Shown piece by piece: positions 1 to 35,668 of a stretch of 35,668 bases of DNA. The translations under genes were made by a program, and so were the position numbers. This stretch comes from a virus. Location of the stretch: the IMG/VR virus record IMGVR_UViG_3300004806_000007, positions 1-35,668 of that record; one strand, 5' to 3'. Each line of letters opens with the position of its first letter. Within the stretch, counting starts at the first letter, position 1. The notes below the pieces were generated by a model. It made no database searches and was not told the origin of the DNA. It was given only the letters and a program-made list of their open reading frames with translations.

Positions 1-120
1 ATGCCAGGCATTGCTTCTTCGCCTAAATACATTGCCGCGGTTGCCCCAGACTTTGCTAATCCTGGAATCGTGCCAATAATTGCTTCAACGTTGCCAATTA
101 AACTGCCAAACTTTTCTGAA
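1..120. repeat. Left copy of 120-bp terminal direct repeat
   Basis: These bases are identical to 35549-35668. Joining the two copies restores one continuous reading frame across the join (minus strand, 734 down to 1, then on to 33919). That shows the sequence is circular or circularly permuted. The exact 120-base size fits an assembler overlap as well as real terminal redundancy, and the sequence alone cannot separate the two. Confidence 0.95.
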
Positions 121-734
121 ATTCTCTCTTCACCTTTTTTTAATTCTTTAGGCGTTAAGTTTTGCATTCCATACTTGTAAACGTTAGGCAAAGGCTTTTC
201 AGTAGTTTGTACGGGTTCAGTTTTATCCCATTCTGAAACAGTCTTTTGTTCAACTACTGGTTGCTCTTTTTTAACTATCGCTGGCTTGCCTAAGAATAAC
301 GCTTCAACATCATCTGTTGCATCTTTATGTTGTTCAACTTGTTCAACAGGTTTGATGTTTGACTTGATTTTATTAATGTACTCTGTAGGGTCTTTTGTTA
401 CAAACCCGCCGTACATACCCAACGCTTTGTTAAGATCACCACCAGTTGCTTCAAGGTTTTTATTGAGCAAATGTTCAGCAGCTTTGCGAGATTCTTCTTC
501 GTCAAATGGATTAAATTTAATGCCTTGTTTATGCAATTGTGCAACTGTGCCAGGCATAAACTGATACGCACCCATTGCACCAGATGTTTTATTAATTGCT
601 AGTGGATTGCCAGAACTTTCAACGGTTTTAACTGCATCAAGCAGTTCAGGCGTAACTAGATGCCCATATTTGTTTTGTGGGACATCAGGCTTTGCAGTAG
701 CAAATAATTGTTCAACCGCATCGAGATCAGCCAT
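1..734 (-). CDS. Ejection/internal virion protein with lytic transglycosylase domain, N-terminal part (continues across the circular join)
   Basis: ATG at 734 begins directly at the stop of the upstream gene (735). The first 244 codons lie here; the frame continues without a stop through the terminal repeat into the piece ending at 33919, giving 787 aa. Residues about 30-115 form an SLT-type lytic transglycosylase domain: VESSGNP with the likely catalytic Glu, then GAMGAYQFMPGT, then the NKALGMYGGF helix. By analogy with T7 gp16 and other internal virion proteins, it is packed in the head and ejected first to open peptidoglycan for DNA passage. A proline- and charge-rich linker follows. It is the last of three consecutive ejection-type genes and is followed by the lysis cassette. 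It is truncated only by the window edge. Confidence 0.8.
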   Translation of the reverse strand, partial: MADLDAVEQLFATAKPDVPQNKYGHLVTPELLDAVKTVESSGNPLAINKTSGAMGAYQFMPGTVAQLHKQGIKFNPFDEEESRKAAEHLLNKNLEATGGDLNKALGMYGGFVTKDPTEYINKIKSNIKPVEQVEQHKDATDDVEALFLGKPAIVKKEQPVVEQKTVSEWDKTEPVQTTEKPLPNVYKYGMQNLTPKELKKGEERISEKFGSLIGNVEAIIGTIPGLAKSGATAAMYLGEEAMPG

Positions 735-2168
735 TTAGAGTGTCCCATCAATCATCAACTTACGAATATTTTTATACTTTTGCAAACCTTCTTTCATTTC
801 TTTTTCAGACGTGTACAACTTTTTAAATAACGCTTCACGCTGTTTTGGATCTTCTACGTTATCCACAATATTCATTACTTGGAATACTTTTGTATCAGCG
901 TTTTTACCCCACATCCGCTGGAATGAACCCATATTATTAGTACCAAATCTTTCAACAAACTTTTGTGCCGCTTCAGCTTGAGAATCTAAGTTTTTAATAT
1001 CGGCAGCAGTGCGTTCAGCAATTTTAATAATAACTTCTGCATTTGTTGATACTGTACCTGATGCTGACGCGGCAAGTTGTTTACCTTGATCCGTACTTAA
1101 TGACGAACCACCAACTTTGGCTAAGTCCATTTGTGCATTAGCCAAATCTTTAGCTAATTCTTGATATTCAGTACCACCAACGCCACCGTAAATCTTACGG
1201 TACGCATCACCAGCCCACCCACTTGTAGGTATTTTCTTGCCCAACACAGTTGCTTCGCTTTCTATTTTTTGAGCAGTTTTAACAATTTCTTGCACGTTTC
1301 TAGTTTGTTGTGCAAGTTTTGGTTGCGCTTTAATAACGCTATTAAAGTATTCGTCACCTTGTGCTTGTGCTGCTACTTCTTGTGTAGTTGGGGGTGGTGC
1401 GACTACACCAGGCTTTCTTACAGGGAACATTGGTGGTATTGGTGTATTTATATCGCCTGCTTTTGGTGGTTGTCCTAAATCTTGACCTGTAATTTGCTTT
1501 GGTGGTGCAACAAGTTGTACACCTTCTTGTGTTGGTGCAAATGGTGCAGGGCCGCCTTGTGGGTTGTACTGTGGCGTTGTAATTCCTGGCGTTGGGCCAC
1601 CCGTAGTAACCAAAGCAGGCTGACCAGCAACAGTTTGTAAACTTGGTTGTGCTGCGGCAAACTGTTCGCTTGTTGATGCCAATCCATTACGGATGTTTTG
1701 CACCATTGCTTTAAAACCACCAATGTCTTTGTTATCTAATAATTCATGCGCTTGTGCAAATGTCTTATCAGCAGGAATCCCCATAGATTCAAGCCATTTT
1801 TGCGTGGTTTCAAATTGCTTTTTTAATTGAGGAATGTCATTGTTTTTGAATGCGTCTGAATATTCCAAACCAGTTAAAGCATTTCCAGCAATAACCATTT
1901 TGTTTTTATCTAATGCAAATTGTGCTGTTTGCGCTTCTGTTTCAGCTTTACGAATAGTTGGTTGTAATGTACCTTGCGCTTTTTGCAACTCCAATTCTGC
2001 TGCTTGTACTTGCAAAGGGTTAACTTGTTGCGCTTGTTGATACGCTTGTGCGCCACGCGCTAAGTTAAGCATATCGCCTAAACTTGTTTGCTGTGGTGGT
2101 GCTAATTTTCCAACAACGCTAGGGTCAATAGGGTTTGGATTAGTAAATTGGGGAACAAACGTTGCCAT
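735..2168 (-). CDS. Probable DNA ejection / internal virion protein (477 aa)
   Basis: The N-terminus has a short hydrophilic Pro/Asn stretch, then a Gln/Ala-rich helix (about residues 30-75), a Pro-Gly-Thr linker (about 180-270), and a long helical C-terminal half ending in basic residues. No enzyme motif is visible. The position, between a Gln/Gly-rich protein and the transglycosylase-bearing protein and downstream of the gp10-like gene, matches the gp7/gp20/gp16 ejection-protein block of P22-like phages. Assignment rests on gene order and composition, not on recognised sequence motifs. Its stop abuts the next start (735/734), suggesting translational coupling. Confidence 0.5.
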   Translation of the reverse strand: MATFVPQFTNPNPIDPSVVGKLAPPQQTSLGDMLNLARGAQAYQQAQQVNPLQVQAAELELQKAQGTLQPTIRKAETEAQTAQFALDKNKMVIAGNALTGLEYSDAFKNNDIPQLKKQFETTQKWLESMGIPADKTFAQAHELLDNKDIGGFKAMVQNIRNGLASTSEQFAAAQPSLQTVAGQPALVTTGGPTPGITTPQYNPQGGPAPFAPTQEGVQLVAPPKQITGQDLGQPPKAGDINTPIPPMFPVRKPGVVAPPPTTQEVAAQAQGDEYFNSVIKAQPKLAQQTRNVQEIVKTAQKIESEATVLGKKIPTSGWAGDAYRKIYGGVGGTEYQELAKDLANAQMDLAKVGGSSLSTDQGKQLAASASGTVSTNAEVIIKIAERTAADIKNLDSQAEAAQKFVERFGTNNMGSFQRMWGKNADTKVFQVMNIVDNVEDPKQREALFKKLYTSEKEMKEGLQKYKNIRKLMIDGTL

Positions 2169-2177
2169 TTTTTATCC

Positions 2178-3392
2178 TTAAGCTGGTGCGCCGCCACCAA
2201 AACCATAACTAGGTAATTGAGTTACATCACCGCCATATGCAGATGTTGGTCTATTTGGTGCTAACAACTGACTGAGCAGATAATTATTGCCTGCATTAGT
2301 TAAACCGCCTGCCACTGCATTACCTGCACCAATTTGACCTGCCGCTTGGGCATTTGCTGCGCCTGTTATACCGCCTGCTCCTGCTTGTGCTGCACCTGTT
2401 GTCAATCCAACAGTATTTGCGCCTAATCCTGTGGCCAATTCAGCAGACTGTTGACCATATGTTCCAGCCAAGTTTGCCAAGTTTGTACCCGTATTTTGTG
2501 CTAAACCTGCCAGATTTGTACCTGTGGTTGTTGCCAAATTGGTTGTAGTTGGCGCTAATGTGCCAAACATACTGCTTAACGCATTGCCAAACTGACCACC
2601 TGCTTGAATATTCTGTTGATTTGCAGTTGTACCCAAACCAGCAATACCAGCTAAACGATTATAAATATTGTTTTGCTGTGTTTGATAGTTATTAAATGCG
2701 TTTTGGTAAGCATTACCCGCATAGTTTTGGGCAAAAATGTTTGCCGCATTAACCATGTTTGAGCCACCACCTGCAACATTCAATGCTTGGTTTGTCGCAC
2801 CCAAACCTTGATTAAGCATAAACTGGTAATTCGGTGCTAAATAACTATTTAAATCTTGTGCAGTAAATTGTTTTGATAAACTAGGAATTAAATCCTGTAA
2901 CTGTGTTGCCGCTGCCGAACCAGCTTGTTGATATGGTTGCAAAGCATTAATGTTTTGACCATATAAACCAAATTGCGTACCATACTGAGCGTTGTAAAGA
3001 TTGTTTAAATAGTTTTGTTGTGGTTGTTCTTGACCAAGTACCGCTTGAGTACCTTGACCATAATATTGATTTAAAGCATTAGTCCCTTGACCATAACCTT
3101 GGTTAACGTAGTTTTGACCTTGACCGTATGCTTGTTGCAAAATAGGAATGCCAGCCATTGCAGTCTGTTGTTGCAACTCTGCTGCTCTTGTCGCTGCGTC
3201 TGCTTGGGTTTGCGCTGCGCTCTTAGCTGCGCTACCACTAATAGCAGAACCTAACAACGATGCGCCGCCTGCAATAACGGCTGTGACAGGGTCATTAAAC
3301 CTACGGATGCGGGAAAACCTTGGATCACCGCCAAACGGATCACCAATCGGATCATATTCCGCATTGCTGCGGTTTAGATAATTTTTAGACAT
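2178..3392 (-). CDS. Probable DNA ejection protein, Gln/Gly/Ala-rich (404 aa)
   Basis: I prefer the ATG at 3392 (MSKNYLNRSN) over the one at 3404, because GGGAG lies six bases before it. Residues about 35-60 are a small Gly/Ala hydrophobic segment (VTAVIAGGASLLGSAISGSAA), followed by an Ala/Gln helix. Then come YGQG-type repeats (QAYGQGQNYVNQGYGQGTNALNQ) and a long Asn/Gln/Thr/Ala low-complexity region with NTGTNLA repeats. The hydrophobic N-terminus plus low-complexity body is common in phage ejection or pilot proteins, and gene order supports this. It overlaps the upstream GNAT-like gene by 8 bp. The exact role in the virion is inferred. Confidence 0.5.
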   Translation of the reverse strand: MSKNYLNRSNAEYDPIGDPFGGDPRFSRIRRFNDPVTAVIAGGASLLGSAISGSAAKSAAQTQADAATRAAELQQQTAMAGIPILQQAYGQGQNYVNQGYGQGTNALNQYYGQGTQAVLGQEQPQQNYLNNLYNAQYGTQFGLYGQNINALQPYQQAGSAAATQLQDLIPSLSKQFTAQDLNSYLAPNYQFMLNQGLGATNQALNVAGGGSNMVNAANIFAQNYAGNAYQNAFNNYQTQQNNIYNRLAGIAGLGTTANQQNIQAGGQFGNALSSMFGTLAPTTTNLATTTGTNLAGLAQNTGTNLANLAGTYGQQSAELATGLGANTVGLTTGAAQAGAGGITGAANAQAAGQIGAGNAVAGGLTNAGNNYLLSQLLAPNRPTSAYGGDVTQLPSYGFGGGAPA

Positions 3393-3771
3393 ATTTACTC
3401 CCATCGCATCTTAATAGGATTTTAACTGAGTCTTTAGATAACTCAATAAAACCAAGCCTTTTACAGAAATTTAAACCCCTAATATTGTCGTTTTGGACAT
3501 AAGTTATTGCATATCCATATTTATCCAATATCATTTTCAAAGTTTGCTTAATATGGGCTTTCATTGCTGCGCCTGGCGGTTTCCCATATCCAACATGAAT
3601 TTCATTACCTTTTAACAAAACTGCACCAATTACATCTTTTTCTTTAGTTAACGGAATAATTTCCCAATCTTGCAATCCATCTTTAAAATGCTCTTTTGAT
3701 ACCGTTACTCTATCTTTAACGGATTCATACAACATATCAATTGCCTTAGACAATGCTTGTGATGATTCCAT
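3385..3771 (-). CDS. GNAT-fold acetyltransferase-like virion protein (128 aa)
   Basis: The protein has the pattern of a small GNAT domain: an N-terminal helix, a central strand region (VIGAVLLKGNEIHVGYGKPPGAAMKAH), and near the C-terminus the typical motif YVQNDNIRGLNFCKRLGFIEL, which resembles the N..A..LYeklGF segment of N-acetyltransferases. The usual acetyl-CoA loop (Q/RxxGxG/A) is not clear; GKPPGA at about residues 82-87 is the nearest candidate. Genes of this type often lie beside ejection-protein genes in podoviruses, including T7 gp13-like proteins, where a structural role rather than catalysis is likely. It overlaps the upstream gene by 26 bp. Confidence 0.5.
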   Translation of the reverse strand: MESSQALSKAIDMLYESVKDRVTVSKEHFKDGLQDWEIIPLTKEKDVIGAVLLKGNEIHVGYGKPPGAAMKAHIKQTLKMILDKYGYAITYVQNDNIRGLNFCKRLGFIELSKDSVKILLRCDGSKYV

Positions 3772-4246
3772 TTGTCACCGTAATAGTTTTTTGTACTGTG
3801 TCACCAGATTTAAACGTACCTGTAGCACCGCCTGAAATTTGCCCACTGGTAATAGAAATCGGTACATTTACTGCCGATGTTATTTGCCCTACAGAATTCA
3901 AAGTAAATTGTGCAACTTGACCTGCGCTACCGTAAGTGCCGGCACTTGCGCCAGTTAAAGTTAAAGATAAAGTAATCACGCCTGGCGAATTTGTTACCGT
4001 TATTCCCGTTCCTGCTGTCAACGTTCTTAATGTGTAACCCGAACCATTACCAATGGGTAATTGACCGCTTGTAGGCGTTGTGGATGTTCCCGTACCGCCA
4101 TATACAACAGGCACAATAGAATTAACTGTTGCCCCTGCATAGGATGGATTTTGTAACCAGATTAGCCAAGGATAACTAGGACGCTGTGTAGTAGGGTCAA
4201 GAAATGGCGTTTGTGGATACGCAACGTTTGTGTTTGTTGTGGCCAT
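3746..4246 (-). CDS. Tail-associated protein with YGGTG fibre-type repeat module (166 aa)
   Basis: A short N-terminal segment (residues 1-35, Pro/Trp/Tyr-rich, ending PWLIWLQNPSYAG) precedes a module with VVYGGTGTSTT, LPIGNGSGYT and LTAGTGITVTN. The same three-part module occurs near the C-terminus of the large fibre protein at 9162-11408. The remainder is Thr/Ser/Gly-rich beta-type sequence. The gene overlaps the gp10-like stop in a TGATG arrangement, so it is translationally coupled. It may be a short needle, plug or fibre attached near the tail tip; the sequence alone does not decide. Confidence 0.5.
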   Translation of the reverse strand: MATTNTNVAYPQTPFLDPTTQRPSYPWLIWLQNPSYAGATVNSIVPVVYGGTGTSTTPTSGQLPIGNGSGYTLRTLTAGTGITVTNSPGVITLSLTLTGASAGTYGSAGQVAQFTLNSVGQITSAVNVPISITSGQISGGATGTFKSGDTVQKTITVTNGIITSIV

Positions 4247-5832
4247 CAGTTGCTACCCGCGCTAGCTTTTAAATTAGCTGAAACAATCACGCATTTAATT
4301 GGATCGCTGATAGATACCTCAAAGATTCTATCTCTTGACATACCCAATCGTCGCCAAATTGCACGATTCTTGTATTTGCCAATCTTTCCAATGGATACCC
4401 AATGCTCATTACTCCAAGTTGAGCCACCATCGTTAGACCAGCGCAACATTGCTTGTGGGTCTGCACCAACCGTTTCACCGTTGATGTTGTAATCGTAATA
4501 AATGTTTACAACTTGTGTTGGGCCAATCGCAAATGTGCCACTAGGTGCAATAACAATTGACGTGGGCGATAAGTTTTGATTTGTAAATGTTTGACCATTC
4601 AGACCAACGCCAGGCTGAAACTGAATCTGCAATTCATCGAAATACTGTCTTTGCAAATCAGTAGTTAAATGTGGCGCTCTGCGCAATCTTCGTATTGGAT
4701 TGCCGTTTTCTGTGTAATTATTGTAATCAAGCGCGTAAATTGTACCGTTTTGATAATCACCAACAATATTTACGTTATTAAAAAATGCACCGCAATTAGA
4801 ACGATGACGATGGTAGATGCCATTGCTATCTATTGACAACCATTTGTGCCACATCTTACTAGCTAAGTCATAAACCCAAGTTATATCCACAGTTGGAAAT
4901 GTAACAACGTAGAATTCATGCCCTTCAATCTGAAAACTGTAAGCAACAGCGTCTGCAATGTATTGACCAGCTAGGGTTGCTTCAACCGCATGGGTAGATA
5001 CACGTTGAAATTGGTATCCAACAACTCCGCCAATAATTGCTTGCCCTCTTTCGTCTTTGCTAACAAATAAAAATTGTTCTGCAAATCGTGCAATAGAATA
5101 AGGTGCTGCAATACCGTGTTGCATAGACGTACCAGCAATACGCGCAAATGGAAATGACGTTACACCTGCAACTTGATTACCTACGTCAATCCAAACTTCC
5201 GTTGTCTTTTCGCCAAACAAGTAAATTTGTCTGTGATCGCACAATAAAGATATAAGCGTATCAGGCGAACTATCTTTAACGCCATAATAAGCAGTCGTTG
5301 AATAAGGTGAACCTAGATCAGTAGCTGCCCAAAATCTTGTGCCAACTTGGTTATAGACAATATAGTTATCCACAACGTCAACAATAGATGCACCTTGCCA
5401 AGGGCCATCCGTTGGCGGTAAGACTTGAAACGAACTAGGGCTGACAATCCAAACGTAACGATTAACACCGTCTGCAATATAACAATACAAACCTTGTGCG
5501 CCGTTTACGTTGTCTGTGATGCTGACAGGGCCGCTAGAAGTCGTAAGACTGCCAATAAAGTTAATGTTTTCGTTTTGCGTTACAGAATATACAGATGCAC
5601 CGCAAACAATAACCAAATATTGCCCACCAGACAAAGCGCGCATACCCCTGACAGGGGCGTTATTTAATTGGAATAATTTAGTTAGCCCTGGCGTAGGATA
5701 CAGAGCAACCACACCGCGGTCACCAGGTTGTTTTAACGGGTCAATTTCAGGGTAAAAGTTGATACATTCCTGCGCATCTTGATAGATGCTAGGTGCTGTG
5801 TAGCTTGGGCCAACAAATCCAAAATCAGGCAT
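4246..5832 (-). CDS. P22 gp10-like packaged-DNA stabilisation / tail hub protein (528 aa)
   Basis: The start MPDFGFVGPSYTAPSIYQDAQECINFYPE is characteristic of the phage stabilisation protein family (P22 gp10): a conserved N-terminus followed by repeated beta segments such as YPTPGLTKL, MRALSGGQYLVIVCGASVY, YCYIADGVNRYVWI and TWVYDLASKMWHKW. The length is close to P22 gp10 (about 470 aa). In P22, gp10 binds below gp4 at the portal vertex and closes the tail so packaged DNA does not leak. Here it is immediately downstream of the gp4-like gene, as expected. Confidence 0.85.
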   Translation of the reverse strand: MPDFGFVGPSYTAPSIYQDAQECINFYPEIDPLKQPGDRGVVALYPTPGLTKLFQLNNAPVRGMRALSGGQYLVIVCGASVYSVTQNENINFIGSLTTSSGPVSITDNVNGAQGLYCYIADGVNRYVWIVSPSSFQVLPPTDGPWQGASIVDVVDNYIVYNQVGTRFWAATDLGSPYSTTAYYGVKDSSPDTLISLLCDHRQIYLFGEKTTEVWIDVGNQVAGVTSFPFARIAGTSMQHGIAAPYSIARFAEQFLFVSKDERGQAIIGGVVGYQFQRVSTHAVEATLAGQYIADAVAYSFQIEGHEFYVVTFPTVDITWVYDLASKMWHKWLSIDSNGIYHRHRSNCGAFFNNVNIVGDYQNGTIYALDYNNYTENGNPIRRLRRAPHLTTDLQRQYFDELQIQFQPGVGLNGQTFTNQNLSPTSIVIAPSGTFAIGPTQVVNIYYDYNINGETVGADPQAMLRWSNDGGSTWSNEHWVSIGKIGKYKNRAIWRRLGMSRDRIFEVSISDPIKCVIVSANLKASAGSN

Positions 5833-5841
5833 AGCCCATCC

Positions 5842-6825
5842 TTATCTAAAGAATCCACCTGAAAGTATCCAGCCTGCGTCTTTTTGTCTGCTTGACAACA
5901 ACGCATCCGCAAAACGTGCCGCTTGAACTGGACGCATATTTGTACGCTTTAACGTACTCTTTGCCTGCGCCGCATATCCTTGAATCAGTGCGTTACTTAC
6001 TTGGTTTACCTTGCCGTACATTGGCAATAACCTTTCTGCTAGACACCAGCGTAATGCCATAGAATAACCTTGAGGCAATATGATTGAATCGTATAGTGTT
6101 GTGAATCGACTAAATATATTGTCTGCAAAGATGTGCATCTCGCCTTGCGCAGGGTTTGGCCACACATAAATGTTACCAAGCGTTTCTGCTGGCTGGTAGT
6201 ACAACGCCTTTGGCCACGGGCCGTTTAGCGTCTTTAAACCAATCATTTCGTAATCTTCAACATTCAAAATTGCAACAGGGTAATCCAACCCACCGTTTAA
6301 TACGGGCATACCATTACTGTTGGTATTTATGCGAACAAACGCGGAGTTAATGGTTAATGGACGCTGATAATACAAGTTAATGGTAATTGGCGAACCTGAA
6401 GTACCTGCCGTTTGCGAAATATTGACTGTATAAGTGCCTGCTTCGTTAACGTTATTGCCTGCACCTGTCAACATTTGCGTAATTGTTGTGCCTGCTGTAA
6501 TACCTGTGCCTTTTAACGTCTGACCTGTAGAAACTGCGCCAGATGTAATGCCAGTAATTGTTAGGGTTGTACCTGATATGTATCCAGTAACGACAGCACC
6601 GATTTGACCGCCTGGGCCAATCGTGTATTGCGTCTGACCTGCTGTAATGGGAAACACAATCTCATTTTTATAAAAGACCATCTGATCTTCGTTTGACCAT
6701 TGGTCTACGATGTCATTAAGCATATCAAAAGCATCTTGTGCTGCTTCTGGCGTAGGGTTTTCCCCTGCTTCTAATGCACCAATGTCTTTTAATGCTCTGC
6801 TGATAATGTCAATGGGTTGTGTCAT
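5842..6825 (-). CDS. P22 gp4-like head completion / tail accessory protein with an inserted beta domain (327 aa)
   Basis: The N-terminus ([39 protein letters not shown]) and the C-terminal half ([43 protein letters not shown]-type helix) match the gp4 family, which forms the first ring below the portal. Between about residues 73 and 155 a Gly/Thr-rich segment is inserted, with motifs [26 protein letters not shown] and [14 protein letters not shown]. It looks like the small beta module often carried by phage decoration and fibre proteins, and makes this protein much longer than P22 gp4 (about 166 aa). The neighbouring gp10-like gene supports the assignment. Confidence 0.75.
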
Positions 6826-6826
6826 A

Positions 6827-7141
6827 TCAAACCTTTGGTGTGAATACTTGTGGCAACCAAGGTGGAATCATTGTCTTTTGCTTGCTCAATTCATTTAGTT
6901 GCTCTTGCAATCGATCTAAAATTAAATTCTTACCATCTCTTACCGCATCAGCTTTAATCCATGATGCAACCATTTCTTCTGTTACTAACTCAATTGGTGT
7001 AATTGCTTCTTTGTTATCAAAATACCAATTGCCTTCAGTTGCAACCGTGTTGTATTCATCTGATGCTTGCACAAAGTATTTAGCGGCAGTAATCACGCCA
7101 TCTTTGCCATCAATATCAAGAATCTTCCAAAGTACGTTCAT
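6827..7141 (-). CDS. Conserved small fibre-region protein, possibly an assembly chaperone (104 aa)
   Basis: The ATG at 7141 overlaps the upstream TGA as ATGA, so I choose it over the ATG 24 bases upstream. The protein starts [30 protein letters not shown] and has an amphipathic C-terminal part ([33 protein letters not shown]) followed by IPPWLP. Proteins with this build (MxVxWKI start, a mid TEEMVxxWIK helix and a Pro-Trp tail) are common beside tail-fibre genes of aquatic phages. A role in fibre assembly is inferred from location only. Confidence 0.55.
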
Positions 7142-7794
7142 GCAATCCTCTGCAATAAATACCAATTATTACCAGACACGGTTAGTGGCCCACCCATTAC
7201 ATTCCAAGTACCTGACAAACTAGGAGTGAAACTTGAACCCGCTTGCTGACTGTTAACGGCATAGCTACTAGCTGAATAAGCAAAAGCATAGCTATAGAGC
7301 GTTCCATAAGATGGTGGTTGTTGCGCCGCCCATGTAGAACCGTTTGAAGTTAATAAATAACCGTTTAATCCGCTTGAAGTAAGTCCAGTTCCACCGTTTG
7401 CAGTGATTAAAGTGCCAGCCAAAGTAATGTCACCATTTGTCGCTGTCGCAGGCGTTAAACCTGTCGTGCCTCCGCTGAATGTAGTAACAATGTTTTGACC
7501 ATTTGGTGTGCCAGAAATGTTGTCATAAGTGCCTATCTGCACGTTACTTGCATCAAATAACGCAAACTTGTAAGCAGAACCAACAGTTAACCAAACTTCA
7601 TTTGGTACACGTCCATTAGCGTCCAACACAATAGGGTTTGTGTTAGCAATGTTGCCAGAAATAGAAGTATAAGTTGCTAATGGACTACTAGTGCCTGCTG
7701 AATAAGTATAAATCTGCCCACCAGCTAAGGGTTGACCAGTATTGCTAAAGAATTGCCAGCCTGCACCAGCTAAAGGAGATAGAAAGACTGACAT
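7138..7794 (-). CDS. Tail fibre/tailspike protein with P22 head-binding-like N-terminus (218 aa)
   Basis: Residues about 10-95 (FFSNTGQPLAGGQIYTYSAG, PLATYTSISGNIANTNPIVLDANGRVPNEVWL, YKFALFDASNVQIGTYDNISG) follow the layout of the particle-binding domain of P22-type tailspikes: a G-x-P-LAGGxIYTY turn, the variable tail, and an ALFDA strand. The distal part is a short Ser/Thr/Gly beta region with a NGGTGLTSSGLNGYLL module. A long receptor-binding or enzymatic domain is missing, so it may act as an adaptor carrying other fibres encoded nearby. The stop is fused to the next start (ATGA). Confidence 0.6.
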   Translation of the reverse strand: MSVFLSPLAGAGWQFFSNTGQPLAGGQIYTYSAGTSSPLATYTSISGNIANTNPIVLDANGRVPNEVWLTVGSAYKFALFDASNVQIGTYDNISGTPNGQNIVTTFSGGTTGLTPATATNGDITLAGTLITANGGTGLTSSGLNGYLLTSNGSTWAAQQPPSYGTLYSYAFAYSASSYAVNSQQAGSSFTPSLSGTWNVMGGPLTVSGNNWYLLQRIA

Positions 7795-7803
7795 GATTTA
7801 TCC

Positions 7804-8148
7804 TTATTGAGCAATCCAAGTTTTCGTTGGTTCATCCCAAACATAATGTTTATCATCTGTTGGTATTGCAACAGGCGCTTCCCATAAACAAGTTTCATCA
7901 TTTAAAGACCAACTTGGAAATGGTTGTGGCGCATAAAAAGCATCTTTTGTTGAATCATAAATGTACCCAATACCTGCATAATTTTTACGCAAAGGTGTAC
8001 CATTTAAAATATGCTTGCCGCCGTGAGTGTTGTAGGATGTTTGAATCCATTCACCTGGCGAAGTATCAATAAATGTTTTAAAAAAATCGGCTTCTGCCAC
8101 AATAACTTGTGTAACAACGCCATTAATTACTTTTGCATAATGTGACAT
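7804..8148 (-). CDS. Conserved virion/fibre-region protein of aquatic phages (114 aa)
   Basis: The sequence MSHYAKVINGVVTQVIVAEADFF, then WIQTSYNTHGGKH, LRKNYAGIGYIYD, and a Trp/Pro-rich C-terminal half (FPSWSLNDETCLWEAP, HYVWDEPTKTW) is recognisable as a small protein common in cyanophage and freshwater-phage structural regions. I know no established biochemical function. The repeated aromatic W-x-W spacing suggests a compact beta domain. It lies within the fibre cluster, 10 bp downstream of the Gly-rich adhesin. Confidence 0.6.
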   Translation of the reverse strand: MSHYAKVINGVVTQVIVAEADFFKTFIDTSPGEWIQTSYNTHGGKHILNGTPLRKNYAGIGYIYDSTKDAFYAPQPFPSWSLNDETCLWEAPVAIPTDDKHYVWDEPTKTWIAQ

Positions 8149-8157
8149 TATTTTTCC

Positions 8158-9153
8158 TTACGCAGTATAAGAGCCACTACTTAAAAAAGTCATTACAGTA
8201 TTTGACCCATTAGTTGTTATTGTTGGTGATCCTGTAACTGCACCTGTGTAATTAATTGAAGGAACAGATAAAACTACAATTCCTGAACCACCATTTCCTG
8301 AAGAAGCTCCTCCGCCACCACCAGTATTTGTAGATCCATTTGTATTGTAATTCCCACCCCCCCCTGTACCCCCTGTACCTGTATTAAACCCGCCTCCACC
8401 TCCAGCATATGTAGTAGCAGTTCCTGATATAGAACTAGATGACCCATTTCCACCATTATTTGTAGAGCCAGCAGCACCAGCACCACCGCCTCCGCCACCG
8501 TAAACATTACTTAAAGATGTTGCTCCAGCATTGCCTTGACCAGATGTTCCCGAACCTCCCGCATTAGTAGCGCCACTTCCTGCTGTTGCACCAGCGCCAC
8601 CTCCCCCTGATCCTCCAGCTACTCCTAAACCTGATCCGTTTCCGTTTCCTCCGCCCCCTCCACCTATTGCGGTTGCGATTCCTGATATTGATGAATTTGA
8701 ACCATTTGTTCCAGGTGTTGTTGAAACAGCAACTGCACCACCAGAACCAACAATAATTGAATATGCAGAGCCAGCAATTAAAGTAACAGTAGAAGCAATT
8801 AATCCGCCAGCACCCCCACCTCCGCCATAAAAAGCACCACCACCGCCCCCGCCTGCGACAACAAGATATGATGCAGTATACGAAAGTCCTTTGTTAAATT
8901 GAATCCATGAAGAAGATGTTGAGTCATACCACTCAGGATATTTAGTTGTACTATTTTGGCGAATCATTCCAGAAACACCCGTTGGTCTTTGCGCTGTTGT
9001 ACCAACTGGAATTAATGCTGCTTGAGCAGTTGCATCGGTAATAACTAGCGTTCCATTTGCCGCAGGCACAGTCAATGCCAACGTTGAAGCTGTGTCCGAT
9101 CCTGTTAGTGCGGTGCTACCGCCAGATGCGCCTTGAAAGACAAGAGTTCCCAT
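8158..9153 (-). CDS. Polyglycine-rich adhesin / tail fibre tip (331 aa)
   Basis: After a fibre-type N-terminus (residues 1-90, including LTVPAANGTLVITD and PEWYDSTSSSWIQF), residues about 95-295 form a glycine-rich domain introduced by YLVVAGGGGGG. It has many runs of 5-6 Gly (GGGGGGNG, YGGGGGGAGAAG, YAGGGGGFNTGTGGTGGGG). It closes with GGSGIVVLSVPS and a short C-terminal beta tail. This is the YLVVAGGGGGG-type domain; in the gp38 adhesin of phage S16, polyglycine helices pack into a sandwich whose loops bind the receptor. Receptor binding here is inferred by analogy. It is separated by 8 bp from the large fibre gene and has its own AGGAAAT ribosome site. Confidence 0.7.
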   Translation of the reverse strand: MGTLVFQGASGGSTALTGSDTASTLALTVPAANGTLVITDATAQAALIPVGTTAQRPTGVSGMIRQNSTTKYPEWYDSTSSSWIQFNKGLSYTASYLVVAGGGGGGAFYGGGGGAGGLIASTVTLIAGSAYSIIVGSGGAVAVSTTPGTNGSNSSISGIATAIGGGGGGNGNGSGLGVAGGSGGGGAGATAGSGATNAGGSGTSGQGNAGATSLSNVYGGGGGGAGAAGSTNNGGNGSSSSISGTATTYAGGGGGFNTGTGGTGGGGNYNTNGSTNTGGGGGASSGNGGSGIVVLSVPSINYTGAVTGSPTITTNGSNTVMTFLSSGSYTA

Positions 9154-9161
9154 AATATTTC

Positions 9162-11408
9162 CTATGGTGCAATAATTATTGATGACGCAGTCATTGCGCC
9201 TGTAGATGGGTTATATTTTAGTTTAGTTGACGATGTATAGATAGTACTTAAACTGCCGCTAGTTGCGGACGTAAAGTTAATATACCTAGTTCCGTTTGTA
9301 GTCGTATCATCCGTAATCGTCGCACCGCTACCACCAGATGCCGCTACCGTAATTGAACCTGATGCGTTGGTAATGGTAATTCCCGTACCCGCAGTCAATG
9401 TTGTGCGAGTAAATCCCGTACCATTACCTATGTCTAATGCACCGTTTGCAGGTGTAGAAGTTAATCCTGTACCGCCATACGCTACACCAATCGTTGTAGC
9501 ATTCCACGTTCCCGCGGCAAGTGTGCCAACGCCAGTAATGCCCGTATAAGAACCTGAAATCTGCGCTGATGGCACAGTACCAGATGATAAGTTTGAAGCG
9601 TTTAATGATGTTAATGACGCGCCAGACCCGCTAAATCCTGTAGAGCTCAATACTCCCGTTGATGGGTTGTATTGATATTTTGTAGAACTTGTGTAAACAG
9701 TAGATAATGTGCCGCTTGTTGCGCTTGCAAACAAAGGATAACGCGCCGAATTCGTAGAAGTATCATCTGATACCGATACCGAAGCTGTAATTGTTGTCCA
9801 GCTAGGTGCGCTAGTTCCGTTTGACGTTAAAACTTGACCTGATGTGCCGTTAGCAACAAAAGATGTAGCACCCGCACCCGTTTGATAAGGTATTTGACTT
9901 GCGATGCCGCCTGCTAAGTTTGTAGCTGTGGTTGCACTTGTCGCTGTGGATGCCGATCCTACTGATAACGTAGATTGTGCAACATATTGCGGTGCTGATG
10001 CGCCTGCTGTTAACACATAATTAGTTGTGCCTAGCGATAAGAATCCTGTTGCACCAACACCAGTTTGGTAAGGCAATGCACCCGTTGTGCCGCCAGCCAC
10101 GTTAGTTGCTGATGTTGCAGATGCAACCGCACCGCTAACAATTGACCCTAATATTGACGTAATCCACGCAGGGTTTGAGTACGATCCTGTTGTATAAACA
10201 CCGTTAGTCACAGTTGCGGCATTACCGCCGATGTTCAAAGAAGTTGCTGTGCCTGTTAACCCTGTGCCAGGGCCACTAAACTGTGTAGATGCAGTGATCG
10301 TTGTCCCACCAACCGTAGAGCCACTAATAGGCGTTCCCGAAATACTGCCGCCAGTAATTGATACGTTATTGGCATTCTGTGTAGACATTGTGCCTAAACC
10401 AGAAATTGCCGTGTTTGGTATAGTTGTTGATGCTGTTGCTGCGCTTGCACCGTTACCATACAAATAACCCGTAAGGTTTGACGCGCCAGTACCGCCGTAA
10501 GTAGGACTAATCAGCGAGGCATTCCATGTTCCCGCGGTCAACGTGCCTACACCCGTAATTCCTGTGTAAGAACCAGAAATAAGCGACGAAGCAATCGTGC
10601 CAGACGTGATTTGTGATGCACCAATAGCAATTGCAGTCGTTGCCGCACTTGTTAATTGACCTTGTGCGTTGACAGTAAATGTACCAACGCTTGATGCTGA
10701 ACCATAAGAGTTAGCAGTAACAGTCGTATTCGTAATGCTAAAAGTATTAGAGCTAAGGGTTAACCCTGTTCCTGCAAAATATGTACCGTTTCCTGAAAAT
10801 TGCACCCAAGGCATAGCAGTAACGCCAATTGTGCCTGTAGAAGATGCCGTACAAACCCATCCAGTATTAGCTTGTGAACCATTTAAAAGTACTGTGTATG
10901 CGCCTGAAACCTCAGACCATACATTCATATCACTTGCTCTTGTCCAAGCGCTTGCAGATGCAATATAGATGCCGTTTTGTGACGATGTACCTTGGTTTTT
11001 AACTAATACTCGATCACCAGAAAGTGTCGTATAAGTATCAATTGTCTGCAAACCTGACAATGTAATTGATACAGTTGTACCAACAGCGCAAGCCGCCTTT
11101 GGGCCAAGACCCTGCGCTACCGTATCAACATATAGCTTATTTGCGATATCAGAAGCGTTTGATGGCGAAGTACTAATTTGTCCAGTAGTCGTACTTAAAT
11201 TGGTAAATGCGCCTGTAGATGGCGTTGTTGCACCAATTGGACTACTGTCTAGCGTTGAATTGGTAATCGTCAACCCTGTTTGAATAGGGTTTGCCGTGGC
11301 ATAAAATGTCTGGTTTTGACCAATAAACGTATTAAAACTGCCATCCAAGTTAAAGTACGCTTGAACTGGCAGTAAGTTTTGGTCAACAGTCAGGCTTGGG
11401 TTAGCCAT
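9162..11408 (-). CDS. Large tail fibre protein with repeated modules (748 aa)
   Basis: The N-terminus (MANPSLTVDQNLLPVQAYFNLDGSFNTFIGQ) is followed by a phage fibre segment (NKLYVDTVAQGLGPKAACAVGTT, RVLVKNQG, NGIYIAS, WTRASDMN) found in many tail fibres. The body is Thr/Ser/Gly-rich with internal duplications. GSYTGITGVGTL-AGTWNA occurs twice, YGGTG twice, and a longer unit (DDT-TN---RY, SATSG-LST-YTSSTK, YNPSTG) twice. It ends without a chaperone (S74) or lectin domain, so the receptor-binding tip is probably supplied by the Gly-rich adhesin encoded next. Confidence 0.7.
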   Translation of the reverse strand: MANPSLTVDQNLLPVQAYFNLDGSFNTFIGQNQTFYATANPIQTGLTITNSTLDSSPIGATTPSTGAFTNLSTTTGQISTSPSNASDIANKLYVDTVAQGLGPKAACAVGTTVSITLSGLQTIDTYTTLSGDRVLVKNQGTSSQNGIYIASASAWTRASDMNVWSEVSGAYTVLLNGSQANTGWVCTASSTGTIGVTAMPWVQFSGNGTYFAGTGLTLSSNTFSITNTTVTANSYGSASSVGTFTVNAQGQLTSAATTAIAIGASQITSGTIASSLISGSYTGITGVGTLTAGTWNASLISPTYGGTGASNLTGYLYGNGASAATASTTIPNTAISGLGTMSTQNANNVSITGGSISGTPISGSTVGGTTITASTQFSGPGTGLTGTATSLNIGGNAATVTNGVYTTGSYSNPAWITSILGSIVSGAVASATSATNVAGGTTGALPYQTGVGATGFLSLGTTNYVLTAGASAPQYVAQSTLSVGSASTATSATTATNLAGGIASQIPYQTGAGATSFVANGTSGQVLTSNGTSAPSWTTITASVSVSDDTSTNSARYPLFASATSGTLSTVYTSSTKYQYNPSTGVLSSTGFSGSGASLTSLNASNLSSGTVPSAQISGSYTGITGVGTLAAGTWNATTIGVAYGGTGLTSTPANGALDIGNGTGFTRTTLTAGTGITITNASGSITVAASGGSGATITDDTTTNGTRYINFTSATSGSLSTIYTSSTKLKYNPSTGAMTASSIIIAP

Positions 11409-11420
11409 TCACTACCCCTT

Positions 11421-11768
11421 TTATGACTGATCGTTAATACAAGTAACGTATAAGAGTCCAGCAGATGTTGTATTGCTAACAGCAGTCATGTAAAACGGAG
11501 ATGTTGGTACAGCCAATACTACTGGCGTAGTCATCAATGGCGGTAATACGAAGCTGCCAGGCGTCCCATCCGCGGGAAACGTAGCAACAGGCGCAGGCGT
11601 ATAGTTTGCCACTGCAATCGCCATTGGTGCAGCACCAAGATTCAAAAACGATGCAAAGTTAACTTGATCGTTTGTATTATCATTGATCTGAACTGATGCG
11701 TGTGCCGTACTAGTTACCGACAAGGCATAAGTTTGACCAGCAACTCGTAAAACGCTGGTATTTGACAT
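11421..11768 (-). CDS. Small virion protein, possibly capsid decoration (115 aa)
   Basis: The sequence is beta-type and rich in Ala, Thr, Val, Pro and Asn (SVTSTAHASVQINDNTNDQVNFASFLNLGAAPMAIAV, VVLAVPTSPFYMTAVSNTTSAGLLYVTCIND), with no charged clusters, transmembrane segment or enzyme motif. It is transcribed with two similar-sized genes (11771-12097 and 12873-13307) between coat and fibre. Such small beta proteins are typically decoration or fibre-attachment proteins. I do not recognise a family. Confidence 0.45.
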   Translation of the reverse strand: MSNTSVLRVAGQTYALSVTSTAHASVQINDNTNDQVNFASFLNLGAAPMAIAVANYTPAPVATFPADGTPGSFVLPPLMTTPVVLAVPTSPFYMTAVSNTTSAGLLYVTCINDQS

Positions 11769-11770
11769 AA

Positions 11771-12097
11771 TTACACCGCCGTGGCAGGTAATGGGCCTTC
11801 AGCACGAACAACTTGAAATATGTAAGCGCCAGCAATCGGTGTTGCAGTAGCTGACGTTGAATTCAAAAATTGAACGCTCAAAATTCCAGTTGTATAGCAG
11901 TCACATTCCGCAGACACAATACCTGCCGTTTGAACGCCGACAGCACCAACACATTGAATAATGTCAGAAGTTTGTAGACCTGGAATAGTAAAGGTTTGAA
12001 CCGCTGAAATGTAAGGAGAAACACCTGATGGTGTTAACGATGGCTGCATATAAAACGTTGACAACGCATTGCCACGAGCAATAGTAGTTGAAGGCAT
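11771..12097 (-). CDS. Small virion protein (108 aa)
   Basis: The protein is hydrophobic-polar beta-type with a short Cys pair (SAECDCYTTG at about residues 60-69). The pattern TFTIPGLQTSDIIQCVGAVGVQTAGIVSAECD, ILSVQFLNSTSATATPIAG, and AYIFQVVRAEGPLP at the end suggests an immunoglobulin-like or jelly-roll fold used in head decoration. The ribosome site AAAGGAAT precedes the ATG, and a perfect 14-bp palindrome (12114-12127) lies just upstream. It is separated by 2 bp from the next gene. No family is recognised. Confidence 0.45.
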   Translation of the reverse strand: MPSTTIARGNALSTFYMQPSLTPSGVSPYISAVQTFTIPGLQTSDIIQCVGAVGVQTAGIVSAECDCYTTGILSVQFLNSTSATATPIAGAYIFQVVRAEGPLPATAV

Positions 12098-12130
12098 AAT
12101 TATTCCTTTAGGAAAGTAGTACTACTTAAC

Positions 12131-12823
12131 TTATTTTACATCGTTTTGGAAACTTCTCAAATAATTACCAATATGTGCTACATAACTTTTCGTGCCAACA
12201 TGACCCATCTCAAACTCAAAGTCTGCCCAAACTTTACCGCCAATGTCACGCCATCTTTGGCAAAATGCTAAATCTTCACTCAATCTATCGTCGGGCAAAT
12301 CGTAAGGGTCAAAGACTGGCCAAAACTCTGATGAATCATGCAATCCACGTTTTGTATGCTTTGGATATGCCTTTACCATCTGTTCTACGCAATTGCGCGA
12401 GATTTTCATAAACCCGCCAGGCAATCCAGCCACTTCAACCATACCTGTTTCAGGATCGGCAGGGTAACTGTCTTTAACATCTAATCGTAATGGGAACTCA
12501 ATTGGGTCTTTCTTTCTTGGATAAACGCCACCACACAAATCTACAGGGTGATCAATAATTTTTAATAAAGCGTTTTCTTCCCAAAATACATCGTCATCAA
12601 CAAAGACTAAGGTATCACAACTTGAACGATAAAAAGTAGCAAGAATTGCACCCCTACTGCCTGCAATATCAGAGTTACCTAAATCTTCTGCAAAACAGAA
12701 TTTATCGCCTCTTAATAACAATTTAATTGAATCACGCATCAAACAACGCATTGTCTGTGTGCAAACCCGTCCAGTGTAGACAGGCATACCAATCATAATG
12801 TCACGCTTCAAATTTATCCCCAT
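12131..12823 (-). CDS. GT-A-fold glycosyltransferase (230 aa)
   Basis: The protein starts IMIGMPVYTGRVC, typical of family 2-like glycosyltransferases, and carries LVFVDDDVFWEENALLKII (about residues 72-90) with the DxD metal/sugar-nucleotide motif. It then has LCGGVYPRK, a VAGLPGGFMKISR acceptor loop, and a C-terminal LSEDLAFCQRWRDIGGKVWADFEFEMGHVG segment with the usual ED...C motif and a histidine. It would transfer a sugar from a nucleotide donor to a virion protein, DNA or host glycan; the acceptor is unknown. The first ATG has no good ribosome site; an ATG 27 bases downstream (MIGMPVYTG) is possible. An intrinsic terminator sits immediately upstream. Confidence 0.7.
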   Translation of the reverse strand: MGINLKRDIMIGMPVYTGRVCTQTMRCLMRDSIKLLLRGDKFCFAEDLGNSDIAGSRGAILATFYRSSCDTLVFVDDDVFWEENALLKIIDHPVDLCGGVYPRKKDPIEFPLRLDVKDSYPADPETGMVEVAGLPGGFMKISRNCVEQMVKAYPKHTKRGLHDSSEFWPVFDPYDLPDDRLSEDLAFCQRWRDIGGKVWADFEFEMGHVGTKSYVAHIGNYLRSFQNDVK

Positions 12824-12825
12824 AC

Positions 12826-12858
12826 AAAAAGCCCACCCTCACAATGAGAGCAGGCTTT
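12826..12858 (-). terminator. Intrinsic terminator between small virion gene and glycosyltransferase
   Basis: On the minus strand AAAGCC (12858-12853) pairs with GGCTTT (12833-12828), with a second inner helix around CTCTCATTGTGAG. The stem runs directly into TTTTT. It lies after the stop of 12873-13307 and ends 3 bp before the glycosyltransferase start, so it may reduce late transcription into the fibre genes or separate transcripts. Confidence 0.65.
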
Positions 12859-12872
12859 AAGTTTACTACATA

Positions 12873-13307
12873 TTACGACAGATCGTAACCGTAAACGTAT
12901 ACGTCAATCGTGCCAGTTGCCGAAGCAGTTGCCACGTTAACATACAGTGTTTGTGCAGTCTGTTGCAGAGCAGGATAAGATGCTGCGCTAACAGTAACAT
13001 AACTTGTGGTTGTGTTGCTGGTAGTAGCGGCAGTCAAAATAGCTTGTGTGCTATTGCCTTGCGAGATTGCATTGTAAACACCAATATAAACGCTTGCGAT
13101 ACCTGCAACAGTTGCTGTGCCGTTTACTGCGTTGGCAAGAACAACCGAAACAGGAACGTATCCAGTTGCGTTGTTAATTGCAATAGGAGTGTCACCCGTT
13201 GCAGTCAAAGAAACTGCTTTCTGAACAGCCAACAAGCGCAATGCTTGGTTGGTTGCTAGGTTTGATGGGTGGGTGCTGACTGTACTAGCTGCGCCTGGGT
13301 TTGCCAT
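12873..13307 (-). CDS. Small virion protein, possible capsid decoration (144 aa)
   Basis: The protein is Ala/Thr/Val/Ser-rich and beta-type (LRLLAVQKAVSLTATGDTPIAINNATGYVPVSVVLANAV, VYIGVYNAIS, TIDVYVYGYDLS). It is almost uncharged and has no membrane segment. It is the first gene after the coat protein, the usual position for a head decoration or head-fibre protein. It is preceded by a GC hairpin and followed by an intrinsic terminator, so it may sit on a strongly expressed coat mRNA. No family is recognised. Confidence 0.5.
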   Translation of the reverse strand: MANPGAASTVSTHPSNLATNQALRLLAVQKAVSLTATGDTPIAINNATGYVPVSVVLANAVNGTATVAGIASVYIGVYNAISQGNSTQAILTAATTSNTTTSYVTVSAASYPALQQTAQTLYVNVATASATGTIDVYVYGYDLS

Positions 13308-13335
13308 GATAAATTTCCTTTTAAAGTTTAATAAC

Positions 13336-13351
13336 GGGGGGCGAACCCCCC
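13336..13351 (-). other. UUCG-loop hairpin after the coat gene
   Basis: The minus strand reads GGGGGG-TTCG-CCCCCC, eight bases after the coat stop. It is a very stable six-G:C stem with a UUCG tetraloop. It is followed by GTTATTAAACTTT rather than a clean U-run, so it may protect the 3' end of coat mRNA or act as a weak terminator. Confidence 0.6.
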
Positions 13352-13358
13352 ACTAAAT

Positions 13359-14873
13359 TTAGGCTGCTACACGGCAAGCCAGTTCTGGGTATAACGGAGC
13401 CCAACCATATAAGACATCGAGCCTAGTAGGTATAGAGTCATTATTGCATTCTGTTACTTTCAGCTTTCGCTTACTGACCATTTTCATGGCGGTTCAAGTT
13501 CTTCGACTCAAACTCAGCGACTTCAATTCAGTTATATCGCTGTTCAGACTATCGCATCATCCACTTGGGATGTTCTCTCACTTAGTCGTTCACGGTGCTT
13601 TCGCTTCCGCCCTGTCGTCTGCTTCCAGACTTCCAAGTCAATCAGAGAGAATTTTCCATAGTAGGTTTCCCTACTAGGCCACCAATTCAAACAACGAATC
13701 GTTTGAAGCGTTAATGGTATATTGACGAACTACACGCATACTAAGACCAATTTCCTTATCGCTAGCACGTCCAGCAAAGTGAACGCCTTCGGGCAACTCA
13801 AGGTCAGCCACAGCCAGCGTAAATGCGTTACGGTGCATTACGATGTTTTGTGGGGAAACTGTACCTGATTTGTCAAAAGGAGTAACAACAGCGCTAGAAG
13901 CAGTTGCCGAAACATAAACGTTTTGGAATTGACCAGCGGTAATGATTGCCGGCGAAACTGTCACAGAAGCTGACGAACCCGAACCAATGGTAACAGCACC
14001 AGTAACAACGAAGTTACGCAGTTTGTTTGAACCATAAGCCTGACGGTTTTGTGGGTTGACTGCATAAACGTTGGCGATCTGGATAACGTCACCTTGCTGC
14101 AAGTTAGCGGCAGCAGAAGCAGCAGAAATCGTGATTGTCGAAGTTGATGCCCAACCAGAAGTCAACGAACCAGTGAAAGTTGCAGTGTTGGTTGCCAAAG
14201 TTGCAGAAGCATACGAACCAAACGTCTGTGACACAACGTTTTGATCCATCTTCCATGTCATACCAGCAGAGTCAACGCCCATCAAACCTTTTTCGTATTG
14301 ACGTGCAATTTTCTCAGCAGGCATGAACAAACCTTTTAAGCTGTCAACGATAGTTGCAGAAGTAAAGGGTTCAACGATACATGAACGGCGACCATCGCGT
14401 GGTGCGCCTTCAGCATCAAGGTAAGCGCCAGCGGTCAGATATGTAATCAGACCAGTTGGGGGCGTACCAGCAGTACCAACGATGTTGGCAGTGTTGTTCT
14501 TAGCCATGACCAAACCATCACGGTCAATCTTGTTGGCAATAGCTGCGACAGCAGGCTTGAGAACACGATCGCTAAACATATCAAGCGACAATGCCAAGTC
14601 TTGAGTCGTAAACTGTGTGTCAACGTGGAATTGAGTCGAAAGGGTAACTGGAACGCTTGATTCGACAAAATCTTCAACGTTAAGAGCAGAGCCAGTCGTA
14701 CCAATAAAGCGACCAGGACGGCGAACGTTAACAGTGTTACCAATCTTTGCGCCAACAACAGCAAATTGGTCATCATAGTTACGATCAACTTCAGAAGTGA
14801 ACGTAAGTTCGTTTTCGAGAACCATTAAGGCCTCGTTAGTAATCTTACTAATGGTTAGCAAATTGTTTGCCAT
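13359..14873 (-). CDS. Major coat protein, P22 gp5-like, split gene (exons 14873-13714 and 13446-13359; 415 aa)
   Basis: Exon 1 (1160 nt) encodes MANNLLTISKITNEALMVLEN through MRVVRQYT. Exon 2 (88 nt) encodes the remainder, NNDSIPTRLDVLYGWAPLYP to ELACRVAA. Splicing joins ACC AT|C AAT and keeps frame, giving 415 aa, close to P22 coat (430 aa). NVRRPGRF, STQFHVDTQFTTQDLAL, DLELPEGVHFAGRAS and the C-terminal RLDVLYGW..LYPELACR segment are typical of this HK97-fold coat family. Reading through without splicing gives a 399-aa product ending NASNDSLFELVA at 13674, which would lack the conserved C-terminus. The gene lies between scaffold and decoration genes. Confidence 0.9.
13447..13713 (-). ncRNA. 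Group I self-splicing intron (267 nt) in the coat gene
   Basis: Exon 1 ends CCAU and pairs with the intron GUGG (13682-13679; U-G wobble at the splice site). Exon 2 begins CAAU and pairs with the adjacent AUUG (13686-13683), giving P1 and P10 in one guide AUUGGUGG. P2 is a 7-bp hairpin with a GAAA loop (13659-13676). The core has R-type AACGACUAAG (13583-13587 in P7) and S-type GAUAGUCUGAAC (13542-13553). Also present are P8 CAUCC/GGAUG (13558-13572) and P9 CAGCGA/UCGCUG (13515-13542), plus further GAAA-loop hairpins. The intron ends in G (13447). Core words closely resemble the Staphylococcus phage Twort group I introns. No homing endonuclease is encoded inside. Confidence 0.92.
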
Positions 14874-14898
14874 GATATTTCCTTTAAATTAGATTTGT

Positions 14899-15801
14899 TT
14901 ATCTAATCTTCCTCGCCAATCTTGCCTCTTTCCATTGTTGATAAGTACCATGAAATTCGCCATTAGCGTTAATCGGTACATCCGCAGCAGAACTAGACGC
15001 TTTCAATGGGCGAATAGGACTAGGTGCTTTAGACTGCCTAGCAACAGGTTTTGCCTCTGGTTCGTCTTTTACTTCAAAACGAACTTCCAATTTCCCAAGT
15101 TCTTTGAGTGCCTTTGCAACAGGCATTTCAGCCAGTTTACGAGCGTAATCGGTGTTTTCGGCTAAGTGATATAAGAGTTCAGGGCCTACATCACTTTCAA
15201 TAATTGCATCACGAATTGCGTCATTTACTGCCACATCTGCGCTAGCAATCATTTCCTCGAAATCAGGCATTTTTACCTTAGCAGCCTCAACTTTTTGCGC
15301 CCAAGCACTAATAACTTTGGTTCGCTCTTCGTTAGCTCTGCGGTCAGCTTCTGCCTTGTCACGCTCTGCAAGTACTTTTTCTACATTCCATTCAGACAAC
15401 GCTTTTGCGTATTCAAAAGCATCCTGAAATTGGCTTGGTTGGGGTTCTTGACCTAAAGGTTCTGCCGCTACTTGCGGATTTGCCTTCTGTTCATTTTCCC
15501 TTAAACGTGCTTCTAATGCTTCTTTAGCTGCTCTCTCTCTTGCAACTTCTTGTTGCGCCAGTTCTAATCGCTTTGAAACATCAGAAAATCGTTTTACAAC
15601 TTTAGGATTTTCCTTCGGCTTATCTGTTACTTCCGCTTCGTTTTCCGCTTCTGGTTCGCTCTGTGATTCTGCCTCTACTGTGCGCTCTGATTCCTCAGCC
15701 TGCTCAGGAGCATTTTCTACAGCCAATCCCAGTTTTTGTGCGTTAAATTCCGCTAAATTTTCACTTGTTACTACTGTTCCTGCTTCTCTTGCATCTGACA
15801 T
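14899..15801 (-). CDS. Scaffolding protein (300 aa)
   Basis: The protein is highly charged with a strongly acidic N-terminal third (EQAEESERTVEAESQSEPEAENEAEV). A basic/acidic coiled coil follows (about residues 65-105, RFSDVSKRLELAQQEVARERAAKEALEARL), then a helical middle and a short basic C-terminus (QQWKEARLARKIR). The basic tail matches the coat-binding helix-turn-helix end of P22 scaffold (gp8), which has 303 residues, almost the same length. It sits between portal and coat, the canonical position, and would guide procapsid assembly and then exit. Confidence 0.8.
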   Translation of the reverse strand: MSDAREAGTVVTSENLAEFNAQKLGLAVENAPEQAEESERTVEAESQSEPEAENEAEVTDKPKENPKVVKRFSDVSKRLELAQQEVARERAAKEALEARLRENEQKANPQVAAEPLGQEPQPSQFQDAFEYAKALSEWNVEKVLAERDKAEADRRANEERTKVISAWAQKVEAAKVKMPDFEEMIASADVAVNDAIRDAIIESDVGPELLYHLAENTDYARKLAEMPVAKALKELGKLEVRFEVKDEPEAKPVARQSKAPSPIRPLKASSSAADVPINANGEFHGTYQQWKEARLARKIR

Positions 15802-15820
15802 TTGAAGTCCTTAATTAAAA

Positions 15821-15872
15821 CTCAGTTAAAAAATTAACTGCTAATAATTATTCTAGTTAAAAGCTAACTAGT
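15821..15872 (-). other. Two tandem AT-rich hairpins between portal and scaffold genes
   Basis: CAGTTAA-AAAA-TTAACTG and CTAGTTA-AAAGC-TAACTAG are two perfect 7-bp stems in the 98-bp gap between portal and scaffold. No T-run follows on the minus strand. They may be RNA processing or stability elements that uncouple portal and scaffold expression; no function is shown by the sequence. Confidence 0.5.
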
Positions 15873-15899
15873 AAGCTATGTTAATAGTTTAATCCTATT

Positions 15900-18017
15900 T
15901 CATTGTTGTATCAATGGATTTGCCCCTGCGCTAATATCCTGAACCGCTTGATTAGCATATGCGTACTGTTCAGCGTTTCTAGCGGCAATCTCTTTTTCCA
16001 GTCTGCCAGTGTCCATGTGATGCAACAACAATTCCATAATTGATTCAATTTCAACCTTGTTTTGGCTAGTAATAGCGCGGGTGTTTTGATCATGTACTTT
16101 GACCTCTGCCATTGTTTCTGTATTATGCGCTCTCGCAGTAACATCCATAAGTTTGCGCTTGTTCTCATTGTCCTGTTTGACTTGTTCAATGTCTTGACGC
16201 TGCTTGATAGCCATCTGCAACTGTTGAATCTGCTGTTGCATTTGTTGCACTTGCGCTTGTGATGCTTTAAGTTGCATCTGAACTTGTGGTGGGATAGGTG
16301 ATTTATCATCAATCTGCGCCATTGGGTTTGCCGCGGCCATACGGTCTGCAATGATCTCTGCGCCAGGAAAGTCCATGTTGCGGAATATCAAATCACCCGC
16401 GGTCTGCATCAAAGTAGGATCAGCTTGCAACATTCCTAGCATTGCATCAACGGATTCTTGACGCTTGCTGTTATAGCCTGGGCCAGTCTCCATGACAACG
16501 TCATATTCGCCTACAGTCACGTCATTTAGAACCTTTTCTACGCCCATCTCGTCAACGCCACGTTGATTAAGCGTTACCAATTCAGGCTTGCCATCTTCAC
16601 CAATGATGCGCATAACACGTTCGGTGTCGTATATCTGTGGCACTAGATCAAGAATAATCTTGCCAGTATGTGCAATGGATTGCGTTAAATTGTCGTAATA
16701 GTGGTAGTTGGTCATATCAACAGCTTGTTGCTGACCTTGCAATGATTTACCACTAATATTGCCCGTAGGAAGCTGTGCTGGATCGTAAATACCAATTACT
16801 GCCATCAAATCGGCGCTCAGTGCTTGCGCTGCCGCCATTACGCCTGCTGGTGGTGGCTCAGGTTGCAAACGCTGTGGCGCAGGTGCTGGTCTGCCTTCAA
16901 TGTCTGTCTGCTTATAACGCAGAACAGGCATAGCCTTGATGTTAGCTTGCGCCCATTCATTCTCATGGCCTTCGTCTTGACCTTCTGCAAGCAACCATTT
17001 CGCTTTCGGTGCAAGCGCAACGGATTCGGTAAGGGCAGTCTGCCAAAAGTTGTACATCTTTTGTGGGTCTTTTGCCTGACGTGCCAAGCCAAAGTATTTC
17101 TTTTTGTTGTGGACTATAAGTTGTTGTCCAGTAACTCGCACGACGGGAATGTATTTGCCAGCCCATGTACCCTCCTCTAGGATTTCCATGCCTGACATCT
17201 TGCACCATTTAATGACTTTCTTAAATGATTTGCGTCTGCTTACCTCGTATATTCCCGCATCTTCCAACAATGCTTTCTTTGGCAATTCCGATGCAAATAC
17301 ATGGTTGCCATCGCTTAAAAGTATCAAATCTTCTGACTTACGCTCAGTCCAGAAGTATTCAGCAATGCGAATATCTTCCTTCATTATCCATTCTGAATCA
17401 GTATCGCCAGTTCCGCGCTGGTGAAATCCAGAACCATCGTCGGCATCTGGGTACATCTTGCGAAACACGTCTTTGCGGATGACCTCAGTTATGAGTACTT
17501 TTTCAGCGTCAGAACCATTAGGAAGTATAGAGTTAGGGTCAAAATAGACGGTAAAAGGATTATTAATGCGTCTAATATAAATCTCTTGGTCAAACGATTT
17601 TTCGCTAACATAATCTGTTTCTACCCGCCAGTAACCCCAACCCATACGCACAGCAAAGTCAAATGCGTGGTCATAAGCATCTTCTGCATTGCTGTTAACT
17701 TCAATGTGTCGGCAAATACCTTGTAAAATCTCCGCAACTTTTGCATCTGATTCATTGTTCATGCCATGAACTTTAATGCGTGGGCGTTGCTGACGTTGTT
17801 GGTTTGTAATCTGTCGGCAATATGCGTCTAACTTGTTAATTGTCAGGCATGGACGAGATTCTAAGCTGCGACTATTTTGCAATTCTACTGGCCATTGATC
17901 GCCTGAACAAAATAGAATATCTTCAAGCGCTTCTGCTCGATTGTTTGAGTCAGCATCATTGCAAAACGTCAGGAATTGTTTTGCCTCTGTAATTCGTGAA
18001 TCGTAATCGTCTTGCAT
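15900..18017 (-). CDS. Portal protein, P22-like (705 aa)
   Basis: The protein forms the dodecameric ring through which DNA enters and leaves the head. P22-portal family features include DILFCSGDQWP, RPCLTINKLDAYCRQITNQQRQQRPRIKV, FDFAVRMGWGYWRVETDY, INNPFTVYFDPNS, and the later AQLPTGNISGKSLQGQQQAVDMTNYHYYDN wing/crown region. The C-terminal part (about residues 590-650) is a Gln-rich coiled coil like the P22 portal barrel. Length is close to P22 gp1 (725 aa). I prefer the ATG at 18017 (MQDDYDSR, with GGATGGG upstream); an ATG at 18032 is also open. The start lies 2 bp from the TerL stop. Confidence 0.9.
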   Translation of the reverse strand: MQDDYDSRITEAKQFLTFCNDADSNNRAEALEDILFCSGDQWPVELQNSRSLESRPCLTINKLDAYCRQITNQQRQQRPRIKVHGMNNESDAKVAEILQGICRHIEVNSNAEDAYDHAFDFAVRMGWGYWRVETDYVSEKSFDQEIYIRRINNPFTVYFDPNSILPNGSDAEKVLITEVIRKDVFRKMYPDADDGSGFHQRGTGDTDSEWIMKEDIRIAEYFWTERKSEDLILLSDGNHVFASELPKKALLEDAGIYEVSRRKSFKKVIKWCKMSGMEILEEGTWAGKYIPVVRVTGQQLIVHNKKKYFGLARQAKDPQKMYNFWQTALTESVALAPKAKWLLAEGQDEGHENEWAQANIKAMPVLRYKQTDIEGRPAPAPQRLQPEPPPAGVMAAAQALSADLMAVIGIYDPAQLPTGNISGKSLQGQQQAVDMTNYHYYDNLTQSIAHTGKIILDLVPQIYDTERVMRIIGEDGKPELVTLNQRGVDEMGVEKVLNDVTVGEYDVVMETGPGYNSKRQESVDAMLGMLQADPTLMQTAGDLIFRNMDFPGAEIIADRMAAANPMAQIDDKSPIPPQVQMQLKASQAQVQQMQQQIQQLQMAIKQRQDIEQVKQDNENKRKLMDVTARAHNTETMAEVKVHDQNTRAITSQNKVEIESIMELLLHHMDTGRLEKEIAARNAEQYAYANQAVQDISAGANPLIQQ

Positions 18018-18019
18018 AA

Positions 18020-19306
18020 TTAACCCATCCATGAGCCTGGCGGCGAGTATGTTGGTCGTTTAGGTTTTGCCTGTTTTGGTTCTGCTACCATCAACCCCAA
18101 CATTCTGAATGCGTCTGCGCCGTGACTATACTGGTCATGGATAGGCGTTTTACTAAATGCCTTGGTATCAGGGTCAACCTCATATCTATAGTGTCTAAGG
18201 CATTGTAATCCATCTGAACAATTATCTCTATCAAACCAACAATTGCGGAATATTGTTCGTGCAGCGTCAATACTGTCAACTATTGGTGTTCGTTCTAAGA
18301 TTCGCGTCTTGAACCCTGAGTTTCTGACAATTTCTTCAATACTTCGCCCATTGGCCGCCAAAGTCTTATTCTGGGCATCGTGTGGCAGCCATAGCGTATC
18401 GTAGACATACCCAAAGGTTTGCAGCTTAGCAAGATAGTGCGCAATCGTTTGCTGGTTATCTTCAAGATATCTAATAAGACGTGTTTCCATCCCTACGAAC
18501 TGGACAAACCATATTGCTGTGGCATCCGACCAACCTAAGTCAAACACGGCATGGACAGGTTTAGCAGGTTCATAAGGCACTTTAGTAATTCGCCCATCAA
18601 CTTCAGCAAATTGCATTTCTTTAGCAAACACCGCGCCATCTACAGTCTGCCTACATATCCCTTCCCAAACCGTGTTGTAAGCCTCAATATCACGATTCTT
18701 TAGGGATTGACGCTCTAAATCTAGCGTTTCAGGAAACCACGGATTGTCATTCCAGTTAATCTTTTGAACTATAGAGTTTTCAGGTGGATGCAATACAAAC
18801 CGTTGGTAGGTTTCGTCTGATTCTAGTTCAGGGTTAAATGTTATCCATATCTCAGAATCTTGTTTACGAATAGTTGGTATCAATACAGACCAACTTGCCG
18901 AACTGGTAGTTTGTGCTTCCTCTACCCAACAAATATCCACACCTTCAAATGACTTAATGTTAGCAACGTTGTTCTTTAAGCCTGCGAAGCTAAACTCTGT
19001 GCCATTCATGCCACGAATGTTGGTTTGGGTAATCTCATAGAATCCATTCAAACCCAAAGCGATGATTTGATCCGATAGCAGCTTGTGTACAGAATCTTTT
19101 ATACTTGTTTGAAATTCCCTAGCGCAGAGAATTCTAAGGGGTTTTTGTGCGCCTTTGATTAGTAATGCCCTAGCAACTCCCCAGGACTTAGCTCCCCCGC
19201 GGCCACCATAAAGTATTCGGTATCTTGACTTCGGTGGATCAAATAAACAACTAAGTTTTACAGGGAATTCAGCTTTGGCAATTGCTGACTTAATTTGCTC
19301 ATTCAT
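18020..19306 (-). CDS. terL: Terminase large subunit (428 aa)
   Basis: This is the packaging motor ATPase and nuclease. Walker A is YGGRGGAKSWG (about residues 34-44), Walker B is VDICWVEEAQ (about 124-133), followed by the coupling WITFNPE motif. The nuclease half has FDLGWSDATAIW, then LPHDAQ, and closes with SHGADAFRML, giving the acidic cluster expected of the RNase H-like domain. The type matches the PBSX/terminase-3 family. I take the ATG at 19306, which overlaps the TerS stop by 8 bp; a GTG lies one codon upstream. Confidence 0.92.
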   Translation of the reverse strand: MNEQIKSAIAKAEFPVKLSCLFDPPKSRYRILYGGRGGAKSWGVARALLIKGAQKPLRILCAREFQTSIKDSVHKLLSDQIIALGLNGFYEITQTNIRGMNGTEFSFAGLKNNVANIKSFEGVDICWVEEAQTTSSASWSVLIPTIRKQDSEIWITFNPELESDETYQRFVLHPPENSIVQKINWNDNPWFPETLDLERQSLKNRDIEAYNTVWEGICRQTVDGAVFAKEMQFAEVDGRITKVPYEPAKPVHAVFDLGWSDATAIWFVQFVGMETRLIRYLEDNQQTIAHYLAKLQTFGYVYDTLWLPHDAQNKTLAANGRSIEEIVRNSGFKTRILERTPIVDSIDAARTIFRNCWFDRDNCSDGLQCLRHYRYEVDPDTKAFSKTPIHDQYSHGADAFRMLGLMVAEPKQAKPKRPTYSPPGSWMG

Positions 19307-19580
19307 CACGCTGCTGTGGTTTCACAAACGTAATTTCAATGCCAGCTAAAAGGGGCGAACCATCCGCATTCTCAAGAGTGTTCGCCTGTATTGCTTTACC
19401 ATCTACTCTATCAATCAATTCTTTTATTGCCCACATCTCGTTAGCTTCTGCCGCAGAAATCAGGTTCTCAACAACTGTATGCACACGTTCGGGATTCTGT
19501 ACAAGTTTTTTCCTGAGAGCGTCATAAAACAGTCTCGATTTACTTGCATTAGAATTCCCTACAGGTGCGCCGCCAGCCAT
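19299..19580 (-). CDS. terS: Terminase small subunit-like protein (93 aa)
   Basis: The protein opens MAGGAPVGNSNASKSRLFYDALRKKLVQNP, a motif typical of small DNA-binding proteins encoded just before TerL. It continues with VVENLISAAEANEMWAIKELIDRVDGKAIQA, a helix pair ending in the common ELIDRVDGKA motif. It overlaps terL by 8 bp. It would recognise phage DNA and load the large subunit. It is shorter than P22 gp3 (162 aa), so either a C-terminal oligomerisation part is reduced or it is a distinct TerS type. Confidence 0.75.
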   Translation of the reverse strand: MAGGAPVGNSNASKSRLFYDALRKKLVQNPERVHTVVENLISAAEANEMWAIKELIDRVDGKAIQANTLENADGSPLLAGIEITFVKPQQRDE

Positions 19581-19614
19581 GTTGTTTTAACCAATAAATT
19601 GTTGATAAAAAAGT

Positions 19615-19791
19615 TTAATTGTCGTCATCTTCGTTCATTAGCGTTGAAACAGCATCAGCTAATTCGTCAAGTTGCAACTGTTCCATTTGATCTTCAATCT
19701 TAGCAATAATTTCTGCGCCGATATTGTAGGGTTGTTCTTTCAGAATACATAAAATTGCATCCCATTGTTGTTCGTCAAGTACGATTTCCAT
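19615..19791 (-). CDS. Small conserved protein, paralogue of its neighbour (58 aa)
   Basis: The product begins MEIVLDEQQWDAILCILKEQ and has PYNIGAEIIAKIEDQ, then an acidic tail ending NEDDDN. The pattern (short strand, helix, LPY-type turn, (V/I)IAKI..Q helix) repeats in the next gene upstream (19794-19958), indicating a tandem duplication. Similar 50-60 aa proteins are common in phage genomes; their function is unknown. The start ATG lies 2 bp after the stop of the upstream paralogue. Confidence 0.6.
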   Translation of the reverse strand: MEIVLDEQQWDAILCILKEQPYNIGAEIIAKIEDQMEQLQLDELADAVSTLMNEDDDN

Positions 19792-19793
19792 GA

Positions 19794-19958
19794 TTATTCC
19801 TGTGGTGTAGTTTCAGATAAATTTTCAGCAGCTTGTACCTGTGGCACAGCTTGGGTATGAATCTTCATAAAAAGTTCGTGTACAAGTTTATGTGGTAATT
19901 CTTGTAATGCCCTAAGAATTAACTCTACTTCATCCTTAGTGTGTTTAAGTGTAATCAT
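19794..19958 (-). CDS. Small conserved protein, paralogue of its neighbour (54 aa)
   Basis: The product begins MITLKHTKDEVELILRALQE and has LPHKLVHELFMKIHTQ. It aligns with the 58-aa neighbour by eye in the LxxLQELPxxxxxELxxKIxxQ core. Its start overlaps the stop of the DUF6496-like gene (ATGA). It is a helical protein with no membrane segment; the role is unknown. Confidence 0.6.
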   Translation of the reverse strand: MITLKHTKDEVELILRALQELPHKLVHELFMKIHTQAVPQVQAAENLSETTPQE

Positions 19959-20098
19959 TTTTTCTTACCCTTTTGTTGCGCCTCACGCTTTTCTGCATAC
20001 GCAATAGCTACAGCTTGCTTAACAGGTTTACCCGCCTTGATTTCTGTCTTGATGTTCTCTTTGAACGCTTTTGGACTAGCTGATTTCTTTAATGGCAT
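19955..20098 (-). CDS. DUF6496-like small basic protein (47 aa)
   Basis: The product MPLKKSASPKAFKENIKTEIKAGKPVKQAVAIAYAEKREA with a Lys-rich tail is recognisable as a small, very widespread phage protein (MPLxKSxSxxAFxxNxxxExxAGKPxKQAxAIAY). Function is not established; the basic charge suggests nucleic-acid contact. I choose the second ATG of an ATGATG pair, because GAGGAAA lies at proper distance before it. It overlaps the end of the GroES-like gene. Confidence 0.75.
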   Translation of the reverse strand: MPLKKSASPKAFKENIKTEIKAGKPVKQAVAIAYAEKREAQQKGKKK

Positions 20099-20372
20099 CA
20101 TTTTCCTCTGAAATAAAGCAAATATCTTTCCAACTACAGATAAGGTATCGCTCCCCATCTTCGTAATATTCTTGATAACTTAAATATTCATTATTGCCCA
20201 TTGTGCCAAAGCGTACAAATTCGCCAATATGCAAATGTTGTTTAGCTAAATCCCCAACAGCAACAATGTTTCCCATGTTGTCACGTTCATCCATAATCAC
20301 GTCAATAATTGCTGACTTGATGCGAGTGATAGGTTTAACAACGATTCGGTCTTTTAAAGGTTTAAGTTTCAT
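20076..20372 (-). CDS. GroES-like co-chaperonin (98 aa)
   Basis: MKLKPLKDRIVVKPI matches the first strand of Cpn10/GroES (MxxRPLxDRVVVK). IDVIMDERDNMGNIVAVGDLA corresponds to the mobile-loop and GxVxAVG region, and HIGEFVRFGTMGNNEYLSYQEY with GERYLICSWKDICFI corresponds to the GDxVxFGxxxGxE and yLvmxexDIlai strands. Length is typical (95-100 aa). Phage co-chaperonins such as T4 gp31 replace GroES and fold the coat with host GroEL. The mobile loop is shorter than in GroES, so GroEL binding is uncertain. AAGG precedes the ATG at 20372; a longer in-frame extension is unlikely. Confidence 0.75.
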   Translation of the reverse strand: MKLKPLKDRIVVKPITRIKSAIIDVIMDERDNMGNIVAVGDLAKQHLHIGEFVRFGTMGNNEYLSYQEYYEDGERYLICSWKDICFISEENDAIKEIS

Positions 20373-20577
20373 TTCTAACCTTTGGTGGTCTGCCGCGCCT
20401 GGCAGGTAATTCAACGTAACTGTCAGCTTGTATTTCTGAAATAGCTATAGCAGTGTATTCGCCACACCATTCGTTCTGATGCTTAGTTTGATACTGCGGA
20501 AAACGCCGACAACTTCCTAAGTCAGTACCTAGGAAGTATTTACAGGTGCTACAAGTAGTAAAATCTAAATCAGCCAT
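20362..20577 (-). CDS. Small zinc-binding protein with C-terminal AT-hook-like motif (71 aa)
   Basis: Residues 9-12 CSTC, then GSCRRFP and NEWCGEY, give four cysteines in the layout CxxC...C...C, a small zinc site seen in several phage and bacterial proteins (CxxCxxF...CRRxP...WCGE). The C-terminus has ARRGRPPKVRNE, whose RGRP core matches an AT-hook that binds the minor groove of AT-rich DNA. Combined, it may be a small DNA-binding protein. It overlaps the GroES-like start by 11 bp. Confidence 0.6.
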   Translation of the reverse strand: MADLDFTTCSTCKYFLGTDLGSCRRFPQYQTKHQNEWCGEYTAIAISEIQADSYVELPARRGRPPKVRNET

Positions 20578-20601
20578 TACAAACCCTTGTTGTACTGGTT
20601 A

Positions 20602-20636
20602 GCAGGTCTTTCGGTGCTGTAACACCATTGACCTGC
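20602..20636 (-). other. Two-level hairpin between small late genes
   Basis: GCAGGTC (20602-20608) pairs with GACCTGC (20630-20636), and inside it GGTG pairs with CACC around a 6-nt loop. It fills the gap between 20640-20975 and 20362-20577. No T-run follows on the minus strand, so it is probably an RNA regulatory or processing structure rather than a terminator. Confidence 0.5.
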
Positions 20637-20639
20637 GAA

Positions 20640-20975
20640 TTACATACTGTCTTGATCGTGAGCTACACGCTTGTGGTCATATACAGACTTTTCGCCCATG
20701 TGACCTTTGCATTCACCTAAACGACCATCGTGATGACCCATATGCGAACCTTCACGCAAACCAAGACCATCAGCTTTGCCCATGCCTACGCCACCAGCAA
20801 TCGGCGCTTTACGCTCGCCTGATGTGTCGCTTGACAATACGCCTTTAGGCATTTTCTCGCCAGATGCACCTTCGTGGTACTCTTCACGATCAACTTTGGA
20901 TGCTTTAATGCGTTTTTCACCAGACATATCAGCCTTGGCAACGCCTTTAGGAAACTTTTTAGCTTCGTAGCCCAT
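20640..20975 (-). CDS. Unknown charged, Gly/Lys/His-rich protein with internal repeats (111 aa)
   Basis: Two repeat units are visible: KFPKGVAKADMSGEKRIKA (residues about 7-25) and KMPKGVLSSDTSGERKAPI (about 41-59), separated by KVDREEYHEGASGE. The C-terminal half is Gly/His-rich (REGSHMGHHDGRLGECKGHMGEKSVYDHKRVAHDQ). No hydrophobic core is obvious, so it may be disordered or metal-binding. AGGATAAT precedes the ATG. It lies among late small genes between RusA and the zinc protein. I do not recognise a family. Confidence 0.6.
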   Translation of the reverse strand: MGYEAKKFPKGVAKADMSGEKRIKASKVDREEYHEGASGEKMPKGVLSSDTSGERKAPIAGGVGMGKADGLGLREGSHMGHHDGRLGECKGHMGEKSVYDHKRVAHDQDSM

Positions 20976-21006
20976 GATTATCCTTTAAATATCAGGTAAC
21001 TTAATT

Positions 21007-21363
21007 TTACTCTCTAGGTGTGAAAGTAACAACCACCTTATTGCCTATTGTATCTGACAACACAGGGTGAATGCGAAACATTTTATCATTGATACCTAGC
21101 GCATCTGCTATGCCATCTCTACCAGATTTAAATGCAGCTACCAGGTTATCGTCATCTCTGTGTCTGCGGTCGGGTGGATAAAACGTTATATCTAAGTCAA
21201 TAAACTTATCTTTAATAGCAGACAAACTATTAATGTCGGCTTTAATTGTTAACAATTTGCATTCTTCACGATACGCTTTTTTTACTTTTGCTTTAGTCGC
21301 CCAATGCAATTGCTTATTTGGATTTAATTCTTTGGGTGGAAATGGGTAATCTATGGTCAACAT
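21007..21363 (-). CDS. rusA: RusA-type Holliday junction resolvase (118 aa)
   Basis: The N-terminal LTIDYPFPPKELNPNKQLHW with a Lys/Arg helix, and the C-terminal YPPDRRHRDDDNLVAAFKSGRDGIADALGINDKMF, match the RusA family. The RRHRDDDNL....K...DG(I/L)ADALGINDK motif supplies the acidic residues that bind Mg2+ in E. coli RusA (120 aa). It would resolve branched DNA before packaging. I choose ATG at 21363; a TTG lies two codons upstream. Confidence 0.9.
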   Translation of the reverse strand: MLTIDYPFPPKELNPNKQLHWATKAKVKKAYREECKLLTIKADINSLSAIKDKFIDLDITFYPPDRRHRDDDNLVAAFKSGRDGIADALGINDKMFRIHPVLSDTIGNKVVVTFTPRE

Positions 21364-21454
21364 TTGCAATATTTATTAAAAAACAATGAGTTATAGTAGT
21401 TTTGTAACATAAACCTTATTAAAATCGGGAAAGTGCAAATACTAAAGGTCTTTT

Positions 21455-22414
21455 ATGTCTATACATCTAACAGATGAGCAATGGATTGAAGCATTTAGAA
21501 AAATTGGTTCTCCGCAACTATTTGCACAAGCGCACAATTTAAATGTAAGAACAGTTTATCAGCGTAGACGATCTTTAGAACAAAGATATAGCATAAATTT
21601 AGAAACAACCAATAACCAGCGTTTAAATTTAAAGTTACGCCGCATACAAGAAGCAGCACCCAATGTTAGACGTGGCATGAACCTTGAAAAAGGTACAGTA
21701 ATAGTGTTCAGCGATGCGCACTTTTGGCCAGACGAAACCACGACAGCTTTTAAATCACTCATACATTTCATCAAAGAATTAAAGCCTGTAGCTATTGTAT
21801 GTAATGGCGATGCTTTTGATGGTGCATCATCTAGCCGGCATCCTCGCATTGGGTTTTCTAAAGTACCAACCATAAAAGAAGAAATTGAAGCTTGCAAGTT
21901 TTATATGGGCGAAATTGAAAAAGTTGCTTGTGGCGCAAAATTGGTTTGGACAATGGGCAACCACGATATGCGCTTTGAATCTTCCCTTGCTAACGCAGTA
22001 GGCCAATTTGAAGGTGTTGAAGGATTTACCTTAAAAGATCATTTCCCTTTCTGGCAACCTTGTTGGTCTTTTTGGATTAACGAAGATACGATTATCAAGC
22101 ATCGTTTTAAGGGTGGTAGATATGGTGGCTATCAAAATACTGTTAACGGTGGCGTAAATATCATTACAGGACATACCCATGTATTAGCTGTGTCACCAGT
22201 TACAGACTATAACGGTACACGATACGGTGTTCAGACAGGTTGCCTGGCAGATCCGCATTCTGAGTCTTTTAATTATGCGGAAGATGGCCCTAAAGACTGG
22301 CGCAGCGGTTTTGCTGTATTGACTTGGGATAGAAGCAAATTATTGTTGCCTGAACTTGTACAAGTTTGGGACGAAGATGAAGTGCAATTCCGCGGGCAGA
22401 TTGTCAAAGTATGA
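21455..22414 (+). CDS. Calcineurin-like metallophosphoesterase with N-terminal HTH-like region (319 aa)
   Basis: All metallophosphoesterase signatures are present: FSDAHFWP (about residue 85), VCNGDAFDG (about 115), MGNHDMR (about 167) and ITGHTHV (about 238). Residues 1-65 are a helical, Arg-rich region (WIEAFRKIGSPQLFAQAHNLNVRTVYQRRRSLEQ) that looks like a helix-turn-helix, so it may target DNA. The substrate is not known; phage members include nucleases and phosphatases. The gene reads opposite to its neighbours and overlaps the SprT-like gene by 4 bp (ATGA). AAAGG precedes the ATG. Confidence 0.85.
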   Translation: MSIHLTDEQWIEAFRKIGSPQLFAQAHNLNVRTVYQRRRSLEQRYSINLETTNNQRLNLKLRRIQEAAPNVRRGMNLEKGTVIVFSDAHFWPDETTTAFKSLIHFIKELKPVAIVCNGDAFDGASSSRHPRIGFSKVPTIKEEIEACKFYMGEIEKVACGAKLVWTMGNHDMRFESSLANAVGQFEGVEGFTLKDHFPFWQPCWSFWINEDTIIKHRFKGGRYGGYQNTVNGGVNIITGHTHVLAVSPVTDYNGTRYGVQTGCLADPHSESFNYAEDGPKDWRSGFAVLTWDRSKLLLPELVQVWDEDEVQFRGQIVKV

Positions 22415-22755
22415 AATTTACATCGTCAACTTTACGATCAATTTACACAATGTTGTGTGATTTGCGTCCATTTTGTCGGTGGTCATTGCCAGGTACTGAC
22501 GAAATCATATTTGTAGCGTCAAACGATACAGATGCTATGGGTACTTATGTTTATGATGACGAAAAAGAAAAACATATTTTGACCATTTCAAAAGTTAAAA
22601 ACGGTCATTTACTTACAATAATTAAAACCATGAGTCACGAGATGATTCACATGAAGCGCTGGCAAACATCAGGCTGGGATAAACACGATGTTGTCTTTAG
22701 ACGTTTTGCCACGCAAATTAGCAATGAATTAGGTTTTGACCCCAACGAGCTTTGA
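22411..22755 (+). CDS. SprT-like zinc metalloprotease domain protein (114 aa)
   Basis: TMSHEMIHMKRW (about residues 73-84) is an HExxH zinc-protease motif in the SprT-like context (xHExxHxxq). A C-terminal DVVFRRFATQI helix matches the usual position of downstream ligand-bearing helices. The protein is a bare catalytic domain. SprT/Spartan relatives cleave DNA-protein crosslinks; that role here is inference. It ends tail-to-tail with the Ref-like gene, overlapping it by 27 bp. Confidence 0.65.
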   Translation: MKFTSSTLRSIYTMLCDLRPFCRWSLPGTDEIIFVASNDTDAMGTYVYDDEKEKHILTISKVKNGHLLTIIKTMSHEMIHMKRWQTSGWDKHDVVFRRFATQISNELGFDPNEL

Positions 22756-23007
22756 TGTTCGTTCTAGCAAATCTTCCTCGCTCACACCATAGTGCCTTGC
22801 AAACGCTTTTCTACCCATGCCATGTACGCCAGTATTGCCTCGATGGTGTTCGGGGCATAGCGCTATAACTGGTGCGTTCTTGCGTAATCCTGCATGACGT
22901 ATGTGGTGTATCTCAGCAGGAGTTTCGCCTAAGTCTAAAAAATTACATAGTATGCAACCAAATGATGCAAGACGATCATAATGTTGCTTTTCTAACTTGC
23001 TCGACAT
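22729..23007 (-). CDS. Ref-like HNH nuclease (92 aa)
   Basis: The sequence HYDRLASFGCILC, AEIHHIRHAGLRKNAPVIALCPEHHRGNTGVHGMGRKAF matches the RecA-dependent nuclease family of phage P1 Ref. It shows a CxxC pair, the HH of the beta-beta-alpha metal motif, CPEHH and the HGMG..AF tail. P1 Ref cuts DNA within RecA D-loops; this version lacks the long disordered N-terminus of P1 Ref. AGGGAT precedes the ATG. It is the last gene of the leftward early operon. Confidence 0.8.
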   Translation of the reverse strand: MSSKLEKQHYDRLASFGCILCNFLDLGETPAEIHHIRHAGLRKNAPVIALCPEHHRGNTGVHGMGRKAFARHYGVSEEDLLERTSKLVGVKT

Positions 23008-23161
23008 ATTTATCCCTAGTCTTTAATGCAAGTTGTTCTGCTGTTTGCATGATGTTAGTCATGTTTGAGTATGCTGCTTCCCAATCGTTGTTTAATGCCT
23101 GTTTATAAAACTGTTTTGTATATTTAGTAAGGTCAAAAAAGTTCTCTGCATAATCAGTCAT
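22976..23161 (-). CDS. Unknown small helical protein (61 aa)
   Basis: The product MTDYAENFFDLTKYTKQFYKQALNNDWEAAYSNMTNIMQTAEQLALKTRDKYVEQVRK is predicted all-helical by its pattern, with an aromatic N-terminal half and mixed charge. The start is ATGA-coupled to the small membrane protein upstream and its end overlaps the Ref-like gene by 32 bp. No family is recognised. Confidence 0.6.
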   Translation of the reverse strand: MTDYAENFFDLTKYTKQFYKQALNNDWEAAYSNMTNIMQTAEQLALKTRDKYVEQVRKATL

Positions 23162-23304
23162 TTTTCCGCCAATAAGTAAAGTCCGACATTGCCAAGCGCA
23201 TAGCCGAAATAAGTGATAGCAAGGGGTATATTTCCTTTTATTCCTTGCTCAATAGAAATGTAACTATAGATCAATCCTGTGACAACAATCAACCATGCGC
23301 TCAT
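23158..23304 (-). CDS. Small two-helix membrane protein (48 aa)
   Basis: The product starts MSAWLIVVTGLIYSYISIEQ, followed by GIKGN and IPLAITYFGYALGNVGLYLLAEK. Two hydrophobic segments (residues 3-17 and 26-44) flank a short polar loop, so it should sit in the inner membrane. It is coupled to both neighbours by ATGA overlaps. Similar two-helix proteins recur in aquatic phages; function is unknown. Confidence 0.65.
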   Translation of the reverse strand: MSAWLIVVTGLIYSYISIEQGIKGNIPLAITYFGYALGNVGLYLLAEK

Positions 23305-23627
23305 TTTAAATTTTTATCCATGATTCTATTGTTAGCTTGTTCAGATCGCCACGCATCAAATTTCATTTGCGCCGTAAGCAATCTCCATTTTAGCAATTCC
23401 ATTTCGTAGGTAGCTTGACCTATCCCTTCGCATAGTTGAACATATTCTGCACTAGCATACGCTTCACGCTCTTGCGCCGTTACAGACAAGTTGGGATGCT
23501 TTTTCATTTCAATAGCTTTTAAACTAGACTTAAACGCTTCTAGTTCAGCTAATTCTTGACGTGCTTTAGCAAACTTGGGTGCGTTATCCCAAATAAACTG
23601 TATGGCCTTGTCTGCGGTTTCATTCAT
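23301..23627 (-). CDS. Conserved coiled-coil phage protein (108 aa)
   Basis: This is an all-helical pattern with FAKARQELAELEAFKSSLKAIEMKKHPNLSVTAQEREAYASAEYVQLCEGIGQATYEMELLKWRLLTAQMKFDAWRSEQANNR. The QEREAYAS.EY and LLKWRL..AQMK...WR segments mark a family often found in phage early regions; I know no function. It overlaps the methyltransferase stop and is ATGA-coupled to the membrane protein downstream. Confidence 0.65.
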   Translation of the reverse strand: MNETADKAIQFIWDNAPKFAKARQELAELEAFKSSLKAIEMKKHPNLSVTAQEREAYASAEYVQLCEGIGQATYEMELLKWRLLTAQMKFDAWRSEQANNRIMDKNLK

Positions 23628-24681
23628 TTAAGCAATTCCCAAGCTGTTGCTGCGCACAATGGCACTTGTCCATTTCCAATGGCTTTAAGTCTGTCCACCC
23701 TAGCGGCCACCCCATTAGCCACTCTACCCACGTTGGGTTCAGTTGCCCAGAATTCCGATCTACCGATTGACTGAGCATAATTTGTTTCCCTAATGCTATT
23801 CTTCTTTGTATAGATGGGTTTGACATATTCCCTCTTTCCCGATTGTCCGATGCTTGCGGTGTTGGAAACCACAGAACTACCGTCCCCAAACCTGGTGAAT
23901 CCCGATTGAACTCCGATGGGCTTCCTTTTTCGTTCGCATTGTGACAAGTCGGTGTTGGCCACATTCTTTGTCCGACTATTGTTTCTAAATTTGGTTTGCG
24001 CTTTTCGTTCCACGCTGATTCTGGAGTTATTGTTGCTGCCATTGCGCTGCAACTTCGTGGGGTTGGCCAATTCTCTTGGCGTTTCTTCAATGCTTTCCGA
24101 CTGTTGCTCCCACCGTCCATCCCCGTTGTGTTCGGTGTGTGAAAAAAAGTTTCGTTGTTCGGCTCTAATCCAGATTCTTTCTCGCTGATGGTTTGCACCA
24201 ACGTCGGCAGCGGATACAACGCCCCATTTTGCATCAAACCCCATCGAGGAAAGGTCTGCAAGGACAACTCCAAGTCCTCTAGTAGTGAGCATTGGGCTGT
24301 TCTCCACAAAGACGTATCTGGGTCTAACCTCGCCAATGATCCTAGCCATGTGCTTCCACATTCCTGATCGTTCTCCGTCAATTCCTGCGCCTCGTCCTGC
24401 TGCGCTGATGTCTTGGCATGGAAACCCGCCAGATACAACGTCAACAATTCCTCGCCAAGGTTTTCCGTCAAAGGTTTGTACGTCATCCCAAATTGGGAAA
24501 GACGGGAAAACTTTGTCATTTTGTCGGGCGCACAATACGCTTGCTGGATAGGCTTCCCATTCAACGGCACAGACTGTTCGCCATCCAAGCAAATGTCCCC
24601 CAAGTATTCCTCCACCTGCACCTGCAAAGAGGGCAAGTTCCCGTAAGCATTCATCATTGCTTGGCTTATTAACCATGACAT
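23620..24681 (-). CDS. Overprinted protein in a second frame of the methyltransferase gene (353 aa)
   Basis: This frame stays open for 353 codons over the entire methyltransferase gene. It has the better ribosome site (AAAGGAT eight bases before its ATG). It resembles a protein type I recall from many phages: QVQVEEYLGDICLDGEQSVPLNGKP near the start, FSRLSQFGMTYKPLTENLGEELLTLYLAGFHAKTSAQQ, CGSTWLGSLARLDPDTSLW, LQTFPRWGLMQNGALYPLPTLV, repeated WPTP segments and a C-terminal NPTWVEWLMGWPLGWTDLKPL. No catalytic motif is visible. Some of the similarity could be forced by constraint on the methyltransferase frame. Confidence 0.55.
   Translation of the reverse strand: MSWLISQAMMNAYGNLPSLQVQVEEYLGDICLDGEQSVPLNGKPIQQAYCAPDKMTKFSRLSQFGMTYKPLTENLGEELLTLYLAGFHAKTSAQQDEAQELTENDQECGSTWLGSLARLDPDTSLWRTAQCSLLEDLELSLQTFPRWGLMQNGALYPLPTLVQTISEKESGLEPNNETFFHTPNTTGMDGGSNSRKALKKRQENWPTPRSCSAMAATITPESAWNEKRKPNLETIVGQRMWPTPTCHNANEKGSPSEFNRDSPGLGTVVLWFPTPQASDNRERGNMSNPSIQRRIALGKQIMLSQSVDRNSGQLNPTWVEWLMGWPLGWTDLKPLEMDKCHCAQQQLGNCLNE
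23624..24676 (-). CDS. DNA (cytosine-5) methyltransferase (350 aa)
   Basis: C5-MTase motifs appear in order. Motif I is LFAGAGGG (about residues 16-23, SAM binding). Motif IV is SGGFPCQDIS with catalytic Cys87. Motif VI is FVENSP (123-128), and motif VIII is HQRERIWI (163-170). A variable target-recognition region covers about 175-320, and motif X is KAIGNGQVPLCAA near the C-terminus. It methylates cytosine, probably to protect phage DNA from host restriction; the target site cannot be read. The whole gene overlaps a second open frame (23620-24681). An upstream endonuclease gene is preceded by a remnant of a related methyltransferase start. Confidence 0.9.
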   Translation of the reverse strand: MVNKPSNDECLRELALFAGAGGGILGGHLLGWRTVCAVEWEAYPASVLCARQNDKVFPSFPIWDDVQTFDGKPWRGIVDVVSGGFPCQDISAAGRGAGIDGERSGMWKHMARIIGEVRPRYVFVENSPMLTTRGLGVVLADLSSMGFDAKWGVVSAADVGANHQRERIWIRAEQRNFFSHTEHNGDGRWEQQSESIEETPRELANPTKLQRNGSNNNSRISVERKAQTKFRNNSRTKNVANTDLSQCERKRKPIGVQSGFTRFGDGSSVVSNTASIGQSGKREYVKPIYTKKNSIRETNYAQSIGRSEFWATEPNVGRVANGVAARVDRLKAIGNGQVPLCAATAWELLK

Positions 24682-25043
24682 TCCAAATATCCTTTTAAGT
24701 TAAAAAATAATTCTTTGTCATCTAAACACAAACCCAAAACTGTGTTGCATCTATTGCAAAGAATTTTTCTTACTATGCCAGTTTTATGGCAATGGTCAAC
24801 GTGAGGGGTATTTTGCTTGTTTGTCCATTCAAGTAATTTTTTACAAATTGCACAACATTTGTTTTGCTGTTCAAATTGTTTATCAAACCAATCTATATCT
24901 ACTCCATACTTCCTAACAATTTCCTGTTTGTGGTTTTTATTTCTGTTTTTTATTCTGTATTCAGCAACACGCTCAGGATTTTCTAATCTCCATTTTTTGG
25001 CTTTTTCTCTTGCGTATTCAGAACTTTTCCAATCCGTTTTCAT
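24669..25043 (-). CDS. Endonuclease VII-type HNH nuclease (124 aa)
   Basis: CCAICKKLLEW (CxxC), HVDHCHKTGIVRKILCNRCNTVLGL and a C-terminal FFNLKGYLECHG match the recombination endonuclease VII family (T4 gp49 type), with the HVDHCH catalytic/zinc motif and the CNRCN pair. The N-terminus is Lys/Glu/Arg-rich (YAREKAKKWRLENPERVAEYRIKNRNK). I start it at ATG 25043, preceded by AGGTGA; a longer frame begins with a methyltransferase-like NELALFAG peptide. It may resolve branched DNA or act as a free-standing homing nuclease for the adjacent methyltransferase. Confidence 0.8.
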   Translation of the reverse strand: MKTDWKSSEYAREKAKKWRLENPERVAEYRIKNRNKNHKQEIVRKYGVDIDWFDKQFEQQNKCCAICKKLLEWTNKQNTPHVDHCHKTGIVRKILCNRCNTVLGLCLDDKELFFNLKGYLECHG

Positions 25044-25076
25044 ATTTTCACCTGCGAATAAAGCCAACTCATTCAA
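25040..25076 (-). pseudogene. Remnant of a methyltransferase 5' end upstream of the endonuclease
   Basis: These bases encode NELALFAG in one frame and MSWLYSQV followed by KI and stop in the next. The same two peptides, ELALFAG and (M)SWLxSQ, are the starts of the methyltransferase and its overprinted partner 380-400 bp downstream. The DNA word GCAGGTG is shared. It looks like a leftover start of the same overlapping gene pair, separated from its body by the endonuclease gene. Confidence 0.6.
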
Positions 25077-25447
25077 GCTAACTCCCCTATGCGTTTAGCA
25101 ATCCTAGACCTAAACTGACCAAAATCTTCGCCAGGATTCGGATTTATTCCCACTTCCCTGCCTTTTTGTAATGTTAATTGTTCCGTTGAGTACCAGGGCA
25201 ATGAAGGGGGTTTGTGCGCTTTTTCAGTCATGTCTAATTCATCCTCAAATCTAGCTTGATTAAGCCAAGTTGAAGCATGAGGAATAAATTCGTTAGACGT
25301 ATCTTTAAGCTGCCAGTATTTAATGTGTTGTGGCAATGCTTCCATCGCCGCCTCACGATACGCTATTGAACATTTATTCCATGTCTTTTCAGCTTCACGC
25401 TTGCTTACTTTGCGTGGATAAAGTTGCCAAAACTCAGCAAATGTCAT
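25073..25447 (-). CDS. Replication-associated protein, lambda O C-terminus-like (124 aa)
   Basis: FAEFWQLYPRKVSKREAEKTWNKC, then YREAAMEALPQHIKYWQ and EFIPHASTWLNQARFEDEL, follow a pattern seen in the C-terminal part of phage replication proteins (FxxFWxxYPRKxxKxxAxKxWxK, with PHAxTWLNxxRWEDE). The N-terminal winged-helix origin-binding half of such proteins is missing here. A separate winged-helix protein is encoded two genes upstream (25727-26017), so the two halves may be split. It is ATGA-coupled to the upstream zinc/membrane protein. Confidence 0.6.
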   Translation of the reverse strand: MTFAEFWQLYPRKVSKREAEKTWNKCSIAYREAAMEALPQHIKYWQLKDTSNEFIPHASTWLNQARFEDELDMTEKAHKPPSLPWYSTEQLTLQKGREVGINPNPGEDFGQFRSRIAKRIGELA

Positions 25448-25626
25448 TTGTACACCTTAGCGCAGAACTCACATAAGCCATCACTTAACTTAGATGAAAG
25501 TTGCCCACAAGTATCACATTCGCTAAATGGATTCTTTTGTTTAAATTTTCTATCAGACCACCAATAATAAAGTTTGAATCCAGCGGCAAGCGTAATCGCT
25601 GTTCCAATAATATATAACTCAATCAT
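25444..25626 (-). CDS. Membrane-anchored zinc-ribbon protein (60 aa)
   Basis: The start MIELYIIGTAITLAAGFKLYYWW is a single membrane helix followed by basic residues. The C-terminal half has CDTCGQLSSKLSDGLCEFC, two CxxC knuckles forming a zinc ribbon on the cytoplasmic side. I choose ATG 25626, because GGGGGGAAA lies just upstream; a longer frame would add a hydrophobic leader. Function is unknown. Confidence 0.6.
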   Translation of the reverse strand: MIELYIIGTAITLAAGFKLYYWWSDRKFKQKNPFSECDTCGQLSSKLSDGLCEFCAKVYK

Positions 25627-25726
25627 TTGTTTCCCCCCAAATAAACAAAAAATTTGACCAAACAACATACTATAAATAACGCCCACCAACCCCAATGCGC
25701 TTCAAACTTGTATAACGTAAATACTA

Positions 25727-26017
25727 TTAGCAGCTCGACCATGACAATTGTCCCCAGATGCCAGGATGCTTTCTAGACAAATTTAAAGCTATGTCCGTCA
25801 AAGTGTCAGTCTGTGAATACTTCCACGCTATAAAAGGTGTTTTAGTGCCTTTAATAGCTTTTTTTTCACGGTACAAGTATGGATGCTCCATCTTCTTTAA
25901 ATGATTATGTACGTTAATCACTCTTATTTGCATGAATTCAGCAATCTGTTTTGCGTTGACCCATTCGCCTTTCTGAGATGCAATGTATTCAAATATTTGT
26001 TGTTGCTGCGGTGACAC
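25727..26017 (-). CDS. Winged-helix DNA-binding protein (96 aa)
   Basis: I choose the GTG at 26017 (VSPQQQQIFEYIASQ), because GGGAGG lies seven bases before it and an upstream ATG would create a long overlap. The pattern QQIFEYIASQKGEWVNAKQIAEFMQIRVINVHNHLKKMEH-YLYREKKAIKG is a MarR/GntR-like winged helix, with recognition helix INVHNHLKKME and a beta wing. It could be a transcription regulator or the DNA-binding half of a replication initiator, given the O-like gene nearby. Confidence 0.6.
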   Translation of the reverse strand: MSPQQQQIFEYIASQKGEWVNAKQIAEFMQIRVINVHNHLKKMEHPYLYREKKAIKGTKTPFIAWKYSQTDTLTDIALNLSRKHPGIWGQLSWSSC

Positions 26018-26171
26018 GCTCAATCCTCCCGTCGGGGTAAAACAATGTATTATCAATTCGGCTGGGTGCATTAAGAATGTTTAAACTGTTAGGTCTTGTT
26101 GCGCATTGTTTAAGTGTAAAACCTTTGTAATCAGGTCTAAATATGCGCTCAATTTGATCTTCTTTTTTCAT
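25989..26171 (-). CDS. Unknown small protein (60 aa)
   Basis: The product starts MKKEDQIERIFRPDYKGFTL and continues KQCATRPNSLNILNAPSRID and NTLFYPDGRIERVTAATTNI. Its ATG at 26171 has GGAG upstream. The C-terminal part looks like a beta hairpin. The start overlaps the upstream gene by 4 bp (ATGA) and its end overlaps the winged-helix gene. No family is recognised. Confidence 0.55.
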   Translation of the reverse strand: MKKEDQIERIFRPDYKGFTLKQCATRPNSLNILNAPSRIDNTLFYPDGRIERVTAATTNI

Positions 26172-26407
26172 GTGTTTTTCTCCTTTAGTTTGGCTTCGAT
26201 TGCATGGGCAAAAGGCAGAGCGTGTGTAAGACCGCCAATAGCCCACTCTGTACAATCTGCAATTTGGCGATATAAACCAACAATCTCCTCATCCGTCAGC
26301 CCTACCCACTCACGCTTAGGATTGGTAATTGCCGATTCGAGTGCTTGAACTTTTCTTTTAAGCATTTGCAAATCAATATCAGCGTACAGGTCAGGTATGT
26401 GTTGCAT
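26168..26407 (-). CDS. Unknown small phage protein with EWVGLTDEEI motif (79 aa)
   Basis: EWVGLTDEEIVGLYRQIADCTEW followed by FAHAIEAKLKEKN is a combination I recognise from many small phage early proteins of unknown function. It is all-helical by pattern, with an N-terminal coiled helix (LKRKVQALESAI). It overlaps its upstream neighbour. Confidence 0.6.
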   Translation of the reverse strand: MQHIPDLYADIDLQMLKRKVQALESAITNPKREWVGLTDEEIVGLYRQIADCTEWAIGGLTHALPFAHAIEAKLKEKNT

Positions 26408-26585
26408 CGTTTTTATCCTTTAGTTTGGCTAACTCTGCTTCAAGTGTTTCGATAATGTCTACCGTATTCCAAGCCACAATTTGCAGAGCGGTCATCGCTT
26501 CGCTACTTCCTGTGTACTGATATTTGATCAGTGCATCCCACTCTTTCAAAACGGTCAGGGCTTGCTGTAATAGTTCACGGTTCAT
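26391..26585 (-). CDS. Unknown small helical phage protein (64 aa)
   Basis: The product starts MNRELLQQALTVLKEWDALI and ends VDIIETLEAELAKLKDKNDATHT. It is a helix-rich protein of a type often present in phage early operons (MNRELLQQALDAL...IEALEAELA). GGAG precedes ATG 26585; a start four codons upstream is less likely. It overlaps both neighbours. Confidence 0.6.
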   Translation of the reverse strand: MNRELLQQALTVLKEWDALIKYQYTGSSEAMTALQIVAWNTVDIIETLEAELAKLKDKNDATHT

Positions 26586-26793
26586 TTGATTCTCCAAACA
26601 ACATTTTTGCTAATTGTTCCCAGCAGTGCATATCAAGTTCAAGTGAGCCAAATGATGGTCTGAAATATTTACCATCCAAATCTTTGAGAGAACGAATTGC
26701 TATAGCAATCGCTTCAGTTTGACCTCGCAAAGTGTTTTCTTCTAGACACGCACTGATACTAGCTTTTGTAAATTTTGTAAATTCATCATTCAT
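26575..26793 (-). CDS. Unknown small protein (72 aa)
   Basis: The product starts MNDEFTKFTKASISACLEEN and continues TLRGQTEAIAIAIRSLKDLD, then GKYFRPSFGSLELDMHCWEQ and LAKMLFGESNEP. GAGG precedes ATG 26793, so the ten-codon upstream extension is rejected. The mid-section looks like a short strand region between helices. No family is recognised. Confidence 0.55.
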   Translation of the reverse strand: MNDEFTKFTKASISACLEENTLRGQTEAIAIAIRSLKDLDGKYFRPSFGSLELDMHCWEQLAKMLFGESNEP

Positions 26794-27017
26794 CTTTTGT
26801 TCCTCGCTAAAGTATTCCAACATTCAGCCAATGCGTCAGAAGCATCCTCAATGTAATCAAAATCTGCCTCAAGGTTTAAACTCATTGCACAATGCTCGTC
26901 ATTTGTCTGGGTGCAAGTAACGTACAGCGTTTGCCATGCGTGACCGTACATTTCGGATGCTGCCGTTGAATCTAATTTGACTGGGCTGTTGCATACTGGG
27001 CATGGTAGTAAGTTCAT
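26790..27017 (-). CDS. Lar-like small zinc protein (75 aa)
   Basis: LLPCPVCNSPVKLD, then YVTCTQTNDEHC and DASDALAECWNTLARN, resemble the Lar restriction-alleviation family (LKPCPFCGx...CxxC...AxxxWNxR). The CPVC knuckle is present; the second pair is spaced wider than usual (C-x7-C). Lar of Rac modulates EcoKI; anti-restriction here is inference. It is ATGA-coupled to 26575-26793. Confidence 0.6.
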   Translation of the reverse strand: MNLLPCPVCNSPVKLDSTAASEMYGHAWQTLYVTCTQTNDEHCAMSLNLEADFDYIEDASDALAECWNTLARNKR

Positions 27018-27223
27018 TTCGTCACCTTGTCAAAACGCAACGCCGTGATTAACATTTTGCCTGACTGTTTTGGAGTTAGTTGCTCCATTTCTTTAATGTA
27101 CAGTTCATCTTTTAACTCACGGGCGGCTTGAAGTGCTTGTTTGCAAATATCAGCATCATCGTAGCTATAGCTTGTCCATGTTGCTGTTTCAAGCGCATCG
27201 ATAATCAGATCAAGTTTGTTCAT
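27014..27223 (-). CDS. Unknown small helical protein (69 aa)
   Basis: MNKLDLIIDALETATWTSYSYDDADICKQALQAARELKDELYIK is an amphipathic helix pair, a pattern shared with many phage early proteins (LIDALExA....KxALxAAREL). GGAG precedes ATG 27223. A nine-codon longer frame exists but would overlap the upstream gene by 41 bp. Confidence 0.6.
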   Translation of the reverse strand: MNKLDLIIDALETATWTSYSYDDADICKQALQAARELKDELYIKEMEQLTPKQSGKMLITALRFDKVTK

Positions 27224-27395
27224 GGTTGCTCCATTTGTTTGATTCGACATAGAGCATAAGTTCTAGTGCTGTTGCGTTGTGTTTCCAAGCATCAACAATT
27301 AGCGCCTTTGGTACATCCGGTAAATAATGCCTCATCATTTCCAAATACTCCTGCGGCATTGGCACGTCTTGGTTAGTTAGGTGACGGGTTTTCAT
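27210..27395 (-). CDS. Unknown small protein (61 aa)
   Basis: The product starts MKTRHLTNQDVPMPQEYLEM, then MRHYLPDVPKALIVDAWKHN and ATALELMLYVESNKWSNHEQ. It is helical by pattern, with Pro-rich turns. It overlaps the upstream stop by 4 bp. No family is recognised. Confidence 0.55.
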   Translation of the reverse strand: MKTRHLTNQDVPMPQEYLEMMRHYLPDVPKALIVDAWKHNATALELMLYVESNKWSNHEQT

Positions 27396-27580
27396 TTCTC
27401 GCCCCTTGCTCTGATTGCTTTAGCTACCTCGCAAATATCATCACGCCCAACAAGCCAGTCATCACACAACTTCGCACAAGCCTCACGCTCTGCCAATACA
27501 GCCGCCTGTAATTCTTCCTCGGTATACTTTAAGATTACATAATTTTTAGGGAACAAATCTTTGTATTTAATTGTTTCCAT
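27392..27580 (-). CDS. EREACAK-type small phage protein (62 aa)
   Basis: The product starts METIKYKDLFPKNYVILKYT and has EEELQAAVLAEREACAKLCD followed by DWLVGRDDICEVAKAIRARG. The EREACAKLC....AKAIRARG pattern is a common small module in phage genomes, function unknown, and is repeated in the next gene upstream (27586-27897). I choose ATG 27580, because AAGGGGG lies eight bases before; a GTG three codons upstream is possible. Confidence 0.65.
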   Translation of the reverse strand: METIKYKDLFPKNYVILKYTEEELQAAVLAEREACAKLCDDWLVGRDDICEVAKAIRARGEK

Positions 27581-27585
27581 GCGTA

Positions 27586-27897
27586 TCACCCCCTTGCTTT
27601 GATTGCTTTAGCGTATTCCAACAACATATTTGCGATGAATACGGTATATTCACCAGCTTTTGAAAGGTCTGTACTTTCTAAAAACTTAGCACAAGCCTCA
27701 CGCTCTTTTAATACCGCTTGTTCCACAGCATCACGCATAATGCCAACGTAGTGTTCGGCGCAGGCGGCTGCTTCGTCTTGCCTAATTAGTTCTGCAAAGC
27801 GCTCAAGTTCTTCGTCATCAGCCAGCCATATTCCTGATAAAGCAAACTCTCTAAAAATCCCCGCCTGTTCAGCCAACTCTTTTAATCGCTTATCCAT
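27586..27897 (-). CDS. EREACAK-type small phage protein (103 aa)
   Basis: MDKRLKELAEQAGIFREFALSGIW starts the protein; EELERFAELIRQDEAAACAEHYV precedes the module VEQAVLKEREACAKFLE...LEYAKAIKARG. The C-terminal module duplicates that of the 62-aa neighbour. The N-terminal MDKRLKELA is echoed by a 14-codon ORF upstream (28218-28262). Function is unknown. Confidence 0.65.
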   Translation of the reverse strand: MDKRLKELAEQAGIFREFALSGIWLADDEELERFAELIRQDEAAACAEHYVGIMRDAVEQAVLKEREACAKFLESTDLSKAGEYTVFIANMLLEYAKAIKARG

Positions 27898-27912
27898 TTT
27901 TCATCCTAAACA

Positions 27913-28221
27913 TTAGTGTGATAATTCCCGCATTCTTTCTAATAGCTTGCTCAGGGGTTCCGTTTTCATAACACGAGCACACGATATACGCACTGGGTGA
28001 AATTGCCTACCACCATCGCTCTCTTCTACAATGTCTAAGTATTTGTCAAAAAAATCTCTGACGAGTAGTTTTAACTCAGCGTGAACAGGTTCTGACTCAG
28101 GCTTGGCTAGCTCATTACGCACAATCAAATCTGTTAAATTTAACGCTTTTTTTACGTTTGCCCTTTCGCATCCGCTTTTTTTGCAAAATCCGCCGCAACT
28201 TGAACATTGTCTGTAAGTCAT
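27913..28221 (-). CDS. Unknown protein with N-terminal cysteine cluster (102 aa)
   Basis: Residues 6-18, CSSCGGFCKKSGC, give four cysteines in a compact knuckle likely to bind zinc. A helical region follows (VKKALNLTDLIVRNELA, HAELKLLVRDFFDKYLDIVEES), ending LSKLLERMRELSH. GGAG lies before the ATG, and the start is ATGA-coupled to a tiny upstream ORF. No family is recognised beyond the zinc knuckle. Confidence 0.6.
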   Translation of the reverse strand: MTYRQCSSCGGFCKKSGCERANVKKALNLTDLIVRNELAKPESEPVHAELKLLVRDFFDKYLDIVEESDGGRQFHPVRISCARVMKTEPLSKLLERMRELSH

Positions 28222-28262
28222 TTGATTCTCCTTTTACCTAACTCTTTTAATCGTTCGTTCAT
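28218..28262 (-). CDS. Tiny coupled ORF, possible gene remnant (14 aa)
   Basis: MNERLKELGKRRIK is joined by ATGA overlaps to both neighbours. Its first eight residues resemble MDKRLKEL, the start of the gene at 27897. It may be the truncated leftover of a duplication that now serves as a translational coupler. Expression is unproven. Confidence 0.35.
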   Translation of the reverse strand: MNERLKELGKRRIK

Positions 28263-28438
28263 TTCTTTTCAATCCTTTGCATAACATCATCACAAAGTTT
28301 ATTGATGCCTTCTAATTGCAATGTGTAATCGTGAATAATAGATTGCATTTCTTCAATCATATCGGCGGCAACAAATTGCCATTGTTCTCCGTTGCGCAAA
28401 CCTTCAACTAATTGTGTAGCAGCTATTTGACTAAACAT
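28259..28438 (-). CDS. Unknown small helical protein (59 aa)
   Basis: The product starts MFSQIAATQLVEGLRNGEQW and continues QFVAADMIEEMQSIIHDYTL, then QLEGINKLCDDVMQRIEKK. It is a coiled-coil-like helix throughout. AGGA lies eight bases before the ATG. It is part of the overlapping leftward operon. No family is recognised. Confidence 0.6.
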   Translation of the reverse strand: MFSQIAATQLVEGLRNGEQWQFVAADMIEEMQSIIHDYTLQLEGINKLCDDVMQRIEKK

Positions 28439-28440
28439 AG

Positions 28441-28599
28441 TTAATTTCCTAATAAACGTGATGCTTCTGACTTTAATTCTTTATTGCTAATAAAAGAAAA
28501 ATCAATTCCTTCCATCATTAATTTCATGTGCAAATCAATTACCTGATCAACTGTTAATTTTGGAAACCATTTCATCAAATCTTTTGTAACTTTGTTCAT
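28441..28599 (-). CDS. Unknown small protein (52 aa)
   Basis: The product starts MNKVTKDLMKWFPKLTVDQV and continues IDLHMKLMMEGIDFSFISNK, then ELKSEASRLLGN. The leader AAATACAGGTGA before its ATG is the same as before the ERF gene and before the gene at 31847, suggesting a shared early leader. Helical by pattern; function unknown. Confidence 0.6.
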   Translation of the reverse strand: MNKVTKDLMKWFPKLTVDQVIDLHMKLMMEGIDFSFISNKELKSEASRLLGN

Positions 28600-28629
28600 T
28601 TGTTCACCTGTATTTGTTGTGTGTTTTTG

Positions 28630-28704
28630 TTAAGCAAGTTCTTCAGCAGAAGGAATACGAACATACTCGTCAATTTCTTCATCGTAAAACCAGTAAGCAT
28701 CCAT
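28630..28704 (-). CDS. Very small acidic protein (24 aa)
   Basis: MDAYWFYDEEIDEYVRIPSA ending EELA, with AAAGG upstream. It is the first ORF after the leftward early promoter at 28748-28776. Strongly acidic and aromatic; small acidic leader proteins like this are known as DNA mimics or regulators in other phages, but nothing here proves that. Confidence 0.5.
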   Translation of the reverse strand: MDAYWFYDEEIDEYVRIPSAEELA

Positions 28705-28747
28705 GTATTTACCTTTATTTGTTATATGGCGTTATTGCCATGACTAG

Positions 28748-28776
28748 ATATTAAGCTATCTTAATACTAATGTCAA
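28748..28776 (-). promoter_or_regulatory. Leftward early promoter with embedded operator
   Basis: TTGACA (28776-28771), 17 bp, TATAAT-like TAATAT (28753-28748): a near-consensus sigma-70 promoter reading into the leftward operon. The spacer and -10 contain ATTAAGATAGCTTAAT (28764-28749), an inverted repeat related to the operators at 29671-29715 and 31777-31811, so it is probably repressed by the Cro-like protein. Confidence 0.75.
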
Positions 28777-28941
28777 ACTAGGGACAAACCCTAAATGTTG
28801 TTTTTTTAATTAACAATAGTTCTGACAAGGGTGGATAGCATTGGCTATTCAGTCCTGATCCATAGCTGTACCAGAGAAAATACCTTTATTAAGTTATGCA
28901 CAATTAGCTACCAATCCTTCACGGAGATAATGTTCAATCGA
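28777..28941. other. Intergenic stretch without a supported gene
   Basis: I see no ORF with a ribosome site. It contains a small inverted repeat around ATAGC-ATTG-GCTAT (28835-28850) and an A/T-rich block (28798-28815) just upstream of the leftward promoter, which could act as an UP element. Confidence 0.4.
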
Positions 28942-29061
28942 TCATACGTCTTGTTTACCACCGATTCCGCATGTCTTGTGCAGTACCCATTTAAGTCTGC
29001 GTGGCTTGCTCTGGGGTGTACAGAAGCCAATCTTTCTTGGGTGCGGGCGATTTAACCCCAT
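28942..29061 (-). CDS. Candidate small basic protein (39 aa)
   Basis: ATG 29061 has AGGGAG nine bases upstream. The product starts MGLNRPHPRKIGFCTPQSKP and continues RRLKWVLHKTCGIGGKQDV, basic with two cysteines. It lies downstream of the switch-like RNA at 29095-29245, in the same direction, so it may be the gene that RNA controls. Two other frames are also open here, so coding is uncertain. Confidence 0.3.
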   Translation of the reverse strand: MGLNRPHPRKIGFCTPQSKPRRLKWVLHKTCGIGGKQDV

Positions 29062-29094
29062 TTGATAACGCTCCCTGACGGAAGTCGTGACGCA

Positions 29095-29245
29095 ATAAAA
29101 AATCCGTTTTAGGGTATATCTTGTTGGCCGACCCCTTATTTACGGGGACATTCTTTGGTAAATCGCTTCCACGACTACTTACCAAAAAATCAAGATATAC
29201 GCTAAAACGGACTGATTTGTCGGCCAAGACAACAATTAAATTATA
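29095..29245 (-). ncRNA. Structured RNA with alternative helices (terminator/antiterminator-like)
   Basis: TATAAT at 29245-29240 would start a minus-strand RNA near 29233. Arm A (29211-29191) pairs with A' (29123-29103) in 20 of 21 positions and is followed at once by TTTTTT (29102-29097), an intrinsic terminator. Inside lie two hairpins (TTTGGTAA/TTACCAAA at 29154-29186 and CCCC/GGGG at 29132-29147). A 9-nt element TTGGCCGAC (29227-29219) is perfectly complementary to 29132-29124, next to A'. The two helices cross, and only 7 nt separate the 5' element from arm A, so they should exclude each other. A family match is not recognised. Confidence 0.55.
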
Positions 29246-29247
29246 CA

Positions 29248-29355
29248 CTAAAAAGAAAACCCACCCGTACTTTCGCAGAGGGGTGAGCCGTGTTGCAATT
29301 TAAGTCTTAACTTTGGACTACGTCTAGCCACTTAAGTAACTAGAAGGACATTATA
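29248..29355 (-). ncRNA. Putative small RNA, about 95 nt
   Basis: TATAAT (29355-29350) is followed about 60 bp later by an intrinsic terminator: CACCC (29285-29281) pairs with GGGTG (29266-29262), then GG and TTTTCTTTTT (29259-29250). No ORF with a ribosome site lies between. The -35 region is weak. The predicted RNA runs from about 29343 to 29250, directly upstream of the next RNA unit. Confidence 0.5.
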
Positions 29356-29427
29356 CAAGGGAAGCTAGTCTTTTCCTAGCAGTCACCATCCATTTGAGCG
29401 ATCTGGCTTCTCGTTCCCTGGCTTTTC

Positions 29428-29652
29428 TCAGGGCTGCAATTCTGGCCATATCTCGTGCCAGTTTTTCGGAAACATACCTTTTCTTGTATATTTACCTTTT
29501 GATTGCTTTTCTAGCTGTGCGGCAAGAAACATTAGTTTGTCTGTTGGAACGCCATTGGTACGCCATTGTGCAATCGCCGCGGGACTTATCCCGCAAATCT
29601 TAGCTACTTTTGTCGTGCCGCCTAAAATATCAATAATTTCGCTATGTTTCAT
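29428..29652 (-). CDS. Cro-like helix-turn-helix repressor (74 aa)
   Basis: The start MKHSEIIDILGGTTKVAKIC followed by GISPAAIAQWRTNGVPTDKLMFLAAQLE is a Cro/YdaS-type helix-turn-helix: scaffold helix TTKVAKICGI, recognition helix SPAAIAQWRTNG-(V/I)P. The C-terminal part (KGKYTRKGMFPKNWHEIWPELQP) ends in WPEL as in Cro-like antitoxins. No protease domain is present. There is no ribosome site, and the likely transcription start coincides with the ATG, so the mRNA is probably leaderless. It should bind the GTTAAG repeats between itself and the ERF gene. Confidence 0.8.
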   Translation of the reverse strand: MKHSEIIDILGGTTKVAKICGISPAAIAQWRTNGVPTDKLMFLAAQLEKQSKGKYTRKGMFPKNWHEIWPELQP

Positions 29653-29658
29653 GTGTTT

Positions 29659-29715
29659 ATTTTACTTAATGTTAAGTTGGCTTGCAACAAACATAACAAC
29701 CTGTTAAGATGGCTT
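29659..29715. promoter_or_regulatory. Divergent promoters sharing one palindromic -35 box, with two operators
   Basis: TTGCAA (29682-29687) is its own reverse complement. Rightward: TTGCAA, 17 bp, TAAGAT (29705-29710) toward the ERF gene. Leftward: TTGCAA, 17 bp, TAAAAT (29664-29659) toward the repressor. Operator-like GTTAAGTTGGCTT (29671-29683) overlaps the leftward spacer and -35; GTTAAGATGGCTT (29703-29715) overlaps the rightward -10. Centres are 32 bp apart. The layout suggests mutual control like a lambda-type switch. Confidence 0.75.
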
Positions 29716-29752
29716 TACTAGCAATCAAGCTAGAATTAAATACAGGTGAAAT

Positions 29753-30310
29753 ATGCAAGAGTTAGCTAAAGCATTAGTCAAAGCGCAGTCAAGTATGAAC
29801 CATGCTGCCAAAGACGCAAAAAATCCCCACTTTAAATCTTCGTATAGTAGTTTGGTTTCCGTCATTGATGCCATCAGACCGCATCTTGCAGGAAACGGAT
29901 TGGCGTTTATACAAAAGACGCACGATGCCGAAGGTGGCGTTTGTGTTGAAACCGTACTTATCCATGAGTCAGGTCAAGAATTGTCGTTTGGTAAATTGTT
30001 TGTGCCAGCTACAAAACAAGACGCTCAAGGATATGGTTCGGCATTAAGTTATGCAAAACGTTATTCGTTACAAGCTGGTTTGGGCATTGCAAGCGAAGAT
30101 GACGATGGTAATGCCGCAGTCAAGTCAGCACCGCCTAAGTTAGAGTTTAATTCTGACAAAGCTGTTGACGAAATGAACACTAAAAAGACGCTACCCGATC
30201 TGCAAGCCTCATTTGCAAAATGGTACAAAGTTGCGGATGTTGACCAACGTGCATCGCTTCAGGCATTTTACGAAGGCATGAAAGAAGCATTGTCAGGAAA
30301 ACAAAAATGA
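29753..30310 (+). CDS. erf: ERF-family single-strand annealing recombinase (185 aa)
   Basis: LAKALVKAQSSMNHAAKDAKNPHFKSSYSSLVSVIDAIRPHLAGNGLAFIQ, then VETVLIHESGQ and QGYGSALSYAKRYSLQAGLGIASEDDDGNAA, match the ERF superfamily (KN..FKS.YA.L..V.....P.L...GL...Q; G.A.TYa.RY.L....GI...DDDG). It pairs complementary single strands in phage recombination and could circularise the genome. The gene begins the rightward operon; AGGTGA precedes the ATG. It partners with the SSB and exonuclease downstream. Confidence 0.9.
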   Translation: MQELAKALVKAQSSMNHAAKDAKNPHFKSSYSSLVSVIDAIRPHLAGNGLAFIQKTHDAEGGVCVETVLIHESGQELSFGKLFVPATKQDAQGYGSALSYAKRYSLQAGLGIASEDDDGNAAVKSAPPKLEFNSDKAVDEMNTKKTLPDLQASFAKWYKVADVDQRASLQAFYEGMKEALSGKQK

Positions 30311-30579
30311 ATAAATCTGACAAATATCGTGAAAAATTAGATCATTTGAAACTTTTTTTACGACAAAATGAAGAAGCTGTTAAGTTTTCTTTCAAATTTT
30401 ACGCAAACAATTGTGTTGAAGAACGAAAAGCGTATGAAACTTGGTTAGAGTTAAAAAATGAAGTTGACCAAGAATTATTTCGTTACCAGAAATGGACAGA
30501 TGAAATAATCAAAGTAAAAAAACGCATTGCAATATATGAAAAACTTTATGACAACGAGGTAACAAATAATGGCAAATGA
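30307..30579 (+). CDS. Unknown coiled-coil protein (90 aa)
   Basis: The product starts MNKSDKYREKLDHLKLFLRQ and continues EAVKFSFKFYANNCVEERKA, then LELKNEVDQELFRYQKW and KVKKRIAIYEKLYDNE. It is highly charged and helical. It is ATGA-coupled to erf and overlaps the SSB start by 11 bp. No family is recognised; context suggests a recombination accessory protein. Confidence 0.6.
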   Translation: MNKSDKYREKLDHLKLFLRQNEEAVKFSFKFYANNCVEERKAYETWLELKNEVDQELFRYQKWTDEIIKVKKRIAIYEKLYDNEVTNNGK

Positions 30580-30964
30580 TCTTAATCGCTGTGAATTTAT
30601 TGGACGTTTGGGCAAAGACCCTGACTTACGTTTTGCACCGTCTGGCGGTGCTGTGTGCAACTTTTCTATTGCTGTTGGATACAAAAGCAAAGAAAAAGAA
30701 ACGACAGAATGGGTGCGTATTACCGCATTTGGCAAGCTGGCAAAGATATGTGGGGAATGGTTAAAAAAAGGCTCACAGGTCTATGTAGCAGGGCGCATGA
30801 CTACTCGCAAATGGCAAAAGGACGGTGTTGACCAATACACTACCGAAGTCGTTGCTGAACAAATGCAAATGCTTGGTAAATCCGAATCACAACCCGTTAC
30901 TGCTAAAAAATACGCCGATGTTAAAAACGGTTTAGCAGATATGGAAGATGACGTTCCCTTTTGA
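30569..30964 (+). CDS. ssb: Single-stranded DNA-binding protein (131 aa)
   Basis: The protein has an OB-fold of bacterial SSB type: NRCEFIGRLGKDPDLRFAPSGGAVCNFSIAVG, WVRITAFGKLAKICGEWLKKGSQVYVAGRMTTRKWQ and YTTEVVAEQMQMLG. The C-terminus ends DMEDDVPF, the acidic DxxxDDxxPF tail that binds partner proteins of replication and recombination. It would coat ssDNA and work with the ERF and exonuclease products. Confidence 0.95.
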   Translation: MANDLNRCEFIGRLGKDPDLRFAPSGGAVCNFSIAVGYKSKEKETTEWVRITAFGKLAKICGEWLKKGSQVYVAGRMTTRKWQKDGVDQYTTEVVAEQMQMLGKSESQPVTAKKYADVKNGLADMEDDVPF

Positions 30965-30976
30965 TATAGGTGATAT

Positions 30977-31699
30977 ATGAGTCAACATTGGTACGATAAA
31001 AATGGACAACCCGCTTACACAATCGTGGGTGTTAACGGCAAAGAACGTGCAACAACACTTCGTGACGCTAAGAAACATGGTTATGTGCCTTCGGTAACTA
31101 CAATCTTAGGTTTGTTGCATAAGCCAGGATTAGAAACGTGGAAGTTACAAAATATGCTTTTAGCTGCGCTGACGTTGCCAAGGGAGGATGGCGAGTCAGA
31201 AACAGACTGGATTGAGCGTGTTATGCAAGATTCAAAAGCTACTGGCAAAGAAGCGATGGAGCGTGGTTCACGGATGCACGATGTGCTAGAAAAGTTTTAT
31301 ATCTATCGTAATAAAACAAGTCAAATATGGCCAAGTTATTGCATTGAAATTGACCGTACCCTCGTTGGGCATTTTCAAACCCAAAATTGGATATCAGAAA
31401 AGTCATTTTTTGACCCAATGGGATTTGGCGGCAAAGTTGACTTACACGCCGATGGCATTGTGGTTGACTTTAAAAGCAAAGAAGGCAGTCTTGATGAAGT
31501 TAAAGCATACGATGAACAAATCATGCAATTGGCGGCATATCGTGCGGGTTTAGGTATGCCAAATGCTAGATGCGCTAACGTATACTTTACTGAATCAGGC
31601 GATGTTAAACTGATAGAGCATAGCGAAGAAGATTTAACCAATGCGTTTAATTGCTTTATGTATTTGCTAGGTTATTTCAAATTATCTAAAGGTCTGTAA
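30977..31699 (+). CDS. PD-(D/E)XK exonuclease (240 aa)
   Basis: Motifs of the RecB/Cas4-like nuclease fold are present: GSRMHDVLEKF (motif with His), FGGKVDLHADGIVVDFKSKEG (GxxD, then DFK, the (D/E)xK pair), and YDEQIMQLAAYRAGL (QxxxY). The N-terminal part holds PSVTTILGLLHKPGL, typical for phage exonucleases of this group. It resects dsDNA to feed ERF-type annealing, analogous to RecE/RecT. It follows ssb by 12 bp. Confidence 0.85.
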   Translation: MSQHWYDKNGQPAYTIVGVNGKERATTLRDAKKHGYVPSVTTILGLLHKPGLETWKLQNMLLAALTLPREDGESETDWIERVMQDSKATGKEAMERGSRMHDVLEKFYIYRNKTSQIWPSYCIEIDRTLVGHFQTQNWISEKSFFDPMGFGGKVDLHADGIVVDFKSKEGSLDEVKAYDEQIMQLAAYRAGLGMPNARCANVYFTESGDVKLIEHSEEDLTNAFNCFMYLLGYFKLSKGL

Positions 31700-31703
31700 T
31701 TCT

Positions 31704-31752
31704 TGCGCCGAACGGGGTTGTCCCCTCCTCCTTAAGTCCCCTAGTAGGCGCA
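31704..31752 (+). other. Two-level hairpin after the exonuclease gene
   Basis: TGCGCC (31704-31709) pairs with GGCGCA (31747-31752); within it GGGG (31714-31717) pairs with CCCC (31722-31725). No U-run follows. It may end or protect the recombination mRNA upstream of the next promoter. Confidence 0.45.
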
Positions 31753-31776
31753 CCCCACACAAAAATACAACAATCT

Positions 31777-31816
31777 GTTAAGTTAACTTGCATAATTGGT
31801 TAAGTTGACTTAATAT
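31777..31816 (+). promoter_or_regulatory. Second rightward early promoter with two operators
   Basis: TTGCAT (31788-31793), 17 bp, TAATAT (31811-31816). GTTAAGTTAACTT (31777-31789) overlaps the -35 and GTTAAGTTGACTT (31799-31811) overlaps the spacer and first -10 base. Centres are 22 bp apart. The same motif appears at the repressor/erf promoters. The leader TAAATACAGGTGA before the next ATG equals that of erf. Confidence 0.75.
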
Positions 31817-31846
31817 TATTATGTGTTAACTAAATACAGGTGAGTT

Positions 31847-32128
31847 ATGAAATTCAAAACAGTAGAAATGACGCAATCGGCAAAGCGTAGTTTTCTTGCT
31901 GAATTTGCTTTTGAATTGTGCGATGACGAAATAAACAGAATGGTTGATCGTTATGTAGATCGTTTGCAACAAGACCACCAAGGTCACTATTTTTTGCGCC
32001 TTAAAGATAACGAATTTCAAGACTGGATTTCAGGCGGTTATTGGGATTGGTATCCAGAAGATGACGCTCTTGTAGTTGAGGAATGGGACGATACAGATTA
32101 TGCACACGATTCAAACATGGATGAATGA
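31847..32128 (+). CDS. Unknown acidic protein (93 aa)
   Basis: The product starts MKFKTVEMTQSAKRSFLAEF and has FELCDDEINRMVDRYVDRLQ, HYFLRLKDNEFQDWISGGYW, and an acidic tail (WYPEDDALVVEEWDDTDYAH). It has its own regulated promoter. The acidic C-terminus could mimic DNA or bind a basic partner. No family is recognised. Confidence 0.65.
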   Translation: MKFKTVEMTQSAKRSFLAEFAFELCDDEINRMVDRYVDRLQQDHQGHYFLRLKDNEFQDWISGGYWDWYPEDDALVVEEWDDTDYAHDSNMDE

Positions 32129-32129
32129 C

Positions 32130-32207
32130 ATGAAAGACATACTTAAAGCTAGCGTTTGCTGGATGATTATTTTCACACCTATCATTATTTATTTGGTGCA
32201 AAGATGA
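32130..32207 (+). CDS. Very small membrane peptide (25 aa)
   Basis: MKDILKASVCWMIIFTPIII ending YLVQR: one hydrophobic segment with a positive C-terminus. It starts 1 bp after the previous stop and ends ATGA-overlapped with the next gene, so it is a plausible coupled gene although it lacks a strong ribosome site. Confidence 0.45.
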   Translation: MKDILKASVCWMIIFTPIIIYLVQR

Positions 32208-32422
32208 CACAACAAGAATTGATTATTAAATACCTCAAAAAAGGCTGGAAATCGCCCCTAGACGCATTTAAAGAAACAGGTACTATGAAACTATCAACCC
32301 GTGTCGGAGAGCTTCGTAGGGCGGGTTGTATCATCTTAGATAAATGGCATCCAAGTCGTTCTTTTAAACTTTATAAAATGGTGAAAAATGCAAAACCCAT
32401 CGCTGCTAAATCCAAAGTTTAA
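32204..32422 (+). CDS. Winged-helix/HTH small protein (72 aa)
   Basis: MTQQELIIKYLKKGWKSPLDAFKETGTMKLSTRVGELRRAGCII matches a small helix-turn-helix type common in phages (QxxIxxYLKxGxxxTPLEAxxxxGxxxLxxRIxxLRxxGxxI). It is probably DNA-binding; the C-terminal tail is basic. I choose ATG 32204, coupled to the upstream stop, rejecting a 16-codon extension. Confidence 0.65.
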   Translation: MTQQELIIKYLKKGWKSPLDAFKETGTMKLSTRVGELRRAGCIILDKWHPSRSFKLYKMVKNAKPIAAKSKV

Positions 32423-32501
32423 ATACATTCCCGCAATCAAAACCAACGTAATGAAAACGTGGAAACGGTTTGGGTTTGTACCACCGTCAAAACAAAAGTA
32501 A
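32388..32501 (+). CDS. Small conserved phage protein (37 aa)
   Basis: The product starts MQNPSLLNPKFKYIPAIKTN and ends VMKTWKRFGFVPPSKQK. The LLNPKFKYxPAxxT start is a recurring small phage ORF of unknown function. GGTG precedes the ATG. It ends exactly where the convergent gene at 32502-32657 ends. Confidence 0.6.
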   Translation: MQNPSLLNPKFKYIPAIKTNVMKTWKRFGFVPPSKQK

Positions 32502-32657
32502 TTATTTCTTAGGCGCAGGATGATGCGCCTTATTTATTGGCTCTTGTTCGTGTTTGTGCAACTCTTTAGCCAACTCTTTGACGTGATCTTTAATAACTTC
32601 GTAATCACCTTTTTGAGTTCCTTTTCGTTCATCTTTAACCGTAAATTTAGTTGCCAT
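32502..32657 (-). CDS. Small charged protein after the endolysin (51 aa)
   Basis: The product starts MATKFTVKDERKGTQKGDYE and continues VIKDHVKELAKELHKHEQEP, then INKAHHPAPKK. It is very hydrophilic and His/Lys/Glu-rich. Its start abuts the endolysin stop (32658). No membrane segment or lipobox, so not an obvious spanin. No family is recognised. Confidence 0.55.
   Translation of the reverse strand: MATKFTVKDERKGTQKGDYEVIKDHVKELAKELHKHEQEPINKAHHPAPKK
32512..32535 (+). terminator. Terminator for the rightward early operon
   Basis: GGCGCA-GGATGA-TGCGCC (32512-32529) followed by TTATTT on the plus strand. It lies 10 bp after the last rightward gene, inside the 3' end of the convergent gene, so it likely separates the converging early and late transcripts. 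Confidence 0.6.
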
Positions 32658-33170
32658 TTAGTTCACCATTTTAAATGCTGTGGTTTTAACTTCTTCTACA
32701 CGATTTAACCAGCCTTTACCAAAAGTCGGAAACGTTACCAGCGATTTGTAAAAGTTAATTTTAGCTTCTGAGAATTGCTCTATCAAATCAGATGGGGCGA
32801 TTTTTTTTGTTGTTTCAATTGTTTGATTGCCTATTTGACCATCCACCGATACACCAATACAGCTTTGCAAAGTCTTAGCGCTGCGACCAACCCCAGCGTT
32901 AACAGCAAAATCAAATACAAGATAATCCAAACCTGTCGGCAAATCGTCACAACGACACGCATCCCAATACTTCCGTTTATACAAAGGTTCTACATCTGCT
33001 TTGGTAAGTGCGCGCATTTCTTTTTCATTGGATTCACGCCCAACCCATGATTCCCATACTTTTTGAGTAACGCCAAGGTTAGTGCGACCGCCTGGGTCTT
33101 TCGGGTTGTCAACATAACCACCTTCTGACTTTACCAAATACTCTAATGCCTGCTTAAAATTACTATTCAT
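32658..33170 (-). CDS. Endolysin, GH108 lysozyme with peptidoglycan-binding region (170 aa)
   Basis: ALEYLVKSEGGYVDNPKDPGGRTNLGVTQ is the GH108 (N-acetylmuramidase) signature with catalytic Glu in SEGGY. The central YWDACRCDDLPTGLDYLVFDFAVNAGVGRSAKTLQ and the GVSVDGQIGNQT segment form the rest of the fold and the binding motif. No signal peptide is seen, so export depends on the holin. It overlaps the holin stop by 4 bp. Confidence 0.9.
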   Translation of the reverse strand: MNSNFKQALEYLVKSEGGYVDNPKDPGGRTNLGVTQKVWESWVGRESNEKEMRALTKADVEPLYKRKYWDACRCDDLPTGLDYLVFDFAVNAGVGRSAKTLQSCIGVSVDGQIGNQTIETTKKIAPSDLIEQFSEAKINFYKSLVTFPTFGKGWLNRVEEVKTTAFKMVN

Positions 33171-33661
33171 TTTGTTGGCGTAGAGTTATAAATCATTTCG
33201 TCTTTTGCTCGACTACTGGCAGAAGAACCAAAGTAAAAAGCTATGATACCCGTCCAAGCTGTACCCAAAGAACCTAGCATAATCATTAGCTGATTGCTTT
33301 CTTTAGCATATCCCAACATCATTGCAGACAAGATACCAAAAAATCCAATCGTTACTGTGCCTGCGAGAATAGGCGGCACAACAGATTTTGTTGCAATCTG
33401 CATATCTCTCGCGGATTTGCGATCTTCTGTGGCCAAGGTTTCAAAGTTTAAACCTAGCGCTTGTGCTTGTTTTTGTAATTCTAATTCTGCTAGTTTTACT
33501 TGTTGCAATTGTTCGGCAGACATTTTGCCCGATTCAATCATGCCTTGTACGTCTTTTTCTGGCACCCCAAAGACTTTGGCAAGGGAAGTTACCGCAAGCC
33601 CTGCGAGAGGCCCACCAAGCGCTGTAGCTATCGTAGGCGCTATCTGTGCTAACCAATCCAT
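33167..33661 (-). CDS. Holin, three-transmembrane type (164 aa)
   Basis: The N-terminal segment IATALGGPLAGLAVTSLAKVFG, a charged helical loop (KLAELELQKQAQAL, DRKSARDMQ), and two clear hydrophobic segments (VVPPILAGTVTIGFFGILSAMML and LMIMLGSLGTAWTGIIAFYFG) match the 3TM holin family, whose members carry SARDMQ and YFGSSASSRAKD. It would form lesions in the inner membrane to release the endolysin. Confidence 0.85.
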   Translation of the reverse strand: MDWLAQIAPTIATALGGPLAGLAVTSLAKVFGVPEKDVQGMIESGKMSAEQLQQVKLAELELQKQAQALGLNFETLATEDRKSARDMQIATKSVVPPILAGTVTIGFFGILSAMMLGYAKESNQLMIMLGSLGTAWTGIIAFYFGSSASSRAKDEMIYNSTPTK

Positions 33662-33915
33662 TATTTGTCAGCCTTGTTATCTAACTTGTCGTATATCTTG
33701 CCAAGCATTTCTTTAATTTCTAGTGAAAAATCTTTAAAGTCATCACGTCTTACAAATTCGCTGTGTATTTCTTTTTGAAACTCGTGAATTTGTATTTGAA
33801 ACTCTGCAACATTTTTCTTGGTTTGTTCGTTGGAATCCCAAACAACTTTTACAACCCAGATTACCAAACCAGATGCCAATCCGATCACCACGTTGAAAGC
33901 TGCTTGATAATCCAT
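33661..33915 (-). CDS. Membrane-anchored coiled-coil protein of the lysis cassette (84 aa)
   Basis: An N-terminal membrane helix (VVIGLASGLVIWVVKVVW) is followed by a coiled coil (EQTKKNVAEFQIQIHEFQKEIHSEFVRRDDFKDFSLEIKEMLGKIYDKLDNKADK). The EIKEMLGKIYDKLDxKxDK ending is common in small phage membrane proteins beside holins. It could be an i-spanin-like or holin-regulatory protein; no o-spanin lipoprotein is seen. Confidence 0.65.
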   Translation of the reverse strand: MDYQAAFNVVIGLASGLVIWVVKVVWDSNEQTKKNVAEFQIQIHEFQKEIHSEFVRRDDFKDFSLEIKEMLGKIYDKLDNKADK

Positions 33916-33918
33916 GAT

Positions 33919-35668
33919 TTACTCTTTTAAAGTTTTGCCGTAATTAAGAAACTCGTTTATTTTATTCAATTTCTTAGCTGTTTGGCGTTTACCATATAAG
34001 TGTTTTGCAATCATTGCCGCAGGAATTGGTACGCCAGATAGAGCAGTTTGTGCGCCCATTTCTGCCAAACTAGCAAGAATAGTTGATGCCGTACCAGATG
34101 GGTTGGTTGTGCCTTGCGGTACAGTTTGTATATCTTTTGTCACTTCATTTAAAGTGCGATACTTAGCAGCTTGTTCTTTACCAAAAATAAAATCAAGTTT
34201 TCCAGACTTATCTAGTGCAGTAATTGTTTTATCTAACCCTGCTGTAGATACATAACGATTACCGTTAATGTCTAGTTGTACGCCTTTTGTGGCTTCGTTT
34301 TTAATTTTTTCAGCCAATGAACCACGCAATTCTCTAACAAGTTGCTGACCAGAATCACCCATTTTTTCAAGGCTATTAAACAAGCGCTCTACGCTTTGTC
34401 TTGAACCTGATAGTGATTTATCAACCAAGTTTTCAAAAGCTACTGTACGCTCGTTTGTGCCTTTCTTTAAGGATGTAATCTGACGCAATACAGGCGTGTT
34501 TTCAAATTCGTTTATGTAATTAGCGTATTCTTTTCTAGCAGCTTTATACAATTCGCCGCCTGCATCTTTTGTTATGCTATCTATTAAACTGTTGATGCGT
34601 CTGCCATATACAGCGTTTGGTGTGCCTGGCTCTGCCAAATTGTTTACCATCTGGCGAACTTGTTCTAAATCATTTAACGAAATAGTTTTATCTTCGCCAA
34701 TTAGATCAGACAATTTTTGTTGTACCGATTTAATGACTGGCGCATTAATTGATTCAGCTTTTAATCCATCAACGTATTCAGCAACTTTGCTTACATTAAT
34801 AGGCTCATTGAGTTCACCAGCATTTCTTGCTTGGTTATACGCTTGGTCAACAGTACGTTTTCTTGCAGCTTTATTTTCAGCAACAACATTGTGAAAGTGT
34901 TCGCCCATAGCGCCAGGGTCAACGCCTGTCATTTCTGCGCCAGTTTTTTCAATTGCTAAATCTAAGTTTTGTTGAATTTTGGCATTTTGATTTGCGTAAT
35001 GTTCTTGCAATGCTTGACCCAACACAGGGTCTTTAGCAGTTTCACGCGCAAATCTTACATCGGAAGGGTTTCTTGTTGCTTGGTCTTTGGATAAATCAAT
35101 CGGTATATCTAATTCGTTTGCTCTTGACTGACGTACCAAATCTGATTCAACAGATGCCGCACCCATACCAGTAGTACCACGTTCTGGTTTTTCAGCAAAT
35201 CTTTGTGTCCGTTCGCCAAATGCTTCTGTCAATTGTGGTTTAGCGCCAACTTCTTCGCCTGCTTTCAATGCGGCAAATTGATCTTGTAATGCTGTGGCTG
35301 CTTTTCCTTTAGGTGCGCCTGTTAATGCAATAGGCAATAAGTTAGCCAATGCTTCAACATCATTTCTAGGCACACCAAGAGCGTCTGCCGCATAATCAAC
35401 ACCACTACCAATTACCCTGCCAAGTCTTTGCAATAAAGCATTTTGGTAATCTGGACTGTTTTTGTCAACGCCAAGTTTTTCAGCTATAGATATAGGAAAT
35501 GAATCAGCAATAGCATTAGCAATTTCTTCTCGTTTTTCAGGAGGAAATATGCCAGGCATTGCTTCTTCGCCTAAATACATTGCCGCGGTTGCCCCAGACT
35601 TTGCTAATCCTGGAATCGTGCCAATAATTGCTTCAACGTTGCCAATTAAACTGCCAAACTTTTCTGAA
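33919..35668 (-). CDS. Ejection/internal virion protein with lytic transglycosylase domain, C-terminal part (same gene as 1-734)
   Basis: This is the rest of the 787-aa protein whose start is at 734. In the full protein, the internal Met at 35580 is residue 235. The region is largely helical and rich in Lys, Glu, Ala and Gln, without cysteine clusters. It has a conserved-looking central part (VKSVQQKLSDLIGE, NDLEQVRQMVNNL, YGRRINSLIDSI) and a short hydrophobic stretch near the C-terminus (TILASLAEMGAQTALSGVPIPAAM) that could contact membrane during ejection. Such long helical regions are typical of phage internal proteins. The stop at 33919 lies 4 bp from the start of the next gene, so the two are co-transcribed. 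Confidence 0.75.
   Translation of the reverse strand, partial: SEKFGSLIGNVEAIIGTIPGLAKSGATAAMYLGEEAMPGIFPPEKREEIANAIADSFPISIAEKLGVDKNSPDYQNALLQRLGRVIGSGVDYAADALGVPRNDVEALANLLPIALTGAPKGKAATALQDQFAALKAGEEVGAKPQLTEAFGERTQRFAEKPERGTTGMGAASVESDLVRQSRANELDIPIDLSKDQATRNPSDVRFARETAKDPVLGQALQEHYANQNAKIQQNLDLAIEKTGAEMTGVDPGAMGEHFHNVVAENKAARKRTVDQAYNQARNAGELNEPINVSKVAEYVDGLKAESINAPVIKSVQQKLSDLIGEDKTISLNDLEQVRQMVNNLAEPGTPNAVYGRRINSLIDSITKDAGGELYKAARKEYANYINEFENTPVLRQITSLKKGTNERTVAFENLVDKSLSGSRQSVERLFNSLEKMGDSGQQLVRELRGSLAEKIKNEATKGVQLDINGNRYVSTAGLDKTITALDKSGKLDFIFGKEQAAKYRTLNEVTKDIQTVPQGTTNPSGTASTILASLAEMGAQTALSGVPIPAAMIAKHLYGKRQTAKKLNKINEFLNYGKTLKE
35549..35668. repeat. Right copy of 120-bp terminal direct repeat
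   Basis: This is the exact second copy of bases 1-120. It lies inside the coding region of the transglycosylase-bearing ejection protein, so no coding interruption is created when the ends are joined. Confidence 0.95.

Follow-up and report, generated by a model that had tools for sequence, protein, structure and literature searches.

Two overlapping reading frames at a phage C5-cytosine methyltransferase locus and their probable roles as chains of one enzyme

Can a phage methyltransferase gene encode a second protein over its full length and, if so, what would this protein do? In this work we addressed the question for a locus in a virus record (IMG/VR IMGVR_UViG_3300004806_000007), of which the whole stretch of DNA analysed, 35,668 nucleotides in length, is referred to here as the window. 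It contains phage genes, including those of a terminase, an ERF recombinase and a Ref-like nuclease. An initial annotation, made from the sequence alone, had described the methyltransferase region as open in two frames and had proposed real dual coding, the second product perhaps regulating or accompanying the methyltransferase.

Layout of the locus and conservation of the second frame

Two ORFs overlapping almost completely were found between positions 23620 and 24681, both on the minus strand, which the initial annotation had not specified (Table 1). They are named here alpha, the methyltransferase chain, and beta, the frame of 353 codons with nearly the same ends that had been noticed earlier. 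In the window the two starts are no more than 5 nt apart and share a ribosome-binding site, a Shine-Dalgarno-like AAAAGGA placed 8 nt upstream of the beta ATG and 13 nt upstream of the alpha ATG, in agreement with the earlier remark that the second frame has the better-placed site. Among 109 relatives the beta start is invariably ATG, and the nearest alpha start is ATG, GTG or TTG; 83 of them present the arrangement NTGAATG, with the alpha start 4 nt ahead of the beta ATG, and 13 resemble the window, with the alpha start 5 nt downstream of it. Since the starts are at most 5 nt apart behind a single ribosome-binding site, one mRNA can yield both chains, and the layout is consistent with the predicted translation of both from that site.

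Table 1 Features of the methyltransferase locus (positions in the window)
Feature	Position	Strand	Remarks
alpha	24676-23624	-	C5-cytosine methyltransferase chain, 350 aa, motifs I-VIII and X
beta	24681-23620	-	second chain, 353 aa, other frame, spans all of alpha
Shine-Dalgarno-like AAAAGGA	24690..24696	-	seen in the sequence
alpha motif I (ELALFAGAGGG)	24608..24640	-	conserved columns in alpha alignments
alpha motif IV (FPCQ, catalytic cysteine)	24413..24424	-	P86 and C87 invariant
alpha motif VI (VENSP)	24293..24307	-	E125 and N126 invariant
alpha motif VIII (HQRERIW)	24170..24190	-	H163, R165 and R167 invariant
target-recognition region of one-chain enzymes	23762..24151	-	disordered linker in alpha 176-305; constrained in beta about 178-307
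beta motif-IX-like block (LNPTWVEWLMGWPLGWT)	23692..23742	-	residues 314-330; aligns with motif IX of split and one-chain enzymes
alpha motif X (DRLKAIGNGQVP)	23660..23695	-	G334, G336 and V338 invariant; confident AF2 helices

Directly upstream lies an endonuclease VII-like gene (PF02945, E 1.5e-16; 24669-25076, minus strand), the 3' end of which overlaps the starts of alpha and beta. The small Ref-like RecA-dependent nuclease (PF16786, E 9.4e-8; 22729-23007, minus strand) is encoded downstream of the methyltransferase.

A frame with random stops had been judged unlikely to stay open over such a length, and this was borne out when alpha's own codons were reassigned among synonymous positions: the beta frame remained open in 0.005% of 20,000 shuffles, with a null mean of 6.7 stops where none is observed. 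The third frame has 29 stops across the locus. Viral contigs were then searched with alpha only, a search blind to beta, and the 80 nearest alpha relatives all (80/80) kept a beta ORF in the same phase. In 65 non-redundant loci the beta frame contains 76 stops versus 425 expected, and the third frame 1361 versus 1208; the beta-frame stops number 0-2 per gene and apparently fall mainly at both ends, outside the beta ORF. The same-phase ORF is present at all non-redundant loci of both the alpha-based and the beta-based samples, with an internal stop in a single one (L011), so that the check for homologues with frequent second-frame stops, an outcome that would have refuted dual coding, did not refute it. 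Compared with the window, the relatives are on average 60% identical in alpha and 54% identical in beta. In the genus to which Pseudomonas sp. ok272 belongs, ten of 199 genomes have a close alpha, each with an intact beta.

Selection on the two frames

In pairs with 45-70% identity in alpha, beta-frame identity is 0.55 compared with 0.31 after synonymous shuffling, and is higher in 300 of 300 pairs. At fourfold-degenerate third positions of alpha, which are second positions of beta, agreement in these pairs reaches 0.69 versus 0.32 in the shuffled sequences. First positions of leucine codons that are silent in both frames show an identity of 0.63 against a null of 0.67, which speaks against a general constraint on the nucleotide sequence. 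In pairs more than 90% identical, substitutions per site amount to 0.53 where both frames are silent, 0.11 where only beta changes, 0.09 where only alpha changes and 0.02 where both change, these being counting estimates made with neither a tree nor a transition/transversion correction and with few doubly silent sites. Doubly silent changes in close pairs are 5-28 times commoner per site than changes altering one or both proteins. By these measures both frames are under purifying selection, and that on beta exceeds what the methyltransferase frame imposes.

It could still be argued that the second frame does not code for a protein and only reflects the codon usage or composition of the methyltransferase, as composition alone can give long overlapping frames and gene callers usually annotate just one frame of two. 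This reading, which is contradicted by the synonymous-shuffle nulls, by a depletion of stops that affects the beta frame and not the third frame, and by the selection on beta, has next to no probability left. A chance or codon-usage origin of the open frame is ruled out by the shuffles together with the substitution rates in both frames. Real dual coding, as initially proposed, is strongly supported by these sequence comparisons.

The constraint is divided between the frames along the locus. In close pairs the region of motifs I-VIII is strongly constrained in alpha (dNS/dSS 0.04, dNN/dSN 0.15) and more weakly in beta (dSN/dSS 0.18, dNN/dNS 0.67). In the target-recognition region (alpha residues 176-305) the situation is reversed, with alpha unconstrained (dNN/dSN 0.99) and beta strongly constrained (dNN/dNS 0.10), and more distant pairs show the same contrast (0.95 for alpha versus 0.45 for beta). 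At the C-terminus both chains are constrained.

Probable division of the enzyme between the two chains

Alpha matches PF00145 (E 8.6e-34; 117.8 bits, above the curated cut-off of 22), phrog_363 (E 1.1e-66) and the profile of phrog_116, a methyltransferase family. The initial annotation had taken it for a complete C5 methyltransferase. Motifs I, IV, VI, VIII and X are indeed present, with columns that are invariant or nearly so in the alignment; completeness did not hold, as no block similar to motif IX was recognised in alpha by eye or by alignment, and such a block is present in the beta frame instead. In the AF2 model of alpha, pLDDT is mostly above 90 up to motif VIII, falls below 50 at residues 201-305 and recovers in good helices at motif X; by Foldseek, the model matches M.HhaI (327 residues) over about 168 columns. 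From this disorder and the partial match to M.HhaI, alpha looks like a catalytic domain without the small domain. In four relatives (L013, L181, L213 and L214) a single stop, located past motif VIII and in the linker or close to it, breaks alpha; beta stays open there despite the stop, and motif X lies on a separate ORF.

Beta was expected to resemble phage proteins and was found to belong to phrog_1008 by profile match (E 1.7e-33). Nothing above chance was obtained for it in Pfam and the PDB, PADLOC gave no match, and the AF2 model of beta alone has a mean pLDDT of 57.5, too low in confidence to be used. The chain ends in a motif-IX-like block, LNPTWVEWLMGWP. Across 133 aligned sequences, including those of archaeal metagenome-assembled genomes (MAGs), the most conserved part of beta is LNPTWVEWLMGWPLGW, which resembles motif IX of C5 methyltransferases and in which E320, L322, M323, G324 and W325 are invariant. 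The name of phrog_1008, 'DNA methyltransferase', is inherited from the methyltransferase, and most members encountered here are second chains rather than whole enzymes.

The relatives in which the two frames are arranged differently help to place beta. In split enzymes, found in phages ArV1, Samy and Spino and at the bacterial loci L187, L211 and L241, alpha stops after motif VIII, and an ORF in the beta frame, with a long partial overlap, carries motifs IX and X. In the actinophages, the C-terminal ORFs of such split enzymes give matches to phrog_116, in its C-terminal part. Gordonia phage Lton gp60 is a one-chain enzyme, in which the PF00145 match covers residues 19-360 and reaches profile position 316, and the phrog_1008 match covers residues 187-373 (E 7e-46). 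A phmmer comparison of the Lton enzyme with the PDB gave a match that stops short of motif IX, so that the assignment of this motif rests on the Pfam and PHROG matches and on the alignment. Because split, one-chain and phrog_116-matching relatives anchor it in this way, the C-terminal part of beta is, as judged by homology searches, a homologue of that end of ordinary C5 methyltransferases which comprises the TRD, IX and X.

The C-terminal half of Lton gp60 (L250, 493-1623) is beta-like. Ahead of the switch, a resemblance to the N-terminal half of a beta chain persists in the +1 frame, as if a frame change had joined both.

A fused enzyme of the Lton type, together with the long partial overlaps of the split forms, would be expected if ribosomes reached the beta frame by frameshifting from alpha, or the reverse, and made one fused chain instead of starting beta on its own. 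We consider this very improbable given the beta ATG conserved in 109/109 relatives and a conserved N-terminal region that belongs to beta itself. The N-terminal residues, about 175 in number, have no counterpart in one-chain enzymes and are conserved among relatives. Their presence could indicate that beta acts separately, for example as a regulator or an anti-restriction factor, with no part in catalysis, and the database labels for beta, which read only 'DNA methyltransferase' or hypothetical, would accommodate such a role; the motif-IX-like block, the homology that links beta with the C-terminal portion of C5 methyltransferases and the lack of motif IX in alpha make it extremely unlikely. 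The earlier suggestion of a product that regulates or accompanies the methyltransferase can be sharpened accordingly: since alpha is without motif IX, the target-recognition constraint falls on beta and beta contains a IX-like block, beta is most likely a missing part of the enzyme, an obligate subunit with the target-recognition region and motif IX, rather than a regulator.

The locus very probably encodes a two-polypeptide C5-cytosine DNA methyltransferase. Alpha would supply, besides motif X, the domain for AdoMet binding and catalysis (motifs I-VIII), and beta would contribute the small domain, made up of the target-recognition region and motif IX; the two are predicted to assemble into an active enzyme that would methylate a target site of its own. 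In a variant of the two-chain explanation, which follows the published reading of M.EcoHK31I with a predicted TRD in the larger chain (PMC3404938), target recognition would reside in alpha, and beta would be a stabilising chain bringing motif IX only. This appears unlikely, as in close relatives alpha is unconstrained in that region and beta strongly constrained, the same part of alpha is disordered in the AF2 model, and split enzymes carry the target-recognition region in the beta frame.

Of the genes of the window that were tested, none was recognised as coding for a restriction enzyme, which is consistent with an orphan methyltransferase used against host restriction. The enzyme would probably shield phage DNA in this way.

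Known two-chain enzymes, spread and significance

M.EcoHK31I, like M.EaeI, is a two-polypeptide C5 methyltransferase of the site YGGCCR, and its beta chain is nested in another frame of alpha. The present locus shares this nesting. It also resembles M.EcoHK31I in the distribution of motifs, which in that enzyme places I-VIII and X on the larger chain and IX on the smaller second chain (PMC3404938): here too the larger set, without IX, is on alpha and the IX block on the second polypeptide. It differs in that beta spans the whole of alpha, in that the target-recognition region is apparently in beta, and in that no restriction enzyme was recognised near the locus. M.EcoHK31I is the closest known system, and the locus may be regarded as a variant working like it; we do not file it as a proven member because the TRD is not placed in the larger chain here and because the two were likened by description, not by sequence. 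M.AquI has motifs I-VIII on one chain and, on its second chain, IX together with the distal variable region (PMC3404938). The locus is similar in having the catalytic motifs on one chain and the variable region with IX on the second; motif X, however, is on alpha here and on the smaller chain in M.AquI, to which the actinophage split forms are closer in this respect.

Paenibacillus phage Diva offers a similar case, in which a further gene (gp50, 'g49 internal gene') is annotated inside that of the methyltransferase (gp49), in a different frame. Diva gp50 matches phrog_1008 (E 1e-73); unlike beta of the window it is shorter (234 aa), and it is distant in sequence, and the record proposes no function. 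The HNH endonuclease inserted out of frame in phage methylases is another hidden-frame gene (PMC11855218); it is a different gene, and beta does not correspond to it. In the open-licence literature the overlap in phages was not found described beyond mentions of M.EcoHK31I and M.AquI, and an earlier account of its wide spread may exist.

The same-phase overlap was found in Acinetobacter, Pseudomonas, Burkholderia, Halomonas and Desulforhopalus, and in MAGs of Verrucomicrobia, Planctomycetota, Nitrospirota and Poseidoniaceae archaea. As many of the copies in genomes may be part of prophages, vertical inheritance is not proved by host taxonomy. An open frame is also kept in two phage methyltransferase types that are more distant and were sampled with alpha as the only criterion, most sequences having a motif-IX-like block: the strict pattern is matched by 23 of 42 sequences of the Lacticaseibacillus phage R9.1 type and by 67 of 75 of the enterobacterial prophage type, with dNN/dNS about 0.2 in close pairs.

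Some individual loci deserve mention. One prophage region of E. coli PT62 (L249) encodes two different C5 methyltransferases, at 1030-2016 and 3988-4725, each with a beta-like overlapping frame. In a homologue of E. coli PCP07014 annotated as a pseudogene (L248, 3988-4749), both frames stop within the 7-base word TGAATAG. A single frame change near residue 90 shifts both proteins in a Gallionella MAG (L224, 2885-3984), probably an assembly error or a broken gene. In Synechococcus phage Ssp-JY39 (L251, 506-1621) only the beta frame is annotated, as hypothetical, and the methyltransferase frame is missed.

A survey of overlaps of at least 60 bp raised the question of function versus misprediction; among real co-directional overlaps, the longest that it names is shorter than 60 bp (PMC2478687). 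Long same-strand overlaps in prokaryotes are often taken for annotation errors; here an overlap of approximately 1.05 kb shows measurable selection on both frames and has been retained in phages as well as in several bacterial phyla and in archaeal MAGs. It is likely that these loci represent a large class of C5 methyltransferases, in phages and prokaryotes, which has for the most part escaped annotation and in which two overlapping frames of about 1 kb encode catalysis and target recognition, with beta as the specificity subunit. Selection would be parcelled along the DNA: in the catalytic region it would act chiefly on alpha and in the recognition region on beta, and over a short C-terminal segment, with motif IX in one frame and X in the other, it would act on both. 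Where records annotate the beta frame only, as in Ssp-JY39, the methyltransferase goes missing. Many annotated orphan phage cytosine methyltransferases would, by implication, be half enzymes, which should be inactive or mis-assigned if expressed alone.

Follow-up and report, generated by a model that had tools for sequence, protein, structure and literature searches.

The window, by which we mean the whole 35,668-nucleotide stretch of DNA analysed here, comes from a freshwater phage with an IMG/VR virus record. Its genes, among them a P22-like portal, Erf, SSB and a Cro/YdaS-type repressor, are those of a podovirus-like phage. The element under study, which we call RNA1, lies on the minus strand from 29245 to 29097, with the repressor gene on one side and leftward early genes on the other. 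Along this span lie a promoter, the 5' hairpin P1, a helix of 21 bp with a single mismatch (B:B') that is followed by U6, and a perfect 9-bp pairing (A:A'). The repressor gene is located upstream of RNA1 on the same strand, a position and orientation also found in relatives, and its terminator-like hairpin stops just short of the RNA1 -10 box. On the other side, the RNA1 unit is bounded downstream by the next promoter. In the direction of the minus strand, the features are:

29428..29652, minus strand: Cro/YdaS-type HTH repressor gene (Pfam YdaS_toxin 5.8e-9, P22_Cro 1.1e-8; PHROG repressor)
29250..29290, minus strand: hairpin of the repressor gene that resembles a terminator, CACCC..GGGTGGGTTTTCTTTTT, read by eye
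29240..29245, minus strand: -10 box TATAAT of the RNA1 promoter, from the sequence, with no good -35 in the window
29217..29232, minus strand: P1, 5'-terminal hairpin TTGTC-[TTGGCC]-GACAA, from covariation and the full-length fold; 29232-29228 pairs with 29221-29217
29227-29219, minus strand: A (TTGGCCGAC), made of the 6-nt P1 loop (29227-29222, UUGGCC) and 3 nt of the P1 3' strand
29211-29191, minus strand: B (TCCGTTTTAGCGTATATCTTG), 5' arm of the terminator helix, covarying with B'
29133..29190, minus strand: apical region with two hairpins (TTTTTTGGTAA..TTACCAAAGAA; CCCC..GGGG), from the MFE fold
29132-29124, minus strand: A' (GTCGGCCAA), directly 5' of B', the perfect complement of A and covarying with it
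29123-29103, minus strand: B' (CAAGATATACCCTAAAACGGA), 3' arm of the terminator, from the sequence
29102-29097, minus strand: U6 tract, six T after B'; helix and T-run are kept in homologues
28827..29079 (ends approximate), minus strand: RNA2 type I, a second structured noncoding RNA conserved in 12 distinct homologues, no Rfam match
28748..28776, minus strand: next downstream promoter, TTGACA-17-TAATAT, overlapping the operator-like TTAAGCTATCTTAA (28751-28764)

The operator-like sequence over this left early promoter has a related counterpart, TTAAGATGGCTTTA, before erf at about 29704. Directly past the left early promoter there is a 24-aa acidic ORF, MDAYWFYDEEIDEYVRIPSAEELA (28630-28704, minus strand). 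In relatives, the 28700-28770 stretch recurs in inverted orientation at a distance of a few kb. No tRNA or tmRNA was detected in eight relatives. A scan of genome contigs returned only a distant Lacticaseibacillus erf, and DNA searches of the relatives' elements against named phages gave no match.

A preliminary description had read at this locus a 21-bp helix with one mismatch running straight into TTTTTT, and this structure is present (29211-29191 / 29123-29103 / 29102-29097), with 21 positions in B:B' and a single C.C mismatch. The two hairpins said to be enclosed by the long helix were confirmed in the sequence and in the fold, as were the perfect 9-bp helix crossing it (29227-29219 / 29132-29124) and the 7 nt that separate A from B; the TATAAT box described ahead of the element lies at 29245-29240. 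The 5' element had been taken for a free strand, which proved wrong since A is the loop of hairpin P1 and shows a U-turn pattern. Neither A nor A' occurs a second time within the window, and in a search for trans targets, no identity or complementarity to RNA1 longer than 12 nt was found elsewhere in it. Rfam covariance models gave no match at gathering score over the whole window or over 28650-29300, a crude promoter scan listed no plus-strand consensus promoter over the element, and no paper describing the element was found in the open-licence literature.

Relatives were gathered by the neighbouring Erf protein (80 loci), by two DNA patterns and later by a class II pattern. The erf relatives showed the same architecture upstream of erf, on the opposite strand, with a strongly diverged sequence. 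With a structural descriptor, 72 distinct element versions were detected in related IMG/VR phages. In a recount over all fetched loci (a helix of at least 17 bp plus a U-tract), the A:A' match was not required. It was still found upstream in 71 of the 72 distinct elements with a long helix and a T-run, and the sole element without it was an antisense reading of a real element. When the sequence was reversed as a control, 2.8 Mb yielded no elements. This indicates that the A:A' contact is not a selection artefact, and the element is not due to chance. The T-run after the helix, which the descriptor itself demanded, was also observed in independently folded homologues, while the apical region differed among homologues in its loop lengths and hairpins. 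In class II elements, linker and apical loop make up a second matching pair. The switch was also found in phages without the Erf/repressor neighbourhood, and each locus available completely or for the most part carried a single copy, with the exception of L167. In this locus there are two switches of different class and with a different A/loop code, one of them before an HNH-type gene.

Covariation was studied on the 57 distinct class I elements that could be aligned. At positions 1-7 of A:A', Watson-Crick pairs were found in 399/399 cells, with no G-U; 113 cells were compensatory and 16 distinct A sequences were represented. When the register of A:A' was slid, the paired fraction fell to about 0.2-0.3, and shuffling of the partners never attained the observed score. 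An alignment-free test gave cognate runs of 7.95 nt on average versus 4.8 for non-cognate ones (permutation p <= 5e-5). The two other helices behaved alike over the same 57 elements, B:B' having 1225/1254 standard cells, 132 compensatory, and P1 having 320/342 cells with standard pairs, 21 compensatory. Compensatory changes in homologous regions, by which the preliminary description was to be judged, were thus found in A:A', B:B' and P1.

Counted from the class I alignment, the terminator helix contains 139 minus-strand G.U cells versus 8 A.C cells. This indicates that the folding molecule is the minus-strand RNA and not a DNA palindrome or the plus strand. A cruciform, or an origin or recombination site as already named at the outset, would suit the large imperfect inverted repeat found at the element, the closeness of the element to the minimum of the cumulative GC skew and its place between divergent operons. 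However, the strand asymmetry of the wobbles disfavours such a DNA element, as do the T-run present on one side only, the fixed promoter spacing and the swaps between genomic contexts, and we hold it to be extremely unlikely. In relatives, the G-U wobbles of the terminator helix cluster at pairs 7, 12, 17 and 22 from the inner end, that is at every fifth pair.

The -10 box, taken as the best promoter match, was located exactly 12 nt upstream of A in 60/71 homologues, and many homologues carry a TTGACA-N17-CATAAT promoter. As the -10 is fixed 12 nt before A, we expect transcription to start from the foot of P1, which puts the expected start of RNA1 in the window at about 29234-29232. Folding was done with a nearest-neighbour model, pseudoknots excluded. 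The minus-strand fold reached -57.8 kcal/mol compared with -34.6 +/- 4.2 for shuffles (z = -5.5, 0/200 as stable). For prefixes ending just after A', the mean probability of A:A' was 0.85 and that of P1 was 0.02. In the complete RNA1, by contrast, that of A:A' was 0.00 and that of P1 was 0.87, P1 and the terminator being formed and A' being mostly unpaired. The exceptions were six loci with a GTGAGAG loop (L093, L100, L102, L110, L114 and L125), where the probability of A:A' in the prefix was only 0.05-0.16 owing to competing alternative pairings. The crossing helix and the full terminator had been proposed to exclude each other, and the in-silico folds and the model geometry agree with this: A:A' cannot coexist with the full terminator since the linker is short and the helix is, by our own estimate from model geometry, about 60 Å long. 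In terms of equilibrium the terminator is favoured by far, meaning that antitermination must be kinetic.

We propose that RNA1 (~138 nt) is a transcriptional attenuator working as a sequential antiterminator/terminator switch, a reading to which we give a probability of roughly 0.7. RNA polymerase would start at the foot of P1, whose loop would display A in a U-turn. Once A' emerges from the polymerase, A would pair with it, either opening P1 or keeping the lower part of P1 as an H-type pseudoknot, and this pairing would tie the apical region, on its 3' side, to the 5' end of the RNA. At its base, the 21-25 bp terminator would then be unable to close in time, and the polymerase would continue into the payload. 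We infer transcription of RNA1, a regulated readthrough, an action in trans and the role of the payload. If A or A' were occupied, or if the polymerase waited long enough, B:B' would prevail, P1 would re-form and transcription would stop at U6; because the outcome must be kinetic, occupation of A or A' would favour termination. The likeliest occupier would be free RNA1, which bears both A and A', so that RNA1, by its dosage, would impose its own termination. It counts against the attenuator that the analysis identified neither an external signal nor a protein or an antisense promoter.

The small ORF at 28942..29061 (minus strand) had first been described as the gene following the element. We rejected it as the controlled gene: it is frameshifted or absent in close relatives, being cut to 23 aa in L002 and absent in L005, L007 and L024, and a second structured RNA, RNA2, lies there. 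RNA2 is apparently reached by readthrough from RNA1, as its position suggests. The consensus fold of type I alone is weak, but type II, found in relatives, has 84 predicted pairs with 1751/1758 standard cells and 94 compensatory ones, and for the structure of type I we rely mainly on its homology to type II, which covaries. This type I/II family of roughly 250-350 nt, for which there was no Rfam match, comes after the switch in the window, L038, L132, L068 and others.

The payload varies among relatives, where it can be a type I/II RNA, RF02932 or one of several other structured stretches that are unassigned; elsewhere it is the replication-type gene DUF1376, an HNH-like gene or a 74-aa ORF. 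The distance from the U-tract to the payload is short in most of them, leaving no room for another promoter. In the complete phage record MW202520, the payload is DUF1376 (PF07120), and the adjoining gene is annotated replication protein P. In L176, L180 and L188, some 12 nt lie between the class II element and the start codon of DUF1376, and in others the gap is also small; this is the proper place for an attenuator. The Rfam family RF02932 (Betaproteobacteria-1 RNA) was detected directly after the switch in L012 (3159-3034, minus strand), L072 (3419-3295, minus strand), L111 (11555-11680) and L116 (7193-7311). This placement suggests that the orphan RF02932 is phage-borne and under the control of an attenuator. 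In L105, L106, L117, L121 and L122, the switch precedes mutually unrelated long structured noncoding stretches, some of which lie within structural or terminase gene blocks.

Different phages carry RNA1 and RNA2 together as a recurrent unit that no promoter divides, as they would if both were one composite noncoding RNA in which RNA1 is the 5' domain and the U-tract is seldom used. Contrarily to what this would predict, the same RNA1 module also precedes protein genes and unrelated types of RNA2, and the T-run stays behind the helix in homologues, including the independently folded ones, making a composite RNA very improbable. The terminator/antiterminator architecture is strongly supported by the covariation of the two helices, the folding of the prefixes and the order promoter, switch, payload. 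In the overall interpretation given by the preliminary description, this architecture therefore stood, while the small ORF as follower and the free-strand 5' element had to be abandoned.

We looked at the A loop more closely. In 14/14 distinct class I loops, position 2 was U and position 4 a purine (N-U-N-R), and this invariant pattern is the U-turn pattern of antisense and target loops such as those of plasmids; some phage loops are exactly UUGGCG. Among 59 pairs of elements whose remaining sequence differed by no more than 12%, which are non-independent and amount by eye to perhaps eight events, A differed in 30. In none of the 30 was A changed at a single position; two or more differed each time, with A' altered to match. 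L100 and L104 have a different A, yet they agree at every one of the 70 other positions compared. These concerted jumps of A and A' are what selection for specificity would give and resemble plasmid incompatibility loops, although they are not proof of it.

It is this pattern of A/A' changes that points to a possible action of RNA1 in trans. One tentative extension, which we find possible but doubtful, is that RNA1 is a phage immunity or copy-control RNA: its terminated product would bind the nascent A loop and force termination, and the 6-7 nt loop code would set the specificity. If so, the code types would be RNA-encoded incompatibility groups gating a noncoding RNA or a replication gene. 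RNA1 could also be a stand-alone small RNA always ending at U6, with A and A' pairing between two molecules as a reciprocal kissing dimer, or else with a target in the host, and readthrough being incidental. Both A and A' are largely exposed in the folded RNA1 and, lying >60 Å apart in the model geometry, could meet in trans only; exact Watson-Crick pairing without G.U together with a U-turn loop fits an intermolecular contact, and the concerted jumps fit a selection of self versus non-self. Nevertheless, such an RNA would not need to keep A' just before B', the order that makes A:A' form first, and a payload is found close behind in almost every relative, including protein genes with the start codon just past the U-tract. 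We therefore regard the stand-alone RNA as unlikely, and the attenuator remains our preferred reading.

RNA1 would be an undescribed family of RNA switches, widespread in freshwater phages, standing ahead of replication-type genes in some of them and of structured RNAs, including the orphan RF02932, in others. The switch would give a handle on the timing with which these noncoding RNAs are produced, and the matched A/A' codes, a natural series set in near-identical backbones, lend themselves directly to tests of orthogonality.

With regard to what defines an attenuator, RNA1 has a GC-containing helix with a U-tract in its leader and a covarying alternative helix incompatible with the terminator, and by its position the sequence immediately downstream could be the controlled one. 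In the countertranscript-driven attenuator of pT181, the leader of a replicon gene forms a mutually exclusive antiterminator and intrinsic terminator (PMC4878617), and a U-turn requirement is cited for pIP501 in PMC7430163. Like these two systems, RNA1 combines a 5' hairpin bearing a recognition loop with an antiterminator that excludes an intrinsic terminator. However, the pT181 antiterminator sequesters the 5' arm of the terminator, whereas in RNA1 A pairs with A' beside the 3' arm and not with B. Moreover, pT181 is flipped by an antisense RNA from the opposite strand, whereas in the phage both partners belong to RNA1 itself, over which the crude scan listed no antisense promoter.

In the plasmid ColIb-P9, a pseudoknot controls the translation of repZ via a leader peptide. 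As in the Rep pseudoknots of the IncI-alpha, IncB and IncL/M plasmids (repZ in ColIb-P9), the ON state of RNA1 would be a hairpin loop paired downstream, and the phage loops include UUGGCG, the ColIb-P9 motif named in the title of reference 19 in PMC10724649. Unlike that of ColIb-P9, the phage pseudoknot would be wired to an intrinsic terminator; no conserved ORF for a leader peptide was found between the loop and the payload, and the payload in the window is an RNA. We filed RNA1 in neither family, since the defining features, the sequestered arm of pT181 and the leader peptide of ColIb-P9, are lacking.

The CI RNA of P4 causes premature termination of P4's own operon. RNA1 shares with the immunity RNAs of P4 (CI RNA), P1/P7 (c4) and N15, which are regulatory RNAs of phages or satellites, the complementarity to leader sequences (PMC7567579). 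It differs from the P4 type, a trans RNA with complementarity to two sites in the leader, in that neither a processed antisense RNA nor repeated target sites were seen, A and A' being present once each in the window. As for RF02932, it is one of several payloads and not the switch, the payload in the window being another RNA. Altogether, the best reading is that RNA1 is a new RNA family working like the pT181 and ColIb-P9 plasmid switches, and that it would join two known plasmid tricks, the U-turn loop pseudoknot and the attenuation by an intrinsic terminator, in one short RNA.
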